NCBI RefSeq assembly: GCF_000215085.1
Contig: NC_015589.1
Span: 3,360,120 to 3,424,119 of the forward strand
Length of the DNA stretch: 64,000 bases
Direction of reading: 5' to 3'
Origin: Desulforamulus ruminis DSM 2154
GTDB lineage: Bacteria; Bacillota; Desulfotomaculia; Desulfotomaculales; Desulfotomaculaceae
The notes beneath the pieces were generated by a model. The model worked only from the letters and a program-made list of their open reading frames with translations, ran no database searches and was not told the origin of the DNA. This document shows, piece after piece, positions 1 through 64,000 of this stretch. Position 1 is the stretch's first letter; each line of letters starts with the position of its first letter. Both the position numbers and the translations under genes were made by a program.

Positions 1-194
1 TCGCAAAGAATGGCTTCTTTGACCGGAAAGTGGTTGTAGATGGTTCCTTTGGCCAAGTCGGCTTCTTCCGCTATTTGCTCCACCGTTGTTTGTTCAAACC
101 CCTGCTTAATAAATAGCTCCATGGCAACAGCAATAATTCTTTTCCGGGTTTCCTCCTTCTTCCGTTCTGTTCTGTTTCCTATGATTGGTTTCAT
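1..194 (-). CDS. TetR/AcrR-family transcriptional regulator, N-terminal part (cut by window edge)
   Basis: The first 64 codons of a TetR-type repressor are visible, running off the left edge. The N-terminal helix-turn-helix is recognisable: a stretch IAVAMELFIKQGFEQTTVEQIAEEA is followed by the typical turn and recognition helix LAKGTIYNHFPVKEAIL. The ATG at 194 is preceded by a GAGGTG ribosome site six bases upstream. Its ligand domain lies outside the window, so the effector cannot be guessed. It is transcribed leftwards from an AT-rich upstream region and is separate from the second TetR gene at 2353-2952. Confidence 0.85.
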   Translation of the reverse strand, partial: MKPIIGNRTERKKEETRKRIIAVAMELFIKQGFEQTTVEQIAEEADLAKGTIYNHFPVKEAILC

Positions 195-355
195 ATTTCA
201 CCTCTTATGAACTAAGTATATTATTGAACCAAGTTTAATAATAGTTATAGTATATTTTATCATGATAAATTTTTCCCCACAAGAAAAAGTACCCATTTAC
301 TGGCAAAAAAAAGAATGTTCTTTTATGTCGAAATGGGGTCAAGATTGTTAAATGA

Positions 356-402
356 AAAAGGAATGTCGCAGAACTACTTTAGTAGCCAGCGACACTCCCT
401 TT
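356..402 (-). terminator. Probable rho-independent terminator of the hydrolase gene
   Basis: On the minus strand a stem GGAGTGTCGC pairs with GCGACATTCC around an inner CTACT/AGTAG stem and is followed by CCTTTTT. It lies about 50 bases downstream of the hydrolase stop codon. Confidence 0.65.
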
Positions 403-454
403 AATTTTATAAAATAGAGAAATTAGCAACCTGCAAGGTAACAGCATGGCACAT

Positions 455-1339
455 TTATGTTGCAAGAAAATCAATAATTTCTCTGTTAATCAGCTCCGGC
501 CTTTCGTGATTAATGGTATGCCCGGTATCTTTTACAATTTTATAATTTAAATTATAATCCTTAAGTATTTTTATAACTGCCGGTTGATATACCGCCCTAT
601 CGAACTCCCCAATGAGGAATAATGCTTTATCCCGAAATAGGGACATGTCCTGTTCATCAAAAGCTGCCGATGTCTTATTTTTTTCTACTCTGCTATATTT
701 CAATATATAACTCCAATGCTTCAACATCTCGTTATCTAGTAAAGATTCATTAAAATTAGGACTACATAGTTTTTTTAGTAGTTTCATTGCATTTTCATCC
801 GTGGGATTTAAAATTTCAGGAAAGAAAACCTTTAAACTTCTTATCATTATAAGAAAAGATTTTATACCTTTTACAGGCGGATAGCCGGCCATACAAACAG
901 CCTTATTTACCCGATCAGGTCTTTTAGCTGTATACGCTAGTGTCATGTAACCACCGTATGATATTCCAGCAATATTTGTAACATGAATATTCATGGAGTC
1001 TAATAGGTTATCCAGCCATAAAGTCGGGTCAAATGTTTTAAGATAACTCTCGTTAGGCTCACTCTTTCCTGCTCCCCCAAAAGAATCCACAGCCACGATA
1101 TAAAAATGCTTTGCTAATTCTTTTGCGTTTAGAAACCACATGATTGCCGAATTATCACCGGAACCGTGGAAAAGCAATAAAGGAGGTTTTTCCTTGTTTC
1201 CTGACAGAATGATATGGGTTTTACCATACATCGTATCAAGATCTATTTCATCGATAGAAACTTCCCATAAATTTAACAATCTATTATAAGACTCATAAAT
1301 TAATTGCCTGCCTTCCAGACTTTTAAACCTTTTAACCAT
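455..1339 (-). CDS. alpha/beta hydrolase fold protein
   Basis: A 294-residue serine hydrolase of the alpha/beta fold. The oxyanion-hole His-Gly is at about 58-59 (LLLFHGSG), the nucleophile elbow GISYGG puts Ser at 127, the acid is probably Asp247 (GEFDR) and the catalytic His is about 274 (DTGHT). There is no signal peptide, so it is probably cytoplasmic. The substrate cannot be told from sequence; the family includes esterases, lipases and C-C hydrolases. The start is supported by GGAGGAGGTG eight bases upstream of the ATG. The gene is AT-rich like its neighbours and is followed by its own terminator. Confidence 0.85.
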   Translation of the reverse strand: MVKRFKSLEGRQLIYESYNRLLNLWEVSIDEIDLDTMYGKTHIILSGNKEKPPLLLFHGSGDNSAIMWFLNAKELAKHFYIVAVDSFGGAGKSEPNESYLKTFDPTLWLDNLLDSMNIHVTNIAGISYGGYMTLAYTAKRPDRVNKAVCMAGYPPVKGIKSFLIMIRSLKVFFPEILNPTDENAMKLLKKLCSPNFNESLLDNEMLKHWSYILKYSRVEKNKTSAAFDEQDMSLFRDKALFLIGEFDRAVYQPAVIKILKDYNLNYKIVKDTGHTINHERPELINREIIDFLAT

Positions 1340-1409
1340 TTATGATTCACCTCCTCCGTGTTCATCATCGAACATTCCTTTGTAAAAAACAATTGGATGA
1401 AAATCTTTA

Positions 1410-2281
1410 TCACCTTTCTTCGTCATAGTATAAGCGGTCTGCATATTGTCGGTTGGTTCCTTTGAGATAGGCCAAAACGATTTTCGGGTTTAATAAGCAC
1501 CAGTCCCCATACATATCAAATTTCCTGCATGATGTCATCATCTTTGCTTTGGTAATAGTCCCATACTTTTTCCCACACACTCTTTACCCCATTTTTTTAA
1601 CCGCATTGCAAAATCAGCATCCTCGGCCATTAGAAGATTCTCATTAAATCCATTTATTTCCTGAAAGTCCTTTTTATAACACCAAAAAATTCCTACGGAT
1701 ATACCCCACCCATATTTTATAACTAACGGGATTATTAGTACTAAAGCGGATACGATTATTCCCAATGATACTCTTTCAAACCTCCCCGCAACACCACCGC
1801 CAATATAAATTTCCATCATTAACAGTCTTTCAATCTCCGTTAGCATATTATCCGACATCCAGCTATCGGCATCGATAGTAACTATAATTTCCCCTCTGGC
1901 AGCTTTAGCCCCGGCATTCCTGATTTTGGAAAGGTTCCTGCTATCCTCCTTTACTGTAATGCAATTGTATAACGCCGCAATTTCTTCGGTCCGATCAGTA
2001 CAACGATTTAATACCACGATTACTTCCACTTGGTCTTTATAAGACGCCGATGCCGCCATAATGGAATCCAAGCATCTTCCCAAATACTTTTCTTCATTAT
2101 GAGCTGGTATTACCACTGAAAATTTAATTTTCTTTTGAGCATCAAAGCCAAGATACGGGTTGTTTACATGCATAAAACCATCCCTCCTCCCCCTCCAATA
2201 ATAATCAACTAAGGCCAAAATCTTTAATTTCTCGTCTTCCCACGCTTTCATTGATAGAAGATGTTACTGGTTTGCTTCCAT
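1410..2281 (-). pseudogene. Family 2 glycosyltransferase, broken by a nonsense codon and a 2-bp frameshift
   Basis: The intact middle reads as a GT-A glycosyltransferase: SVVIPAHNEEKYLGRCLDSI, the metal-binding DAD in TIDADSW, a hydrophobic stretch, then AEDADFAMRLKKWGK. After that the frame derails at a TG repeat (1574-1580). Removing one TG restores GKKYGTITKAK and a further 50 or so residues (RKFDMYGDW, LLNPKIVLAYLKGT) up to a stop at 1410. At the 5' end the good ribosome site AAGGAG serves an ATG at 2281 whose sixth codon is an in-frame TAA (2264-2266); the next in-frame ATG is at 2251 and has no clear ribosome site. Reading from 2251 without the repair gives a 237-residue truncated protein ending at 1538. 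Two independent lesions argue for decay, though either could be a sequencing error. Confidence 0.8.
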
Positions 2282-2316
2282 CGACATCATCTCCTTAAAG
2301 TAATTATTTAGCCATG

Positions 2317-2336
2317 TATACCGACCGTCCGGTATA
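2317..2336. promoter_or_regulatory. Probable TetR operator upstream of the glycosyltransferase gene
   Basis: TATACCGACCGTCCGGTATA is a near-perfect 20-bp palindrome with one mismatched pair. It matches the perfect palindrome at 3005-3024 on the other side of the TetR gene in its outer arms. It sits just upstream of the ribosome site of the glycosyltransferase remnant and just past the tetR stop codon. Confidence 0.7.
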
Positions 2337-2352
2337 ATAAATATTAAAAAAA

Positions 2353-2952
2353 TTATGTTTCTTTAGAATTACTGATACCTTGTAACAACAGGGTAGTCCC
2401 TTTTTGAAATAACCTTTTCATGGCTTCCTTATCCATAAAGAGATAGCTATCACTTAGTCCTGAGTAGAAACTAAGGATAATAAAAGCCAGTTCCTTTGGA
2501 TCTTCTTTTTTGAATTCTCCTTTACTGATCCCTTTTGACACTAATTTCTCAAAATCTTTCATGAAGTTGTTCATAATAGCGAAAAATTTTTGACCTATTT
2601 CCGAGTCCGCTCCCACTCTGCTTATAAACTCTTCTCCCGCTTTATTTAGTGGACGTTGAAGCGTACTAACAAAATAATCACCGAAACCATAAAGCTTCTC
2701 AGTAACGGATTCACATTGAGAGGATATTTTTTCCCATTGCTCCCAAGATTCCTTAAAAGTTTGTTCTGCCAGGTAAAGAAATAATTCCTCTTTGTTCTTG
2801 AAATGGTAATAGATACTGCCCTTACTGCACTCGGCAGCGGCACAGATGTCTTCAATCGAGGTGCCGGCGTAGCCCTTCTGGGCGAATAAGATTTTAGCTT
2901 TGTTTATGATATGTTTTTTTGTTTGCTCTCCTTCAAGTCTGCGTTTACTCAT
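2353..2952 (-). CDS. TetR/AcrR-family transcriptional repressor
   Basis: A 199-residue TetR-family repressor of normal length. Residues 10-57 carry the HTH (ILFAQKGYAGTSIEDICAAAECSKGSIYYHFKNKEELF). The C-terminal ligand domain is helical and its effector is unknown. Matching palindromes lie at 3004-3025, in its own promoter region, and at 2317-2336, before the glycosyltransferase gene. This suggests it represses itself, the glycosyltransferase and perhaps the divergent methyltransferase. Start ATG at 2952. Confidence 0.9.
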   Translation of the reverse strand: MSKRRLEGEQTKKHIINKAKILFAQKGYAGTSIEDICAAAECSKGSIYYHFKNKEELFLYLAEQTFKESWEQWEKISSQCESVTEKLYGFGDYFVSTLQRPLNKAGEEFISRVGADSEIGQKFFAIMNNFMKDFEKLVSKGISKGEFKKEDPKELAFIILSFYSGLSDSYLFMDKEAMKRLFQKGTTLLLQGISNSKET

Positions 2953-3003
2953 AATGTCTTTTTATTATGCTCTCCTTTAAATTTATATTTTTTATTAAAA
3001 TTA

Positions 3004-3025
3004 TTATACCGAACGTTCGGTATAA
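3004..3025. promoter_or_regulatory. Perfect palindromic TetR operator in the tetR/methyltransferase intergenic region
   Basis: The core TATACCGAACGTTCGGTATA is a perfect palindrome, extended by one pair on each side to 22 bp. It lies about 50 bases upstream of the tetR start, in the divergent promoter region shared with the methyltransferase. A further half-site ATACCGA follows at about 3035. Binding by the adjacent TetR is inferred from position and from the second copy at 2317. Confidence 0.75.
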
Positions 3026-3180
3026 ATATAAGTATACCGATTCCTATTCTATTTTACAAGCGGTTCTTCCAATGCGGAGGTGTTTTTTGAAGGGAGCGGC
3101 TATAAAACGCAATAAACTAGACACAGTGGCTTTAAACTCTTAAAATATGCTTTATAAGATGATGAATAGGAGTGATTTTC

Positions 3181-3942
3181 ATGAGTCATCATTGGGATTC
3201 TCATTTTTATGATCATAAACATAATTTTGTATCGGAGTACGGTTCAGAGCTGATTGACTTGCTAAGACCACAAAAAAACGAACGTATATTGGATTTAGGC
3301 TGCGGCACCGGAGATTTAGCCAATAAAATAACCCATTCGGGAGCCGAGGTAATCGGCATTGATGCCTCTGAAAATATGATTCATAAAGCAAAAGAGAAAT
3401 ATCCTAACATTGAATTTAAAGTGATGGATGCTGTCAATCTTCATCTCAATGGGAATTTTGACGGTGTGTTCAGCAATGCCACCCTTCATTGGATAAAAGA
3501 ATCTCAAAGATTATTGGCACAAGTCTATTCCGTTCTCAAGCCAAAAGGAAGATTTGTGGCTGAATTTGGCGGTAAGGACAATGTAAAAACCGTTACGGAT
3601 GCAATCATTACGTCCATTCGGGAAGCCGGATATTCATTTGCTGATCAGGATTTCCCCTGGTACTTTCCCACCATAGGAGAGTATACAAGCCTTATGGAAC
3701 AAACGGGATTTACCGTTACCTATGCCACCTACTTTGCCAGGCCAACCAAACTGGTGGATGACAAAGACGGCATAAAAGATTGGATTCATATGTTCGGCAA
3801 CAATTTATTGGCAGTTGTTCCGGCGGAGGTCCGGGGAGATATCATTGGCAAAGTAGAAAAGAAGCTTTATCAAAGGCAGTTTATCAATGGACACTGGTAT
3901 GCAGATTATAAAAGAATTAGAGTTATGGGATTAAAGGAATAA
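3181..3942 (+). CDS. Class I SAM-dependent methyltransferase
   Basis: A 253-residue Rossmann-fold methyltransferase. Motif I is ILDLGCGTGDLA (about 36-47), the acidic residue that binds the SAM ribose is in GIDAS (Asp61), and a post-I region FSNATLHWI is typical of the UbiE/trans-aconitate methyltransferase group. The substrate cannot be predicted. The ATG at 3181 is preferred over an in-frame GTG at 3172 because the AGGAG ribosome site lies eight bases before 3181 and immediately against 3172. The gene diverges from tetR across a palindromic operator. Confidence 0.88.
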   Translation: MSHHWDSHFYDHKHNFVSEYGSELIDLLRPQKNERILDLGCGTGDLANKITHSGAEVIGIDASENMIHKAKEKYPNIEFKVMDAVNLHLNGNFDGVFSNATLHWIKESQRLLAQVYSVLKPKGRFVAEFGGKDNVKTVTDAIITSIREAGYSFADQDFPWYFPTIGEYTSLMEQTGFTVTYATYFARPTKLVDDKDGIKDWIHMFGNNLLAVVPAEVRGDIIGKVEKKLYQRQFINGHWYADYKRIRVMGLKE

Positions 3943-3948
3943 TATATA

Positions 3949-3981
3949 AAAGCCTGTCTTGGAGTAAAAACAGACAGGCTA
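3949..3981. terminator. Bidirectional terminator between the methyltransferase and the DUF167 gene
   Basis: The stem AGCCTGTC/GACAGGCT is flanked by A-rich sequence on the left and by CTAAAACCATGTTTTTT on the right. It lies between convergent genes. Confidence 0.65.
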
Positions 3982-3993
3982 AAACCATGTTTT

Positions 3994-4281
3994 TTATTTC
4001 TCCAGTAACGCCCGGGCCTGCTGGACCGTAACATCCGCAACCCGGATGAGTTTGTTGCGTCCGGTGTGTCCCGAGAGAATTTCAACGTTGGACTTGGCCG
4101 TAGCAAAAATCTCCGCTAAAAATTTGCAGCAGGCTTCGTTGGCCGCTCCGTCCACCGGGGGTGCCGTAAGCCTGATTTTCAAAACCCCTGCCAAATCTCC
4201 GGCCAGACCGTTTTTAGACGCCCGGGGCTGGACCTTTACCCGGAAAACCACGCCGTTTCCGTCTTGTTTGATCTCCACCAA
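3994..4281 (-). CDS. DUF167 (YggU) family protein
   Basis: A 95-residue member of the DUF167/YggU family. The diagnostic core is VKVQPRASKN near the N-terminus and LTAPPVDGAANEACCKFLA in the middle, followed by VEILSGHTGRNKLIRV. The family is widespread and of unknown biochemical function. The start is a TTG at 4281 with GGAG about nine bases upstream. It lies after divIVA at the end of the ylm block, a common position in Gram-positive genomes. Confidence 0.9.
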   Translation of the reverse strand: MVEIKQDGNGVVFRVKVQPRASKNGLAGDLAGVLKIRLTAPPVDGAANEACCKFLAEIFATAKSNVEILSGHTGRNKLIRVADVTVQQARALLEK

Positions 4282-4345
4282 AGTATCAACTCCAATTAAA
4301 GACCCAAGGGAATGCTTTCAACAGTCGGCAGCAAGGCTCACTGAC

Positions 4346-4885
4346 CTAGGCTGTTTGTTCGTCGTCCTCATCCACAGTCAGGTTCCCTTCCATCATTTCC
4401 AACTGGGCCTCCAGAAAGGCCTTAAATTTAATCCGGAAAACATGGGCCTGTTTTTCCATGCGCCGGTATTCCTCCAGGATGTTGCCCACCCTCTCTTCAG
4501 CCACTTTAACCATTTCCTCGGCTTTTTGGGTAGCCTCATGCAGCACTTTTTCAGCCTCTTCCTCCGCCCGCTGTTTTACCAACTGAGCCGTCATTTCAGC
4601 TTGTTCAAGCATCATCTTGGATTCCTTCTCCGCATTGCCGCGCATATCTTCGGCGCTCTTCTGAGCCATCACCAGGGTCTTTTGCAGGGCATCCTCCAGG
4701 TCCCGGTATTGGGTTAAATTGCCCTCATTTTTAGCCAGTTTCTCCTTTAGCTCGTGGTTTTCCACATAAAGTATTTCGTAACTCTCTTTTACCTTTTGCA
4801 GCCATGCATCCGTTTGTTTGACATCGTAACCCCGGATGGAGCGGCTGAACTCTTTCACAATTTCCATGGGCGTTAATACGGACAT
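4346..4885 (-). CDS. divIVA: DivIVA-family cell division/polar scaffold protein
   Basis: A 179-residue coiled-coil protein. The N-terminal 50 residues have the DivIVA membrane-binding domain (LTPMEIVKEF, then RGYDVKQTDAWL). From about 50 to 160 the sequence is Glu/Lys/Ala-rich coiled coil, with a short acidic tail. DivIVA binds curved membrane at septa and poles and positions Min and sporulation proteins. The location next to ylmH, ylmG and sepF is the classical one. The start has GGGAGGTG seven bases upstream. Confidence 0.92.
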   Translation of the reverse strand: MSVLTPMEIVKEFSRSIRGYDVKQTDAWLQKVKESYEILYVENHELKEKLAKNEGNLTQYRDLEDALQKTLVMAQKSAEDMRGNAEKESKMMLEQAEMTAQLVKQRAEEEAEKVLHEATQKAEEMVKVAEERVGNILEEYRRMEKQAHVFRIKFKAFLEAQLEMMEGNLTVDEDDEQTA

Positions 4886-4900
4886 CCCGACACCTCCCTA

Positions 4901-5104
4901 AGACTCATTCTGCTTTTCTTTGAGGTCCTGTTGTTAGACTTATTAGCAGTGCTCTCGGGTCCTGTTGCCGGCCTATGAGGTATTCCTAAAGGGTCCTATT
5001 CTAGATCAACTCCAAAAGAAATACCTGTATACTAACAACTGGACCCATAAGCAGTACCCTTAAGGCTAGCAACAGGACCCGTACGCAGTATCCGTAAGAC
5101 TATC
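4901..5104. repeat. Palindromic modular intergenic repeat, family 1, copy A
   Basis: About 200 bp with modules carrying GGGTCCTGTTGYTAGNCTTA on the left half (near 4922, 4956 and 4990) at a 34-bp period. The inverse modules occur on the right half (CTAACAACTGGACCC near 5032 and CTAGCAACAGGACCC near 5066). Related copies lie at 49534-49750 and 56921-57119. It fills the spacer between ylmH and divIVA, ending against the ylmH stop codon. Confidence 0.85.
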
Positions 5105-5893
5105 CTAAAGGAAACGCTTTAATACAATACTAATTCGACCACTTTTGGTACTGCCTTTAACTTCCGCCACTTCAACCCGTCCTCGCCCTCGCAGGGAGAG
5201 CATGTCTCCCTCCTGCACCATCGCAGATACCTCAGAACCGCACCAGTTAAGATTTAATTTCTCGGCCTGAATTTCTCTGGCCATACGGCTCCTGGACATG
5301 CCAAAACCGGCGGCGGCGACGGCGTCCAGCCGCAGGGAAGCCACGGTGGTGCGGATTTCCTTTATCGTTACCTCCGGTAAAGAAAGTACCTCGAAGCCGA
5401 TTTCCCTGACCTCTACCCCTACCCGGTGAACTTTCGTAAGATTAGCCCTGAGGTAAGAAGCAACTTCCCGGGCTACGATCACCTGGCAGCCCCTTGGAGT
5501 GATCAGAATATCCCCAATCAGTTCTCTCTTAATACCCAAGCTCAGGATAGACCCTAAAAAGTCCCGGTGGGTGGTCTTAACCATTTTAAAATTCCCTTCC
5601 ACAGCCAGGAGAACCAGTTCAAAGTTTACCTGGCTTTCATCCAGATAATCCGGGAAGAGGGCGATCCTTACCCGTTCAGCCGTAGGGTAACCGCCGCCAG
5701 CGGCAAAATCAAGGCCGGGAATTCTCTCCAGCATAGAAATGATGAGACCCGTATGATACGGGTCATGAAAATTCGTTAAAACACACCGGTGATTTTTCAA
5801 TAGGGTTTCCACCCTGTCCAGCACTCTGGCCAACAGCGCTTTTTCCTCTTGATCCCGGATATGACCGATATAGGAGTCTCGATTGAGCTTCAT
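5105..5893 (-). CDS. ylmH: YlmH-type RNA-binding protein with S4 domain
   Basis: A 262-residue protein with an N-terminal YlmH domain (GGYPTAERVRIALFPDY near 85-100) and a C-terminal S4 RNA-binding domain from about 185 (RLDAVAAAGFGMSRSRMAREIQAEKLNLNW then GDMLSLRGRGRVEV). In Bacillus and relatives, YlmH binds ribosomes or nucleic acid and supports division-related functions. Its start codon overlaps the ylmG stop region, so translational coupling is likely. Confidence 0.92.
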   Translation of the reverse strand: MKLNRDSYIGHIRDQEEKALLARVLDRVETLLKNHRCVLTNFHDPYHTGLIISMLERIPGLDFAAGGGYPTAERVRIALFPDYLDESQVNFELVLLAVEGNFKMVKTTHRDFLGSILSLGIKRELIGDILITPRGCQVIVAREVASYLRANLTKVHRVGVEVREIGFEVLSLPEVTIKEIRTTVASLRLDAVAAAGFGMSRSRMAREIQAEKLNLNWCGSEVSAMVQEGDMLSLRGRGRVEVAEVKGSTKSGRISIVLKRFL

Positions 5894-6148
5894 TTAACGC
5901 ATCAGCCCCACAACAAATCCCCGGATTAGATGCAGCACCCAAAAGGCCAGCAGCGGGGATATATCCACCATGCCGATGGGAGGGATTACTCTGCGGAAAA
6001 TATTTAAATAAGGATCGGTGGTTTCGTAGAGAAAGCGAATCACCGGGTTATAAGGATTAAGACGGAACCAGGAAAGAATAATGCGAACAATTAACATGGT
6101 CTCGTAGACCCAAAAGGCAACGTCAATAAAAGCTCTGATAGTATTCAT
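5894..6148 (-). CDS. ylmG: YggT-family membrane protein (YlmG)
   Basis: An 84-residue integral membrane protein with two predicted membrane helices (about 10-28 and 62-82). Between them is the family signature NPYNPVIRFLYETTDPYLNIFRRVIPP. The family occurs next to sepF in Gram-positive bacteria, cyanobacteria and plastids and is linked to septum or nucleoid organisation. GGGGTG precedes the ATG by five bases. It lies between sepF and ylmH. Confidence 0.93.
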   Translation of the reverse strand: MNTIRAFIDVAFWVYETMLIVRIILSWFRLNPYNPVIRFLYETTDPYLNIFRRVIPPIGMVDISPLLAFWVLHLIRGFVVGLMR

Positions 6149-6182
6149 GGTTCACCCCATTCAGTTTTCTAAAGCGGAAAAA

Positions 6183-6617
6183 TTATTTAGCCCAGGAAAA
6201 AATGCTTTTGTCTCTATTTTCCCTCGTCAGGTCATTGGCTATGTCAATATGATTGGGTACAAACAAGAAGATTCCCTGGCCGACCTTTTGCGAATTTCCT
6301 CCCAAGGCAAAGGTGGTTCCGCTGATAAAGTCAATAAGACGGCGGGCCTGATCCGCCCCGGCTTTTTCCAGATTCACAATCACAGCCCTGCGGTTTTTAA
6401 GATTATCGGCAATATTTTGGGCATCATCAAAGGATAGCGGCTCACAGACCACAACCTTCAACTGCCGGCCGGAGTGCAGGCTTACAACCTGAGCGTTTTT
6501 CTTTTTCAGTTGCGGGTTAAATTCTTCCTGTTCTTCAGGTTCCCGGACAGATCTTTTTTCAGAAGGTTCTTCTTCTTCAAAGCCGATAAAGTGTAAAAAC
6601 TTGTCCATCATTCCCAC
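6183..6617 (-). CDS. sepF: Cell division protein SepF
   Basis: SepF tethers FtsZ to the membrane and bundles its filaments. The N-terminus MDKFLHFIGFEE is the short amphipathic membrane-binding helix. An acidic linker follows (SEKRSVREPEEQEEFNPQ), then the conserved alpha/beta domain with VVVCEPLSFDDAQNIADNLKNRRAVIVNLE and a C-terminal GIFLFVPNHIDI. The open frame extends upstream to 6671 inside yggS. A GTG at 6617 with AGGGGG 12 bases upstream, or the ATG at 6611, fits the family start better because the membrane helix should be N-terminal. Confidence 0.9.
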   Translation of the reverse strand: MGMMDKFLHFIGFEEEEPSEKRSVREPEEQEEFNPQLKKKNAQVVSLHSGRQLKVVVCEPLSFDDAQNIADNLKNRRAVIVNLEKAGADQARRLIDFISGTTFALGGNSQKVGQGIFLFVPNHIDIANDLTRENRDKSIFSWAK

Positions 6618-6636
6618 AGTCTTTCCCAACCCCCTT

Positions 6637-7317
6637 TTAATACTCACGTCTCCCAAAAATTGCCGTGCCAATTCTTACCATGGTAGCCCCTTCTTCAATG
6701 GCCACCGGATAATCGTTGGTCATACCCATGGAAAGCTGCTCCATCTGAACCCTGGGAATCTCTCGCAAACGGTCAAAAATCCTTTTCGTCTCCCTAAAAA
6801 CCGGTCGGACTTCCTCCGGATTTTCAACCAGCGGAGCAATGGTCATGAGCCCCTGAATTTGAATCCCTTTTAAGTCGGCCGCGTCCATAACAAAATCCCG
6901 AACCTCACTGACCTGTAGGCCAAACTTGGTCTCTTCCCCGGCCACATTCACCTGTACCAGAACCGGCATCACCCGGTCCTGCTCCCTGGCCCTGCGGTCC
7001 AATTCCACAGCCAGTGACCAGCGGTCCAGGGAGTGCACCAGATGAACCTTATCAATCATATATTTCACCTTGTTGGATTGCAGATGACCGATCAAATGCC
7101 ACCGCACCCCCGGAATCAGGGGGGCTTTATGTTGAAGTTCTTGTACCCTGTTCTCCCCTAAATGCAAAAATCCTGCCGCAGCCGCTTCTTTGGCTCTCTC
7201 AACTGCAACATTTTTGGTAACAGCAATGATTTGAACGCTGTCCGGATTTCTGCCAGCCTTTAGGGCCGCGCCGGTGACCTCCCTTTGAACGGCCATCAGA
7301 TTGTCGGCAATACTCAC
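6637..7317 (-). CDS. YggS/PLPBP-family pyridoxal phosphate homeostasis protein
   Basis: A 226-residue PLP-binding alanine-racemase-fold protein (ylmE position). The PLP lysine is in IIAVTKNV, and LGENRVQEL, WHLIGHLQSNKVKYM, LSMGMTNDYPVAIEEGATMVRIGTAIFG are diagnostic. It buffers free PLP and has no known enzymatic activity. The GTG at 7317 (giving MSIADNL, as in homologues) is preferred over the ATG two codons upstream because GGCGGG lies six bases before the GTG and directly against the ATG. Confidence 0.93.
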   Translation of the reverse strand: MSIADNLMAVQREVTGAALKAGRNPDSVQIIAVTKNVAVERAKEAAAAGFLHLGENRVQELQHKAPLIPGVRWHLIGHLQSNKVKYMIDKVHLVHSLDRWSLAVELDRRAREQDRVMPVLVQVNVAGEETKFGLQVSEVRDFVMDAADLKGIQIQGLMTIAPLVENPEEVRPVFRETKRIFDRLREIPRVQMEQLSMGMTNDYPVAIEEGATMVRIGTAIFGRREY

Positions 7318-7329
7318 ATCCATCCCGCC

Positions 7330-8328
7330 TTACTTAATCCTGTCCCCTTCTCTGGCCAAGGCAGGATTTACAATATAACGTATACCCGGTTGAATCTCCG
7401 GGCCCTGGATCGCTGCTTTTCCTTTCAGCCGGCCTTCAACCGTCACAGGAACCCAGCGGACGATTCCTTTCCATACCTGGAACAGCCCGGTTTTACCCTC
7501 TTTCAGCACCAGGGATTCTTCATCCACTAATAAGCCTTCCAGGCTGCCGGTAGCCGTGGTAAAAGTGATCCGCCGTTGATGCACCAGTTCATCCGGGTAA
7601 TTTTTTATCGATAGTAAAACTTCTGTCTGCTTTCCTTGTATAAACTTTTCTACCTTTGCTTCCAGGGCTTGACTCCGCCACTGCAGTTTCAGGTAGGTTT
7701 GTTCCTCTTCTTTCATTTTTTTCAGTTCAGATTCAGGCAAAACCGCATAAACATAAATGGGTGCCAGATTATCCACCACTTTGGCCAAGGCTTGGCCCTT
7801 ATCTACCGGTCCGGCTTCCATGGTTTGGGGTTCGTTTTCTATTTTATCCAAACTGGGCAGTTCCACAACATCCAGCGTGCTGGGAAGCAGTATGGTTTCC
7901 AAGCCGTCAATATGCCGGCTGAAAACCCCGCTGGCGGGAGCTTTTATAGCCTGTTCGCTAACCCCGCTGGTTGACTCCAGGCTGGTAGCCGTTAAAACGC
8001 CCAGGGTTGAGCCGGATTTAACCCGTTCCCCGTCTGCAATGGTGAATTTTAGCGTCCCTTTTAAGGGAGCGGTAACTAAATATTCCTGTTTTATCAAAAG
8101 TCCCTCACCGGAAATGGTTTGGGAAACAACCTGCGGGTATAAATTCTCTGCACGTAAGGCCGCCTTTAAAACCAGCCCTCTGACTCCAAGCACCAACCCC
8201 CAGAGTAAGTAAAGGCAAAGAGCGATTATAATTAAGCCAAGGAAGAACCGGCTTTTTTTGAATTTGCGGTTTTTTTTGTTCTCAGGCAGCCTCCGTTTAT
8301 AAGCTGAAACTTCCGCCACCACCCTCAT
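7330..8328 (-). CDS. HlyD-like membrane-anchored periplasmic adaptor-like protein
   Basis: A 332-residue protein with a basic N-terminus, one membrane helix (about 28-50, FFLGLIIIALCLYLLWGLVLG), then an extracytoplasmic domain with the biotinyl-lipoyl-like HlyD barrel-sandwich (APLKGTLKFTIADGERVKSGSTLGVL; IKAPASGVFSRHIDG). No transporter or outer-membrane partner is adjacent, so an export role is not established. Position next to yggS and sepF suggests an envelope function. The ribosome site is poor and the exact start is uncertain. Confidence 0.7.
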   Translation of the reverse strand: MRVVAEVSAYKRRLPENKKNRKFKKSRFFLGLIIIALCLYLLWGLVLGVRGLVLKAALRAENLYPQVVSQTISGEGLLIKQEYLVTAPLKGTLKFTIADGERVKSGSTLGVLTATSLESTSGVSEQAIKAPASGVFSRHIDGLETILLPSTLDVVELPSLDKIENEPQTMEAGPVDKGQALAKVVDNLAPIYVYAVLPESELKKMKEEEQTYLKLQWRSQALEAKVEKFIQGKQTEVLLSIKNYPDELVHQRRITFTTATGSLEGLLVDEESLVLKEGKTGLFQVWKGIVRWVPVTVEGRLKGKAAIQGPEIQPGIRYIVNPALAREGDRIK

Positions 8329-8385
8329 AAGGAAATATTTCCATCTAATTCACTTCGACGATTGAGTTTGAATTCCTTTGTAAAA

Positions 8386-8411
8386 AAAACGCCCTTTAGG
8401 GCGTTTTTTTA
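8386..8411 (-). terminator. Rho-independent terminator of the phoP-phoR-pstB-phoU operon
   Basis: AACGCCC/GGGCGTT stem with a TAAA loop followed on the minus strand by eight T residues, directly behind the phoU stop codon. Confidence 0.9.
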
Positions 8412-9068
8412 TCAATTTAATTCTTTCCATTCCCCGGTGGCCTGAAAAATAACCGCTTCGCCAATGTTGGTGGCATGGTCCGCAATGCGTTCCAGGTATC
8501 TGGCGACAAACAACAGATAAGTGGCCTGCCCGATGGTCTCAGGGTCTCTTCTCATATGGGCCACCAGATGTTTGAAGGTTTGGTGGTAAATGTGGTCCAC
8601 TTCATCATCCGCTTCACACATCTCCCGGGCCTTCTCCGGGTCGGAATGAACATAGGCGTCCAAGCCATCCTTCACCATTTGCTGAGCCAATTTGGCCATG
8701 GCTGTAATGCCCACCAGGGGTTTGATCAATTTTTGGTCCACCAGGCACATGGTAACCCGGGATATATCCACCGAATGATCGGCCATGCGTTCCAGACTCA
8801 TAATGATGCGAATGCCGGTGATCAGGATCCTTAGATCCTTGGCCATGGGTTGCTGGGTGGCAATAATCTTAATAATCTTATCCTCAATTTGATAACGCTG
8901 CCGGTCAACCACATCGTCCCCTTCGATGACCTCACCTGCTAAAATGGGGTCCTGGGTGGCCAGTGACTTGACGGAATTATAAATGGACTTTTCCACCACG
9001 CTGCCCATACGCAGCACATCCTGTTGTAACTCTGCCAGCGCTTTATCAAAGGATTGACGGATGGCCAA
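8412..9068 (-). CDS. phoU: Phosphate signalling complex protein PhoU
   Basis: A 218-residue all-helical protein with the two PhoU repeats. Each contains the metal-binding E/DxxxD-type motif (for example GDDVVDRQRYQIEDKIIKII and EADDEVDHIYHQTFKHL). It damps PhoR signalling and Pst transport when phosphate is plentiful. The frame is open up to an ATG at 9110, but the TTG at 9068 has AGGGGG seven bases upstream and gives the usual N-terminus MAIRQSFDKALAEL, so it is preferred. It is the last gene of the pho operon. Confidence 0.93.
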   Translation of the reverse strand: MAIRQSFDKALAELQQDVLRMGSVVEKSIYNSVKSLATQDPILAGEVIEGDDVVDRQRYQIEDKIIKIIATQQPMAKDLRILITGIRIIMSLERMADHSVDISRVTMCLVDQKLIKPLVGITAMAKLAQQMVKDGLDAYVHSDPEKAREMCEADDEVDHIYHQTFKHLVAHMRRDPETIGQATYLLFVARYLERIADHATNIGEAVIFQATGEWKELN

Positions 9069-9127
9069 GACAAAACCCCCTTTAGCTAAAAGTTTTCTAG
9101 TATCATACACTAATTGATTATTTAAAT

Positions 9128-9883
9128 CTAGCCAAATCTTCCGGTAATGTAGTCTTCGGTCCGTTTATCCTTCGGTCCGGTAAAGATCAGCTCGGTATCG
9201 CCAAACTCAACCAGCTCGCCATTCAGGAAGAAGGCTGTACTGTCTGAAACCCTGGCGGCCTGCTGCATGTTGTGCGTTACAATGACAATGGTATACTTGC
9301 TTTTTAACTCCCGGATCAGTTCTTCCACTTTTAGGGTGGAAATGGGGTCCAGGGCCGAGGTGGGTTCATCCATCAACACCACATCCGGTTCCACTGCCAG
9401 CAGCCGGGCAATACAAAGGCGCTGCTGCTGCCCGCCGGATAGCCCCAGGGCTGTTTTATGCAGGCGGTCTTTTACTTCCCCCCATAAAGCAGCCGCCTTG
9501 AGGCTGCTCTCCACTGTTTCGTCCAGCTTATGACGGTCTCGCAAACCGTGGATGCGGGGACCGTAGGCAACATTTTCATAAACGGTCATGGGAAAAGGAT
9601 TGGGTCTCTGAAAAACCATGCCCACCCGCTTGCGCAAAGCCACCACGTCAACCTCGGGAAGATAAATATCCTCACCATCCAATAGAACCTGGCCTTCGAC
9701 CTTTACCCCTTCGATTAAATCATTCATCCGGTTCAAGGTCCGTAGAAAAGTGGATTTACCACAGCCCGAGGGTCCAATGAGCGCCGTAACCTTTTTCTCT
9801 TCAATATCTAAATTTATGTTCATTAAGGCCTGTAAACCGCTATAAAACAAGTTCAAATTTCTAACCGTTATTTTTTGGGCCAC
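9128..9883 (-). CDS. pstB: Phosphate ABC transporter ATP-binding protein PstB
   Basis: A 251-residue ABC ATPase with Walker [11 protein letters not shown]-loop [10 protein letters not shown] (the NPFP is typical of PstB), signature [13 protein letters not shown] and Walker [13 protein letters not shown]. It would drive phosphate import through PstA and PstC. These permease genes and pstS are not adjacent and not in the window. The GTG at 9883 with AGGAGG upstream is preferred over the ATG at 9946. It sits between phoR and phoU. Confidence 0.95.
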
Positions 9884-10006
9884 CCTGCTACCTCCTGTTT
9901 GAGAAATGAGCGTGGGAAATGAGGTTAAAGGCTTGCAGAAAAGCAATCATAAAAAGATTGTCACTTTTCCATCTCAATTGACACTTCTCAAAGTGTATCA
10001 GTGTCA

Positions 10007-10034
10007 TGTTATCCGTTTATTGTCCCAATGTTAA
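10007..10034 (-). promoter_or_regulatory. Possible Pho-box half-sites upstream of pstB
   Basis: On the minus strand TTAACA (10029-10034) and ATAACA (10007-10012) lie exactly 22 bases apart, two steps of the 11-bp Pho-box repeat known for Bacillus PhoP. The middle repeat is degenerate. A small hairpin ACACTT/AAGTGT follows at 9981-9996. Assignment is tentative. Confidence 0.3.
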
Positions 10035-10065
10035 AATAACGTTAATTAGTAAAATTCCCTGGTGG

Positions 10066-11424
10066 TCACTGGCCCAGGGGTAGGGTAAAAATAAAAGTGC
10101 TCCCTTCGGAATGGCTTTCCGCCCAGATCTTCCCGCCGTGCGCTTCCACAATGTGCTTGGATATGGACAAACCCAGACCCGTTCCGCCCACATCCCGGCT
10201 CCTGGCCTTATCCACCCGGTAAAATCTTTCAAATACCCTGGAGAGGCTCTCTTCAGGAATACCAATACCGGTGTCCTTTACAAAGACACGGATCTGTTGC
10301 CCGTCAAAGGAAGCGCCCACGGTCACGGAATTTCCCTCGGGGGTATATTTAATGGCATTGTCCACCAGATTGACCATCACCTGTACCAAAAGGCCCTGAT
10401 CCCCAGGCACTTCGGGCAATTCCGGGATGTCCGACGTAAAGCTCAGGTTTTTCTCCGCCGCCCGGTTTTTGAATACTTCTACCGTGTCTCTGATCACTTC
10501 GGTCAGGTTTACCGGCTGTTTATTTAAATTCCCCTTGCGGTACTCCAGTTTTGACAACTGCAGCAGATCATCCACCAGCCTGGAAAGGCGGTTGGATTCG
10601 GTGTTCATAATTTCTAAAAAGCGCCTGGCGATCACCGGATCATCAATGGCGCCGTCCAGCAGGGTTTCCATAAAGCCGTTGATGGAGGTGAGAGGGGTCC
10701 GCAGTTCGTGGGACACATTGGCCACAAACTCGGTGCGCATTTTTTCCAGTTTGCGCCGTTGAGTTACATCCCGCAGCAGTCCCACCACCCCCATTTTTTC
10801 GCCGTTACTGCCGTTAATGGGTGTGACATGGACCCTGAATAACCTGGGCTCAGGGGTCAGCATCTGCAGTTCGTTGCTTAATACCGCCTGCCGGCTTTGC
10901 AAAGCCCGGTTAAACAGTTCATCCAATTCGTAGTTTCGCACCACCTTGATTAACTCCCGACCCAGGGTTTCGGTCTCTTTAACCTTTAACAGTTTTTCCA
11001 CAGCAGGATTAATCAAAATGATCGTACCGTTCTTATCCAGGGCAATAACACCATCGGCCATACTGTTCAGTATGGCCCGGGCGCGGTTTCGCTCTTCGGT
11101 TATGGTAAAAAGATTTTTGCGGAGTTCCCGGGCCATGTAATTAATACTCCAGGCCAGTTCATCAATCTCTTCATCCCCGGCCACCCGGATCTCGGTGTCC
11201 AAAATTCCTCCGGCCATCTCCTGGGCCACCGAAGTGATCTGCTCCAGGGGCTCAATTAAACGTCTGGTGGTAAACCAGCAAATAAAAAAGGTGGCCCAAA
11301 AACATCCCAGCAGGACGGTAAACACGTTAATGACATAAAAATGGTTTAGGAAAAAGAGCAGGATAAAAATACAAAAAAGGATAATATAACTGGCTATGGT
11401 CCGCTGGCGAATCCCTCTAAGCAC
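10066..11424 (-). CDS. phoR: Phosphate-regulon-type sensor histidine kinase PhoR
   Basis: A 452-residue membrane kinase. Two membrane helices (about 11-29 and 33-52) with almost no extracytoplasmic loop are followed by HAMP (53-110), PAS (115-220), HisKA with the phospho-accepting His at about 239 (NVSHELRTPL) and a HATPase domain (NLVDNAIKYT, VKDTGIGIP, GGTGLGLSI). The very short loop suggests that it senses through partners or its PAS domain. The GTG at 11424 follows AAGGAGG by six bases and lies next to the phoP stop codon. The frame open upstream overlaps phoP and is ignored. Confidence 0.93.
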   Translation of the reverse strand: MLRGIRQRTIASYIILFCIFILLFFLNHFYVINVFTVLLGCFWATFFICWFTTRRLIEPLEQITSVAQEMAGGILDTEIRVAGDEEIDELAWSINYMARELRKNLFTITEERNRARAILNSMADGVIALDKNGTIILINPAVEKLLKVKETETLGRELIKVVRNYELDELFNRALQSRQAVLSNELQMLTPEPRLFRVHVTPINGSNGEKMGVVGLLRDVTQRRKLEKMRTEFVANVSHELRTPLTSINGFMETLLDGAIDDPVIARRFLEIMNTESNRLSRLVDDLLQLSKLEYRKGNLNKQPVNLTEVIRDTVEVFKNRAAEKNLSFTSDIPELPEVPGDQGLLVQVMVNLVDNAIKYTPEGNSVTVGASFDGQQIRVFVKDTGIGIPEESLSRVFERFYRVDKARSRDVGGTGLGLSISKHIVEAHGGKIWAESHSEGSTFIFTLPLGQ

Positions 11425-11425
11425 T

Positions 11426-12124
11426 TTAAGCCTCCTTAAAACGATAGCCCACTCCCCGGACCGTCTCAATAAACTGGGGAGCTCCGGCAATCTGCTCCAG
11501 CTTCTGGCGGATATGACGGATGTGAACATCCACCGTCCGGGAATCCCCGGCAAAATCATAGCCCCAAATCTGCTCCAGTAGAAAATCCCGGGTAAAAACC
11601 TTTCCGGGGTGCCTGGCCAAATAACGCAGCAGTTCGAACTCTTTGGGCGTGAGATCCTGTTTCACGCCGTTTACCGAAACCATAAAGCGGTCCTGATCGA
11701 TCACCAGTTTGCCCACCGCAATTCGGCCCGATTCCTCCGTTACTGTGGTATCCCCGGTATTCCGGCGCAGCCGCGCTTTGATCCTGGCAATTAATTCTCT
11801 GGGACTGAAGGGCTTGGTCATATAGTCGTCCGCCCCCATTTCCAGTCCCAGCACTTTGTCCAATTCTTCTCCCCGGGCGCTGAGCATAATGATGGGAATG
11901 GAACGGGTGACTTCTTCCTGATGCAACGCGCGGCAAACCGCCAGACCATCCTGTCCGGGCAGCATAATGTCCAGCACAATGAGGTCGGGGGTTTCTTTTC
12001 TAGCCAGTTCTACCCCGCTGTTTCCCTCTTCAGCCAGTAAAACCTGAAAACCCTCCCGTTCCAGATTATACTTGACCAATTCACGGATTGGCAGTTCATC
12101 ATCCACAACCAGAATTTTGGGCAT
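11426..12124 (-). CDS. phoP: PhoP-type (OmpR family) response regulator
   Basis: A 232-residue response regulator. The receiver domain has the acidic pocket VVDDE, phospho-acceptor Asp in LIVLDIMLPG (about 53) and Lys in DDYMTKPFSPREL. The C-terminal winged helix contains LTPKEFELLRYLARHPGKVFTRDFLLEQIWGY. It is co-transcribed with phoR (one base between them), then pstB and phoU, and so probably controls phosphate starvation genes. GGGGAGG precedes the ATG. Confidence 0.94.
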   Translation of the reverse strand: MPKILVVDDELPIRELVKYNLEREGFQVLLAEEGNSGVELARKETPDLIVLDIMLPGQDGLAVCRALHQEEVTRSIPIIMLSARGEELDKVLGLEMGADDYMTKPFSPRELIARIKARLRRNTGDTTVTEESGRIAVGKLVIDQDRFMVSVNGVKQDLTPKEFELLRYLARHPGKVFTRDFLLEQIWGYDFAGDSRTVDVHIRHIRQKLEQIAGAPQFIETVRGVGYRFKEA

Positions 12125-12964
12125 TTATTGATCCTCCCCGGTTTTTGGCTTAATCATAATCAGAGAAGCCATGCGGCCGGTATTCCCGCCGGATGTCCGG
12201 TAGGAGAAGAAAAGGTCCGGTCGGCAGGCGGTACACATTTTAGCCAAGGTGATATTCTCGGGCAGCACTCCCGCGTCCAGCAAGGTCCTGCGGTTGGTTT
12301 CCCATAAGTCCAGCAGCCAGTTTTCCGGTCCCACCGGTTTAAGCAGTTCCCGCCAGTAGGAAAAACTTGCGGCCAAGGCTTGTTGCACCGGTGCATCCAC
12401 CCGGTAGCAGCAGGGACCAATGGAGGGGCCGATGCCCGCCAGAACATGCTGCGGATCACAACCAAATTCATTGCACATTTTTTCCAGGGCCGCACCGGCA
12501 ATGCGCTGCACCGTCCCCCTCCAGCCGGCATGGGCCAGTCCAACCACCACCTTAACCGGGTCAAACAAAAGAACCGGTACGCAATCCGCATAATAGCTGG
12601 ACAAAGGGACCCCCGGCACATTGGTCACCAGGGCGTCGGTGTCCGGGAGGGCGGTGGCGTAGTCCAAAGCCCCTCTGCCCCGGTGTTCCCGGGTTACCAT
12701 TTGTACCCGGCTGCCATGGACCTGGACGCCGGCTACCAGTTCTGCGGGCTCCATTTCCAGGGAGCGGCAGGCCAGGGCCCGGTTGGCCCGGACATGCTCC
12801 GGATCATCCCCCACATGCAGAGCCATATTCAAGCCGTCGAAGGGAGATGAACTCATCCCCCCTGTACGGCAGGTAAATCCATGGGTGATCCAATCACCAC
12901 GGGTAAAGGAATTAAATTGCACATAGGAGAAGTCTCCTATTGCTTTAAGGGTAACCCCTTGCAT
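12125..12964 (-). CDS. pgeF: Multicopper-oxidase-like purine nucleosidase/peptidoglycan editing factor PgeF (YlmD)
   Basis: A 279-residue member of the DUF152/YfiH family, whose members act as purine nucleoside phosphorylase/deaminases. The zinc-site signatures are visible: THGFTCRTGGMS, YYADCVPVLLFD and VGLAHAGWRGTVQRI. In Firmicutes this gene (ylmD) normally lies between ymxH/ylmC and ylmE. Here it is separated from ymxH by about 18 kb and from yggS/ylmE by the pho operon. GGAGGTG precedes the ATG by six bases. Confidence 0.93.
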   Translation of the reverse strand: MQGVTLKAIGDFSYVQFNSFTRGDWITHGFTCRTGGMSSSPFDGLNMALHVGDDPEHVRANRALACRSLEMEPAELVAGVQVHGSRVQMVTREHRGRGALDYATALPDTDALVTNVPGVPLSSYYADCVPVLLFDPVKVVVGLAHAGWRGTVQRIAGAALEKMCNEFGCDPQHVLAGIGPSIGPCCYRVDAPVQQALAASFSYWRELLKPVGPENWLLDLWETNRRTLLDAGVLPENITLAKMCTACRPDLFFSYRTSGGNTGRMASLIMIKPKTGEDQ

Positions 12965-12982
12965 TCTGACACCTCCAACAAA

Positions 12983-14563
12983 TTACCCGATTTTAGGAAG
13001 TGTGTCCTCATCCGCTACAGCCTCGTTCAACTGGGCCTCCAGCTCGGCCATCTGGCGGAGCAATACCGAATACTTGGCGGGAGTAAGGCCCCCTTGAACC
13101 ACCTTTTCCATTTTTTGATGAATATTCTTCCAGGTGTCCACCAGTACAGCGGGGGGCTGTACGGAAGTAACGGGCGTTAATTCCACTTTCTCCAGCCACC
13201 CCGGAATATAGGCCTCCACTCCGGTTTCACGGATTAAACGGGCCAGCTCGCCGGAAGCCGTGGGCTCTCCGTGAACCACAAAAACTTTCTTTAACCGATT
13301 GTTAAAATTCTTCACCCAGTCCAGCAGGCCGGACTGGTCCGCATGGGCGGAAAATCCGTCGATGTGACGGATCTCAGCCTTTACCGCCACCTGCTCGCCA
13401 TGAATACGCACGGTTTTTTCGCCGGAGAGAATTCTTCGTCCCAGGGTGCCTTCTGCCTGGTAACCCACAAATAAAACCGTACAGTCGGAGCGCCACAGGT
13501 TATGCCGCAGGTGGTGTTTAATTCTTCCCGCGTCGCACATGCCGCTGGCGGAAATAATGACGTAGCTTCCGGTAAGGTAGTTTAACCGCTGGGATTCTTC
13601 CATGGTCAAGGCTGTTCTCAGGTTTGGCATAGCCAGGGGATCGCAGCCTTTATTGACTAAATCGTTTACTTCGTCATCGCAAATATTATAATTCTTTTTA
13701 AATACTTCCGTGGCTGCCACAGCCATGGGGCTGTCAATATAAATGGGTATCTTGGGGATGGCATTTTTTATGGACAACTGGTTAATACTGTACAGGACAT
13801 CCTGCGTCCTGCCGGTGGCAAAAGCAGGGATCAACAGCTTCCCACCCTTTTCATAAGTGTCTACAATGGCTTGGCGCAACAGTTCTTCTTTATTATCGAT
13901 ATCCTCATGGGACCGGTTGCCATAGGTGGATTCCATGATGACATAATCGGCTTCGCTGAACTGGTGCGGGTCCTTGATAAAGGGTTGATTGATGTTGCCA
14001 ATATCCCCGGAAAAATTTAATTTGGTTTCTTTGCCGTTTTCAGAGACCCAAACGACCACACTGGAAGATCCTAATATATGCCCGGCATCCCGGAAACGAA
14101 TTTTTACATCGGGGCTGATGGGTATAATCTCATTGTAATTTGCCCGCTCAAAAAATTTCAATGCACCGGCTCCGTCATCGGCGGTGTAAATGGGTTCAAT
14201 GGTCTTACGGCCTTGCCGGCGGTATTTGCGGTTTTTCCGTTCAACTTCCATCTCTTGAATGTGGCCGCAGTCCGGCAGCAAAATACCGCATAAATCCGTT
14301 GTGGCGGAGGTGGCAATGACCCTGCCCTTAAAACCTTCTTTAATAAACTTGGGCAGTAACCCGCAATGATCAATATGGGCATGGGTTAACAAGACAAAGT
14401 CAATGGTGGCCGGGTTAACGGGAAACTTTTGGTAGTTGCGTTCCTTTACTTCCTTGGAACCCTGAAACAAGCCGCAATCTACCAGCAGCCGGGTCATTCC
14501 GGTATCAAGTAAAAAACAGGAACCTGTAACGGTCTGGGCTGCTCCTAAAAATTGTAGATACAT
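12983..14563 (-). CDS. Beta-CASP metallo-beta-lactamase-fold RNA-processing-type exonuclease
   Basis: A 526-residue MBL-fold hydrolase of the CPSF/beta-CASP type. The metal motif THAHIDHCGLLPK is near 55-65, DAGHILGSSSV supplies further ligands, MESTYGNRSHED starts the beta-CASP region, SASGMCDAGRIKHHL is motif B, and VHGEPTASGEL contains the C-terminal His of the RMMBL domain. Such proteins process or degrade RNA; the exact substrate is not known. The ATG at 14563 is chosen because GGGAGG lies seven bases upstream. It is the first gene of a possible pair with pgeF. Confidence 0.9.
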   Translation of the reverse strand: MYLQFLGAAQTVTGSCFLLDTGMTRLLVDCGLFQGSKEVKERNYQKFPVNPATIDFVLLTHAHIDHCGLLPKFIKEGFKGRVIATSATTDLCGILLPDCGHIQEMEVERKNRKYRRQGRKTIEPIYTADDGAGALKFFERANYNEIIPISPDVKIRFRDAGHILGSSSVVVWVSENGKETKLNFSGDIGNINQPFIKDPHQFSEADYVIMESTYGNRSHEDIDNKEELLRQAIVDTYEKGGKLLIPAFATGRTQDVLYSINQLSIKNAIPKIPIYIDSPMAVAATEVFKKNYNICDDEVNDLVNKGCDPLAMPNLRTALTMEESQRLNYLTGSYVIISASGMCDAGRIKHHLRHNLWRSDCTVLFVGYQAEGTLGRRILSGEKTVRIHGEQVAVKAEIRHIDGFSAHADQSGLLDWVKNFNNRLKKVFVVHGEPTASGELARLIRETGVEAYIPGWLEKVELTPVTSVQPPAVLVDTWKNIHQKMEKVVQGGLTPAKYSVLLRQMAELEAQLNEAVADEDTLPKIG

Positions 14564-14758
14564 AGCATTACCTCCCGTCATTGATGTTATAACACTACTT
14601 CTTGCAAATTTCGATAAAACCTCTTATTTTCTAATAAGAAACTTTTACATAAAAGAACCACCCGCCAAAGAAAAGGCTAAACAGACCAAGCAATCGAGAT
14701 GTATGTTATACTATATTATAAGCGGTAGCAATAACCCTTGTATATGGAGGTGTCTATC

Positions 14759-14983
14759 ATGCCCATCTATGAATTCCGCTGCCAATCCTGCAATCACCGC
14801 TTTCAAAAGTTATGTTCCTTGGGAGAAAAGGGAGAAAAACTGACCTGTCCGGCCTGTCAGGCCTCCTCCCCCGTCCGGGTCATGTCCGGCTTTCGGGTGA
14901 ATAACCCAGGAAACCTTTACGGCAGCCGGGGCGACAGTTGCAAGAGCTGTACCTCCAGCAACTGCAGCGCCTGCAAACATTAA
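14759..14983 (+). CDS. FmdB-family zinc-ribbon protein
   Basis: A 74-residue small protein starting MPIYEFRCQSCNHRF and carrying CQSC...CPAC, the FmdB/CxxC_CxxC_SSSS zinc ribbon. The C-terminus is Cys/Ser-rich (CKSCTSSNCSACKH). The family is often called a putative regulator, but its function is not established. The ATG at 14759 has GGAGGTG seven bases upstream, so the longer frame from 14738 is not used. It diverges from the metallo-hydrolase gene and is followed by a terminator. Confidence 0.9.
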   Translation: MPIYEFRCQSCNHRFQKLCSLGEKGEKLTCPACQASSPVRVMSGFRVNNPGNLYGSRGDSCKSCTSSNCSACKH

Positions 14984-15014
14984 TCCCCGGAGGCTTAGGC
15001 CTTCCGGGGATTTC
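14982..15014. terminator. Convergent terminator
   Basis: The stem AATCCCCGGA/TCCGGGGATT with a GC-rich inner loop lies between the convergent FmdB and LysM genes and is followed by TTTCATT on the plus strand. Confidence 0.7.
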
Positions 15015-15025
15015 ATTACACTTCT

Positions 15026-16255
15026 TTACAGGCTCAGGCAGCGAAAATCCACATCATCAATACGGATTCGGCTGACATTGCCCGTACGGGGGGTAAAAGT
15101 AAACACAATTTCTGCGGTAACCGCCGTGCCGGCAATTCTACCGGTGGTAAAAGTAAATTGCTCATAAGCCTCGTCTTCAATCACAGCCGGTGAAAAAGGC
15201 CCCTGGGGCGCTACACCCACCACGTCGCCCTGCCGGTTGCGGAAAATGGCCTGAACACCCAGGGTAAAGTTTCCTGCCCTTGATCCTTCCACATCCTCGG
15301 CTACCCAGAAACTGATCCGGCTGTTGCTGCCCGGAGTAATGGCAAATTCTTGAGATAAGGTTGAACCCTGCTGGGCATTCCAGCCCATCTCAGCGGCATA
15401 GTTTCCTCTATGGGAAATATTGGTCCGCCGAACATTGCTGGAACTCCAGTTGCGGGGTCTCATACTATCCACCCAGCTTTCAAAACCGGGGTTGCGAACC
15501 TGGTTATCCCCGGTGCACTGGATGGACGGCGGAGTAGTTGGCGTCGGGGTTACAATTCCTCCCTGAATTCTAAAACGAAGGCGGATGGGAACATTTCTTA
15601 AACCCTGAGCCACATTAAAGGCTTCCAAAATAAACTCTCCTCCGACCACCGGGCGGCCCAGGTTACTGTTTTGGTTCCAGGTATACTGGTAGATGGCATA
15701 CTGATTAGGCCGGATGGTGACAGTTCCGGTTTGCTGGCTAAAACCCCGCCCTCTGGAATACCGCCATACCTCCGCGTTGTCTGACGCCCTGCGTACGATA
15801 AATTCAAAACGCTGTCCCGTGTTATAGCGCAGAATGATGGAGCGGTTGCTGATATTTACTTTATACAAAATCATGCGCACCGGTTGGCCCCGCCGGTAGG
15901 TCTGCTGGTCCAGGGTTAAAATATAAAGGAGTCCGCTGACTATCCGGGTGCTGGAGGGCCGGTTTCCCGCCAACTGATTAATCATGTTGGAATATTGAAT
16001 CGTTGCCTGGTTCAAGTTTACCTCCAGGTTTGATGCGGGGGTTGCCAGAGACTCTGACGCGGAGGTTGTTTGGGACTCTGACTCAGAGTTTGTCTGGGGG
16101 TCTGCCCCGGTATCGGGCACGGTTAATTGCTGACCCACAAAAAGGATATTGGGGTTTTCTATATTATTCAGTCGCTGAAGTTCTTCCATGGTGGTGTTAA
16201 ATCTTTCGGCAATGAGAAAAAGTGTGTCTCCCGATTGAACCACATATGAGGCCAT
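15026..16255 (-). CDS. LysM-domain protein with BsuPI-like domain and carbohydrate-binding-like C-terminus
   Basis: A 409-residue protein of three parts. Residues 3-48 are a LysM domain (YVVQSGDTLFLIAERFNTTMEELQRLNNI, ILFVGQQLTV). A Ser/Thr/Glu-rich linker (about 50-75) follows. About 100-235 resembles the BsuPI intracellular proteinase inhibitor fold (RRGQPVRMILYKVNIS, FEFIVRRASDNAEVWRYS, PVVGGEFILEAF). After a Pro/Thr linker, 250-409 resembles a carbohydrate-binding beta-sandwich (NPGFESW, FWVAED, IRIDDVDF). There is no signal peptide, as in some spore-coat LysM proteins such as SafA. A spore-envelope role is an inference. Monocistronic. Confidence 0.75.
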   Translation of the reverse strand: MASYVVQSGDTLFLIAERFNTTMEELQRLNNIENPNILFVGQQLTVPDTGADPQTNSESESQTTSASESLATPASNLEVNLNQATIQYSNMINQLAGNRPSSTRIVSGLLYILTLDQQTYRRGQPVRMILYKVNISNRSIILRYNTGQRFEFIVRRASDNAEVWRYSRGRGFSQQTGTVTIRPNQYAIYQYTWNQNSNLGRPVVGGEFILEAFNVAQGLRNVPIRLRFRIQGGIVTPTPTTPPSIQCTGDNQVRNPGFESWVDSMRPRNWSSSNVRRTNISHRGNYAAEMGWNAQQGSTLSQEFAITPGSNSRISFWVAEDVEGSRAGNFTLGVQAIFRNRQGDVVGVAPQGPFSPAVIEDEAYEQFTFTTGRIAGTAVTAEIVFTFTPRTGNVSRIRIDDVDFRCLSL

Positions 16256-16503
16256 TTTTCTCTCCCTTCCTTTCCGGCAATCATTATTAAGACATTTTAT
16301 GAAGAAAGGTGCCGGGAGGTTCTAATTTAGAAAAGGCATTATTTACCTGCATGGACGATACCCGTAAATCCAACAACCCACTGAAGGAACATTTTAATCG
16401 AACATTGCTATAATTTGCCCCTTCTATTACAATGAAAATATCACTGGGTTAATGAAGTGAGGACATACTAAGCATAAAAAGTATTAACACTTGAGGTGCC
16501 GTT

Positions 16504-17262
16504 ATGTACAAAGAATTTAGCCGGTATTACGATGACATCTTCCCAGCGGGAGTCAATCAATTGGATTTTTTTAAGCAGGTGTTTGACAATCTTGGCGCCA
16601 GTCGGGTGTTGGATCTGGCCTGTGGCTCCGGCAACTATGCCTTGGAATTTGCCCGGTGGGGGCTCCAAGTAGTGGCTGTGGACAGTGAGCAGGAAATGAT
16701 CCGGCTGGCCCGGGAAAAAGCCCGTAAAGCCGGATTGACTGTGGATTTCCGAACCGGGGACATGAGAGACCTGGAGGATATTGAAGGCAAGTTTGATGTG
16801 GTTGCCTGCATCGGCAATTCCCTGCCCCACCTGCTTACCGAGAGAGATATTCATAACGCTCTGATTCAAATGAAGGAACGTCTTTACCCCGGAGGCGCCT
16901 TGATCCTCCAAACGGTCAACTATGATCGCATTTTAAAAAATCACATCACCCAATTGCCCGACATTGTGAATAAAAAATCCGGTCTGGTTTTTACCCGCCA
17001 CTATGATTTACGAAACGACGGCTTGATCGACTTTAAGACCTCTTTACGGCTAAACCGGCCGGACGGCGGTCAGCGCCTTCTGGGCAGCGGGCAGGTTCCC
17101 CTGCGTCCCCTGACGAGCAAAGAAATAAAAGAATTTTTACAAGAAGCGGGTTTCATTGACCTGCAATTCTACGGGGATTTTAAACAAAAACCCCTTAGCT
17201 GGGACAGTCAGGCCGCGGTGGTTCAAGCCTTCCGAAGAAGTTCCTGCAGTATCACCTGGTAA
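16504..17262 (+). CDS. Class I SAM-dependent methyltransferase
   Basis: A 252-residue methyltransferase. Motif I VLDLACGSGNYALEFA is at about 36-51, VVAVDSEQEMIRLAREKA follows with the ribose-binding Asp, and VVACIGNSLPHL is the post-I/motif IV region. The substrate is unknown. GAGGTG lies six bases before the ATG. It is followed after 15 bases by the Crp-type regulator gene, and the two are probably co-transcribed. Confidence 0.87.
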   Translation: MYKEFSRYYDDIFPAGVNQLDFFKQVFDNLGASRVLDLACGSGNYALEFARWGLQVVAVDSEQEMIRLAREKARKAGLTVDFRTGDMRDLEDIEGKFDVVACIGNSLPHLLTERDIHNALIQMKERLYPGGALILQTVNYDRILKNHITQLPDIVNKKSGLVFTRHYDLRNDGLIDFKTSLRLNRPDGGQRLLGSGQVPLRPLTSKEIKEFLQEAGFIDLQFYGDFKQKPLSWDSQAAVVQAFRRSSCSITW

Positions 17263-17277
17263 GGAGTTGGTGTAGGA

Positions 17278-17961
17278 TTGTCTGAAAACCTGCGGTATTT
17301 ACAAAAGGTGCCTTTATTTCACGGCCTGTCCGAGGATCAGTTGCTGGAGATCTCCCGGTTGTTGTTTGAGCGCAGCTACAACAAAGGGCGCATCATCTTT
17401 ATGGAGGGGGAACCGGGAGAAGCCGTATACATACTAAAAGCCGGATTCATCAAATTAACCAAAAGGCTGGAAGACGGCCGGGAGCATATCCTTCATTTTG
17501 TCAATCCCGGTGAAGTATTTGCCGAGGTGGTCCTTTTTGGGGGCGGAAATTATCCCGCCACCGCCGAAGTTCAGGAGGCTTCGGTGGTGGGAGTTTTGCG
17601 CAACCAGGATATTGAAAGGCTGCTGAGCAGCCACCCCAACATGGCGGTGGAAATGCTGCGGATCATGTCCAAGCGCCTGCGGACGGCTCAGGAAAAAATC
17701 ATGAATCTGGCCCTGCACGACACCTCCCGCCGTTTGGCTTTCACCCTTTTAAAAATGGCTGAGGATCATGGTGTAACGCACCCCCGGGGCACCTTAATCA
17801 ACTTCAGTCTGACCAATCAGGAATTTGCCAACTTGACGGGCACTTCCCGGGAGACCGTTAACCGTATGCTCAATAGTTTTAAAAGGGCGGGGGCCATTGA
17901 TATTGAGCGCCAGCAAATCATTCTTACCAATAAAAACAAACTGGAAGACCTATTACGCTAA
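17278..17961 (+). CDS. Crp/Fnr-family transcriptional regulator
   Basis: A 227-residue regulator with an N-terminal cyclic-nucleotide-fold sensor domain (GRIIFMEGEPGEAVYILKAGFIKLTKR), the dimerisation helix and a C-terminal winged HTH whose recognition helix is GTSRETVNRMLNSF. The SRETVxR residues are those that read TGTGA in E. coli Crp. No FNR-type Cys cluster is present and the CooA haem-ligand Cys/His are not seen, so its signal is unknown. It lies just upstream of cooS but is separated from it by a terminator. Start TTG at 17278, with AAGGAG 11 bases upstream. A TGTGA-type palindrome at 22869 is a candidate target. Confidence 0.9.
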   Translation: MSENLRYLQKVPLFHGLSEDQLLEISRLLFERSYNKGRIIFMEGEPGEAVYILKAGFIKLTKRLEDGREHILHFVNPGEVFAEVVLFGGGNYPATAEVQEASVVGVLRNQDIERLLSSHPNMAVEMLRIMSKRLRTAQEKIMNLALHDTSRRLAFTLLKMAEDHGVTHPRGTLINFSLTNQEFANLTGTSRETVNRMLNSFKRAGAIDIERQQIILTNKNKLEDLLR

Positions 17962-17966
17962 ATTCC

Positions 17967-17997
17967 GCTGTGCAGCCAAGCTGCACGGCTTTTTTTA
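17967..17997 (+). terminator. Rho-independent terminator after the Crp-type regulator
   Basis: A GTGCAGC/GCTGCAC stem with a CAA loop, GC-extended at the base, is followed by a T run (17990-17996). Confidence 0.88.
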
Positions 17998-18067
17998 TTC
18001 CGGGCCTTCAGCATAATTCTTCCTTTTCAGGGAATAATCACAGCAATACATTTTCAAGGAGGCTGCC

Positions 18068-20191
18068 ATGTCCGATAAAAATAATGAAAACCTGGATTCC
18101 CTGATTCATAACAGCGACCCCACGCACCGGGCGGATACCAATGATCCCAGTGCCCATGCAGACAGAAATAAAACAGAGGTTCCTTATGACTACCGAAAAT
18201 TTGAATCCTCCCTCCGGGGGGAAGACCTGCATCGCTGGCAGCGGGAACATATAAAGAAGGACGATCAGTCCAAAGAAGGTTATCCCCTGAATGTAATTGT
18301 AGACCCGGCCATGCGGGAAATGTATCAAATTGTCCATAACCAGGGATTAACCAATGTTTTTGACCGGTTTTCCGAACAACAGCCCCAGTGTAACTTCTGC
18401 GCGCCGGGATTATCCTGCCAGCTTTGTGCCAACGGCCCCTGCCGGATTACAAAAAAATCCCAGCGAGGGGTCTGCGGCGTGGACGCCCATGTGATGGTAG
18501 CCCGCAATTTCACCTACCGCCATACCACCATCGGCACTGCCGCCAACTGCTATCATGCCCTGCAGGCAGCCCGTACCCTGAGGGCCGCCGGTAAATATCC
18601 GGAAAGCGGGCTAAAAATCAGGGAACCGGAGAAACTGAAAAAATATGCTGAATTTCTGGGTTTGAACATCAACAGACCCCTGGAACAAATTGCCATTGAC
18701 TTCGCCAATCTGATCATTGACGACCTCCACCGGCCCAATGATCAGGAATCCCGCCTGGTGGAAGCCTTTGCCCCCTCCCGCCGGAAGGAATTGTGGCGCA
18801 AGCTGAACCTTTTTCCCGGCGGCGCCTTTTCAGAAGTGGGCTTTGCCCAAACCAAATGCATGACCAACCTGGGCGCCGACCCGGTTGATTTTCTGCTGAC
18901 CTGCGTCCGCCTGGGAGTGGCCAACGAATTCCAGGGACTTTGGGCTCTGGATATCCTGCAGGAAATTTTAATCGGTACCCAGGAAATCAGCCATAGAAAA
19001 CAAAATATGGGGCTCTTGGATCCGGCGAAGGTCAATATCATTACCAACGGCCATATGCCGCTGGTAGCCCACGTGGTCATCGACCTGGCCTCCACCGAAG
19101 AATGGCAGCAAAAAGCACGGGAAGCCGGGGCTGCCGGGTTGCAGGTGATGGGCCACGTCTGCGAGGGGCAGCAGTTGATCAATTACTCCGGCAGTCAAAA
19201 TCAATCCGCCCTAACGGGCCAGGAGGGTGAATGGCTGTCCGAGGAATATTTGCTGGCCACCGGCTGCGTGGACTTGTTCATGTTTGACTACAACTGTACG
19301 GTTCCTACCCTGCCTTTATATGCCCAGCGTTTCGGCACCAAACTCATGAGTGTGGACCCGGTCATTCGTTTCCCTGATACCGAGGCCCTGGACTTTAAAC
19401 CGGAGCAGATGAAAAAGCAAGCCTCAGAATGCCTGGAACGGGCCATTGAATCCTTTAAACAGCGCCGGTCTGAAAACCGCAATGTCTACGTGCCGCCCCA
19501 TGTCAGCGACTGTATGGTGGGTTTTTCCACCGAATCCGTTAAAAAAGCCCTGGGCGGCAGTTGGGAGCCTTTGCTGGAGCAAATTAAAAACGGCAATATC
19601 CGCGGTATCGCCACCCTGGTGGGCTGCACCACCGCCCGCTATGGGCAAGGCGGCAGCAATGCCTTTAAGCTGGCCAAAGCCCTGATTGAACGCAATATTT
19701 TGGTACTCTCGGGAGGCTGCGTTTCCGCTGTTTTCGAATATACCGGTCTCTGCAAGCCGGAAGCCGCCCAAGAGGCAGGCCAAGGGCTGAGGCAGGTCTG
19801 CCAAAGCCTGGGAATTCCACCGGTGCTTTCTTATGGCGCCTGTGTGGACATCGGCAAAATGACCCACACCGCCATGGAACTGGCGGATGTCCTGGACATT
19901 GACACCAATGCCCTGCCGCTGGTTATTGGGGCGCCGGAATATCTGGAACAAAAGGCGGTGGCCGATGCCTGCACCGCGGTGGCTATGGGTTGGTTGGTCC
20001 ACGTAGCGCCGGTTCCCTCGGTCACCGGCAGTGAAGTGGTGGTTAAAACCCTCACGGAAACCACCGAAACCCTGGGTCTGGGCAAGGTTATGGTGGAGAT
20101 GGATGCGGAAAAATCCGCGGATCTATACATTGAGCATATTGAAAAGAAACGAGCTGCCCTAGGTCTGTCCGCCAATCTGCCGAAACAGTAG
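18068..20191 (+). CDS. cooS: Anaerobic Ni-Fe carbon monoxide dehydrogenase catalytic subunit CooS
   Basis: A 707-residue Ni-CODH, which oxidises CO to CO2 (or the reverse) at a Ni-4Fe-4S C-cluster. All C-cluster ligands can be placed: His329 (NGHMP), Cys365 (GHVCEG), Cys410 (DYNC), Cys520 (LVGCTT), Cys551 (SGGCVS) and Cys592 (YGACVD), plus the catalytic Lys629. The B-cluster has Cys117, 120, 125 and 136. The D-cluster shows CNFC (Cys108, Cys111), a CX2C form, instead of the CX7C of Carboxydothermus CODH-II. A hydrophilic extension of about 75 residues precedes the usual start. No cooC, cooF or acs genes adjoin it, so its electron partner is unknown. AAGGAGG precedes the ATG. Confidence 0.95.
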   Translation: MSDKNNENLDSLIHNSDPTHRADTNDPSAHADRNKTEVPYDYRKFESSLRGEDLHRWQREHIKKDDQSKEGYPLNVIVDPAMREMYQIVHNQGLTNVFDRFSEQQPQCNFCAPGLSCQLCANGPCRITKKSQRGVCGVDAHVMVARNFTYRHTTIGTAANCYHALQAARTLRAAGKYPESGLKIREPEKLKKYAEFLGLNINRPLEQIAIDFANLIIDDLHRPNDQESRLVEAFAPSRRKELWRKLNLFPGGAFSEVGFAQTKCMTNLGADPVDFLLTCVRLGVANEFQGLWALDILQEILIGTQEISHRKQNMGLLDPAKVNIITNGHMPLVAHVVIDLASTEEWQQKAREAGAAGLQVMGHVCEGQQLINYSGSQNQSALTGQEGEWLSEEYLLATGCVDLFMFDYNCTVPTLPLYAQRFGTKLMSVDPVIRFPDTEALDFKPEQMKKQASECLERAIESFKQRRSENRNVYVPPHVSDCMVGFSTESVKKALGGSWEPLLEQIKNGNIRGIATLVGCTTARYGQGGSNAFKLAKALIERNILVLSGGCVSAVFEYTGLCKPEAAQEAGQGLRQVCQSLGIPPVLSYGACVDIGKMTHTAMELADVLDIDTNALPLVIGAPEYLEQKAVADACTAVAMGWLVHVAPVPSVTGSEVVVKTLTETTETLGLGKVMVEMDAEKSADLYIEHIEKKRAALGLSANLPKQ

Positions 20192-20220
20192 AAAAAGGAA
20201 TTTTTCCAAATTGAAAACTC

Positions 20221-20258
20221 AAAAAGCCGACTTCCTTATAAAGGAAAATCGGCTTTTT
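20221..20258 (+). terminator. Rho-independent terminator of cooS
   Basis: AAAAAGCCGA pairs with TCGGCTTTTT around an inner CTTCCTT/AAGGAA stem, ending in a T run, about 30 bases after the cooS stop. Confidence 0.9.
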
Positions 20259-20420
20259 CATTTATGCAATAACCTTCGTCCCCCAGGGGATGTCCCGGGG
20301 CATACCTTCATAATAGTTTAATCCATAAGAAAGAAAAAGTCTATTCTTTTTTGGAGCATTCCCTTATATTTTTAATACAGTTTCCAAGCTGCAAAATAAA
20401 GAACAGGAGGATGGTGATCC

Positions 20421-20975
20421 ATGGAAAAGATTAAACTCCCCAATCGACCCTTAGGTCCCTTTCCTGCCGTGCTGGTAGGGGCTGATGTCAATGGCCGGCC
20501 CAATTATGCCACCCTGGGGGCCTGTGGGGTGGTGAGCCTAAAACCGGTACTTTATATTTCTTTGAAAGACACCCATTATACAACGCTGGGCGTCAGGGAA
20601 AACGGATATTTCAGCGTGAATATCCCTTCCGCCGAACTGGTCCAAAAAACCGATTATTGTGGTATGGTATCCGGACATCAGACAGACAAGTCAAAAGTGT
20701 TTACACCCTTTTATGATGAGTCCGGAAAAGCGCCGATGATCCGTGAGTGTGCCATGAATTATCTCTGCAAAGTGATCCAAAGCATTCCGGTCTTTGACTT
20801 TACCATGTTTTTGGGTGAGATTGTCGCTGTATACGTAAATGAACAATGCCTGACCGACGGCAAGCCGGATCCCCTTAAAATAAATCCGTTGATTTTAATG
20901 AACCCAAATTACTATGATTTAGGCCGGGTGGTAGGGTCTGTGTTTAAAGCCGGTGCAGCCCCTAATGCTACTTAA
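20421..20975 (+). CDS. Flavin reductase-like (FMN-binding split-barrel) protein
   Basis: A 184-residue split-barrel flavoprotein. It has the family order PAVLVGADVNGRPNYATLG, VLYISLKDTHYT, ENGYFSVNIPSAELVQKTDYCG and FLGEIVAVYV. Proteins of this group bind FMN and act as flavin or rubredoxin/flavoredoxin-like reductases. In sulfate reducers similar proteins are called flavoredoxin, but that role is not shown here. AGGAGG precedes the ATG. It converges on the CMD-family gene with only 16 bases between stop codons. Confidence 0.85.
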   Translation: MEKIKLPNRPLGPFPAVLVGADVNGRPNYATLGACGVVSLKPVLYISLKDTHYTTLGVRENGYFSVNIPSAELVQKTDYCGMVSGHQTDKSKVFTPFYDESGKAPMIRECAMNYLCKVIQSIPVFDFTMFLGEIVAVYVNEQCLTDGKPDPLKINPLILMNPNYYDLGRVVGSVFKAGAAPNAT

Positions 20976-20991
20976 TCATTAAACGGCGGCC

Positions 20992-21306
20992 CTACCCGTT
21001 CCCCTCATAGGCTTCCCAGGCCAGAGGCATGGCTGCCAGTACAGCCGGAACCCCTGCGGAGGGCAAAGCCTGCAGGATGGCGCTGATCACTTCATCCCTG
21101 CCGGCACCGGCGTCTCTGGCCAGTTTGATATGTCCTTGGATCACTTCCGGGTTTCTAAGGGCCGTCCCGATACCCACGGATATGAGATTGGCGGTCTTGG
21201 GATCAAGGGCTGAAGCTTCCGAAACAGCCTTTCTCATGACGGTGATGGACTCCACAACCCCCGGTTTTTCCTGCTGCAGCTTGCCAAGTATGCTGAATAG
21301 GTCCAT
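20992..21306 (-). CDS. Carboxymuconolactone decarboxylase-like (AhpD fold) small protein
   Basis: A 104-residue helical protein of the CMD family: LDPKTANLISVGIGTALRNPEVIQGHIKLARDAGAGRDEVISAILQALPSAGVPAVLAA follows the family helix pattern, cited here only by position (about 34-92). The redox CxxC of AhpD-type members is absent, so a peroxidase role is unlikely. Function unknown. GGAGGGGG precedes the ATG. It is downstream of the TM1266-type gene but separated from it by a hairpin terminator. Confidence 0.75.
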   Translation of the reverse strand: MDLFSILGKLQQEKPGVVESITVMRKAVSEASALDPKTANLISVGIGTALRNPEVIQGHIKLARDAGAGRDEVISAILQALPSAGVPAVLAAMPLAWEAYEGNG

Positions 21307-21335
21307 TCTTCCCCCTCCAGTCTAAATCTTTGATG

Positions 21336-21368
21336 AAAAAGAGGTGCCCCTGGGAACACCTCCTTTTT
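21336..21368 (-). terminator. Terminator after the TM1266-family gene
   Basis: GAGGTG(CC)/(GA)ACACCTC-type stem at 21341-21362 with T runs on both sides; on the minus strand CACCTCTTTTTC follows the stem. Confidence 0.75.
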
Positions 21369-21375
21369 CTTTCCT

Positions 21376-21633
21376 TTAGTTGTTGCACATACCGCTTAGA
21401 GCCACTTTAACCTGAATCTCTCCAAGGGCTTCCAGTTTGGCCACCATGGCGCCCACTTGGTCCGGGTCCCCATCCACCACGATGGTGATCACATATTTAT
21501 TTTTTTCCCGGTAAGGCAGGCCAACCCGCCCTACAATTAAATCCCCATACTCGGTAAGAATAGCATTTACTCTGGGCGCCAATTTTTCACGATTTTCCAC
21601 TACAATGACTACGCCGCCTACACTATTTTCCAC
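21376..21633 (-). CDS. TM1266-family iron-only hydrogenase system putative regulator (ACT-like)
   Basis: An 85-residue ACT/NikR-C-like protein. The order VGGVVIVVENREKLAPRVNAILTEYGDLIVGRVGLPYREK is followed by VITIVVDGDPDQVGAMVAKLEAL and the C-terminal SGMCNN. The TM1266 family usually lies near [FeFe]-hydrogenase genes and may regulate or sense; no hydrogenase is in this window. The GTG start at 21633 has GGGAGG seven bases upstream. Confidence 0.88.
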   Translation of the reverse strand: MENSVGGVVIVVENREKLAPRVNAILTEYGDLIVGRVGLPYREKNKYVITIVVDGDPDQVGAMVAKLEALGEIQVKVALSGMCNN

Positions 21634-21768
21634 AGCAATCCCTCCCGAACCTTTTAAAATTAATTAACGTAGTTTTAATTAGCTGTTTTTAGCGAATTTC
21701 CTGTGATAAAAAAATTAATTTTTTCTGACATTTAGAATGAGGGATAAAAAGCTGAAAGAAACAAAAAT

Positions 21769-21790
21769 ACCCGGCCATGCCGGGTAAAAA
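21769..21790 (-). terminator. Terminator downstream of the siroheme-reductase-like gene
   Basis: ACCCGGC/GCCGGGT stem with A/T runs on both sides, about 80 bases past the stop codon of the 21867-22505 gene. Confidence 0.7.
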
Positions 21791-21866
21791 TAAGGCGGGT
21801 GTGCTATTCGCACGATATTCATTATATGACATAATTAGACAAATGTCGATATATTTTTTGTTTTGG

Positions 21867-22505
21867 TTAATAAATTTTTAATCTCTCCAGCAAAGTACCC
21901 AAACGTTCCCGGGGGTTCCCTTCCCCGTGCAGTAAATCAATGGTTTCCTTCAATAAGGATAAGGCTCCCTGTTCATTGGTAAGGGCGCATATTTCCCCGG
22001 CCAGTCTCGGCCGACGCCCCAATTTTCCCCCCCGGGTCACCCGGTATCCCCTCTGCCCGATGCTTATGGTAGCTGTGGGACAAATTCCGGCACATTGGCC
22101 GCAGTTCAGGCAGAGATCCCGGTCAATAACAGGACCCTCTTCGTTTAAAGTAATGGCCCGGTCGGGACAACCTTCTACACATTGGCCACACCCGGTACAC
22201 CCTCCTCCTATCCGGGGCACTGCCTGTCCCTGCAGGGCAAAATCTTTGATTTGCGGCTGACAGCAGGAATTGGGACACCCGGCAATGGCCAGAGAAAAAA
22301 CATCATGGGGTTTAGGCTTTGCTCCGCCCAGCCGTTCTTGCTGTTTTTGGGAAAAATCAATTTCTTTTAAAAGCTTTTTTAGGTCTTCCTCCACTTTGCT
22401 TATTTCCATCACAGCATTGGGGCAATCCCAGCATTTTGTTATCGCATACAACTCTGACGGTTGAAAATCTTTAAGCATTTTTTCCTTTATTTGATTTATA
22501 TCCAT
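21867..22505 (-). CDS. Siroheme sulfite/nitrite-reductase-like 4Fe-4S dicluster protein
   Basis: A 212-residue Fe-S protein. The N-terminal half keeps a fragment of the siroheme-reductase pattern: CWDC at 25-28 and AGCPNSCCQPQIKDFAL with Cys77-x3-Cys81, which in full-length reductases binds the siroheme-coupled cluster. The second half is a two-cluster ferredoxin (CTGCGQCVEGCP from 103, CLNCGQCAGICP from 132). The protein is much smaller than a catalytic sulfite reductase and the second CxnC pair is incomplete, so catalytic activity is doubtful; an electron-transfer or assimilatory role is possible. It forms a pair with the DUF1858 gene upstream. Confidence 0.8.
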   Translation of the reverse strand: MDINQIKEKMLKDFQPSELYAITKCWDCPNAVMEISKVEEDLKKLLKEIDFSQKQQERLGGAKPKPHDVFSLAIAGCPNSCCQPQIKDFALQGQAVPRIGGGCTGCGQCVEGCPDRAITLNEEGPVIDRDLCLNCGQCAGICPTATISIGQRGYRVTRGGKLGRRPRLAGEICALTNEQGALSLLKETIDLLHGEGNPRERLGTLLERLKIY

Positions 22506-22541
22506 CCGTTTCCTCTCCGTTATTCTATAGGATTGTGAACT

Positions 22542-22739
22542 TTATTTTATTCTTTTATTCAGTTCCTGTAAAAGAGCTTCCACGTCCATACCGTGCAGCA
22601 TGGCCCCTTTTTCTAGAGAATCCCGCTCAGCAGTGGGGCAGTCTGGACAGCCCATACTATACCTTTGAAAAACATTTACCACTTCAGGATACTCCTCGAT
22701 AATCTGCCCTATGGTCATATTTCTTGTAATTTTCTTCAA
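22542..22739 (-). CDS. DUF1858 (hybrid-cluster-associated redox disulfide-type) protein
   Basis: A 65-residue protein with the DUF1858 pattern: TIGQIIEEYPEVVNVFQRYSMGCPDCPTAERDSLEKGAMLHGMDVEALLQELN, cited here by position (about 9-61). The central CPDC motif could be redox active or metal binding. Family members accompany hybrid-cluster and other redox proteins; function unknown. TTG start at 22739 with GGGAGGGG upstream. It is the first gene of a pair with the Fe-S protein downstream, 36 bases away. Confidence 0.85.
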   Translation of the reverse strand: MKKITRNMTIGQIIEEYPEVVNVFQRYSMGCPDCPTAERDSLEKGAMLHGMDVEALLQELNKRIK

Positions 22740-22868
22740 CTGCTTCCCCTCCCCGGGATTGTTTTATATTTTGTCCACTTTTTCGGATTCATTTAAACTT
22801 CCATTTTCCTTCTTTATCTATCATAAATCCAATACTTTAAATTGAATGTGACTTTTACGGCTTCATCC

Positions 22869-22884
22869 TGTGATCTTGATCACA
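22869..22884. promoter_or_regulatory. Crp-type binding site upstream of the DUF1858/Fe-S operon
   Basis: TGTGATCTTGATCACA matches the Crp consensus TGTGA-N6-TCACA exactly in both half-sites. On the minus strand a TATGAT -10 candidate lies at 22820-22825, which would put the site centre near -64, close to a class I activator position. The recognition helix of the regulator at 17278-17961 has the SRETVxR residues that read this half-site, so it is a plausible binder. Confidence 0.65.
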
Positions 22885-22950
22885 CCCAAAAAGGGACTAT
22901 ATTAAAGTAGTCCTTTATTAGCACGGTCTTTATAATAAGGCTAAAGAAAA

Positions 22951-22986
22951 AGCACTCCGGGTTATCTAAATCCGGAGTGCTTTGGT
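22951..22986 (-). terminator. Terminator of the nrdRDG operon
   Basis: AGCACTCCGG/CCGGAGTGCT, a 10-bp stem with GTTATCTAAA-type loop, lies about 20 bases past the nrdG stop; on the minus strand it is followed by TTTTTCTTTAG. Confidence 0.88.
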
Positions 22987-23002
22987 AATCACGATTTCTA
23001 TA

Positions 23003-23509
23003 TTAGGCTCCGCCCGGCTGCCATTCAACCACACGGCCGGTTTTCCTGCTTTTGGGTACATCAATTAACCGCTGATTGGCAGAACCCCGGAAGGCTAAAT
23101 CCAGATCCTTCTTATCCTGCTCAAAGGGTCCGTCCACCAGAACATCAATCTGATCCAGCAAAGGAAGATGTTGAACCTCTTCATACCTGCTGCCGGTAAA
23201 AACCCATACATCCAACCGGGGAAAAGCTTCCCGCAAGCGGGTTATAAGTTCCTTTAAAGCCTCCGGCTGCATCAGCGGGTCCCCTCCGGAGAAGGTAATC
23301 CCCCGGGTAATGGGCGAAAGGGTTCCCTGGATCTCCTGTAAAACCTCTTCCAGGGTGGCTTCCCTGCCTCCACCGGCATCCAGCAGTTCCGGGTTTTGAC
23401 AACCGGGGCACCGCCGAGGGCATCCCTGCAGAAATACCACCGTCCGCAATCCTGGCCCGTCTACCACGCTGTTAGCCGTGATGCCGCCCAGACGAATCGT
23501 TGTATTCAA
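23003..23509 (-). CDS. nrdG: Anaerobic ribonucleoside-triphosphate reductase activating protein NrdG
   Basis: A 168-residue radical-SAM enzyme that installs the glycyl radical on NrdD. The cluster motif is FLQGCPRRCPGCQNPEL (Cys near 30, 34 and 37, spaced CxxxCxxC), and TFSGGDPLMQPEAL is the SAM-binding GGE-like motif. An N-terminal GxxxxSVVDGPGLRTVVF matches the family. Start TTG at 23509 with AAGGAG upstream, 16 bases after nrdD, so the two are coupled. Confidence 0.94.
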   Translation of the reverse strand: MNTTIRLGGITANSVVDGPGLRTVVFLQGCPRRCPGCQNPELLDAGGGREATLEEVLQEIQGTLSPITRGITFSGGDPLMQPEALKELITRLREAFPRLDVWVFTGSRYEEVQHLPLLDQIDVLVDGPFEQDKKDLDLAFRGSANQRLIDVPKSRKTGRVVEWQPGGA

Positions 23510-23525
23510 GACATCCTCTCCTTGG

Positions 23526-25556
23526 CTAATCCCTGGCCGTAAATCCCGAGTGAATGGTCCGGTCGTTCAGTTCCGCCACCTTAGCGTCGTTGAACCGGTC
23601 CACCGTGCTGAGATAACCGGTAATACGGCGAACCCGGCGAATCTCGGGGGATTCGCAACGGGGGCAATGATCTTCATTAATCACCCCGGTAACGCTGCAA
23701 GAAGTGCAATAATCCACCGGGAAGTTTATGGCCGCATAACCCATGTCGCTGGCCCGCATATGCTTAATAATGGCCTCCACAGCTTCGGGGTTGTGCAGGG
23801 GCGGCGAAGCCATTTCCACATAACTGATATGCCCGGCATTGCAATACTTGTGATAGAGCCCTTCCAGTGAAATCTTATCAAAGATCCCCACCGGAAAACC
23901 CACCGGGATATGGAAGGAGTTGGTGTAATAGGCTTTGTCGGTAACCCCGGGAATAATCCCAAACTCCTTACGATCCAGCTTGGCGAATCTGCCGGATACG
24001 CTTTCCGCCGGAGTTGCCAGCAAGGTAAAGTTCAAATCATATTTTTCCCCGGCCTCATCCACTTTACGGCGGAGATATTCCACAATCTGCAGTCCCAGAG
24101 CTTGAGATTCCTCGCTTTGACCGTGGTGCTCCCCGGTCAGGGCCACCAAGGCCTCGGCTAGACCGATAAAACCCGGTGAAAGGGTGCCGTGTTTGATTAC
24201 TTCTTCAATGGAGTCGGCGGGCTTTAAGCCCTGAGAACCTAAATACAAGCCCTGGCCCATAACAAAGGGCATATCCCGAACTTTTAATTTGGCCTGAACC
24301 ACAAAACGATGATATAACTGCCGGCAAGTTAAATCCAGCGTCTCATCCAGCAGGCGGTAAAACTGATCAAGATTCCGTTCTGCTTTAATGGCAATCCGGG
24401 GCAGATTAATGGTGGTGAAGGAAAGATTGCCCCGTCCGTCGGTCACAGCCGGGCCCTTGCGGTTGGCGATAACCCGGGTGCGGCAACCCATGTAGCCTAC
24501 CTCGTCGCCAAACTCGTCGTTAAAAGAAGAATCCATAAAGCTAAAGGTTGGATTCAGACGCTTGGAAGAAACTCGAATGGCTAACTGAAGCAAATCATAG
24601 TTCGGGTCTCCGGGGTTCAGGTTAATTCCTTCTCGGATACGGAAGATAATATTCGGAAAAATGGGGTTTTCTCCCCGGCCCAAACCGGCTTCATAGGCCA
24701 GCAGCAGGTTTTTGGTAACCCGGCGGGCCGCCTCGGAGGTTTCGGTGCCCAGGTTTAGGCTGGAGAAGGGGACCTGGGCCCCGGCCCGGCTATGCATGGA
24801 ATTCAGATTATAAATCAACGCTTCCATGGCCTGATAGGTCTCATGGTCGTCGGCATCCTCCACAAAGGGCGCCACATCCCGGTCAAAGAAAGCAAAGGAC
24901 TGCCCGCCGTGCATGTCGTTCTGGGAGCTCTGCAGAATAATGGCGGCCAGGGCCGTGGCCGAAGTAGGCCGCTTGGGCGGCCGGATATAACCGTGACCGG
25001 TATTAAATCCTTCCTTTAATAGTCTTCCCAGAGGAATCTGGATGCAAGTGAGGGTTTTCCCATAAAAATCCAGGTCATGAATATGTAAGTCTCCCCGGGC
25101 ATGGGCCTGAGACATTTCTTCAGGAATTAAGCGGGTCAGATAATACTTTTTGCTGGCAGCACTGGCGATTTGCAGCATTTTGGCTGAAGGGGAGTTGGAA
25201 ATATTGGCATTTTCCCGGTTGGGTTCTTCCAGAATCTCCTCCACCGCATCCATTAGATCGCTTCTGGCATCCCTTAGGCGTGTACGGCGGTTGCGGTATA
25301 AAATATAGGCCTTGGCGGTACGGGCATGGCCGGTTTCAATGAGCACCTTCTCCACCATGTCCTGAACTTCTTCCACACCAAAAATATGACCGTTATAACG
25401 CTTTTTAAGCATTTTTAAAACTTCCAAGGTCAGCTCCATCGCTGTTTGACGGTCTTCCCCGCCTACCGCCTTGGCTGCTTTAAAAATGGCCTCGGTAATT
25501 TTCGTTTCATCAAAGGCTGTTTCCCTGCCATCCCTTTTGCGAATACTTTTAAACAT
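23526..25556 (-). CDS. nrdD: Anaerobic (class III) ribonucleoside-triphosphate reductase NrdD
   Basis: A 676-residue glycyl-radical reductase that makes dNTPs without oxygen. An N-terminal ATP-cone (SIRKRDGRETAFDETKI) for allosteric control is followed by the catalytic barrel (YMGCRTRVIANRKGP, GNLSFTTINLPRIA). Near the C-terminus a CTSC...CPRC zinc site lies about 15 residues before the glycyl-radical loop RRITGYLSTVDRFND. The ATG at 25556 with AGGAGG eight bases upstream is preferred; the frame open further upstream overlaps nrdR. Confidence 0.95.
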   Translation of the reverse strand: MFKSIRKRDGRETAFDETKITEAIFKAAKAVGGEDRQTAMELTLEVLKMLKKRYNGHIFGVEEVQDMVEKVLIETGHARTAKAYILYRNRRTRLRDARSDLMDAVEEILEEPNRENANISNSPSAKMLQIASAASKKYYLTRLIPEEMSQAHARGDLHIHDLDFYGKTLTCIQIPLGRLLKEGFNTGHGYIRPPKRPTSATALAAIILQSSQNDMHGGQSFAFFDRDVAPFVEDADDHETYQAMEALIYNLNSMHSRAGAQVPFSSLNLGTETSEAARRVTKNLLLAYEAGLGRGENPIFPNIIFRIREGINLNPGDPNYDLLQLAIRVSSKRLNPTFSFMDSSFNDEFGDEVGYMGCRTRVIANRKGPAVTDGRGNLSFTTINLPRIAIKAERNLDQFYRLLDETLDLTCRQLYHRFVVQAKLKVRDMPFVMGQGLYLGSQGLKPADSIEEVIKHGTLSPGFIGLAEALVALTGEHHGQSEESQALGLQIVEYLRRKVDEAGEKYDLNFTLLATPAESVSGRFAKLDRKEFGIIPGVTDKAYYTNSFHIPVGFPVGIFDKISLEGLYHKYCNAGHISYVEMASPPLHNPEAVEAIIKHMRASDMGYAAINFPVDYCTSCSVTGVINEDHCPRCESPEIRRVRRITGYLSTVDRFNDAKVAELNDRTIHSGFTARD

Positions 25557-25572
25557 CCATTGGGCCTCCTTT

Positions 25573-26034
25573 TTAGCTTTCCTTGCTTTGCAAAAGCTTC
25601 TCCACTTCCTGTAAAAAACTATAAATATCCCGGAACTGACGATATACCGAGGCAAATCGGACATAAGCCACCTCATCCAATTCCCTCAGCCGGCTCATAA
25701 CCAGTTCACCCACCGCTTGGCTGGGCACCTCCAGTTCCATGTTATTCCGCAATTCCCTCTCAATATAGTTAACCGTTTCTTCTAATTTTTGAACGGGAAC
25801 CGGTCTTTTTTCACAAGCTTTAATTAATCCGGCCAACAGCTTGCCCCTGTCAAAAACTTCCCGCCGCCCGTCTTTCTTCACTACCACCAACGGCAGCTCA
25901 TCTATCTTTTCATAGGTTGTAAAGCGTTTGCCACAATCCCCGCACTCTCTGCGGCGGCGAATACTATTGCCGTCATCGGCAGGTCTTGAATCCAAAACCC
26001 GGCTTTCCGGAAAACTGCAAAAAGGACAACGCAA
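25573..26034 (-). CDS. nrdR: Transcriptional regulator NrdR
   Basis: A 153-residue repressor of ribonucleotide reductase genes. The N-terminal zinc ribbon (LRCPFCSFPESRVLDSRPADDG...RRRRECGDCGKRFTTYEK, residues 1-45) is followed by an ATP-cone (about 50-140) that senses ATP/dATP. The TTG at 26034 gives the usual MRCPFC start and has AGGGGG about eight bases upstream, so the 22 extra upstream codons are dropped. It heads nrdR-nrdD-nrdG and has two NrdR boxes in its own promoter region, which indicates autoregulation of the operon. Confidence 0.95.
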   Translation of the reverse strand: MRCPFCSFPESRVLDSRPADDGNSIRRRRECGDCGKRFTTYEKIDELPLVVVKKDGRREVFDRGKLLAGLIKACEKRPVPVQKLEETVNYIERELRNNMELEVPSQAVGELVMSRLRELDEVAYVRFASVYRQFRDIYSFLQEVEKLLQSKES

Positions 26035-26064
26035 ATCTTCCACCCCCTGAAGAACTCCAGTTGC

Positions 26065-26112
26065 ACCCAAGATATTGTGGCAAAACAAATTATAGCCCAC
26101 TACATTTAGTGA
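26065..26112. promoter_or_regulatory. Tandem NrdR boxes upstream of nrdRDG
   Basis: Two 16-bp palindromic sites, ACCCAAGATATTGTGG (26065-26080) and CCACTACATTTAGTGA (26097-26112), are separated by 16 bp. This matches the known NrdR arrangement of two boxes of consensus acaCwATATmTwGtgt spaced 15-16 bp. They lie 31-78 bases upstream of the nrdR start. Confidence 0.82.
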
Positions 26113-26340
26113 GTCAAAGTCTATCTACGTAAAATTTACCAAAAAAAATTCGGGCAGGATGCCCCTCTCTTTCATTTACTCCGATTTTTAGCATTTAAAA
26201 AATTATCTGTTCCGTCCTGGACCGAGCATGACTAATTTTTTGCCGCAGATTGTATTTCCTTTATAAAATTTTTTTACATTAAAGCAAAGGGGTTGAGAAA
26301 TAACTAGAGTACATGACTATTATATAAGGACTGGTAAATA
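26113..26340. other. AT-rich intergenic region between divergent nrdR and spl
   Basis: This holds the divergent promoters and the ribosome site of the spore photoproduct lyase gene (AAGGA, before 26341). Apart from the NrdR boxes to its left, no further motif or small gene can be supported. Confidence 0.5.
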
Positions 26341-27399
26341 ATGGCAAACAAAACTTTAACCCCTTCCTCTGCACGAAACCTCTTCATTCCCAAAAGGGTT
26401 TTTATTGAACCCGCCGCCCTGGAGTATCCCCTGGGCCGTCAGTTGCAGGAGCACTTCCAGAGCGAAGGCATCCCCATTACCATTACCCCTTCCCATAACC
26501 GGGTTTCCGGGATTCCATCCAAAACCCCCCAGGAAGCCTTTCTGGAATCCAAACGCACACTGGTGATCGGCGTACGCCGGGGTAAAGAGTTTCAAACCTG
26601 TAAGCCCTCGGCACATTATCAGTTGCCGCTGGTTACCAGTTGCCCTGGAAAATGCGAATACTGCTATCTACTAACCAATCTGGGACGCAAACCCTACATT
26701 CGGATTTATGTGAACCTTGAAGAAATTCTGGACCGGGCCCAGGCCTATATTCAGGAGCATTTGCCCAGGGAAACCCTCTTTGAAGGAGCCGCCACTTCCG
26801 ATCCCATTCCCGTTGAGCGGTATACCGGCGCCCTGAAAAAGGCCATTGAATTCTTTGGCCGGCAGGAGCATGCCCGGTTTCGTTTTGTAACCAAATTTAC
26901 CGATGTGGTCTCCCTTTTGGATGCCCGGCATAACGGGCGTACCCGCTTCCGCTTCAGTCTCAACGCCCAGCCGGTCATTGAAAGGTTCGAGCATGGAACA
27001 CCCTCCATGGGGGAAAGGGTGGCGGCAGCAGGCAAGGCAGCCCGGGCCGGGTATCCTCTGGGCTTTTTAGTGGCGCCCATTGTCCTTTATGAAGGCTGGC
27101 AGGAGGGCTACCAGGAGCTTTTCGCCCAATTGCAGCAAGTACTAAATCCGTCCTCCCAAAAGGACCTGACCTTTGAACTCATTACCCACCGGTTTACCCA
27201 GCGGGCTAAAAACAACATCCTGGAAGTTTTCCCGGGCACCCAACTGGACCTGAATGAGCAAGCCCGGCAATTTAAATACGGGCAGTTTGGTTACGGCAAA
27301 TATGTCTATCCCAAGGAGAAAATGGCCCAGATTAAAGAGGTAATGGAAGGTTTGGTCCATCAATACTTTCCGTCCGCCAAAGTAGCCTATCTGGTATAA
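26341..27399 (+). CDS. splB: Spore photoproduct lyase
   Basis: A 352-residue radical-SAM DNA repair enzyme that reverses 5-thyminyl-5,6-dihydrothymine in UV-damaged spore DNA. The Cys cluster is VTSCPGKCEYCYL (Cys101, 105, 108; CxxxCxxC). Homology runs to the C-terminus (FVTKFTDVVSLLDARHNGRTRFRFSLN, AGYPLGFLVAPIVLYEGWQEGY, FELITHRFT, YGKYVYPKE). At the place where Bacillus has the H-donor Cys141 (SCTSD) this protein has AATSD, so that Cys is Ala. A Cys occurs instead at 87 (FQTCKPSAHYQ), where Bacillus has Ser. It is a single gene with no splA. Confidence 0.93.
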   Translation: MANKTLTPSSARNLFIPKRVFIEPAALEYPLGRQLQEHFQSEGIPITITPSHNRVSGIPSKTPQEAFLESKRTLVIGVRRGKEFQTCKPSAHYQLPLVTSCPGKCEYCYLLTNLGRKPYIRIYVNLEEILDRAQAYIQEHLPRETLFEGAATSDPIPVERYTGALKKAIEFFGRQEHARFRFVTKFTDVVSLLDARHNGRTRFRFSLNAQPVIERFEHGTPSMGERVAAAGKAARAGYPLGFLVAPIVLYEGWQEGYQELFAQLQQVLNPSSQKDLTFELITHRFTQRAKNNILEVFPGTQLDLNEQARQFKYGQFGYGKYVYPKEKMAQIKEVMEGLVHQYFPSAKVAYLV

Positions 27400-27490
27400 A
27401 GGTCGGAAAGCCCAAAGAGCGGGGATATGGCAAAAGGAACACGAAAGGATCCCATTGCGCAGCCCCCTAATTTCCAAAAGATCAAAAGAG

Positions 27491-27592
27491 AATAGAACAC
27501 GATTTTGCGGATTCTTACGGATTCCCACGGATTTTAAATTTTTATTTAAAATCCGCGTAAATCCGTATTATCCGTAAAATCCGTGTTCTATT
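27491..27592. repeat. ATCCG-rich palindromic intergenic repeat, family 2, copy A
   Basis: Arms of about 48 bp form a near-perfect inverted repeat: AATAGAACACGATTTTGCGG at the left pairs with the right arm ending CCGTGTTCTATT, around an AT-rich centre. Each arm has CGGATT units at a 10-11 bp step. It lies between convergent splB and lutB and could end transcription from both sides. A related copy is at 55986-56078. Confidence 0.85.
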
Positions 27593-27637
27593 TTATTCGT
27601 TATTTTATTATCGGTTTTTTGGCGCTTTTATTAAGTT

Positions 27638-29782
27638 TTATTCTTTTAGGGCTTCGGCCAGCAATTCGGCGGTGTGCTTCACGGTCATCCGGTCGCCCTG
27701 GGCATCCAGGCCGCCGGAGATCTGCATTTTACAGCCGGGGCAATCCAGGGCCAGTATCTCCGCTCCGCTAGCTTTGGTATTGGTAATCTTTTTATCCAAA
27801 ATGGCTTTGGAGATTTCCGGCATCTTGATAGAGTAGGACCCGCCAAAGCCGCAGCATTCATCGCAGCCCTTCATTTCCACCAGCTTGACCCCGGCTTTGG
27901 TCAACAGTTCCCGGGGCTCCTGCCAAACCCCCAGAGCCCGCTTCATATGACAGGAATCGTGATAGGTGACGGAGGAAAATAATTTATTAAACTGAAGGTC
28001 TTTTCCCTGCCGGGCCACAAAGGTGGGAAAGTCAACCACTTTGGCGGCAAGCTTCTCAGCCCGCTCTTTCCAGGCGGGATCATCCTTCAGGTGATCAACA
28101 TAGTGATGCTTTAATACTTCCACACAGGTGGGGCACAGGGAAAGAATATAATCCACCTGTTCTTTTTCAAAGGCCTCAATATTTTGCTTGGCCAGTATCA
28201 CGGCAACTTCCGGGGCGCCCATTTGGCTGGCGGGAATGCCGCAGCAGCTTTGCTCCGCAGGGAAAACAATCTCCATGCCCATCTTATGCAAAATTTTATA
28301 GGCTGCTTCCCCCTGCTCCGGGTAAACAAAGTCTCCCAGACAGCCGGCAAAGAACCCCACCCGGGCTTTCGCTTTACCCTCCGGCACAGAATGTCCCACT
28401 TTGTCCCGCAGGGGAGTGGCGGCTACCGACGGCAAACTGCGGCCCTCGGTGAGGCCGGAGAAAAACAAGGGCAGGTGACGAATCATGTTGCCCTTCACAA
28501 AGGGCTTTTGGGCTAGGGAAGCGGTTCGGATTAAAGAGTGGAACAGCCTGCGGTTGGTTAGGACCTTTTCCAGAATTAGTTTCTGACCGGTGGGCAGGCC
28601 TTCTTTTTTAACGGTTCTGCGGCGCAGCTCCACAATCAAACTGGGCAGATCAATCTTACCGGGACAGAAGGCCTTGCAGCGCTCGCAACGCAGGCAAAGA
28701 TTCTGCAATTCGCCGGCTTTATCAAAGCTATTGAGGAAAGCGGTAAGAATGGTTCCGATCCCCCCGGTATAGACATCCCCGTATACATGACCGCCCACCT
28801 GCTGAAATACCGGACATACATTCAAACAGGAAGCGCAGCGGATGCATTGCAAGGCCTGTTTAAACACCGGGTCATTGCGCATCTCGGTACGGCCGTTGTC
28901 CAGCAGCACAATGTGCATTTCCTTCTGTTCAATGAGTTCGCCGTCCAGGTCAATGGCCGCAGTAGGACCGGTCATCATGGTTACATAGCTGGTTAACTTC
29001 TGGCCGGTGGCACTGCGGGGCAATGCCTCCAGAATAGGGCCCACGTCCTGGAACCGGGCCACCAGCTTTTCCAGGCCCACCAAAACCACATGAACCGGAG
29101 GAACGGTGGTAGTAAGACGGCCGTTTCCTTCATTGGTGCACATAACAATGGTGCCGGTTTCAGCCACCGCAATATTGGCGCCGGAAATACCCATTTCCGC
29201 CCGCAGGAACTTGTTGCGCAGGTTTTCCCTGGCTACCTTGACCAGTTTGGGAATATCGGGCTCCAGGTCTTCCTGCACTTCTTTGGAAAAGATTTCGGCC
29301 ACCTCGCCACGGGTCATATGAATGGCGGGCATAACCATGTGGGAGGGACGCTGTCCGCAGAGCTGAATAATCCATTCGCCTAAATCCGATTCCGCTACCT
29401 CTGGAATTCCCTGTTCCAGAAGGTACTCATTCAGGTGAATCTCTTCCGAGGCCATGGATTTAGACTTAATAATGGTTTTTACGTTATGCTTCTTGGCGAT
29501 TTGGCCAATGTACTCTTTTGCTTCCCGGGCTGTTTTGGCCCGAAATACAATGGCACCGTTCTTTTCCGCCTGAGCGGCGAACTGGTCCGCCAATTCATCC
29601 ATCCGTTCTGCGGCAGAACGCTTAATCTCACTAATCTGCTCCCGGATGACTTCAAAGTCCTTGCCTTCGTAAGCCTTTTCACGGGAGGCCGGATAGGCCT
29701 CCCCAAAGCGGCCCAGAGCGCCCTTCAAATTGTCGTTTTGGAGGGCGGATTGAATATTTTGCTTTAAATTTTGCGCAGCCAT
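27638..29782 (-). CDS. Lactate utilization iron-sulfur protein, LutB-LutA fusion
   Basis: A 714-residue fusion. Residues 1-310 are the LUD domain of LutB (GEVAEIF, ANIAVAETGTIVMCTNEGNGRL). Two 4Fe-4S motifs follow (CIRCASCLNVCP near 320; CLRCERCKAFCPG near 370). About 470-714 is a LutA-like part with two CCG cysteine-rich domains (SCCGIPASQMG, CDECCGFGGSYS) as in heterodisulfide reductase. In Bacillus LutA and LutB are separate subunits; a fused form is known in Desulfovibrio-type lactate dehydrogenases. It would carry electrons from L-lactate oxidation to the quinone pool or other carriers. It is co-transcribed with the lutC-like gene upstream. Confidence 0.9.
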   Translation of the reverse strand: MAAQNLKQNIQSALQNDNLKGALGRFGEAYPASREKAYEGKDFEVIREQISEIKRSAAERMDELADQFAAQAEKNGAIVFRAKTAREAKEYIGQIAKKHNVKTIIKSKSMASEEIHLNEYLLEQGIPEVAESDLGEWIIQLCGQRPSHMVMPAIHMTRGEVAEIFSKEVQEDLEPDIPKLVKVARENLRNKFLRAEMGISGANIAVAETGTIVMCTNEGNGRLTTTVPPVHVVLVGLEKLVARFQDVGPILEALPRSATGQKLTSYVTMMTGPTAAIDLDGELIEQKEMHIVLLDNGRTEMRNDPVFKQALQCIRCASCLNVCPVFQQVGGHVYGDVYTGGIGTILTAFLNSFDKAGELQNLCLRCERCKAFCPGKIDLPSLIVELRRRTVKKEGLPTGQKLILEKVLTNRRLFHSLIRTASLAQKPFVKGNMIRHLPLFFSGLTEGRSLPSVAATPLRDKVGHSVPEGKAKARVGFFAGCLGDFVYPEQGEAAYKILHKMGMEIVFPAEQSCCGIPASQMGAPEVAVILAKQNIEAFEKEQVDYILSLCPTCVEVLKHHYVDHLKDDPAWKERAEKLAAKVVDFPTFVARQGKDLQFNKLFSSVTYHDSCHMKRALGVWQEPRELLTKAGVKLVEMKGCDECCGFGGSYSIKMPEISKAILDKKITNTKASGAEILALDCPGCKMQISGGLDAQGDRMTVKHTAELLAEALKE

Positions 29783-29797
29783 TTGTTTGTTCCCCTC

Positions 29798-30364
29798 CTA
29801 GTCAATAAATAGAATAATGAGCCTTTCCGGACCGTGCACGCCAATGGTCAATACCCGTTCAATATCCGCGGTCCGGCTGGGGCCGCTGACAAAAGTTAAA
29901 TAACGAGGGAGTTGGCCCAGTTTTTCATTATATACGGCAATGGCATCCAACAAAGTGGGTAACAGGTTTTTGGTGGGTACAACCGCCAGATGAACCGGAG
30001 GAAGGATGGATACCATGCGGCTTTCAATACTGGTGGCATTGCCCACCAGGGTCCCGATTTCGGCGATTCCGTACTGCAGCTCGGAAATGCCCAAGCCCGC
30101 ATCGGCAGCGTGCTCCCGCAGTTGGTTATTTCTCATTTCTGCTCCGGCACTCTTGGCCATCTCTTTTAGATCCAGGGCATCAACCAGCGGAGAAGAAGCA
30201 AACACCACCTTTTCAATTGCCAGTTCACCAATGAGTTTGCTAACCAACTGACGAGCCTCATTGACATTGGCAGCCCGGTGAACCTCTGCGGACAACGCCC
30301 CGGCTTTTTCTTTAAACTCCTGGTACAGCGCATCCACAGGATTGTTTGCCAGTACAACACTCAT
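29798..30364 (-). CDS. lutC: Lactate utilization protein C (LUD domain)
   Basis: A 188-residue LUD-domain protein. The family signatures AEIGTLVGNAT, ILPPVHLAVVPTKNLLPTL and SGPSRTADIE...GVHGPERL are present. LutC belongs to the L-lactate oxidising LutABC complex. The ATG at 30364 has AGAGGTG seven bases upstream; the longer frame to 30430 is not used. First gene of the lut operon, preceded by a promoter that overlaps two palindromic operators. No lactate permease or D-lactate dehydrogenase gene is present in the window. Confidence 0.92.
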   Translation of the reverse strand: MSVVLANNPVDALYQEFKEKAGALSAEVHRAANVNEARQLVSKLIGELAIEKVVFASSPLVDALDLKEMAKSAGAEMRNNQLREHAADAGLGISELQYGIAEIGTLVGNATSIESRMVSILPPVHLAVVPTKNLLPTLLDAIAVYNEKLGQLPRYLTFVSGPSRTADIERVLTIGVHGPERLIILFID

Positions 30365-30480
30365 GTCAAACACCTCTTTATGATTATTTGGAAAAGTTAT
30401 TTCTAAATTAATAATTGAATACTCAGGCAATGGCTTTTAAACTTTTTTATTTCATGTTTTTTGCCACAAAAAGTGAGGTT

Positions 30481-30497
30481 TGATGGTATGACCATCA
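30481..30497. promoter_or_regulatory. Operator 1 of the lut operon (GntR/FadR-type palindrome)
   Basis: TGATGGTATGACCATCA has 7-bp arms around ATG. The TGGT...ACCA core is typical of FadR-subfamily GntR regulators such as LldR. It lies just downstream of the -10 candidate of the lut promoter. No GntR gene is in the window. Confidence 0.72.
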
Positions 30498-30498
30498 T

Positions 30499-30527
30499 CT
30501 TATAATTTTTTGGGTATGATGGTCATA
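30499..30527 (-). promoter_or_regulatory. Probable lut promoter
   Basis: On the minus strand TATGAC (30522-30527) and TATAAG (30499-30504) are separated by 17 bases, fitting a sigma-A promoter with a weak -35. Operator 2 covers the -35 and operator 1 follows the -10, as expected for repression. Confidence 0.5.
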
Positions 30528-30530
30528 CCC
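30512..30530. promoter_or_regulatory. Operator 2 of the lut operon
   Basis: GGGTATGATGGTCATACCC is a perfect palindrome with 8-bp arms around TGG and contains the same GGTCATAC/GTATGAxx elements as operator 1. It overlaps the -35 candidate. Confidence 0.72.
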
Positions 30531-30769
30531 TTTGTTGTTTTAAAAAAATTTTGTATTTTCGCTAACTAAAAATATTATATATTTGAATTTAGTATATAAA
30601 ATATTTTGACAAAATGCAATATCCTTTCATTTCCGCTCTCCGGAAAGCGGAACGCATAAAAAACCGCAGCAGATGTCCGCCCGCTGCATTGTTACTGGCT
30701 AAAATTTTACTCTTTCTGAAATGATTCTCTTTTCTTGCCAATTCGTTTATAAAGGCTGTGCCCTTTCCT
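30531..30769. other. AT-rich intergenic region between lut promoter and ymxH
   Basis: No gene is visible. One hairpin TTCCGCT/AGCGGAA (30631-30652) lies downstream of ymxH but lacks a T tract, so it is a weak terminator candidate at best. Confidence 0.4.
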
Positions 30770-31039
30770 TTAATACCTGTAAGTCTCATCCTTGGCATGA
30801 TGATAGGGCGGCAACTCCACCAGGATGACGTCCATGCCGATTTTCTTGATCTTCTCCCAGGGCACAACCACCTCATCCTCCCTGCCGAAGAGTCCCAAAA
30901 AGCGTCCTTGTCCAGGCAAAATAATGGCGGCAATCCGACCCGCTTCCAAATCTATATCAATGTCCTTAATTAACCCCAGTCTCCTGCCGTCCATGACGTT
31001 AACCACTTCTCTTGCCCGCAGGTCAGAAATCTTTAACAA
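30770..31039 (-). CDS. YlmC/YmxH-family sporulation protein (PRC-barrel)
   Basis: An 89-residue PRC-barrel protein: LKISDLRAREVVNVMDGRRLGLIKDIDID, AIILPGQGRFLGLFGREDEVVVPWEKIKKIGMDVILVEL, cited by region (2-80). The family is conserved in spore formers, where one paralogue affects sporulation; the molecular role is unclear. The TTG at 31039 follows AGGGGG by eight bases. The ATG at 31108 is rejected because it lies within the sigG terminator hairpin. Position behind sigG is the classical one. Confidence 0.9.
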   Translation of the reverse strand: MLKISDLRAREVVNVMDGRRLGLIKDIDIDLEAGRIAAIILPGQGRFLGLFGREDEVVVPWEKIKKIGMDVILVELPPYHHAKDETYRY

Positions 31040-31092
31040 ATGTGCCACCCCCTCACTGTCATGTATATGCGCACCGGACTCTTTTCTATACA

Positions 31093-31121
31093 AAAAAATA
31101 GGGTTCATAACCCTATTTTTT
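31093..31121 (-). terminator. Rho-independent terminator of sigG
   Basis: AAAATAGGGTT/AACCCTATTTT stem with CAT loop and T runs, 36 bases past the sigG stop codon. Confidence 0.88.
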
Positions 31122-31156
31122 GGACAAACATTCTGTAATCATTGAAGCTGCTTGCA

Positions 31157-31930
31157 TTATACATACTTGCGCATGTGATTTAAGGCCGCTTTTTCCAGTC
31201 GGGAAACCTGGGCCTGGGAAATACCAATTTCTTCGGCTACTTCCATTTGAGTTTTGCCTTCAAAAAACCGCAGGGTTAAAATATGTTTCTCCCTGTCGCT
31301 GAGTCGTCTCAGGGCATCCCGGATGGATATGCCCTCCAGCCAGCTCAAATCCAAATTTTTGTCGTCGCTGATTTGATCCATGACAAAAATCGGGTCGCCA
31401 CCGTCATGGTAGATGGGCTCAAATAATGAAATGGGTTCCTGTATGGCATCCAGGGCAAAGACAATTTCCTCCCTGGGCAGCTTTAGCTCCCCTGCAATTT
31501 CGTTGATAGAAGGTTCCCTGGAATATTTGTTCACCAGGCTGTCTCTGACCTGCAGTGCTTTGTAGGCTACGTCTCTTAGGGAGCGGCTGACCCGGATGGG
31601 GTTATTGTCCCTCAGGTAGCGACGGATTTCCCCGATAATCATGGGAACCGCATAAGTGGAAAACTTTACATTTTGACCCAGGTCAAAATTGTCAATGGCT
31701 TTCATCAGACCGATACAACCCACTTGAAATAAGTCGTCCACATATTCCCCGCGATTGGTAAACCTCTGAATAACACTTAAAACCAGTCTTAGGTTGCCGT
31801 TAATCAATTGACTCCTGGCTTCTTTGTCCCCCTTTTGCATATCCTGAAACAAGGCTCTCATTACTTTGTTTGATAATACCGGCAGTTTGGATGTATTGAC
31901 TCCGCAGATTTCTACTTTGTTTACCAGCAT
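31157..31930 (-). CDS. sigG: RNA polymerase sporulation sigma factor SigG
   Basis: A 257-residue sigma-70-family factor for late forespore transcription. The N-terminal NKVEICGVNTSKLPVL is the conserved SigG signature, which binds the anti-sigma CsfB/SpoIIAB region. Region 2 is RLVLSVIQRFTNRGEYVDDLFQVGCIGLMKAIDNFD and region 4 ends MEVAEEIGISQAQVSRLEKAALNHM. GGGAGG precedes the ATG by six bases. It follows sigE, from which a terminator separates it, so it has its own promoter. Confidence 0.97.
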   Translation of the reverse strand: MLVNKVEICGVNTSKLPVLSNKVMRALFQDMQKGDKEARSQLINGNLRLVLSVIQRFTNRGEYVDDLFQVGCIGLMKAIDNFDLGQNVKFSTYAVPMIIGEIRRYLRDNNPIRVSRSLRDVAYKALQVRDSLVNKYSREPSINEIAGELKLPREEIVFALDAIQEPISLFEPIYHDGGDPIFVMDQISDDKNLDLSWLEGISIRDALRRLSDREKHILTLRFFEGKTQMEVAEEIGISQAQVSRLEKAALNHMRKYV

Positions 31931-32077
31931 TTACCGGCCTCCCAACATGGTTGTCCCGGTCCCGACCGGAATTGAAAAAACATCCCGAGGACCGTTTTTA
32001 AATCATGACGTTCAGACCTTACAAGTTCATTATTACCTTGGTAAATTTCTTATATACATCTTATGGAAGCAGTAAAA

Positions 32078-32115
32078 AAGCAGGAAAACAGCTATTTTCG
32101 CTGTTTTCCTGCTTT
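32078..32115 (-). terminator. Rho-independent terminator of spoIIGA-sigE
   Basis: AAAGCAGGAAAACAGC pairs with GCTGTTTTCCTGCTTT, a 16-bp stem with a short loop, just after the sigE stop. Confidence 0.92.
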
Positions 32116-32132
32116 AATCTTGTTTAATCTTC

Positions 32133-32867
32133 TTATTCCATCCTATGAATTTCTTTTTTTAAACGTTTAATAATTCTCTTTTCCAGCCTTGAGATATAGG
32201 ACTGGGAAATCCCCAGCATATCGGCTACTTCCTTCTGGGTTTTCTCCGTCCCGTTGTTTAATCCGAACCGCAGTTCCATAATCCTGCGCTCACGTCCTGA
32301 AAGTTTTAAGAGGGCTTGGTGCAATAGTTTTTTGTCTACCTCTTCTTCAATATTTTTATAAATAATATCATTTTCTGTTCCCAGGACGTCGGACAATAAT
32401 AACTCATTGCCATCCCAGTCAATGTTTAGGGGCTCATCAAAGGATACTTCCGAACGGGTCTTGTTGTTTCTTCGCAAGTGCATTAAAATTTCATTTTCAA
32501 TGCAGCGGGAGGCGTAGGTGGCCAGCTTAATTTTTTTATTGGGATCAAAGGTATTGACAGCCTTAATTAGACCGATGGTGCCGATGGATACCAGATCTTC
32601 TATCCCCACACCGGTATTCTCAAATTTTCTGGCAATGTAAACCACCAAACGCAGGTTTCGTTCAATCAGTACACTTTTTATTTTGCCGTCACGGTCCCCT
32701 TCCCCTAGCTGTCCAATTAAATCCGTTTCTTCATCATTGGACAGAGGAGGGGGTAGGGCCTCGCTGCTTCCCACATAGTATATTTCCTGCTGGTTGCTTC
32801 CCAGCCATTGCATAACCTTTACCACATAAAATCGAACCAGCATTTTGATCTGCCAAGCGTTCCTCAA
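32133..32867 (-). CDS. sigE: RNA polymerase sporulation sigma factor SigE (pro-form)
   Basis: A 244-residue mother-cell sigma factor made as an inactive precursor. The amphipathic, basic pro-sequence (about 1-30) precedes [18 protein letters not shown], the region of SpoIIGA cleavage. Regions 2 and 4 follow ([60 protein letters not shown]). The TTG at 32867 has GGGAGG seven bases upstream and gives a pro-sequence of the usual length; the ATG at 32894 has no ribosome site. Directly downstream of spoIIGA. Confidence 0.95.
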
Positions 32868-32903
32868 GCCTCTCCCTCCCTGAACCTGTTCCATTCGGCC
32901 AAA

Positions 32904-33806
32904 CTAGGAAGCCAGTAATTGTGGATGTAAAAGCGCCCTGTAAGCAGCTTCTGGACTTAACTGCTTACTGTATATTCCAATCACCACGTCCGTAACCACG
33001 TACCTGCGGTCTTCGTGCACAATTTCTACGGAATCCGGGCGAACTCCCAGCAACATGCCGTTTTCTTCTCCCAAAGATTTAAAGGGAATTAGCCTTATAC
33101 TGCTGGCATAGGTCGTTCCCGCCAGCAGCAGCATCATTTGGGCGCCATTCTCACGGTCCCCCTGCTGAAACACGGTGCTAAGGCTTACCGGTAAGGCCGG
33201 CTGCAGTACTCCGAACTCTACTACAATCACCGGGTGGCCACTGACCGGATCAATCAGTTGGTTACCCGTGTCCACCAGTGCCTCGACTGAAACCCGGTTT
33301 CCCCAGAGGACAACCGTTATGGGAACCTTGGCATTTTTTTGCTGCATTCGTTTAAGCCAGAGCATGGAGCCCCATTTCCCTATGAGATAAGATAATAAAA
33401 CCACACAGGACAATAACAGCCATTTATTAAGATGCTCCTGTCCTCCTCTACCCGGCCATTGAACCGGCTCAAACAAGTAATAAAGGCCCAGGGACATGCC
33501 ACCAACACTAAAAGAGGCTAAGAACAGGCAAAAGACATTTTTAGCAAAAACTCTGATGCCGTTAAAACCAAAAGCAGTATAGGTTAACAAAAGGGCCGAT
33601 AAAATTTTTGAGCTGGCCGCTCCCGCGGTCCTCTCGAATCCCGGGATAAAAATTAACAAAGCATAAATACACCCCACCATGGCAGCGGTTACCATCCTGG
33701 CAGGGGAAGTCCTGCTTCCAGTAAACCGGGATGTTAACCAAAGCACAGTAAGGTTCATAACCAGGTTCACAAGTATGATCTCATCAATATAAACAACTTG
33801 CCTCAT
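32904..33806 (-). CDS. spoIIGA: Sporulation sigma-E factor processing peptidase SpoIIGA
   Basis: A 300-residue membrane aspartic protease. The N-terminal half has about five membrane helices, starting VVYIDEIILVNLVMNLTVLWL. The C-terminal cytoplasmic domain has the catalytic DTGNQL motif (VEALVDTGNQLIDPVSGHPVIVVE). It cleaves pro-SigE in the mother cell once activated by SpoIIR. The ATG at 33806 has GCAGGA upstream; the longer frame is not used. It is paired with sigE 36 bases downstream. Confidence 0.95.
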   Translation of the reverse strand: MRQVVYIDEIILVNLVMNLTVLWLTSRFTGSRTSPARMVTAAMVGCIYALLIFIPGFERTAGAASSKILSALLLTYTAFGFNGIRVFAKNVFCLFLASFSVGGMSLGLYYLFEPVQWPGRGGQEHLNKWLLLSCVVLLSYLIGKWGSMLWLKRMQQKNAKVPITVVLWGNRVSVEALVDTGNQLIDPVSGHPVIVVEFGVLQPALPVSLSTVFQQGDRENGAQMMLLLAGTTYASSIRLIPFKSLGEENGMLLGVRPDSVEIVHEDRRYVVTDVVIGIYSKQLSPEAAYRALLHPQLLAS

Positions 33807-33952
33807 AATCCTGCTTCCCTTAGGACAGAGATTGGCACTACCATTATATGGCTTGAACAAAAGGTTTATTCCAGGACTCCAAAGAAATTAAAGTTCTACC
33901 AGCCTTTGCCAACAGCGAAGGTTTTACTGCCAGGCTTAAAGCTTTAGGTAAA

Positions 33953-33984
33953 AAAACCCTGGCTGTATTATACACCTGCCAGGG
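33953..33984 (-). terminator. Rho-independent terminator of the DUF2007 gene
   Basis: CCCTGGCAGG/(..)GCCAGGG stem followed on the minus strand by TTTTTTT, 70 bases past the stop codon of the DUF2007 gene. Confidence 0.8.
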
Positions 33985-34055
33985 TCTGGAAAAATGTCAA
34001 TATATGGAAACCAATTCCAATTATTTTTTGCGTTTGTTCTACATGCTACCCTTTA

Positions 34056-34280
34056 TTAATCCACTGTGGTTAAGAATGCCTTGGCTTCAACCATCCATTC
34101 CTCCGGCACAAATACCTGTACCTGGGAATGAGGCCCGGTTATGGACCCGCCAAAGAGCACGTTGTTAATACTTTCCCATTTTAAATTCACCGGAATATCC
34201 GCGCTCTCCAGTGCGCTTTTCAGGATTTCCGCCTCCATCATGTTGGCCGTTACGGTTAAGAGCTTCCATTTGGGGTTCAT
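34056..34280 (-). CDS. DUF2007 (putative signal-transducing, GlnB-like fold) small protein
   Basis: A 74-residue DUF2007 protein: WKLLTVTANMMEAEILKSALESADIPVNLKWE, then GPHSQVQVFVPEEWMVEAKAFL. The family has a ferredoxin-like fold and is found alone or attached to zinc ribbons; its role is unknown. It lies between ftsZ and spoIIGA, where B. subtilis has bpr. Confidence 0.85.
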   Translation of the reverse strand: MNPKWKLLTVTANMMEAEILKSALESADIPVNLKWESINNVLFGGSITGPHSQVQVFVPEEWMVEAKAFLTTVD

Positions 34281-34377
34281 ATCTCTGCACCTACTTCATC
34301 CCATCGGCCTCTTCAGCCCTTGACCAATCTAAGACCAATGGTTTTTTCCTTTGGTTCAAGCTTTAGCAAGCAACCCT

Positions 34378-34521
34378 TTAGTTCTGAGGGTCATTCCAGT
34401 CGTTGCGGTTGGAATCTTTTTTTGCCGGGCCTTTGTTGGGGTCTTCAAAAAATTTCTCTCCCCGAACCTTGTCCAACTTCTCTTTGCGGGTTAAATCCGC
34501 CCCCCGGACAGGTTGTTTCAT
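34378..34521 (-). CDS. Small hydrophilic protein of 47 residues, unknown function
   Basis: The frame runs from an ATG at 34521 to TAA at 34378 and is preceded by a strong GGAGGAGG ribosome site eight bases upstream. The product starts MKQPVRGADLTRKEKLDKVR and is rich in Lys, Asp and Asn (ending NRNDWNDPQN), with no membrane helix. It is not recognised as a known family. Its placement between ftsZ and spoIIGA-sigE and the good ribosome site make a real gene likely, perhaps expressed in sporulation. Confidence 0.65.
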   Translation of the reverse strand: MKQPVRGADLTRKEKLDKVRGEKFFEDPNKGPAKKDSNRNDWNDPQN

Positions 34522-34596
34522 CCTGAATCCTCCTCCGTTGATTATTCTACTTTCATTTTATTGTTTCCCGGAAAGGAGGTGAATATAGGGGAAATT

Positions 34597-34626
34597 ATAA
34601 CCCCCTGAATTTTTCCAGGGGGTTGT
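34597..34626 (-). terminator. Rho-independent terminator of ftsZ
   Basis: AACCCCCTG/CAGGGGGTT stem with a GAAAAATT-type loop directly behind the ftsZ stop, followed by ATAATTT on the minus strand. Confidence 0.85.
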
Positions 34627-34629
34627 GCT

Positions 34630-35682
34630 TTAACGGCGACGCAAAAAGGCAGGGATATCTAAATCGCCATGGCTGGCAAAGGGTTTAATTTCCATTTCTC
34701 CTTTGGATTTGTCTTTTTTAACGGGCATCCTATTTTCAAAACCCGTGGCAATGACCGTTACCCGAACCTCTTCATTCATTCTTTCATCAATCACGGCCCC
34801 AAAGATAATATTGGCTTCCGGGTCTGCCGCCTGAGCAATAATTTCCGCTGCTTCGTTCACCTCAAAGAGCCCCAGGGAAGACCCGCCGGTAATATTCAAC
34901 AGTACACCTCTGGCCCCTTCAATGGATGTTTCCAACAGTGGGCTGGAAATGGCCGCCCGGGCCGCTTCGGTAGCCCTGTTTTCCCCGGTGGAGCTGCCAA
35001 TTCCCATCAGGGCGGAGCCGGTGTCCTTCATAATGGTTTTTACGTCGGCAAAGTCCAGATTGATTAAACCCGGTACGGCAATCAAGTCCGATATGCCCTG
35101 AACCCCTTGACGCAGTACATCGTCGGCGATGCGGAAAGCTTCCACGATGGAGGTATTTTTATCAATGACCTGCAGCAGGCGATCGTTGGGAATGGTAATC
35201 AGGGTATCCACTTTGGTCTTTAAATTCTCGATGCCGGATTCGGCCTGGGTTAGTCTTTTTCTCCCCTCAAAGGTGAAGGGTTTGGTTACTACGCCAACGG
35301 TTAACGCACCAATCTCCTTGGCAATCTCCGCTACCACCGGGGCTGCGCCGGTGCCGGTACCACCGCCCATACCTGCCGTAACAAAAACCATATCCGCCCC
35401 TTTAAGGGCCTGCAAAATTTCATCCCGGCTTTCTTCCGCCGCTTTGCAGCCAATTTCCGGATTTGCCCCGGCGCCCAAACCTTTGGTTAATTTGGTACCA
35501 ATTTGAATTTTGTGGTTACTTTGAGATAGAAAAAGGGACTGGGCATCCGTATTAACAGCAACAAACTCAACGCCTTTGAGCCCAGCACTGATCATACGGT
35601 TCACCGCGTTATTGCCACCGCCCCCAACCCCGATCACCTTGATGTTGGCAAAATGGTCCAGGTCCAGTTCAAAGTCAAGCAT
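34630..35682 (-). CDS. ftsZ: Cell division protein FtsZ
   Basis: A 350-residue tubulin-like GTPase that forms the division ring. The GTP-binding signature [13 protein letters not shown] is near 105-117, and T3/T7 loop motifs ([18 protein letters not shown]) are present. The C-terminal peptide [11 protein letters not shown] is the short conserved tail that binds FtsA and SepF. The ATG at 35682 follows AGAGGAGG by nine bases. Downstream of ftsA and followed by its own terminator. Confidence 0.97.
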
Positions 35683-35726
35683 GTGTATATCCTCCTCTGT
35701 ATTTGTCGCATCAAGCCGCTCAAAAA

Positions 35727-36710
35727 CTACTTTAACCGCCGGGCCAATACCCCGCGCCAGCCAAAAAGGTTTTCTGAACGACGGGAATCTCGTTTGGTAC
35801 CATAAATCAGCAATCCCATGGATGAAGCGTAGCCAGGGCCGGTCCATTCCGCCGGCAGGAGTTTGCCTCCGTTGTTGACGGATCCCAGTTTCACCTGGGG
35901 CAAACCAAGCTGGGAACGTACCCGGTTGATGATTCCTTTTAAAAGAGCACCTCCACCGGTAAGAACCACTCCTCCGGATAAAGATTCAAGACGGTAACAA
36001 TGTTCCACCCTTTGCAAAGCCATTTCCAGAATTTCCTGAACACGAGATTGCATCACCGCCACTGCGGTGCTTACCGGAACTTTTCTGGTTTCCTGTCCCC
36101 CGATTCCGGTAATCTCAAGGTCTAATTCCGGCGAGGGATTCTCCAAGCCCAGTTCCTGTTTAACCCGCTTCGCCTCCCCCAGGGTGGTCCGCAGGCATAC
36201 CGCCAAGTCACTGGTTATGTGTTCACTGCCAATTGGCAGAGAGTCTGCATAAATAAGATTTCCCTGGTCAAAAACAGCCAACCCGGTGGTTGTACCGCCC
36301 AAATCCATGAAAAAGGTTCCTAGCCTCCGGTCGGTTTCCGTTAACACTGCTTCAGCAGCGGCCACGGTGGACACAACCACTTGTTTTATGTCCAGGTCAT
36401 TCAGCATTACACACTGGATTAGATCTTCATCGGTCAGTTCCAGCTCACTGGTTAGTGAACCATAACTGGGAAAGGAAACGTAAACGGCTTTAACCGTTTC
36501 ACCAGCCATGGTTTTAGCCAGAGTCATGGCCCGGGCCATGGATTTACTCAAGGCGGTTTTATCAACCACAACCCCTTTACGAATTCCCAGAGTGGGACAT
36601 TCCCCAAAGCCTTTGATGATTGGCTGGCCATTGGGTCCAATCTCTGCCAAAAGGGCCACTATCTTAGTTGTCCCAACGTCAAGGACCCCGACCACCTGTC
36701 TCCGGCTCAA
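35727..36710 (-). CDS. ftsA: FtsA-like cell division actin homologue lacking subdomain 1C
   Basis: A 327-residue actin-fold ATPase in the ftsA position before ftsZ; usual FtsA is about 400-440. Phosphate loops are recognisable: [14 protein letters not shown] (1A), [15 protein letters not shown] (phosphate 2) and [15 protein letters not shown] (adenosine). The C-terminal amphipathic helix [12 protein letters not shown] is retained. From [12 protein letters not shown] to [21 protein letters not shown] only about 40 residues separate blocks that are about 120 apart in E. coli FtsA, so subdomain 1C (about 80 residues) is missing. The TTG at 36710 has AGGAGG eight bases upstream. Confidence 0.9.
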
Positions 36711-36792
36711 GACAGGCACCTCCTAATGTTTACTTAAACTGTAAATTCAACACAGAATAAAAATTCCCTTTTGCCTTGGAATCAAAAATGTT

Positions 36793-37134
36793 TTATTTTT
36801 TTAGCAAATGACGGCGGATAATGGCTAAATTCTGAAATAAACGAACGCCAAAGGCCACTACGGCAGCGGTACTGAGAGGCACACCCAGTTTGGTGCCCAG
36901 ATAAGCCAAGCCTGCGGCCAGTAAAGCATTGCTGAAAAAGCCGGTGACAAAGATGTTATTGTCATAATGATCTTCCATTGCCGCCCGAATGCCGCCAAAT
37001 ACGGAATCAATGGCTGCCAGCACCGCTAACCCCAGGTACTGGGAATAGGCCTGGGGTAATACCATGGGAACATTTAAACCAACCATTACTCCCAGGACTA
37101 GTCCTCCCAGGGCAAATGCTACGACGGTCCACAT
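36793..37134 (-). CDS. sbp: Small basic family protein Sbp (DUF1290)
   Basis: A 113-residue membrane protein of the Sbp/DUF1290 family with three to four hydrophobic helices (VVAFALGGLVLGVMVGLNVP, YLGLAVLAAIDSVFGGIRAAMEDHYDNNIFVTGFFSNALLAAGLAYLG). The family is found next to ftsA/ftsZ and DUF881 genes in spore formers and actinobacteria; role not defined. GGAGG precedes the ATG. Confidence 0.92.
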   Translation of the reverse strand: MWTVVAFALGGLVLGVMVGLNVPMVLPQAYSQYLGLAVLAAIDSVFGGIRAAMEDHYDNNIFVTGFFSNALLAAGLAYLGTKLGVPLSTAAVVAFGVRLFQNLAIIRRHLLKK

Positions 37135-37136
37135 GG

Positions 37137-37841
37137 TTATTTCGCCTCCTTTAGTGGTTTAGCATATTCTAATTTAACATTATGTTTGTATGCCGGCAGT
37201 AATAGTTCCTCTTGTTTGGTAACTGTGACCTCCCAATCTCTTATACTATCCACCAAGCCTCCCTTGATCAGAAGACTGCTTTCTAACTGGTCGGGTGCTC
37301 CAATGGCCATTATAGTATAAGGCGGGGAAATTCGTGTAAGGTTCACATCGATAAATGAACCGGCCAACCGGATCTCACTGGTGGAGATAATCCTCTGGCC
37401 ATTAATTGATAGAGCCTCGGCCCCGGCAGCCCGCAGTTCGTTGACCACCCTAAGCAGTAGGTCTTCATCACTCACGATATACCAATTATTCTCGTTATGC
37501 TGACCTGCCCTCTGGACCGGCGCAATATAAACCTCTACACCCGGCCCTTTCAGTTGGGTAAACCCGGCGATTTGCCGAACCTTTTGCAGTTCTTCCAGTA
37601 CCGCTTCAGAGGCCTCGGTCTGTCCTTTTTCTGCCCGGGTCAGTTTATTTTCCAGGTCATTGGCTTCGATCAGCAGGGTTACCGTTTCCTTTTCAATTTC
37701 TTTAAGCTGATTTGTCAACAATTGGGCCCGGTCAGAAGGCACTGCCGAATCCACCTGCCCTACGGTGCGAAATTGAAAGGCGATCATCAAACCTAAAATA
37801 ACCGAAACAAATCCTATGGAAAAATATAGTGTTTTTCTCAT
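37137..37841 (-). CDS. DUF881 family protein (YlxW/YlxX type), second copy
   Basis: A 234-residue protein with one N-terminal membrane helix (TLYFSIGFVSVILGLMIAF), a coiled coil (about 35-75) and the DUF881 domain (GPGVEVYIAPVQRAGQHN, LLLRVVNELRAAGAEALSINGQRII, PPYTIMAIGAPDQLESSLLIKGG). It is predicted extracytoplasmic. It overlaps the stop of the preceding DUF881 gene by four bases, and the two are clearly paralogues. Confidence 0.9.
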   Translation of the reverse strand: MRKTLYFSIGFVSVILGLMIAFQFRTVGQVDSAVPSDRAQLLTNQLKEIEKETVTLLIEANDLENKLTRAEKGQTEASEAVLEELQKVRQIAGFTQLKGPGVEVYIAPVQRAGQHNENNWYIVSDEDLLLRVVNELRAAGAEALSINGQRIISTSEIRLAGSFIDVNLTRISPPYTIMAIGAPDQLESSLLIKGGLVDSIRDWEVTVTKQEELLLPAYKHNVKLEYAKPLKEAK

Positions 37842-38551
37842 ATTTCCGATCCCTCTTTAACCGGTTCGGCATATTCCAAGGTGATAGCCCCACCGTAGCC
37901 CGGAATTTCTAGATTGGTTTTTTTAACCACCTTTACCTGGATACCCCAGAATTTAAGCTGCTCCACCACGCCACCCTTCATATACAGGGAGTTTTCCAGG
38001 GTTTGGGGATTGCCAATGGCGGTAATGGTAAAAGGAGCGGGGATTCTTTTATTTTTATTGGTCAGAATGGTGGGCCCAATACAGCGGATTTCACTGGTGG
38101 CAATCAGTCGGACGCCATTCAGGGAAATGGCCTCTGCCCCGGCGGCCTTCAGCTCATTGAGTACTCTGAGTACATCCTCATCATGAACGACATAAAAGTT
38201 GGGGTCCTGTCCCGCAGGTACTTCAATATTGCTGTCATTTAAGGTTACTTCCACCCCCGGGCCAAAAACGGCCTGGTTCCCTGCAATAATGCGGTCGGTA
38301 TCCATTTCTTCCGAAAGGGTTTCCGATTCGCTGGCCGCTTTTTTATCCAGTTTGTCGCGCAACTGCTGAACTCGCTCCTGCAGCAGATCGCGCTCCGCTT
38401 GCTTTTCTTTAATTTCGCTGGCCAGAGCCTGTGCCCTGGCAATGGGCGGTGTTTCGTTAATTTCTTTGGAGTAGCGGTATTGGACCGTCAGCATTAAACC
38501 CAGGGCCAACGCCACCAAAGCCACACCCCATTGATATTGCTTTATTTTCAC
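37838..38551 (-). CDS. DUF881 family protein (YlxW/YlxX type), first copy
   Basis: A 237-residue DUF881 protein with an N-terminal membrane anchor (GVALVALALGLMLTVQY), a coiled coil (about 40-80, EIKEKQAERDLLQERVQQLRDKL) and the conserved domain (FGPGVEVTLNDS, VLRVLNELKAAGAEAISLNGVRLI, PAPFTITAIGNPQTLENSLYMKGGVVEQL). It starts at a GTG that overlaps the ftsQ stop. A division-associated envelope role is inferred from position only. Confidence 0.9.
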   Translation of the reverse strand: MKIKQYQWGVALVALALGLMLTVQYRYSKEINETPPIARAQALASEIKEKQAERDLLQERVQQLRDKLDKKAASESETLSEEMDTDRIIAGNQAVFGPGVEVTLNDSNIEVPAGQDPNFYVVHDEDVLRVLNELKAAGAEAISLNGVRLIATSEIRCIGPTILTNKNKRIPAPFTITAIGNPQTLENSLYMKGGVVEQLKFWGIQVKVVKKTNLEIPGYGGAITLEYAEPVKEGSEI

Positions 38552-39303
38552 TGCTGGCCCTCCTGCGGATTCTGAGAGTATTTGACCACCGGCACCCGTG
38601 GATTGGATAAATCCACATACTGAATCTCTCCGCCTTTTTCTTTGAGTCGGTCGATAACCTCCTCAAAGATCAAGCATTTATATTTCATCTCCTCGGGCAA
38701 ACCCATTCTTCCCTGGATCCCGTCAATGGTGTACAGGGTTACCTGCCCGCCATCGCTGATATGGATCTCCGACAGTTTTTGCACCAGCACCCGGGACATT
38801 TCCGGCAATATGGCCAGTGCTTGCGCCAGATATTGGGCCTTTACGGGTTTCCCCGGTCCGTCCATTTCACAGTTTAAGCCGGTAATCACCGGTAAGGCCG
38901 AAGCCATTTGACCCTTTTGCAAGTATACCCCTTCCGAATCCACTTTAATAAAACTGTTTTTTACGGCAAGCAATGCCACTGCTTGTCTCTCCTCTACATG
39001 AATTACGATAGTTTGAGGAAATTTGCGCTCAACTTCTGTGCTTTTTAACAGGGGTACCATGTTTAATTTTTTTTCCGCATCACTGATGTTAATTTTAAAA
39101 ATATTATTTCCCGTGGTAATCCCGGAAAATTTTATAATCTCTTCCGGTGTTAACTGGCGGTTGCCTTGAACGGTGATGGTGCGAATTTCAAAAATGGGGG
39201 ACTGGAGCAAGATATAGGCAGCAGCAACCACCAATAAAATAAAAAAAACACTCTGTATCCGGTGATTTTTGGTTCTTGGGTTTCCCGTACGAGGTTGATA
39301 CAT
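38548..39303 (-). CDS. ftsQ: Cell division protein FtsQ/DivIB
   Basis: A 251-residue bitopic protein. The basic N-terminus (RTGNPRTKNHR) leads to one membrane helix (VFFILLVVAAAYILLQSPIF), then the POTRA domain (IRTITVQGNRQLTPEEIIKFSGITTGNNIFKINISDAEKKL) and the beta domain (VIHVEERQAVALL, VDSEGVYLQ). It is part of the FtsQ-FtsL-FtsB complex that controls septal synthesis. GGGAGG precedes the ATG by five bases. Confidence 0.92.
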   Translation of the reverse strand: MYQPRTGNPRTKNHRIQSVFFILLVVAAAYILLQSPIFEIRTITVQGNRQLTPEEIIKFSGITTGNNIFKINISDAEKKLNMVPLLKSTEVERKFPQTIVIHVEERQAVALLAVKNSFIKVDSEGVYLQKGQMASALPVITGLNCEMDGPGKPVKAQYLAQALAILPEMSRVLVQKLSEIHISDGGQVTLYTIDGIQGRMGLPEEMKYKCLIFEEVIDRLKEKGGEIQYVDLSNPRVPVVKYSQNPQEGQQ

Positions 39304-39475
39304 GATGTCCTCCCGTTGCCTGAAATTTCCTACAGACCCATTTTAAAGTTATTATAACTGAAGCCCCAGGCCTTTCCAAGGGTAATCTTAAAATAAAAAT
39401 CAGCTTTCACCAAAGCTTTTAGCTCCGGCGAAAGCCGTGGTTTAAAACCATAAGCTGTGGCTGAAAAAAGAGTCA

Positions 39476-40729
39476 TTAACTGTTGACTCTAATAATCCGA
39501 GCACCCAGGGAATTATATTTTTTCTCGATCCGCTCGTAGCCCCGGTCAATGTGCTCGATATTACCCAACACCGTACCGTCTTCCGCCGCTAGGGCCGCGA
39601 GGATAAGGGCCGCTCCGGCCCTCAGGTCGGTGGCCTCCACACAGGCGCCGGACAATCGGGGTACACCCTTGACGATGGCCGTGTGACCTTCCAAACGTAT
39701 ATCCGCTCCCATTCTCCTGAACTCGGGCACGTGTTTAAAGCGGTTTTCAAAGATGGTTTCGCTAATCACACTGGTTCCATCGGCAATGGTCATCAAGGCC
39801 ATCATTTGGGATTGCATATCCGTGGGAAAGCCCGGGTAAGGCATGGTCTTAATATCCACCGCCCGGAGGACGCCGGTTCCCTGCACCCGGACGCTGTCAT
39901 TGCCCACATCCACTTGGACTCCGGCTTCCCTTAATTTATAGATTAAAGGATCCAGATGCTCCGGAATCACATTGCTGACCGTTACATCTCCGTTGGTCAT
40001 GGCCCCGGCAATCATATGGGTTCCTGCCTCAACCCGGTCGGGGATCACCGTATGGGTTACCGAGCCTAACTCTTTGACCCCTTCAATACGGATTACATCG
40101 GTACCGGCCCCCACCATTTTGGCTCCCATGGCATTGAGAAAGTTTTGCAGGTCCACAATCTCCGGCTCTTTGGCCGCATTCCGTATCACGGTTGTTCCTT
40201 TGGCCAGCACCCCGGCCATGATTAAATTTTCCGTAGCCCCCACACTGGGGACATCCAGGTGAATTACTGTCCCAGTTAGTTGACTAGCATTCGCCGTAAT
40301 ATAGCCAAATTTCTCCGATATTTCCGCCCCTAGAGAGGTTAAGCCTTTTAAGTGCAGGTTCATGGGGCGCGACCCAATGTTGCAGCCTCCCGGGTGAGAT
40401 ATTTTTACACTGCCAAATCGCCCTATGAGCGGCCCCAGGACCAAATTGGAAGCTCGCATTTTTCTCATCAGGTCTTCGGAAATCTCCTGGGACTGAACAC
40501 CGGAGCCGTCTACAATGATGGTGTGGTTTTCCAGAGTTACCTTGGCCCCAAGGTAGCTAAGAAGCTCTTGCATCACTAAAACATCCCTGAGCCTTGGCAC
40601 CTGATGTACCGTACATACCCCGCCGGTTAACAAGGTTGCTGCTAAAATGGGCAGAGTTGCATTTTTGGAACCGTTCGCCTTTATTGTACCCTTTAGGCGG
40701 TTACCTCCTACGATCACAAACTTTTCCAC
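39476..40729 (-). CDS. murA: UDP-N-acetylglucosamine 1-carboxyvinyltransferase MurA
   Basis: A 417-residue enolpyruvyl transferase for the first committed step of peptidoglycan synthesis. Substrate residues are in the N-terminal [18 protein letters not shown]. In the active-site loop where many MurA enzymes carry Cys115, the sequence reads [16 protein letters not shown], so the fosfomycin-binding Cys is present. GGAGGTG precedes the GTG start. A bulged stem followed by a T-rich tail (39381-39470) lies downstream and may end its transcript weakly before ftsQ. Confidence 0.96.
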
Positions 40730-40743
40730 GTTGTCACCTCCGC

Positions 40744-41655
40744 CTAGTCTTCACCAAGAACCCTCACTTCCAGATGCAAGAGGATGCCAAAACGATCCAT
40801 CACTCGTCTTTTTACTTGTTCAATTAATGTGAGAACATCTCTGGCTGTGGCATTGCCCACATTTAATATCCAGTTGGCATGTTTGTGAGAAACCTCCGCA
40901 CCTCCAACTTTGAGCCCTTTGCCTCCCGCCGCCTCAATCAGCCTTCCTGCGGAATCTCCCGGAGGGTTTTTAAAAATGCTGCCCACATTGGGAAAACCCT
41001 GGGGCTGCAAAGCTTTTCTTCTAGACAGATATTCCCGGGTTTCCTGCTCAATCACAGCCGGATCCCGGGGTATACCCTGCCAGCACGTCTCAACACAGAT
41101 GGTTCCGGTCTTCTGTAAATTACTGGTTCGGTAAGCAAATCCAAACTCTTCCTTGGGGAGGGTAATAAAGCGGTTCTGATGATCCAATACCACCGCCGAT
41201 TGCAGCACATCTGCCGTACACCCGTTTATGGCACCGGCGTTCATCACCAGAGCTCCTCCCAGGGAACCCGGGATTCCCGCCGCAAATTCAAAACCTCCCA
41301 GACCGGCCCGGCGGGCTGCCGCCGCCAATTCCGGTAAGGTCAAACCGGCTCCGGCCCGGATAAGAGTGCCATCCACAGTAATATAGGCCAGCCCCCGTCC
41401 CACTTTAATCACCATGCCCCGGATACCGCCGTCTTTCACCAGAAGGTTTGAACCATTTCCAATGACCGTTATCGGTAATTCTTTGCTCCTGGCAAATTCA
41501 ACAGCCTGCCGAATATCTTCCCTGCCAACCGGGTCAACAAAAAGATCCGCTGGACCCCCAATGCGCCATGTGGTATGGAGAGCCATGGATTCGTTAACTC
41601 GCACAGACCCCTGAAGCAAGGGCTGGAGTTCAACCGCCAGTGCAGGTTTGTTCAT
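40744..41655 (-). CDS. murB: UDP-N-acetylenolpyruvoylglucosamine reductase MurB
   Basis: A 303-residue FAD enzyme that reduces UDP-GlcNAc-enolpyruvate with NADPH. FAD-binding TTWRIGGPADLFVDP, VIGNGSNLLVKDGGIRGMVIK and EFAAGIPGSLGGALVMNAGA are present. PNVGSIFKNPPGDSAGRLIEAAGGKGLKVGGAEVSHKHANWILN marks the type with Ser as proton donor (cited by region, about 225-270). It lies in tandem between murC and murA with spacers of 2 and 14 bases. Confidence 0.95.
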   Translation of the reverse strand: MNKPALAVELQPLLQGSVRVNESMALHTTWRIGGPADLFVDPVGREDIRQAVEFARSKELPITVIGNGSNLLVKDGGIRGMVIKVGRGLAYITVDGTLIRAGAGLTLPELAAAARRAGLGGFEFAAGIPGSLGGALVMNAGAINGCTADVLQSAVVLDHQNRFITLPKEEFGFAYRTSNLQKTGTICVETCWQGIPRDPAVIEQETREYLSRRKALQPQGFPNVGSIFKNPPGDSAGRLIEAAGGKGLKVGGAEVSHKHANWILNVGNATARDVLTLIEQVKRRVMDRFGILLHLEVRVLGED

Positions 41656-41657
41656 GT

Positions 41658-43043
41658 TTACTTTTCCTCCAGTCTCCTTAACAATTCCCTCCCCAGAGTG
41701 TAAACATCCCCGGCTCCCATGGTCAGCACCAGGTCGCCTCCCTGGAGATTGTTCTGCAAGAATTCTGCGGCATCCTTTAGGGTAGGCAGGTAAAGTACCT
41801 GCTGACCTTCCTTTCTGGAAATGGCATCAATAATAAGCCTGGTGTCAACCCCTTCCAAGGGGGGTTCCCCGGCTGAGTAAATATCTGTTAAAATAATCAC
41901 GTCCGCATGATGAAAAGACTCTCCGAACTCACGGAAGAGCTGGCGGGTCCGAGTATAGCGGTGAGGTTGAAAAACGACCAGCAACCTCCCGGGATGGGCA
42001 TGCCTGGCAGCCTGCAGGGTTGCCTTGATTTCTGTGGGGTGGTGCGCATAATCGTCTACAATTTTTATGCCCTTTGTTTCACCCAAAAGTTGGTAACGTC
42101 TTTTGGCTCCCTTAAATCCGGCCAGGGAACGGGCTACCTGCTCAAAATCAAGGCCCAGATACCGTCCGGTTGCTACGGTGGCCAGCGCATTTAAAAGATT
42201 ATGGTAACCGGGCACAACCAGTTCCAAAACCCCTAATCTCTCTCCCCGGAAGGTCACTACAGCCCGGGAAATCCCATTCCTAAACTCATAGGAACTCAGG
42301 ATATAATCCGCTCCGGAATCTTCAGAGCCATAGGTCACCACCGGGCAGGAAAGCTCCGTGCTGATGGTTTTGATCACCGGATCATCCAGGCAGAGAACCG
42401 ACAGACCCTTGGCAGGGACTTTATTTAAAAATTCCATAAAGGCTTTGATGATATTTTCCTTGGAACCATAATGATCCAGATGATCGTCTTCGATATTTGT
42501 CACCACGGCAATTTCCGGACTTAACAATAAAAAAGAACCGTCACTTTCATCTGCTTCGGCAACCAAATATTCTCCTTGCCCCTGTTTGGCATTCCCACCG
42601 ATATCACTCAAGTCACCTCCGATTAAGATGGTGGGATCGAAACCGCTTTTTTCTAAAACCAGGGAGATCATGGATGTTGTGGTGGTTTTGCCATGGGCTC
42701 CGGCCACCGCAATGCCTCGCTTTTCATTCATTAACCGGGCCAGCATGGCTCCCCGTCTTACCAGGGGGATGCCCCGGCGCTGGGCTTCCAAAACTTCGGG
42801 GTTATCCGGTGAGATAGCCGTAGAAGTAATCACCATATCCACATCCATTAAATTTTCAGCAGCATGACCGGTATAGCAGGTTGCTCCCAGATTTTCCAGT
42901 CTTTCAACCACTGCGGTTCTTTTTAAATCGGAACCGGACACCCGGTAACCTCCCATGCCCAGCAAAACAGCGGCAATACCGCTCATACCGGCTCCACCGA
43001 TACCAACAAAGTGAATTCTCTTTTCCTTTTCCTTTACCTGCAC
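41658..43043 (-). CDS. murC: UDP-N-acetylmuramate--L-alanine ligase MurC
   Basis: A 461-residue Mur ligase that adds L-Ala. The N-terminal HFVGIGGAGMSGIAAVL binds UDP, the P-loop is VAGAHGKTTTTSMI, and the central and C-terminal ligase domains are complete (EADESDGSFLLL, VDDYAHHPTEIKATL, FQPHRYTRT). The GTG start follows GGAAGGAG by about seven bases. It is separated from murG upstream by an unusual 274-base spacer. Confidence 0.96.
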   Translation of the reverse strand: MQVKEKEKRIHFVGIGGAGMSGIAAVLLGMGGYRVSGSDLKRTAVVERLENLGATCYTGHAAENLMDVDMVITSTAISPDNPEVLEAQRRGIPLVRRGAMLARLMNEKRGIAVAGAHGKTTTTSMISLVLEKSGFDPTILIGGDLSDIGGNAKQGQGEYLVAEADESDGSFLLLSPEIAVVTNIEDDHLDHYGSKENIIKAFMEFLNKVPAKGLSVLCLDDPVIKTISTELSCPVVTYGSEDSGADYILSSYEFRNGISRAVVTFRGERLGVLELVVPGYHNLLNALATVATGRYLGLDFEQVARSLAGFKGAKRRYQLLGETKGIKIVDDYAHHPTEIKATLQAARHAHPGRLLVVFQPHRYTRTRQLFREFGESFHHADVIILTDIYSAGEPPLEGVDTRLIIDAISRKEGQQVLYLPTLKDAAEFLQNNLQGGDLVLTMGAGDVYTLGRELLRRLEEK

Positions 43044-43130
43044 TCACTTCACTCCTTCCAGAAACAGGACTACCCCTCCAGGGAAGAAAAACCCTAAAAG
43101 AGCGCTTCTGTAAGCCATACTATGCATTTC

Positions 43131-43228
43131 CCGCAGGAGGTGTTACTCCCGGTTGCGGCCTACCCGCCCGCCCTGTTTCGAGCTTGTCCATCGCGTGGGA
43201 AAAGCTTGGTCGCCCAAGCTGTCGACGC
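43131..43228 (-). ncRNA. Candidate structured RNA element in the murG-murC spacer
   Basis: On the minus strand an outer GCGU/ACGC stem encloses AGCUUGG-GCGA-CCAAGCU, a 7-bp stem with a GNRA tetraloop (43193-43228). Further downstream CCGCA/UGCGG encloses GGAG/CUCC with a UAACAC loop (43131-43158). The segment is much more GC-rich than the AT-rich bases next to it (43238-43300). No known riboswitch consensus was recognised. It could be a leader element acting on murC, or a relic. Only one sequence is available, so covariation cannot be judged. Confidence 0.4.
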
Positions 43229-43317
43229 ATCAGCAGCTCCATTTATTTGGTATATAAAAATGAACTTAAAAATTCTATCTTTGATGCAGTGAAACAAAGA
43301 CAGCCACGGTTTTCTGA

Positions 43318-44433
43318 TCATGGCCGCGGCAATATTTCCTCCACACAATCAACAATATCATCCAAAGCCTTGGCCCGCCCTAATTTCTGGCTGACCTGGG
43401 CCATATCCTTCAAGCGATTTTTATCTTGAATCATTCCTTCCATTTGCTCAACCAGGGTCAGACCGGTAAGTTCCGCATCTTTAATCAGAACAGCGGCACC
43501 CCGGTCGGCCAACGCTCTGGCGTTGTGTTCCTGATGGTTTTCGGCGGCATAGGGATAAGGAATTAAGATGGAGGGAAGCCCTAATAGGGTCAGTTCCGCC
43601 AAGGTTGCCGCCCCTGCTCTGCTTACCACCATATCCGCCACAGCCAAAGCCTCATGCATGTTGTATAAATAAGGTACAATGGTAATATTTACATAATCAT
43701 CCAAATTTATACCCTGCCGCTCCAGTTGCTCAAGAAACTCCCGGTAACCGGCTTGTCCGGTGGCATGTAGAATTTGTACTTCCGGCCGGTTGCCGAAGCG
43801 GCGGATGACCTCGGTCATGGCCTGATTGATCCTTCGGGCCCCCCGGCTGCCCCCGAAAACCAGAATGGTAATCCGGTCATCCCTCAACCCCAGGGAAGCC
43901 AGGGAAAGATCCCGCTCCGCCTGCAGAATCTCCGGACGGACCGGAAGACCGGTGAGCGTGACCGCCGCTTTCTTGGGAAAGTAGGGCATGGAATCTTCAA
44001 AGGAAACCGCCACCCGGTCTACAACTCTGGACAAAATACGGTTGGTAACGCCGGGAAGGGCATTTTGCTCATGAATCAGGGTTGGAATGCCCAGTCGAGC
44101 CGCTGCCAGAACCACCGGACCGCAGACATACCCCCCGGTGCCGATCACCACCTGAGGCTTAAATTTTTTAATCACGGCCCGGGCCTGCCGGTATCCCTGC
44201 AAGGCCTGCCAAGCCACTTTCAGGTTACCCGGGGAAAACTTCCGTTCAAAACCGGAAACCGTGATGGCCTTAAAGGGGAAATTGGCCTTGGGCACAATAT
44301 CGGCCTCAAGGCCCTGAGTTGTTCCCACATACAGGATTTGCGCATGGGGAAAGCGGTGTTGTAATCCCTTGGCGATGGCCAAGGCCGGGTAAATGTGCCC
44401 CCCGGTTCCACCGCCGGTTATGATTGCCCGCAA
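43318..44433 (-). CDS. murG: UDP-GlcNAc:lipid I N-acetylglucosaminyltransferase MurG
   Basis: A 371-residue GT-B glycosyltransferase that makes lipid II on the inner face of the membrane. The N-terminal glycine loop [60 protein letters not shown] and [24 protein letters not shown] are diagnostic. TTG start with GAGGTG six bases upstream. Confidence 0.96.
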
Positions 44434-44487
44434 ATTTCTTCACCTCGATCTCATCCGACAAAAATCGCACAAACCCCGTTTCTTAAA

Positions 44488-45591
44488 TTAACGGGGCGTG
44501 GTGTATTTAGAAATATTTAAGATAATGCCTACACCCATTAGGGTAAACAACAGGGAGGTCCCGCCGGAACTAATAAAGGGCAAGGGAACCCCGGTGACGG
44601 GCATGGATCCGGTTACCACGCCCATGTTGATAATGGCCTGAAGGGCAATGCCGCTGGTAATGCCGGCGGCCAGCAAACTGGCAAAGGGATCCGGTGAAGT
44701 AACGGCCACTTTCAGTCCCCGCCAGACCAGCATAATAAAAAGAAGGACCACCAGGGAGGCGCCGATAAATCCCAGTTCCTCACCTAATATGGCAAAAATA
44801 AAGTCCGTGTGGCTTTCCGGCAAATAGAGAAATTTTTGTTTACTCTGGCCCAGCCCCATGCCGAACAATCCCCCGGAGCCCAGGGCGTACAGGGATTGGA
44901 TAATATGATACCCGGTCCCCTGGGGATCCTTTTCCGGATCCATAAAAGCCAGAAAGCGGCTCATGCGGTAAGGCTCAAAGTAAATGGCCACAGCCACGCC
45001 CAGCACCCCCAGACCGGCCAGACTACCCAGATGAAAGATCCGGGCTCCCGCGGCAAAAAACATGATAAAAATGGTACCGCATAGAACAATGGCGGTTCCC
45101 AGATCCGGCTGCAGCAAGATCAGACCGGCTGCCAGCAGCATGAACACCAGATAGGGTAAAAGGCCTTCCTTAAAAGACTGGATGTTCTCTTTTTTCTTCG
45201 ATAAGCCAAAGGCCACAAACATAATCATGCACAATTTGACCAGCTCGGCCGGGGAAAAGGACATAAATCCCAAGTCGATCCACCGCCTCGCCCCGTTAAC
45301 CACCTCTCCGATCCCGGGGATTAAAACAGCGATCAATAGCAGAAAGCCCCCTGCCACGATGGGACCGATCCACCGTTTTAGCCTAAAGTAGTCAAAATTC
45401 ATCATGCCAAACATAGCTGTTAGACCAATAAGAGCCCAAAGCAACTGCCGTTTAAAGAAGTAAAAACTGTCGTTATAGCGAACCATGGTTACATATTCAC
45501 TGGAAGAAAAGACCATCACCAATCCCACACTTAACAACATTAATACCGTAAGAAAGAGGACAAAGTCCGGTGGCCTTTTCTTTAAACGCAT
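44488..45591 (-). CDS. ftsW: SEDS-family peptidoglycan polymerase FtsW/SpoVE
   Basis: A 367-residue protein with about ten membrane helices. Signature segments are VFSSSEYVTMVRYNDSFYFFKRQLLWAL, VNGARRWIDLGFMSFSPAELVKL, LPESHTDFIFAILGEELGFIGA and PVTGVPLPFISSGGTSLLFTLM. SEDS proteins polymerise glycan with a class B PBP partner; here spoVD/ftsI is in the same cluster. Its dcw location fits FtsW or the sporulation paralogue SpoVE, which cannot be separated by sequence alone. Confidence 0.94.
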   Translation of the reverse strand: MRLKKRPPDFVLFLTVLMLLSVGLVMVFSSSEYVTMVRYNDSFYFFKRQLLWALIGLTAMFGMMNFDYFRLKRWIGPIVAGGFLLLIAVLIPGIGEVVNGARRWIDLGFMSFSPAELVKLCMIMFVAFGLSKKKENIQSFKEGLLPYLVFMLLAAGLILLQPDLGTAIVLCGTIFIMFFAAGARIFHLGSLAGLGVLGVAVAIYFEPYRMSRFLAFMDPEKDPQGTGYHIIQSLYALGSGGLFGMGLGQSKQKFLYLPESHTDFIFAILGEELGFIGASLVVLLFIMLVWRGLKVAVTSPDPFASLLAAGITSGIALQAIINMGVVTGSMPVTGVPLPFISSGGTSLLFTLMGVGIILNISKYTTPR

Positions 45592-45629
45592 GGTTTTTTT
45601 ACCCCCTTTGGCTATTCAATCATGAAAAT

Positions 45630-47018
45630 TTATTCCAGACCGTCCGTAACGGTTGCCGGCTGCTCTTTCAACTCCAGCACCAGTTTCTTAAACAATTCGC
45701 CCCGCTCTTCAAAATTCTTGAACATGTCCCAACTGGTACAGGCAGGGGACAGCAGCACCACTTCCCCGGGGCGGGCGTAACGGTGGGCCAGTTGAACGGC
45801 CTCCGCATAATCCCGGGCAGGATAAATAGGGTCAAAATTTTGTTCTCTGGCCGCCGCTTCAATTTGGCCGCCGTGCAGTCCTACGGTAATCAGCACCCGA
45901 ACCCGTTCTTTAATCTTACCGGCGAACTCCGTAAAGGATACGCCTTTGTTCTTGCCGCCGGCAATCAACACAATGGGAACATCGTAGGCTTCCAGCGCTT
46001 TCATGGCTGCATCCGGGTTGGTTCCTTTGGAATCATTGATGTAACGAACACCATTCACGGTGGCCACGTATTCCAGCCGGTGGGCCACCCCGGCAAAGCT
46101 GGCCAGGGTCCGGGCAATCTCTTCCGGGGCCAGACCTATGGCATAACCGGCTCCCACGGCGGCCAGCGCATTTTCTAAATTATGCGCGCCGGGAATACGT
46201 AAGGTTTGGAGTTTTGCAATTTCTAACTGCCGTCCCTTATCCCGGAGGACAATTTGATCTTCTTGGATAAAAATTCCTGATTCTAAGATATGCCGGGTGC
46301 TGAAGAATAATACCCTGGCGGAACAGTTTCCGGCCAAATTTCGGGTCAGTGGATCATCATAATTCAACACCGCCCAATCATCCGGCCCCTGGTGGGCCAA
46401 AATCCGGGCTTTGGCCCGGACATATTCCTCCATGGAGCCATGACGATCCAGGTGATCCGGCGTTATATTCAGTATCACCGAAACCCTGGGGGCAAAGGTT
46501 TGGCTGGTTTCCAATTGGAAGCTGGATACTTCCGCCACAATCCGATCCTGGGCCGAGTACTTTTCCACCTCCTGGATTAAAGGCAGGCCGATATTTCCGG
46601 CCACCAGCGTCCGGTATCCCGCTTCCTGAAACATCTGCCCCAGCAGTGAAGTGGTGGTTGTTTTGCCGTTGGTACCGGTAATGGCCACCACCGGCGCCCG
46701 GGCAAAGCGGTAAGCCAGTTCAAGCTCACCCATGACCGGTACCCCCGCCTTCCGCGCCTGCTCCACAGGGGGAACCGTTAAGGGTACGCCGGGGCTGACC
46801 ACCAGAAGATTGTAATCTTCCCGGGTTACCTGGGGATATTCCCCCAGAAACAAGGTTATTCCCCGGTCTGACAGGGCCTTTGCCACGTCGGGTATTTGTT
46901 CGCTACTGCTGGCATCGGTTAAAGACACCAACGCTTTCTTTTCAACCAAAAACTCACATACAGCTTGACCACTCTTGCCGGCTCCTACTACCAGGATCCT
47001 TTTGCCTTGCAATTGCAC
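45630..47018 (-). CDS. murD: UDP-N-acetylmuramoylalanine--D-glutamate ligase MurD
   Basis: A 462-residue Mur ligase adding D-Glu. N-terminal [20 protein letters not shown]-loop [61 protein letters not shown] and [22 protein letters not shown] complete the family pattern. GTG start with AAAAGGGG upstream. It lies between mraY and ftsW. Confidence 0.96.
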
Positions 47019-47090
47019 TTTTGATACCCCTTTTGTCTAGCATCCGCTAATTTTTATATATTCCCTGAACTGATGTTCACTGAACCTTTA

Positions 47091-48095
47091 TCAGCCCAAC
47101 CGGTAAATCCCCAAAATGCCCACTGCCGAAAATAAAAAGCTTAATAACCAGAAGGTTAGCACCACCCGAATTTCCGACCAGCCGGAAAGCTCAAAGTGGT
47201 GATGCAGAGGGCTCATTCGGAAAATCCGTTTGCCGGTGGTTTTAAAAGAGATCACTTGGATAATAACGGACAAGGTTTCCAAAACATAAAGGCCGCCAAT
47301 CACCAGAAGCAGCAGTTCATTCCTGGTAACCACTGCTGCAGCGCCCAGAGCTCCTCCCAGGGCCAGTGATCCGGTATCACCCATAAATACCTTGGCCGGA
47401 TGCCGGTTATAAACTAAAAATCCCAGACATCCTCCGGTTACCGCCGCCAATACAATGGCTGTGCCAACTTTCCCGGTAACCAGGGACAGCAGTACAAAGG
47501 CGGCGGAAGTAAAAACTGTGGCCCCGGCGGCCAGTCCGTCCAACCCGTCTGTTAGATTCACCGCATTGCTGGCAGCCAGCAGCACCAGCACGGTCAGACC
47601 AAAAAAGGGCCACCATCCCGGATCGAAACCGATTCCTCCCGGGCTGATAAAGCCGGAAAAGGGAATGACATAGTCCGTCCCCCGGCCCAGTTTAAATACC
47701 ACCACCACCGCCAGCACCGCGGCAATGATCAGTTGTCCCAGCAGTTTCTCCCGCCCTTTGAGCCCAAGATTCCTTTTTAATACCACTTTAATAAAATCAT
47801 CAATAAAACCAATAAGACCATAACCCATCGTTACGGCCAGTACAATCCATCCCTCGGCCCTTCCCTGCACCGGCCCGGAAAGCAGGGCTACTCCCGCAAC
47901 CCCAATTCCGATCAAAAACAGGAGGCCTCCCATGGTGGGTGTGCCGGATTTAGCCATATGCCTGGCCGGCCCTTCCACCCGGATGGTCTGGCCAAATTTT
48001 AATCTTCTAAGGGCCGGTATAATCAGGGGCCCCAGAAGGATTGTGGTTAGTAAGCTAATGCCGAAGGCCAGCCAAACCTGCGAAGTTCCCATCAT
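47091..48095 (-). CDS. mraY: Phospho-N-acetylmuramoyl-pentapeptide-transferase MraY
   Basis: A 334-residue ten-helix membrane enzyme that transfers phospho-MurNAc-pentapeptide to undecaprenyl phosphate to make lipid I. Catalytic segments are GTPTMGGLLFL, GFIDDFIKVV, NAVNLTDGLDGLA and the C-terminal FRMSPLHHHFELSGW. GGGAGGG precedes the ATG pair at the start. Followed in transcription by murD after 72 bases. Confidence 0.97.
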   Translation of the reverse strand: MMGTSQVWLAFGISLLTTILLGPLIIPALRRLKFGQTIRVEGPARHMAKSGTPTMGGLLFLIGIGVAGVALLSGPVQGRAEGWIVLAVTMGYGLIGFIDDFIKVVLKRNLGLKGREKLLGQLIIAAVLAVVVVFKLGRGTDYVIPFSGFISPGGIGFDPGWWPFFGLTVLVLLAASNAVNLTDGLDGLAAGATVFTSAAFVLLSLVTGKVGTAIVLAAVTGGCLGFLVYNRHPAKVFMGDTGSLALGGALGAAAVVTRNELLLLVIGGLYVLETLSVIIQVISFKTTGKRIFRMSPLHHHFELSGWSEIRVVLTFWLLSFLFSAVGILGIYRLG

Positions 48096-48125
48096 TCATT
48101 CCCTCCCCTCGGCAGCATTTGTTCA

Positions 48126-49514
48126 TTAATTCAAGGAAACTCCGGGATTCAACAATGCTTGAACGATTTCCTCCATGCGCATACCCCGGGAGCCTTTTAC
48201 TAAAACGGTATCACCGGCCTTTAATAAGCTACCTAGAACCTCTATGGCGCCGGCGTTATGCTCACAATGAAAAACATCTTTTTCCGGCATGCCCGCTTCC
48301 AGAGCCCCCTTGGCTATGAACCGGGCCAGATCGCCCACTGCCACCAACTTCTGAACACCGGCCTCCCGGGCGGCTTTACCCGTGTCCCTGTGACCGGATT
48401 CGGTGCGTTTCCCAAGTTCATACATATTCCCCAGGACCGCAATCTTCCTGCCCCGGGCTGTCTCGGCCAGAACTCTCAGGGCCGCTTCCATGGAAGAGGG
48501 ATTGGCATTATAGGCGTCGTTAATCACCATAAAATCCTGAGCCTGTATAATCTCCAGCCGCATGTGCGTCAGGGTTACCTGTGCCAAACCGGCGGCAATT
48601 TCCTCAAAGGTTAGACCCAGCCGCAGCCCCACACCCAAAGCTCCCAGACTGTTCATTACATTATGGCTGCCGGGAACCGGTAAAAATATTTCGCCTTGGC
48701 CGCCCGGATAAGTGACCTTATAACGAACTCCCGCTCCCTCGCTGCGGATATTTTCAGCCCTCAGGTCCGCCGGACCTTGGAGGGAATAAGTCCACACCTG
48801 CCCTTGGCAACGGACGGCCAATTCATTTACGTAAGGACTATCCCCATTTAATAGGGCAAAGCCGTCTTGCGGAATGTGCTCCAGCACTTCTCCCTTGGCC
48901 AGGGCAATATTGTGCACAGAGCCCAATCTTTCCAGGTGGGTTTCGCCAATATTGGTAATCACCGCCCCGGTAGGTTTAGCCAGGCCGGCCAGAAAATCAA
49001 TTTCCCCCGGTCCCCGCATGCCCATCTCAACCACAGCGGCCTGGTGTTTTTCCGTTAAGTTTAAGAGCGTTAAAGGCAGACCCAGTTCATTGTTAAAATT
49101 CCCCTGGGTTTTAAGAGTGTTCCATCGAACCTGCAACACCGCCGCCACCATATCTTTGGTGGAAGTTTTACCATTACTGCCGGTAACGGCTACCACCGGA
49201 ATATTCAATTGCTCCCGGTTATACCGGGCCAGTTGTTGAAGGGCCTGCAGTGTATCCTGAACCTGGACCACCGGCACTCCCTCCGGAACAACATCCGGAA
49301 CCCGGGACACCAGCAGCGCTCCTGCCCCTTTTTCCAGGGCCTGGCCGATAAAAAGATGGCCGTCCATTTGCTGGCCCTTTAAAGCTGCAAAAAGATCGCC
49401 GCTGCCGGCCTTTCGGCTGTCGGTGCAGACACCCCTCACCACAGCAGACGGGTCCCCCTGCAGGAGAATCCCGCCGGTTGCCCCGGCAATCTCTTTTACC
49501 GTATAAACAAGCAT
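48126..49514 (-). CDS. murF: UDP-N-acetylmuramoyl-tripeptide--D-alanyl-D-alanine ligase MurF
   Basis: A 462-residue Mur ligase that adds D-Ala-D-Ala. N-terminal CTDSRKAGSGDLFAALKG, P-loop AVTGSNGKTSTKDMVAAVL, TNIGETHLERLGS, NDAYNANPSSMEAALRVL and VKGSRGMRMEEIV are present. AAGGAG precedes the ATG. The spacer before it, towards murE, is filled by a palindromic modular repeat. Confidence 0.96.
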   Translation of the reverse strand: MLVYTVKEIAGATGGILLQGDPSAVVRGVCTDSRKAGSGDLFAALKGQQMDGHLFIGQALEKGAGALLVSRVPDVVPEGVPVVQVQDTLQALQQLARYNREQLNIPVVAVTGSNGKTSTKDMVAAVLQVRWNTLKTQGNFNNELGLPLTLLNLTEKHQAAVVEMGMRGPGEIDFLAGLAKPTGAVITNIGETHLERLGSVHNIALAKGEVLEHIPQDGFALLNGDSPYVNELAVRCQGQVWTYSLQGPADLRAENIRSEGAGVRYKVTYPGGQGEIFLPVPGSHNVMNSLGALGVGLRLGLTFEEIAAGLAQVTLTHMRLEIIQAQDFMVINDAYNANPSSMEAALRVLAETARGRKIAVLGNMYELGKRTESGHRDTGKAAREAGVQKLVAVGDLARFIAKGALEAGMPEKDVFHCEHNAGAIEVLGSLLKAGDTVLVKGSRGMRMEEIVQALLNPGVSLN

Positions 49515-49533
49515 GAGGTCAGCTCCTTCTTAT

Positions 49534-49750
49534 GGGTATTCCTGGGGGGGCGGTTTTAGCCATCGGGATTCCTCTGGGGTCCTGTTGTTAGCCTCACCGG
49601 CATCCCTTGGGGGTCTAGTTGTTAGCCTTATAGGAAATGCTTGTGGATCTTGTAAAAAATACAGGACCCATAAGGAATACAGAATAAGGCTAACAACCGG
49701 ACCCAAAAACGATACCCTTAAGTCTGGACCCCAGAGAAATACCCCTTAGC
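49534..49750. repeat. Palindromic modular intergenic repeat, family 1, copy B (between murE and murF)
   Basis: Left-half modules GGGGTCCTGTTGTTAGCC (near 49576) and GGGGTCTAGTTGTTAGCCTTA (near 49610), and a degenerate one near 49543. The right half carries inverse modules (TACAGGACCCATAAGG near 49659, AAGGCTAACAACCGGACCC near 49686, CTGGACCCC near 49723). The centre GATCTTGTA...TACAGGACC can pair. It ends at the murE stop codon. Confidence 0.87.
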
Positions 49751-51217
49751 TTAGCACCGATACCCTCGCTGGGCCAGCGCCTCACCCACCACCTCACGAT
49801 CGTCAAAATGAATCTTGGTGGTACCAAGGATCTGGTAATCTTCATGGCCTTTACCGGCAATAACCACTACATCTCCCTCCCGGGCTAAATGAACGGCCCG
49901 GGTAATGGCCTCCCGGCGGTCGGTCAGCACACGGTATTTATCCGGTTTGATCTTTTTTTCGACCCCTACAACCACGTCTTCAATAATTTTAACAGGATCT
50001 TCAGTGCGGGGATTATCGGAAGTCACAATCACCAGATCACTATGCTCTGCCGCAATTTCCCCCATCAGCGGACGCTTGGTTCGATCCCGGTCTCCTCCGC
50101 AGCCAAAGACCGTAATCAATCTGCCCCGGGTAATCTGCCGGGCTGTGGTCAAAATATTTTTCAGGCCATCGGGCGTATGGGCGTAATCTACCACCACCGC
50201 AAAATCCTGTCCCCGGTCAACCAGTTCAAAACGTCCCGCCACCCCCGCAACTTCCTCCAAGGCCGACTTAACATCTGCCCCGTTAAAGCCCAAAGCCATG
50301 CCTACCGTATAAGCAGCCAGGGCATTATAGACATTAAACCGTCCCGTTAATTTTAAGCTCAATTTTTGTTCCCCCCATGGGCCGGTAACCGTAAAAGAAA
50401 CGCCCCGGGCGGTCACTTGAATGTCCTTGGCTCTTACATCCACCACCTGCTCAATCCCATAGGTGTATACTTTTCCCTGGCTGAGCTTAACCAACTGTTT
50501 TGCGGCCGGGTCATCCCCGTTAATCACGGCGTACTGAAGATCCTTTTGGAAGAGCTTTGCTTTGGCCTTTAAATACTCTTTCATGGTTCCGTGAAAATCC
50601 AGGTGGTCCTGGGTGAGATTTGTAAAAACCCCCACTTTATAATTGACTCCGGCCACCCGGTGCAGGGCTAGGGCATGGGAAGAAACCTCCATGGCCACAG
50701 CCTGAACCCCGGCATCGGTCATTTCCCCCAGCAGCCTCTGTAAATCCGGGGACTCCGGGGTGGTATTGGTAACGGGCAGCACTTTGTCCCCGATGAGATT
50801 ATGAATGGTACCGATAACACCGGGCTTGAGGCCCGATTTTTTCCAAATAGCCGCAATCAGGTGGGTGGTGGTGGTTTTTCCATTGGTACCCGTAACTCCG
50901 ACCAGGATCATTTTTTGAGAAGGATGGTGATAAAAGCGGTCTGCCAGCAAGGCTAAAGCTTTCCTGCTGTCCGTCACGGTAACCACCGTCACTCCCGGAG
51001 GCACTTCTACCTTCTCCTCCAGAACCACCGCCGTGGCCCCGGCGGCGACGGCATCGGCAATATATTGATGACCGTCCGTTTGATAGCCTTTAACGGCCAC
51101 AAAGAGATCTCCCGGCTGAACCTTCCGGGAATCATAACAGAGATGATGGATGGGTAGATCAGGACTCCCGTCGATGGAGACATAATCAAAGGCTGTTAAA
51201 AGCTCACTTAGTTGCAT
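49751..51217 (-). CDS. murE: UDP-N-acetylmuramoyl-L-alanyl-D-glutamate--2,6-diaminopimelate ligase MurE
   Basis: A 488-residue Mur ligase. P-loop [64 protein letters not shown] and the C-terminal TSDNPRTEDPVKII are present. The DNPR motif indicates meso-diaminopimelate as the third amino acid, so the organism should have DAP-type peptidoglycan. GGGGAGGG precedes the ATG. Upstream a terminator of spoVD separates it from that gene. Confidence 0.96.
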   Translation of the reverse strand: MQLSELLTAFDYVSIDGSPDLPIHHLCYDSRKVQPGDLFVAVKGYQTDGHQYIADAVAAGATAVVLEEKVEVPPGVTVVTVTDSRKALALLADRFYHHPSQKMILVGVTGTNGKTTTTHLIAAIWKKSGLKPGVIGTIHNLIGDKVLPVTNTTPESPDLQRLLGEMTDAGVQAVAMEVSSHALALHRVAGVNYKVGVFTNLTQDHLDFHGTMKEYLKAKAKLFQKDLQYAVINGDDPAAKQLVKLSQGKVYTYGIEQVVDVRAKDIQVTARGVSFTVTGPWGEQKLSLKLTGRFNVYNALAAYTVGMALGFNGADVKSALEEVAGVAGRFELVDRGQDFAVVVDYAHTPDGLKNILTTARQITRGRLITVFGCGGDRDRTKRPLMGEIAAEHSDLVIVTSDNPRTEDPVKIIEDVVVGVEKKIKPDKYRVLTDRREAITRAVHLAREGDVVVIAGKGHEDYQILGTTKIHFDDREVVGEALAQRGYRC

Positions 51218-51408
51218 TGGATTCCCTCCCCGCCATTATACTTCCTATTCTTTCCATTTGTGAGACATTTTAATTCCCGTTAACTGCTTAAATAGTTTCC
51301 AATAGAATGGGATAACTACCAATTTAAAGAAAAGCAAGGCTTTCGTCAAGCCCATTCACCAAAGAACTGCCAATTTCCTTACAGGCATGGTCTAGCTGAA
51401 CATCCCTT

Positions 51409-51446
51409 TTAAAAACCCTGGTCCTCCCTGCATGGGAGGCCAGGGT
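51409..51446 (-). terminator. Rho-independent terminator of the mraZ-spoVD unit
   Basis: ACCCTGGCCTCCC/GGGAGGACCAGGGT stem with an ATGCA-type loop, followed by TTTTTAAAAG on the minus strand, 20 bases past the spoVD stop. Confidence 0.85.
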
Positions 51447-51463
51447 ATCCGTGGCCATTTATC

Positions 51464-53605
51464 CTAGGTATTATTGGACGATGCAGGCGGTTTAAACTGT
51501 ACCTTCACCGTACTGCCCCGGTTCAATTTACTTCCCGCAGGATGACTTTGGGATTGGGCCAGTCCGGAACCCTCCGGTTCTAATTTCAAGCCAAGGCTTT
51601 CCAGCAGGTTCCCCGCCTCACGGATGGTCATTCCTTTAAGCTCCGGTACGGATACTTGTTCGCCTTGACCGGCATCCCCCTTGCCCCCCGAGAGGTCCAA
51701 AATCACGGTGGTGCCGGTGAGCACCAGGGCTCCGCTTTCGGGGATCTGACCGTATACCATCTTGCCTTGGCCCTTCACCTCAAAGGCCAGTCCGGCTTCC
51801 CGAAGCAGTTTCTGCGCTTCATCCATCGGGAGATTAACCACATTGGGAACCACTACTTCAATTCTTTCCTCTTCAACTTCCCAGGGGTTAATTTTTGGCT
51901 TGGGCAAATCTTTTTGTTCCGGTACGCCCATGTATCGGAGAATATCCAGGGCCAGGGAAGAAAATACCGGCGCCGCCACTTGCCCGCCGTAATAGGCTCC
52001 TCCCTGGGGCTCGGCAATCATAATTAAAACCGCGATCTTAGGGTCGTTAACCGGGGCAAAGCCGGCAAAGGAGGCAACATATTTACCGCTGGCATACCCG
52101 CCCTGTTCGCTGACCACCTGGGCCGTACCGGTTTTGCCCGCAGCCCGGTAACCATCCACAAAGGCATTTTTCCCGGTTCCTTTAAAAACAACGTTCTCCA
52201 GCAGTTGATTGGTCAGCTTGGATGTTTCCCCGGAAATCACCTTGCGTATAATCTCCGGCTTGAATTCCTGGACGGTCTTGCCTTTTTGGTCTTCAATCCT
52301 TTTCACCAACTGGGGTTTTATTAATGTCCCCCCGTTGGCCACCGCGCTGACGGCAGTCAGTAGTTGAATGGGCGTTACGGCAATGGACTGCCCAATGGCC
52401 ATGGTGCCTATGTTTAAGTTGGTTGCATTCTTCTCCGGGATCATAATGCCCTGGGCCTCGCCGGGTAAACCAATCCCTGTGGGCTGCCCGAGGCCAAAGG
52501 CCCGGATATATTTATAAAATCTTTCCTTGCCCAAATTAAGGCCTACCTGAACAAAACCCGGGTTACAGGAGTTTTGCACCACTTCCTCGAAGCTCTGGCT
52601 CCCGTGTCCGCCGGCCTTCCAGCAGCGAATCTTGCGGTCCGCCACCTGAATATAACCGGGATCATAAAAACGGTCGCTGGGCCTAACGGCATTTTCCTCC
52701 AGGGCGGAAGCGGCGGTGATGATTTTAAAAGTTGAGCCGGGTTCGTAATTGTACCATACGGCCGGGTTCCGGTCCCATACACTCTGGGGAACATCCCGCC
52801 ACCGGTTGGGGTTGAAGGTAGGACGGTTGCCCATGGCCAGCACCTCTCCGGTTTTTGGATCCATGACAATAATCACGGCTATTTTGGGATTATAAGCAGC
52901 GACAATTTTGTCCAGATCCCGTTCAACAAAATGCTGAATGGTCTGATCCAGGGTGAGCACCAGATTATTCCCCTGCACCGGAGGAATATACTGGTGTAAA
53001 GCCTGGGGAATTTCCCTGCCCGCCGCATCATGTTCGATGACAATGCGCCCGGGAACCCCTTTTAATTCCTTTTCATAGGCTGCTTCCATTCCCATCAGAC
53101 CCTGATTATCGGTACCGGTAAAACCTAAAATGTGCGGCGCCAGAGTTTCTTGCTTGTAATAACGTTTACTCTCCTCGGCAAAACCAATTCCTTCAATTTC
53201 TAACGCTTTAATTTTTTTGGAAGTTTCAAAATCCACCTTTCGCTTAACCCATTCAAAGCTGGATTTCTTGGTAATAATCTCTTTTACTTTTTCAGCCTCC
53301 ATACCCAAAATAGGGGCCAGTTGGTTAGCCACCTCATCGGGCTTTTTAATATGAGAAGGAATGGCATAAATGGAATCGGCGCTGACACTGGTAACCAGTT
53401 CATTGCCATTCCGGTCCAGGATGCTTCCCCGTTTTGCTTCCACCGGGACATCCCGCATCCGGTTGATCATGCCCTGCTGTCTCAGTTCATCCCCACGGAC
53501 AAATTGAATCCAGACCAGGCGCAGTATAATCATGAATAATAGAGTGGAACCCAATAAAAACAGCCAGGTAATCCTCCTGCGGACAAGTATGTTGGTAGTT
53601 TTCAA
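51464..53605 (-). CDS. Class B penicillin-binding protein with two PASTA domains (SpoVD/FtsI type)
   Basis: A 713-residue septal transpeptidase. An N-terminal membrane helix (about 12-34) is followed by the PBP dimer domain (RGSILDRNGNELVTSV). The transpeptidase has Ser291 in EPGSTFKII and the KTGTAQV motif near 495. Two PASTA domains lie at about 590-645 and 648-705 (VPNVVNLPMDEAQKLLREAGL; VPELKGMTIREAGNLLESLGL). SpoVD has one PASTA and vegetative PBP2B/PBP2x have two, so the division enzyme is favoured slightly. TTG start with GGAGG. Confidence 0.93.
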   Translation of the reverse strand: MKTTNILVRRRITWLFLLGSTLLFMIILRLVWIQFVRGDELRQQGMINRMRDVPVEAKRGSILDRNGNELVTSVSADSIYAIPSHIKKPDEVANQLAPILGMEAEKVKEIITKKSSFEWVKRKVDFETSKKIKALEIEGIGFAEESKRYYKQETLAPHILGFTGTDNQGLMGMEAAYEKELKGVPGRIVIEHDAAGREIPQALHQYIPPVQGNNLVLTLDQTIQHFVERDLDKIVAAYNPKIAVIIVMDPKTGEVLAMGNRPTFNPNRWRDVPQSVWDRNPAVWYNYEPGSTFKIITAASALEENAVRPSDRFYDPGYIQVADRKIRCWKAGGHGSQSFEEVVQNSCNPGFVQVGLNLGKERFYKYIRAFGLGQPTGIGLPGEAQGIMIPEKNATNLNIGTMAIGQSIAVTPIQLLTAVSAVANGGTLIKPQLVKRIEDQKGKTVQEFKPEIIRKVISGETSKLTNQLLENVVFKGTGKNAFVDGYRAAGKTGTAQVVSEQGGYASGKYVASFAGFAPVNDPKIAVLIMIAEPQGGAYYGGQVAAPVFSSLALDILRYMGVPEQKDLPKPKINPWEVEEERIEVVVPNVVNLPMDEAQKLLREAGLAFEVKGQGKMVYGQIPESGALVLTGTTVILDLSGGKGDAGQGEQVSVPELKGMTIREAGNLLESLGLKLEPEGSGLAQSQSHPAGSKLNRGSTVKVQFKPPASSNNT

Positions 53606-53645
53606 ACCGATATTCCTCCCTGCAGGCCTGACTGTTACCGCTTTG

Positions 53646-54185
53646 CTAGAGTCCCCTCTCCCAACGATTTACCATATCAACAAAGGCCTCAATGACAGGG
53701 CTCTTTGTTTCACCGGCTTTGGAAAGTTTGTCCTCTTTCTGGACCGGAGCTTCATGATTCTCCGGTGGCTCCGCCGGATTAACTCCTTGCTTAGCTTCCA
53801 GCTTTTTTTGAGGATCCTCAGACAAGGCGGTAACAAGTACCACTTCACTGGAGTTAGGCTTTACCATACCCAGTTTGGTAGTGGCGATGGCCTCTACTCG
53901 TTCTAATGATTTCAATTGGTTTGCTTGACTTTCCAAATCCTCCTGCTCCGACTGTAGCTGATTTAAGCTATTTTGCAATTGAGCGACTTGATATCCCAAG
54001 GTGGCCACTTGAGCATAGTAGTAGGCAATGACAACCCCTACCATAAACACGGAAAGAATACAACCAGTTAGCAAAACTTTCCCCTTGCGAATAGCTCTTT
54101 TGGACAGCGCTCTTCGGGGTTGGGATACCTGGCGGGGTTGCTCCTCTGGAAGCAGGTAGTTAAATTTTTCCTGTGCCACACTCAA
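53646..54185 (-). CDS. ftsL: FtsL-type septum formation protein
   Basis: A 179-residue bitopic protein: a cytoplasmic N-terminus rich in Arg/Lys (to about 33), one membrane helix (VLLTGCILSVFMVGVVIAYYYA), then a heptad-type coiled coil (LGYQVAQLQNSLNQLQSEQEDLESQANQLKSLERVEAIATTKLGMVKP, about 58-106) and a Pro/Glu/Lys-rich tail. FtsL forms the FtsQLB complex. It sits between rsmH and the class B PBP as usual. TTG start with AAGGTG upstream. Confidence 0.88.
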   Translation of the reverse strand: MSVAQEKFNYLLPEEQPRQVSQPRRALSKRAIRKGKVLLTGCILSVFMVGVVIAYYYAQVATLGYQVAQLQNSLNQLQSEQEDLESQANQLKSLERVEAIATTKLGMVKPNSSEVVLVTALSEDPQKKLEAKQGVNPAEPPENHEAPVQKEDKLSKAGETKSPVIEAFVDMVNRWERGL

Positions 54186-54240
54186 TGTTTATTCACCTTC
54201 TCGCCTTTTTAGAACTTTATCCAAAATGGGAAAGCACTGC

Positions 54241-55182
54241 TTAAGACTGTACTCTTTCCCCAATCCTCAATTTGGCACTGCGGGCCCGGGGATTAATTTC
54301 CACTTCCTCCAGGGAAGGCTCCACCGGTTTGCCGGTAATAATTTTTAACCCCGGTTGTTTGCCACAGGCGCAAACCGGAAAGTCGGGAGGACAGGTACAG
54401 GGATTGGCCAATTCCTTAAAAGTGTCTTTAATAATCCGATCCTCCAGGGAATGAAAAGTAATCACGCAAATCCTTCCGCCGGGTTTAAGCTTATCTACCG
54501 CATCCCGAATGGCCCCGGCCAGAATTCCTAATTCATCGTTTACAGCAATACGCAGAGCCTGAAAGGTCCTTTTGGCCGGATGAGGGCCTTCTCTCCGGGC
54601 TCCGGCAGGAACTGCCGCCTTGATGACATCCACCAGCCTGGCGGTAGTAGTAATGGGTTGGCGTTTCCTCTCCGCCACAATAAAAGAGGCGATTCTTTTG
54701 GCCCAGCGTTCTTCACCATATTTACGGATGATCTCCGCCAGTTCCGGTTCAGAAAGTTTATGGATCAGTTCTTTCGCCGAAATGGGCTGTTCAGGGTTCA
54801 TGCGCATGTCCAGTTCCGCATCATGCATGTAACTAAATCCCCGTTCCGGGGTATCCAGTTGATAGGAGGAAACGCCCAGATCAAACAACACCCCGTCCAC
54901 TGCCGCGATATCCAGTTGGGCAAGAACTTCCTTGATCTGTACGAAATTACTGCGAACGGCAATAAATTGCCCGGTATTATTCTTTAAACGTTGTTCGGCA
55001 TGGGTCAGCGCTGCCGGGTCCTGATCGATGCCAATCAGCCTTCCCCCGGCCCCCAGGGAGCGCAATATCTCCCGGCTGTGTCCGGCCCCTCCCAGGGTGC
55101 AGTCCACATAAACACCATCCGGCTTCACCTGCAGCCCTTGAATGGATTCCTTTAGCAATACCGGTACATGTTTAAATTCCAT
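54241..55182 (-). CDS. rsmH: 16S rRNA (cytosine(1402)-N4)-methyltransferase RsmH
   Basis: A 313-residue SAM methyltransferase that modifies C1402 of 16S rRNA. It starts [20 protein letters not shown] motif [22 protein letters not shown] and [29 protein letters not shown] (region 105-135) are diagnostic, as is the C-terminal [16 protein letters not shown]. The ATG at 55182 with AAGGG is preferred over the in-frame ATG at 55242. Second gene of the dcw operon. Confidence 0.96.
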
Positions 55183-55340
55183 GGCTGGCCCTTTTGCCAC
55201 CTTCCAGATATAAGATGGATGTTCCTTTGGAAATCCATCCATTGGTTTCTATTCACTTTCGCGGAAACATACTTTCTAAATATTTTTACACCGCTACGTC
55301 CCTTTAATACGAATGAGGTTTTTATCCTGTAACTTAGGCA

Positions 55341-55769
55341 TTAAAGCAAATCCACAATTTTTTCGGCTAATTCCTCAAAGGAAGACTCGGCCTGAGCATT
55401 GTAACGGTCCCACTCCGCCTTGGCCCAAACCTCCACCCGGTTGGATACGCCTACAACAACCACTTCTCTGTCCATCTTGGCATATTCCCGGAGATTATTG
55501 GGCAGCAGGATGCGACCCTGCCGGTCCAGCTCACATTCAGTAGCGCCGGAAAAGAAAAAACGTACAAAGGCCCGGGCATCTGCCCTGGCAAAGGGCAGCG
55601 ACTTAAGCTTTTGTTCCATCTCGGCCCATTCTTCGGGCGGATAGACAAAAAGACAGTTGTCTAATCCCTTGGTGACAATAAACCGGTCACCCAGGCCTTC
55701 ACGGAAGCGGGCGGGTATTATAAGACGACCTTTGGGGTCGATGTTGTGCTGAAATTCCCCCATAAACAT
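55341..55769 (-). CDS. mraZ: Transcriptional regulator/division protein MraZ
   Basis: A 142-residue protein of two SpoVT-AbrB-like repeats ([52 protein letters not shown]). It binds repeats in its own promoter and controls the dcw operon. The ATG at 55769 with GGAG nine bases upstream gives the normal MFMGEFQH start. First gene of the operon; its promoter region holds four CCACTTT-type repeats. Confidence 0.96.
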
Positions 55770-55780
55770 AAACAGTTACT

Positions 55781-55828
55781 CCACTTTCCAGGGATTTCCC
55801 ACCACTTTATACCACTTTACACCACTGT
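55781..55828 (-). promoter_or_regulatory. MraZ-box array upstream of mraZ
   Basis: On the minus strand AAAGTGG occurs at 55781-55787, 55802-55808 and 55812-55818 (shown here by plus-strand positions of CCACTTT), with CAGTGG at 55822. Spacing is 10 bp, with one step of 20. The pattern matches the AAAGTG(K)N3 repeats bound by MraZ in Mycoplasma and the 10-bp TGGGN arrays of E. coli. Confidence 0.8.
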
Positions 55829-55835
55829 TATTCGC

Positions 55836-55864
55836 TGTGGATAAAAAATCTCCTTCTATCCACA
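55836..55864. promoter_or_regulatory. Inverted pair of DnaA boxes upstream of mraZ
   Basis: TGTGGATAA at 55836-55844 is the reverse complement of the consensus DnaA box TTATCCACA. CTATCCACA at 55856-55864 differs from the consensus by one base. With flanking bases they form a 9-bp inverted repeat (CTGTGGATA/TATCCACAG). Confidence 0.6.
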
Positions 55865-55985
55865 GGTTTTTTTTGAACTTTTTCCCAAAAAAATAAACCA
55901 AATCCAATTTTGGACTTGGCAGGGCAAAATTATTCTATTACAAAACATTCCATTCGTAGGACGGTAGGGTAATGCTTATGAGTCT

Positions 55986-56078
55986 AATGGAACGCGGATT
56001 TAACGGATTTTCGCGGATTTTTTGATTTTGTTTAATAACCGCGTAAATCCGTATCATCCGTTAAATCCGCGTTCTATT
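55986..56078. repeat. ATCCG-rich palindromic intergenic repeat, family 2, copy B
   Basis: The left arm starts AATGGAACGCGGATTTAACG and pairs with the right arm ending CGTTAAATCCGCGTTCTATT (written by its complement at 56059-56078). Internal CGGATT units repeat at 10-11 bp. It lies just past the PHP gene stop. Related copy at 27491-27592. Confidence 0.85.
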
Positions 56079-56096
56079 CAAGATTAAAATAATTGC

Positions 56097-56900
56097 TTAT
56101 AAATCCACTAGGGTTTGCTTTCTCCCTTTGAACACAGCCACCTGGCGGAAGCCAATCTCCTTCAGCAGCGCCGCCGCCCGGTTCAGTCCCAGACCCACCT
56201 GTTCCGGTTTGTGGGCATCGGAACCTAGCGTCACGGGAACGCCCAATTGGTAACACATTTTTAGAAAATCCGGAGCAGGGTACAGTTCGTTGCAGGGGTA
56301 ACGCCAGCCGGCTGCATTGACATCCACGCAAACCCCGGCCTCCTTAAATACTTTAACGGTTTCCCGGTACAACTCCTTCAGAGAGCCCCCGGGTTTGAAG
56401 CCAAATTTTTTAATTAAATCCGGATGGGCCATAATATCAAACAGCCCGGACGCCGCTCCCCGCTGCACCATTTTAAAATAACGTTGGTATAATTCATCCA
56501 GATCGTGTTTCTGATATTCCCCTACCCCGGCGGGGTCGTCAAAGGCCCAGTCTCCAAGAAAATGAACCGATCCCAAGACGTAATCCAGCGGTAATTCCTG
56601 AAGAATTTTTTTCAATTCAGGCTCATAACCGGGCACATAGTCCGCTTCCAGACCCAATTTTATGGAAAGGTCGGGGTTTGCCCGCCGGACCTGCTGGACC
56701 TCATGGATATAGGTCTTTAGTTCAGGCCAGGACATGGCCAGTTCAGGATTCCGCCGGTCCTCGGGCAGCCAGTAAAGGGGAAGGTGGTCGGCAAAGCCCA
56801 ACTCCCGCAGGCCCTTTTTGCGGGCCTCCGCCACATACTCGTCCACCGTACCCACAGCGTGGCCGCAACGGAAGGTATGGATATGATAGTCCACCAGCAT
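56097..56900 (-). CDS. PHP-domain phosphoesterase (histidinol-phosphatase-like)
   Basis: A 267-residue PHP-fold hydrolase. Metal motifs are DYHIHTFRCGHA at the N-terminus, GFADHLPLY, LEADYVPGYE, GSVHFLG, IMAHPDLIKKFGF, DVNAAGWRYP and TLGSDAHKPEQVG. It matches the HisJ/K type of histidinol phosphatase, but no his genes are nearby and other phosphatase roles are possible. GGAG lies ten bases before the ATG. The spacer upstream of it is a family 1 repeat. Confidence 0.87.
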   Translation of the reverse strand: MLVDYHIHTFRCGHAVGTVDEYVAEARKKGLRELGFADHLPLYWLPEDRRNPELAMSWPELKTYIHEVQQVRRANPDLSIKLGLEADYVPGYEPELKKILQELPLDYVLGSVHFLGDWAFDDPAGVGEYQKHDLDELYQRYFKMVQRGAASGLFDIMAHPDLIKKFGFKPGGSLKELYRETVKVFKEAGVCVDVNAAGWRYPCNELYPAPDFLKMCYQLGVPVTLGSDAHKPEQVGLGLNRAAALLKEIGFRQVAVFKGRKQTLVDL

Positions 56901-56920
56901 GCTGCCAACATCTCCGTTTC

Positions 56921-57119
56921 TAGACTTATTTTGCTTTTCTTTGGGGTCTTGTTGCTAGCCTTTGGGGCATTCCCTCGGGTCCTGTTGCTAGACTTATCCT
57001 GCTTTTCTCTCAGGTCCTGTATATCTCTACAAGACCCATAAGCAGTACCCATTAGTCTAACAACAGGACCTGTGAGAATTACCTGTAAGACTAGCAACTG
57101 GACCCCGGTGAAATACCCC
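56921..57119. repeat. Palindromic modular intergenic repeat, family 1, copy C
   Basis: The best preserved copy. Left-half modules at 56943, 56976 and 57011 (GGGGTCTTGTTGCTAG, CGGGTCCTGTTGCTAGACTTA, CAGGTCCTGTA) are 33-35 bp apart. The right half has the inverse modules near 57029, 57057 and 57090. The centre AGGTCCTGTA-TATCTC-TACAAGACC forms a hairpin tip. It ends at the stop codon of the patatin gene. Confidence 0.9.
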
Positions 57120-58016
57120 CTAGTAAATTGCCTTCAAAATTTCCGGCATTAACTGGCGGGTGGCCAGTTCCCCCTGCCGTATCATATAGGGAACCTTTCC
57201 AAAATCCCAGGGTCCCACCCCTTTTAACAAGGGTCTTATCCGGATATCCGCATATTCGTCTAAGATCTGTTCCAGCGTATCCGAACCAATAATATCCACG
57301 GTTTGCGTCAAAACATCCACAATATTGTGGGGCTCTTTGTAATCTTGGCCATCATTGCCCAAATCCACTGCAATGACAACCTCCGCCCCCATGGCTTTAA
57401 GAATTTGGGCCGGAACGTTTTCCCGCAAACCCCCGTCTACCAGTAAATAATCTCCGATTTTTTTCGGTTCATAGAGACCGGGTACCGAAGTGCTGGCCCG
57501 AACCGCTTCCCAGATGGGCACACCGGTGATAAAGACCTGGTTTTCTTTGGCCCTCATGTGCAGTTCATTGGACTGACTGACAAAAATAACTTTGGCCGCC
57601 GTGCAAATATCCACCGCTGCAATGGCTAAATCCATGCGTAGGCCTTCAAACTTCTTTTTTCCCAAAAGAGCTCGAATGAAGTGCTCCAGTTTGCAGCCCC
57701 GCATGAGACCCAAGGCCGGTCTAAAAGGATAAGAAAAGCGAAAAGCCTCAAAAAATATTTGTGCAGTCATAACGAAAAAATTTTCTACCGCTGCAAATTC
57801 ATCGATAAAGAAACCGGGTTTTAACTTGCGCGCCATCCTCTCCAACTCGGGAATACTCCAGCCCGAAGCATATAAAGAGGCAATAAAACTTCCGGCACTG
57901 GTTCCGGCCATCAGGCGAGGCCGAATCCCATTTTCCTCCAACACCTTTAGCACTCCCACATGGGCGGCGCCACGAACAAAGCCTCCTCCCAATGCAAGAC
58001 CAATCTTTTTAACCAT
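57120..58016 (-). CDS. Patatin-like phospholipase family protein
   Basis: A 298-residue serine acyl-hydrolase of the RssA/YchK type. The oxyanion loop is LALGGGFVRGAAHVGVL, the nucleophile is in MAGTSAGSFIASLYASG (Ser about 42) and the Asp of the catalytic dyad is in LLVDGGLRENVP. There is no signal peptide. The ATG at 58016 has AAGGTGG eight bases upstream. It lies just downstream of the sigma-54 activator gene but no target relation is evident. Confidence 0.9.
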   Translation of the reverse strand: MVKKIGLALGGGFVRGAAHVGVLKVLEENGIRPRLMAGTSAGSFIASLYASGWSIPELERMARKLKPGFFIDEFAAVENFFVMTAQIFFEAFRFSYPFRPALGLMRGCKLEHFIRALLGKKKFEGLRMDLAIAAVDICTAAKVIFVSQSNELHMRAKENQVFITGVPIWEAVRASTSVPGLYEPKKIGDYLLVDGGLRENVPAQILKAMGAEVVIAVDLGNDGQDYKEPHNIVDVLTQTVDIIGSDTLEQILDEYADIRIRPLLKGVGPWDFGKVPYMIRQGELATRQLMPEILKAIY

Positions 58017-58088
58017 TTTATACACCACCTTGCCGCGGTGATCCATTATATGACAGACCTGCGGCCTAGGTGCCGGTACCGGTTAAAG

Positions 58089-59669
58089 TTAAGAGCTTAC
58101 TTTCTCACCCGCCAGGCCAAAGCGCCTGATCTTATTTAATACGGTGGTATGGGAAACACCCAGGGCTTTGGCGGCCTTGCGGGCACTGCCGTGCGTTTTC
58201 AGAGCTGTCTGCAGGGTATCCAGTTCCGCCTGAGCCGCAGCTTCTTTAAGCGAAACCGGATTACCATTTTCATCTTCATGGGGATTTTCCCGCTTGGTAA
58301 AACGACCTTCATCCAGGATGATATGCTCAGGCTTAATTTCTCCCTTTTCCACTAAATTAATGGCCCTTACAATCACGTTCTCCAGTTCCCTGACGTTGCC
58401 CACCCAGCGATGTCTGGTGAGCATGCGCAATGCCCCCACAGAAATGCCGGTAAACTCTTTGCCCGGCTCCTGTCCGAATTTCTTTAAAAAATGCTGCACT
58501 AAAAAAGGAATATCTTCAGGACGCTCCCGCAGGGTTGGCAGGCGAATGGGAAAGACATTTAACCGGTAATACAAATCTTCCCGGAAGCCGCCCCGGGTCA
58601 ACATTTCCTCCAAATCCCGGTTAGTGGCGGCAATTACCCGGACATTAACCACCATTTCATGTCCGTCTCCGATTCTCCGCACCTTGCCGTCTTGCAATAC
58701 CCTTAATAATTTGGCCTGCAGGTGCGGAGTCAGTTCTCCAATCTCGTCCAGGAAAAGGGTTCCTTCATGGGCAAATTCAAACAGCCCTTGTTTGCCGCCC
58801 TTTTTAGCCCCGGTAAAGGCACCGTCAGCATAGCCAAACAGTTCGCTTTCCAGCAGGGAATCCGGTAAAGCGGCACAGTTAAGAGGAACAAAGGGTTTAT
58901 TCCGGCGGGGACTGTTCATATGGATGGCCCGGGCAAATAACTCCTTGCCGGTACCGCTTTCCCCCCGGATCATCACTGTAGAATCACTGCGTGCCACCCT
59001 CTTCGCCAGGACAATTACCCGTTCCATGGCTTCGCTGCCGTAAATAATATCATCAAAGGTTAACATGGAGGGCTTGGTGACGGAATAAACCAGATCCCGA
59101 ACCTGGGACATATCCTTAAGGGCCGCCACCATGCCGATCCCCCTGCCGTCCTGATCCTTAATGGGCCGGCCGGTGCTTAAATAATGGTGCCGCCCCCGGG
59201 GGGTGGTAATCATGATCTCCCGGTTATCGTAACTCTCCCCGTTGCGCAGGCTGTCAATCATGGGAATATCCATGGAAAGGACTTCGGACATATTCTTTCC
59301 CAGGGCCTGCTCGGAGGACATCCGTAAAATTTTCTCACAGGCGGGATTAAAAACGGTTATTTTCCCTTTGCGGTCAACGGCGATAATGCCGTCACTGACC
59401 GAATCCAAAACCGCCCGGATTTGCCTTTCTTTCTCTTCGTGGGGCATCACTTCGATGGGTTCCACCTGCTGCACCCCGGGAATGGAACACAGTTCCCGCT
59501 GTAGAATCCCTTCTTCCTTTTCTCCCGAGTATTCAACCTCCAGGTACATGTTGTTGGGAAGTACTTGTAAGGAAACAATGTTTATATTTCTGGGCGAGAT
59601 CACCTGGGACACATCACGTACAATGCCCACCCGGTCCTCAAACTGAATTCGCAGCCGTAAGGTATTCAC
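58089..59669 (-). CDS. TyrR-like sigma-54-dependent transcriptional activator with ACT and PAS domains
   Basis: A 526-residue enhancer-binding protein. Residues 1-75 are an ACT domain (LRIQFEDRVGIVRDVSQVISP), about 80-190 a PAS domain (VLDSVSDGIIAVDRKGKITVFNPACEKIL), and about 215-450 the AAA+ ATPase (Walker A GESGTGKELFAR, sigma-54 contact ELFGYADGAFTGA, Walker B GTLFLDEIGEL). The C-terminus is a Fis-type HTH (GSARKAAKALGVSHTTVLNKI). The layout matches TyrR, so an amino-acid signal is plausible. No -24/-12 promoter was found in adjacent spacers. GTG start. Confidence 0.92.
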   Translation of the reverse strand: MNTLRLRIQFEDRVGIVRDVSQVISPRNINIVSLQVLPNNMYLEVEYSGEKEEGILQRELCSIPGVQQVEPIEVMPHEEKERQIRAVLDSVSDGIIAVDRKGKITVFNPACEKILRMSSEQALGKNMSEVLSMDIPMIDSLRNGESYDNREIMITTPRGRHHYLSTGRPIKDQDGRGIGMVAALKDMSQVRDLVYSVTKPSMLTFDDIIYGSEAMERVIVLAKRVARSDSTVMIRGESGTGKELFARAIHMNSPRRNKPFVPLNCAALPDSLLESELFGYADGAFTGAKKGGKQGLFEFAHEGTLFLDEIGELTPHLQAKLLRVLQDGKVRRIGDGHEMVVNVRVIAATNRDLEEMLTRGGFREDLYYRLNVFPIRLPTLRERPEDIPFLVQHFLKKFGQEPGKEFTGISVGALRMLTRHRWVGNVRELENVIVRAINLVEKGEIKPEHIILDEGRFTKRENPHEDENGNPVSLKEAAAQAELDTLQTALKTHGSARKAAKALGVSHTTVLNKIRRFGLAGEKVSS

Positions 59670-59768
59670 AACATCACTCCCAACCTAATTCTAAATACTT
59701 TGTAAATTCGACAAGCCACACCATCATCCTGCACTCATGCTTTTCGCATTTATGGCAATTTTTAGGCC

Positions 59769-59803
59769 AAAAGACCCGGAATAAGGATGGATCCCGGGCC
59801 CTT
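59769..59803 (-). terminator. Rho-independent terminator of the diguanylate cyclase gene
   Basis: GGCCCGGGA/TTCCGGGTC stem with a short loop and TTTT on the minus strand, directly after the stop codon at 59805. Confidence 0.85.
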
Positions 59804-59804
59804 T

Positions 59805-61511
59805 TTAGCTAGGGGGCTGCTCTGTATCTATTTCAATCAATTCCAAAACGGTTTTGTTGCGGCCGCTGTTCTTGGCCTTGTATAAACATTTATCCGCAGC
59901 CATAATTAGTTCTTCCGAAGTCCGCTTTACAGAGGTGCCGGGTACCGCTTCCACGGCAGCAATGCCGATACTGACGGTGATCTTGATCCGGTGATGGTCC
60001 GCATCAAAAATGAAATTCTCCACCTCTGCCCGGATGCGTTCGGCAATGGCCATAACCACATCGGACTTGACAAAGGGAACTAAAATGACAAATTCTTCAC
60101 CGCCAAAACGGCCTACCACATCGGTGGCCCGGCACAATTCCCGCAAGATTACGGCAAATTCCTTCAGCACCACATCCCCGGTGGCGTGACCGTAGGTGTC
60201 ATTCACCCTTTTAAAGCGATCCAAATCCAGCATCATAAAAGAAATATTCTTGCCCAGGGAGATGGCCAGGGAGACCAATCTCTCCATTTCATCATTGAGC
60301 TGTCTCCGGTTATAGAGTCCGGTTAACTCATCGGTTATGGATATTTGGGCCAACTTGCTTTTTTCCTGATTTAACTCCGCCTGGCTTTGTTCCAGCTTTT
60401 CGATCAAGCTGTTCAACTGGCTGGTGCTGTGAAACAGATTGGTGGACATACGGTTTATGGCCTCCACCAGTTCTTCCACCTCTTTGTTGGCCCCTACATT
60501 GATAACCGATCGAAAGTCCTCCTGCCCGATATTATTCACTTCCTGAGCCAGTCTTTCCAGGGGTTGGCTCAGCCGGTGGGAGTAGTAAACGGCGAAAAAG
60601 ATAAAGAAAAGCATGGCCAAACCCGAAGTCAGGATGACGCTGTAGTAGGTATTTAAACCCGCCTCCAGCATAGCCGTATGATATTGTTTTTCAACAATTA
60701 AGCCCATTTTTATATCCGGCAGCCAGCGATAAAGGCCAAAGACTCTTTGGTCCAGATAATTGGTATAGATACCGGAACCATTCATGCCTCTGGAAATCAT
60801 CTGGGAGGCTTGGGTATTCAATTTTAAGTTCATGGAACTTTTGCTCTCCACCAATTGCTTGGCGATCAGTTCAGGGGTAAATTGAGATTCACTGATCATT
60901 AAACCGTCAGAGTTAATTAAATAAGACTCCCCGCCGGTGCCCGGGAAATTCTGCTGCACCATTTTGGTAATGACCTTTATATCCACACCGCCAAATAGCA
61001 CACCGACAATTTTACCCTGGTTTTTTACCGGTGTAGCCACCGTGATCACAGGATCGTTGTTACTTCTGCTGATCAGCACTTCACTGACAAAGGTTTTTCC
61101 TACCATGGCCTGCTTAAAATATTCACGGTCTCCCACCCAGATCGTATTGTTTTTACGCCCTGACTTAACCCAACCGTCCGTTCCAACCAACACCAGGGAA
61201 CGAAAGGAGTGATCCAAGGGCAGTGTTTCGGTTATCACCCGGGTTGCCGCCTCCGGTTCCATGATTTTGATCTGTTCATTTTGAGCCAATCCCTCAATAA
61301 AGACCTTGCGGCCATCCAGCCAATTGCTCATGGCGTTCTGTTGGGTATCCGCGAGATAATCAAGGGTATTATGAACGGATTTTTCCATAATCCGGTGACT
61401 TTGCAGCAAAGTGAATAGTCCCACCAGTAAAGCCGGGAGAATAATAAAAACCACAAAACCAGTGAGCAAAGACGTGCGAATCCGCTTACCCAGAATAAAA
61501 TTGTTTAACAT
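59805..61511 (-). CDS. Membrane-bound diguanylate cyclase (dCache-HAMP-GGDEF)
   Basis: A 568-residue sensor enzyme. Membrane helix at about 15-38, extracytoplasmic dCache-like domain (about 40-285: VGTDGWVKSGRKNNTIWVGDREYF, GVLFGGVDIKVI), second helix (about 290-315), HAMP, coiled coil and a C-terminal GGDEF domain. The active site is GGEEF in VVGRFGGEEFVILVPF, and RATD five residues before it is an RxxD inhibitory site, so it should make c-di-GMP under feedback control. The ATG at 61511 with AAAGGTG is chosen over the in-frame ATG at 61568. Confidence 0.92.
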   Translation of the reverse strand: MLNNFILGKRIRTSLLTGFVVFIILPALLVGLFTLLQSHRIMEKSVHNTLDYLADTQQNAMSNWLDGRKVFIEGLAQNEQIKIMEPEAATRVITETLPLDHSFRSLVLVGTDGWVKSGRKNNTIWVGDREYFKQAMVGKTFVSEVLISRSNNDPVITVATPVKNQGKIVGVLFGGVDIKVITKMVQQNFPGTGGESYLINSDGLMISESQFTPELIAKQLVESKSSMNLKLNTQASQMISRGMNGSGIYTNYLDQRVFGLYRWLPDIKMGLIVEKQYHTAMLEAGLNTYYSVILTSGLAMLFFIFFAVYYSHRLSQPLERLAQEVNNIGQEDFRSVINVGANKEVEELVEAINRMSTNLFHSTSQLNSLIEKLEQSQAELNQEKSKLAQISITDELTGLYNRRQLNDEMERLVSLAISLGKNISFMMLDLDRFKRVNDTYGHATGDVVLKEFAVILRELCRATDVVGRFGGEEFVILVPFVKSDVVMAIAERIRAEVENFIFDADHHRIKITVSIGIAAVEAVPGTSVKRTSEELIMAADKCLYKAKNSGRNKTVLELIEIDTEQPPS

Positions 61512-61641
61512 CAATAAACACACCTTTGCAGGTCTATAATTTGTTATTATACTATAAAGTGCGCTCAAAGGTTATCAGGGAAACTTTGGTTGCCCATAAC
61601 CTTCGCTGCTTGTCATGTTCTCTATCCATTCCGGTGCATAA

Positions 61642-61684
61642 AATAAACTGGAGGGTTGCTTAAGCAATCCTCCAGTTTATTTTT
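61642..61684 (-). terminator. Rho-independent terminator of the fur-like gene
   Basis: AATAAACTGGAGG(A)TTGC/GCAA(C)CCTCCAGTTTATT, an almost perfect 18-bp stem around TTAA, with T runs on both strands. Confidence 0.9.
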
Positions 61685-61687
61685 ACA

Positions 61688-62125
61688 TTATATTTTGCAG
61701 CTACGGCAGTAACCGTATATTTTAAGCTCGTGGTCCGTTACGGAAAAATTATAATCCTTGGAAACCTGCTTTTCTATATCTTCCAGCAAATCTTCGTTTA
61801 TTTCCGTAATTTTACCACATTTAAGGCAAATAGCATGGTGATGGTGGTGTCCCTCACTGTCGTCGCCATATTCATAACGCTTCCTACCATCCCCAAAGTT
61901 GATGCTGTGTACAATGTCAAATTCCACAAACAATTCAAGGGTACGGTAAACCGTTGCCAGGCCCACATCCGGAGCCTTTTTTTTGACCAGAGTATAAACA
62001 TCTTCCGCACTCAGATGCTTGTCTTTGTTCTCCAGCAATACTTCTAATATTTGCTGTCTTTGGGGTGTTAATTTGTATTCCTTTGATTTTAATTTCTCTT
62101 CAACTTCAGTTATAACATTCTTCAA
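61688..62125 (-). CDS. Fur-family transcriptional regulator
   Basis: A 145-residue metalloregulator. The winged HTH is LTPQRQQILEVLLENKDKHLSAEDVYTLVKKKAPDVGLATVYRTLELF. The metal and dimer domain has EGHHHHHAICLKCGKITEI with the CxxC of the structural zinc and a second CxxC near the end (YCRSC). The family includes Fur, PerR and Zur; the sequence alone does not decide, although a FeoB-like gene lies two genes upstream. TTG start with AGGGTGG upstream. Confidence 0.9.
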   Translation of the reverse strand: MKNVITEVEEKLKSKEYKLTPQRQQILEVLLENKDKHLSAEDVYTLVKKKAPDVGLATVYRTLELFVEFDIVHSINFGDGRKRYEYGDDSEGHHHHHAICLKCGKITEINEDLLEDIEKQVSKDYNFSVTDHELKIYGYCRSCKI

Positions 62126-62188
62126 TTGACTACACCACCCTGGCCAATTTTTTTCAGTATATTGGTTTTTCCGACAGGTGTCAATGCG

Positions 62189-63430
62189 CTACTCCATCAA
62201 GTCACTGTAATACCGCTTTCGCCGAAGGGCTCTTTTTCGCCTTGCCCGCCTCAGCCTTATCTTTCTGCGAACCCATAAAAGGATTAGAAAGGGAGGTATA
62301 CTCCAGTAAGCAACACTTTTGCCCCAAGCAAACCAGTCCTTTTCCACATCCTGGGCTGCGATCAGTTCCATTCTTTCAATGGTCTTTCCGTCCAGGCTAA
62401 GGATCACATTTCCCAGCACCTGGCCTTTGGCCACCGGTGCGTTAACCTCTGCGGCCGGCTCTAGTTTGATATCCAGTTTGTCTTTCTCTCCCACCGAAAA
62501 AGTATAGAAATAATCCCCGGCTGGCGCCAGATTCACTTTTCCTTTGCCATATTGAACAGGCAGGCTGGTCAGGATCTTTTTACTGTCAAGAATCTGCTGA
62601 TTTTCAAAATTGGCAAAGCCGTAGTTCAGCAGTGCAATGGCATCAGTCCAAAGATTGCTTCCTTCAGCATGAAGCACAACGGCGATTAATTCTCTCCCGT
62701 CTCTCTCGGCTGAAGCAACAATACACTGTCCGGCTTCCACGGTATATCCGGTTTTAAGTCCCGTGGCTCCTTGATAACCATAAACACTGCTCCAGAGCAG
62801 TTTATTATGATTAAAAAGGTACCGTTGGGCCTCCGGGTCCGCCCGGGGTATCTCATGGTTTACGGTAGCAACGATCTTACGAAAATCCTTATTCTCCATG
62901 GCTTTCCGGCCGATTAATGCCAGATCATAGGCGGTGGTGTAGTGGTTTTCGTCCGGCATGCCATGGGGATTGGTAAAATGAGTGTTCTTCGCCCCCAATT
63001 CCCTGGCCCGGTCATTGCTGATCTCGGCAAATTTTTCCACCGATCCCGCTATATGCTGGGCAATGGCCACTCCGGCATCGTTGGCCGAATTTAAAAGCAA
63101 GGCGTAAAGGAGTTCCTCCAAGGTCAGGCGTTCCCCTTCAGCCAGCCAGATGGCTGATCCTCCGGCATGGGCGGCATCGGAGCCGATGGTCACCATGTCC
63201 GTTAAGCGGGCCCGTTCCAGTGCCACCAGGGCTGTCAGTACTTTGGTGGTGCTGGCCGGGTACATCTTCTTATTTTCTTCTTTGCCATAAAGGACCACGC
63301 CCGTTTGGGCATCCATGAGAACCGCCGTTTCACCGCTTATTTGCGGTGGTTGCTGCCCTAGGGCCGGAAGCGGCAGGAACAAGAGATATAATAAAACCAG
63401 GAGAATGATTCTTATCTGCAATAATACCAC
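62189..63430 (-). CDS. D-alanyl-D-alanine carboxypeptidase (DacF/DacA type PBP)
   Basis: A 413-residue low-molecular-weight PBP of family S11. A signal sequence (about 1-25, IILLVLLYLLFLPLPALG) is followed by the catalytic domain with PASTTK (Ser60), SAN in LLNSANDAG and KTG in GLKTGYTVEAG. A PBP5-like C-terminal domain and a C-terminal membrane helix with a strongly basic tail (RRKIRLRRARRKRALRRKR) follow, so it stays in the membrane. It trims peptidoglycan pentapeptides. GTG at 63430 or TTG at 63421 may be the start. Confidence 0.92.
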   Translation of the reverse strand: MVLLQIRIILLVLLYLLFLPLPALGQQPPQISGETAVLMDAQTGVVLYGKEENKKMYPASTTKVLTALVALERARLTDMVTIGSDAAHAGGSAIWLAEGERLTLEELLYALLLNSANDAGVAIAQHIAGSVEKFAEISNDRARELGAKNTHFTNPHGMPDENHYTTAYDLALIGRKAMENKDFRKIVATVNHEIPRADPEAQRYLFNHNKLLWSSVYGYQGATGLKTGYTVEAGQCIVASAERDGRELIAVVLHAEGSNLWTDAIALLNYGFANFENQQILDSKKILTSLPVQYGKGKVNLAPAGDYFYTFSVGEKDKLDIKLEPAAEVNAPVAKGQVLGNVILSLDGKTIERMELIAAQDVEKDWFAWGKSVAYWSIPPFLILLWVRRKIRLRRARRKRALRRKRYYSDLME

Positions 63431-63444
63431 CCATTAAAAAGTGT

Positions 63445-64000
63445 TTACAAATTTACCCGACTTAAACCCAAAATGGACGCCAAGGCCAGAAAAATGGTGC
63501 CGGCCAGCATGGTCAGCGGTGAACTGCCGGGCAAAATTGTCTCAAATAGTGAGAGGAGTTGATTCATTGTCCCCCCGATCAGACAGGCTGCCCCAATGGT
63601 CCCCACCCAGATCAGGGTGCCTTCCAGCCAGCCTCTTTCTTTGAAAATCAGCATGGCTGAAGCAATGCAAGGAACAAACAAAGTGATGGTGGTGAGGGCC
63701 ACCAGTTTTTGCAGGTCGGTCATGGGAAAGGAAAATAGTCCGGCGGTGCCAAACTCCCTTCGTATAACCCCCATAATAAATCCGCCGGCAGCTTCCTTAG
63801 GCAGCCCCAGCCAGTGCACTGTCAGGGGAACCACCGCATTCTCAATGGACTCCAGCCCCCCGGAAACATGCAGCAGGCCAAGGACCAGGGATCCCAGAAG
63901 AAATAAGGGGCCCGCCTCCTGGATAAACTCAATGCTTTTTTTCCAACTTTTATTCAGTACATTTTTAAACCCGGGCAGCCGCAAAGGAGGCAAGTCAATC
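63445..64000 (-). CDS. FeoB-like Fe(II) transporter, C-terminal part (cut by window edge)
   Basis: The last 184 codons of a membrane protein; the frame continues beyond the right edge. LPPLRLPGFKNVLNKSW matches the FeoB gate region (PPYRLP), and GFIMGVIRREFGTAGLF is the second gate motif. Several membrane helices and a C-terminal LTTITLFVPCIASAMLIFKERGW follow. The G domain lies outside the window, so whether the full FeoB is intact cannot be seen. Iron uptake would fit with the Fur-family gene downstream. Confidence 0.75.
   Translation of the reverse strand, partial: IDLPPLRLPGFKNVLNKSWKKSIEFIQEAGPLFLLGSLVLGLLHVSGGLESIENAVVPLTVHWLGLPKEAAGGFIMGVIRREFGTAGLFSFPMTDLQKLVALTTITLFVPCIASAMLIFKERGWLEGTLIWVGTIGAACLIGGTMNQLLSLFETILPGSSPLTMLAGTIFLALASILGLSRVNL

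What the first reader, a model, noticed from the sequence alone, without database searches (positions are those of the whole stretch)
35727..36710. FtsA without subdomain 1C
The protein keeps both phosphate loops, the adenosine motif and the C-terminal membrane helix, but the blocks [10 protein letters not shown] and [15 protein letters not shown] are only about 30 residues apart rather than about 110. The missing part corresponds to subdomain 1C, which in studied FtsA proteins makes the filament contact and recruits later division proteins. The organism also has SepF and two DUF881 proteins, which may compensate.
Basis: partly seen in the sequence, partly recalled or inferred. Interest (0 to 1): 0.65.

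Follow-up and report, generated by a model that had tools for sequence, protein, structure and literature searches.

The report
Cell-division actin missing one subdomain
The bacterium Desulforamulus ruminis and its whole genus carry, as their only true FtsA (the actin-like protein that ties the division ring to the membrane), a naturally shortened version without the subdomain thought to recruit later division proteins, which makes the genus a natural test of what that subdomain is for.

Summary
Confirmed. The ORF at 36719..35727 (minus strand, 330 aa) lies between sbp and ftsZ, passes the curated FtsA cutoff, and models as an FtsA-type actin fold (pLDDT 90.7) with a 14-residue linker exactly where subdomain 1C should be. 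It is not an artefact: all nine genomes of the genus (Desulforamulus) show the same 37-38-residue spacing, none has an SHS2_FTSA domain anywhere, and dN/dS of about 0.12-0.22 in close pairs shows purifying selection. Of 127 matching genomes in a 399-genome phylum sample, only Desulforamulus matches contiguously. Every Desulforamulus genome also has a second, diverged SepF, shared with the family that is its sister in the FtsZ tree. Best reading: a working, minimal FtsA (ATP-binding membrane tether for FtsZ) that cannot make 1C-based antiparallel double filaments, with SepF1/SepF2 probably carrying late-protein recruitment. The DUF881 pair is ordinary synteny. One correction: in published structures 1C makes the lateral, not the longitudinal, filament contact. 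Function is untested.

The parts
35727..36719 (-). ftsA without subdomain 1C, 330 aa, GTG start
36663..36683 (-). phosphate-1 motif LDVGTTK (residues 13-19)
   Evidence: D14, G16, T17, T18, K19 invariant in nine congeners
36429..36470 (-). linker (residues 84-97) that stands in place of subdomain 1C
   Evidence: no helix or long strand and low confidence in the model; spacing comparison
36279..36308 (-). phosphate-2 motif [10 protein letters not shown] (residues 138-147)
   Evidence: D139, G141, G142 invariant
35934..35963 (-). adenosine motif [10 protein letters not shown] (residues 253-262)
   Evidence: invariant T254-G257, L259, L260
35730..35762 (-). C-terminal amphipathic membrane helix [11 protein letters not shown] (residues 320-330)
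   Evidence: G320, W321, R322 invariant; helix 321-329 in the model; hydrophobic moment
34630..35682 (-). ftsZ, 350 aa, intact C-terminal peptide [11 protein letters not shown]
36793..37134 (-). sbp (DUF1290), conserved neighbour
   Evidence: adjacent to ftsZ in FtsA-less relatives
37137..37841 (-). DUF881 protein, ordinary synteny
37838..38551 (-). DUF881 protein, ordinary synteny
6183..6611 (-). sepF1, 142 aa (alternative FtsZ membrane anchor; sepF2 lies outside the window at genome position 2781035-2781250, minus strand)

Best explanation
This is a functional FtsA orthologue that lost subdomain 1C in the ancestor of Desulforamulus. Supported by sequence and model: it keeps an ATP-binding actin fold, a C-terminal membrane helix and selection on both, beside an FtsZ with an intact C-terminal peptide. 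Inferred: it works as a stripped-down membrane tether for FtsZ that may still form single IIA-IIB protofilaments but cannot form the 1C-mediated antiparallel double filament or use 1C to bind a late division protein. Recruitment and activation of septal wall synthesis is then carried by SepF1 and/or the second SepF, which the lineage probably gained before it lost 1C.
For: Curated FtsA score over cutoff; position between sbp and ftsZ. Model pLDDT 90.7, pTM 0.87 with a short loop in place of 1C; Foldseek's top hits are all FtsA (best 1.4e-29), ahead of MreB (2e-17), PilM and EutJ. Shared by 9/9 genus genomes, one origin on the FtsZ tree, no SHS2_FTSA in any of them. dN/dS 0.12-0.22 in pairs with dS of 1 or less; catalytic and GWR residues invariant. 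R226 and E229, aligned with E. coli-type R300 and E303 in 2B, are invariant. SepF is duplicated in all nine and in family f7, and the second copies form one group. No EzrA over cutoff. Literature: B. subtilis can divide with FtsZ plus SepF alone, and Gram-positives lack FtsN, the known 1C ligand (PMC11790237); an E. coli FtsA blocked in 1C-based double filaments can be the sole FtsA if FtsL or FtsW is hyperactive (PMC11323482).
Against: No experiment. In wild-type E. coli the double-filament-defective FtsA does not replace FtsA. SepF2 is one duplication event, and several f7 species have two SepFs with an intact 1C, so its link to 1C loss is only suggestive. The sister position of f7 rests on 83% SH-aLRT support. 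FtsA here diverges fast (47-95% identity within the genus while FtsZ is 92-99%), which would also fit weakening function, although other genera show similar ratios.
Confidence: 0.6

Rival explanations
1. FtsA is on the way out. In an order where SepF suffices, FtsA is only a redundant accessory tether; 1C loss is a stage of decay that ends in loss of the gene, as in many related families.
For: ftsA is absent between sbp and ftsZ in 20 of 20 FtsA-less loci examined, with at least 6 state changes forced on the FtsZ tree; 1C is half-eroded in family f16, where one Pelotomaculum FtsA ends before the membrane helix (L200).
Against: No nonsense or frameshift in nine genomes; dN/dS 0.12-0.22; invariant ATP-site and membrane-helix residues across deeply diverged species. 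Decay and function are not exclusive: the protein may be functional yet dispensable.
Confidence: 0.25
2. The 1C function is supplied in trans by another protein, for example the 621-aa FtsA-superfamily protein at genome 2713579-2714709 or an unrecognised SHS2-fold protein.
For: That protein is present in the genome and matches positions 2-370 of the 371-position FtsA profile, so it spans the 1C region.
Against: It is found across the order in species with full-length FtsA and in others without any FtsA, lacks a PF02491 match and carries ThiS/Mut7-C ubiquitin-like domains; no SHS2_FTSA domain is detectable in the genus.
Confidence: 0.1
3. The protein has been repurposed, for instance as a regulator of FtsZ or a factor for asymmetric sporulation division, and no longer tethers the vegetative ring.
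For: The genus forms spores (established knowledge; sigma factor genes lie next to ftsZ in the window); loss of the recruiting domain would suit a narrower role.
Against: No altered neighbourhood or new domain; still adjacent to ftsZ.
Confidence: 0.04
4. Sequencing, assembly or annotation artefact.
For: None found.
Against: Same form in nine independent genomes, several complete.
Confidence: 0.01

Closest known systems
Canonical FtsA (E. coli 7q6d, V. maritimus 7q6f, S. aureus 3wqt, T. maritima 1e4f/4a2a)
   Same: 1A, 2A and 2B folds, both phosphate loops, adenosine motif, C-terminal membrane helix, place next to ftsZ; best sequence and fold matches
   Different: No subdomain 1C; 330 instead of about 400-420 residues
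FtsA with reduced 1C in family f16 (Pelotomaculum, L209 and L200)
   Same: Same order; 1C shortened; no PF02491 match
   Different: Keeps part of the 1C sheet (strands 90-98, 130-136, 152-159 in the model) but not its first helix; a separate lineage on the FtsZ tree
MreB
   Same: Actin fold of similar length, membrane-binding
   Different: Has subdomain IB, absent here; 39 bits, far below cutoff
PilM
   Same: FtsA-like actin fold with a 1C-type subdomain and a membrane-protein partner (PMC7613929)
   Different: 38 bits against a cutoff of 133; no pilus genes around
EutJ
   Same: Small actin fold of 272 residues (3h1q; TM 0.76-0.78 on the target)
   Different: 43.6 bits against cutoffs of 152-182; different gene context

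Membership tests
FtsA | Curated whole-protein family score (TIGR01174) | tested here: met
   193.6 bits, cutoff 175.85
FtsA | Gene directly upstream of ftsZ | tested here: met
   44-bp gap to ftsZ, sbp on the other side
FtsA | Actin ATP-binding motifs | tested here: met
   invariant in nine congeners
FtsA | C-terminal amphipathic membrane helix | tested here: met
   GWRxVLxRF-type helix; hydrophobic moment 0.58-0.78 in seven of eight, 0.49 in the window
FtsA | Subdomain 1C (SHS2_FTSA), the trait that sets FtsA apart among actins | tested here: not met
   no PF02491 match over cutoff in any genus genome; 14-residue loop in the model. So not a canonical FtsA; an orthologue by descent that lost this domain
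FtsA | Binding of the FtsZ C-terminal peptide through 2B | not testable with these tools
   indirect only: R226/E229 invariant, aligned with E. coli-type R300/E303; FtsZ tail intact
FtsA | ATP-dependent polymerisation | not testable with these tools
   needs biochemistry
PilM | Curated family score and pilus gene context | tested here: not met
   38.4 bits, cutoff 133; division genes around
MreB | Curated family score and subdomain IB | tested here: not met
   38.9 bits, cutoff 293; no IB insertion in the model
EutJ | Curated family score | tested here: not met
   43.6 bits, cutoffs 152-182

The most novel reading that the evidence does not exclude
Desulforamulus is a natural separation-of-function case: FtsA has been reduced to a pure FtsZ-membrane tether that makes no antiparallel double filaments, and recruitment or activation of septal wall synthesis has moved to a duplicated SepF. 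This would show that the 1C-based route is replaceable in evolution and that SepF links early and late division proteins in nature.
Probability: 0.3. Interest if true: 0.75.

Novelty: new variant of a known kind. Interest (0 to 1): 0.62.

Why it matters
How Gram-positive bacteria, which have no FtsN, connect the Z-ring to the late division proteins is an open question (stated in PMC11790237). 1C is the known recruiting and double-filament subdomain of FtsA, studied mainly with point mutants in E. coli. A whole genus that lives with its only FtsA lacking 1C, beside relatives with full 1C, half 1C and no ftsA, is a ready-made evolutionary series for asking what 1C does, whether FtsA without it still polymerises, and whether SepF takes over.

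Tried and rejected
PilM, MreB and EutJ identity: rejected by score and fold ranking. Second full-length FtsA in the genome: none; the other hits are weak actin-family matches, plus a 621-aa FtsA-superfamily protein found order-wide. 1C moved to another gene: no SHS2_FTSA in the genus. DUF881 as compensation: rejected, ordinary gene order also kept in FtsA-less relatives. EzrA as alternative: no match over cutoff, and the sub-cutoff hits resemble those in unrelated control genomes. Specific acceleration of FtsA after 1C loss: FtsA/FtsZ divergence ratio 11.5, within the range of other genera, 3.5-23.6, so not claimed. Literature: nothing found on natural 1C-less FtsA; only open-licence papers were searchable, so absence there is weak evidence. 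The first attempt to hand in this report was malformed.

Full report
Identity. The window lies in a complete 3,969,014-bp genome, the size published for Desulfotomaculum (now Desulforamulus) ruminis DL(T) (PMC3569383). Named loci of the genus with the same protein are D. putei, D. aquiferis and D. aeronauticus. The gene is on the minus strand, 36719..35727, 330 aa, in the order ftsQ - DUF881 - DUF881 - sbp(DUF1290) - ftsA - ftsZ.

The observation. The spacing between the two blocks is 38 residues; in FtsAs of families f4, f5, f6, f7, f9, f12, f15 and f18 of the order it is 105-111. The pairwise alignment to FtsA of known structure breaks at residue 85 and resumes at query 99 / FtsA 170, so the excision is at the domain boundaries of 1C. 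The AlphaFold2 model (49-sequence alignment) is confident (pLDDT 90.7, pTM 0.87) with only a 14-residue low-confidence loop (84-97) there. Foldseek ranks FtsA structures first (1.4e-29 for V. maritimus), then MreB (2e-17), PilM and EutJ. PF02491 is absent from all nine genus genomes and present in the neighbours with full 1C.

It is real and under selection. All nine genomes of the genus have 328-334 residue open frames with full-length matches and spacing 37-38. dN/dS (Nei-Gojobori) is 0.12-0.22 in the pairs with dS of 1 or less. Phosphate, adenosine and GWR membrane-helix residues are invariant; so are R226 and E229, which align with R300 and E303 of E. coli-type FtsA. That this region of 2B contacts the FtsZ tail is from my own knowledge.

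How unusual. With the genus profile, 127 of 399 genomes drawn evenly from the phylum match at 1e-40; only the Desulforamulus members match contiguously (positions 1-329), all others start near position 90-100, i.e. after a 1C, and all but one have frames of over 400 residues (the exception, G306, 369 residues, begins near a contig end and was not examined). A pattern-limited scan of 84,980 species returned short forms only from Desulforamulus among the loci checked. 1C-less FtsAs in phyla not sampled are not excluded.

The evolutionary setting. In family f16 (which contains Pelotomaculum) and in G009 the spacing is 73-103, and PF02491 no longer matches the two Pelotomaculum FtsAs tested. A model of one (L209) keeps part of the 1C sheet but not its first helix. 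In 42 of 113 genomes of the order no FtsA match at 1e-12 was found. In 20 such loci examined, no ftsA lies by ftsZ; in 19 of them sbp and ftsZ are 66-323 bp apart. On the FtsZ tree the 1C-less state has one origin (SH-aLRT 94), and the FtsA-less state needs about ten changes, at least six forced by strongly supported branches. The order thus runs from full FtsA through half 1C and no 1C to no FtsA, in different branches rather than along one line.

SepF. PF04472 is found in 110 of 113 genomes. All nine Desulforamulus and six of seven f7 genomes have two copies; nearly all others have one. Second copies of both groups form one branch apart from all first copies (support 97), and f7 is sister to Desulforamulus on the FtsZ tree at 83. 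Both SepF types keep an N-terminal helix of amphipathic make-up, clearer in SepF2. Simplest order: SepF duplication first, then loss of 1C in Desulforamulus and loss of ftsA in two f7 genomes (G049, G050). This is one duplication, so it has no statistical weight, and f7 species with full 1C show that SepF2 does not by itself lead to 1C loss.

Mechanism. In crystal structures the longitudinal FtsA contact is IIA-IIB, while 1C makes the lateral antiparallel contact and, with 1A, the FtsN site (PMC7613929). In E. coli, FtsA M96E R153D cannot form double filaments and cannot replace FtsA, except with superfission ftsL or ftsW alleles; it still recruits FtsN (PMC11323482). B. subtilis can be stripped to FtsZ plus SepF as ring components, with suppressors, and Gram-positives have no FtsN (PMC11790237); SepF overexpression rescues FtsA depletion there (PMC8178401). 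From this I infer that Desulforamulus FtsA is a tether without double filaments, and that SepF carries the link to late proteins. The fold, the conservation and the distribution are computed results; binding, polymerisation and recruitment are inference.

Verdict. An FtsA orthologue by descent that fails the one structural trait special to FtsA: a new variant of a known kind, genus-wide, and directly testable.

Noticed in passing
G000:C1:2781035-2781250 (L257:4943-5452, minus strand): Second SepF (169 aa) in all nine Desulforamulus and six of seven f7 genomes; stand-alone gene next to uracil transport and salvage-type genes in D. ruminis.
   Followed up: partly
L144-L163 (ftsZ loci of 20 relatives in the order): ftsA is missing next to ftsZ in all 20, and in 19 sbp and ftsZ are 66-323 bp apart: repeated clean loss of ftsA in the order.
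   Followed up: partly
L200 and L105/L106 (Pelotomaculum MAGs, G099/G100): FtsA ends at KYGFVL before the membrane helix; similarity continues past a TGA and a TAA, as if the helix had been cut off by stop codons.
   Followed up: no
G000:C1:2713579-2714709 (L075, minus strand): 621-aa FtsA-superfamily protein with ThiS/Mut7-C ubiquitin-like C-terminal domains, found across the order, function unknown; may be mistaken for FtsA in annotation.
   Followed up: partly
G111:C46:21273-22241: A second FtsZ-like frame, 56% identical to the D. ruminis FtsZ, besides the ordinary FtsZ of that genome.
   Followed up: no
G093:C11 (L294) and G093:C90 (L293): A recent second SepF of the first type in one Pelotomaculum genome, unrelated to the SepF2 group.
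   Followed up: no
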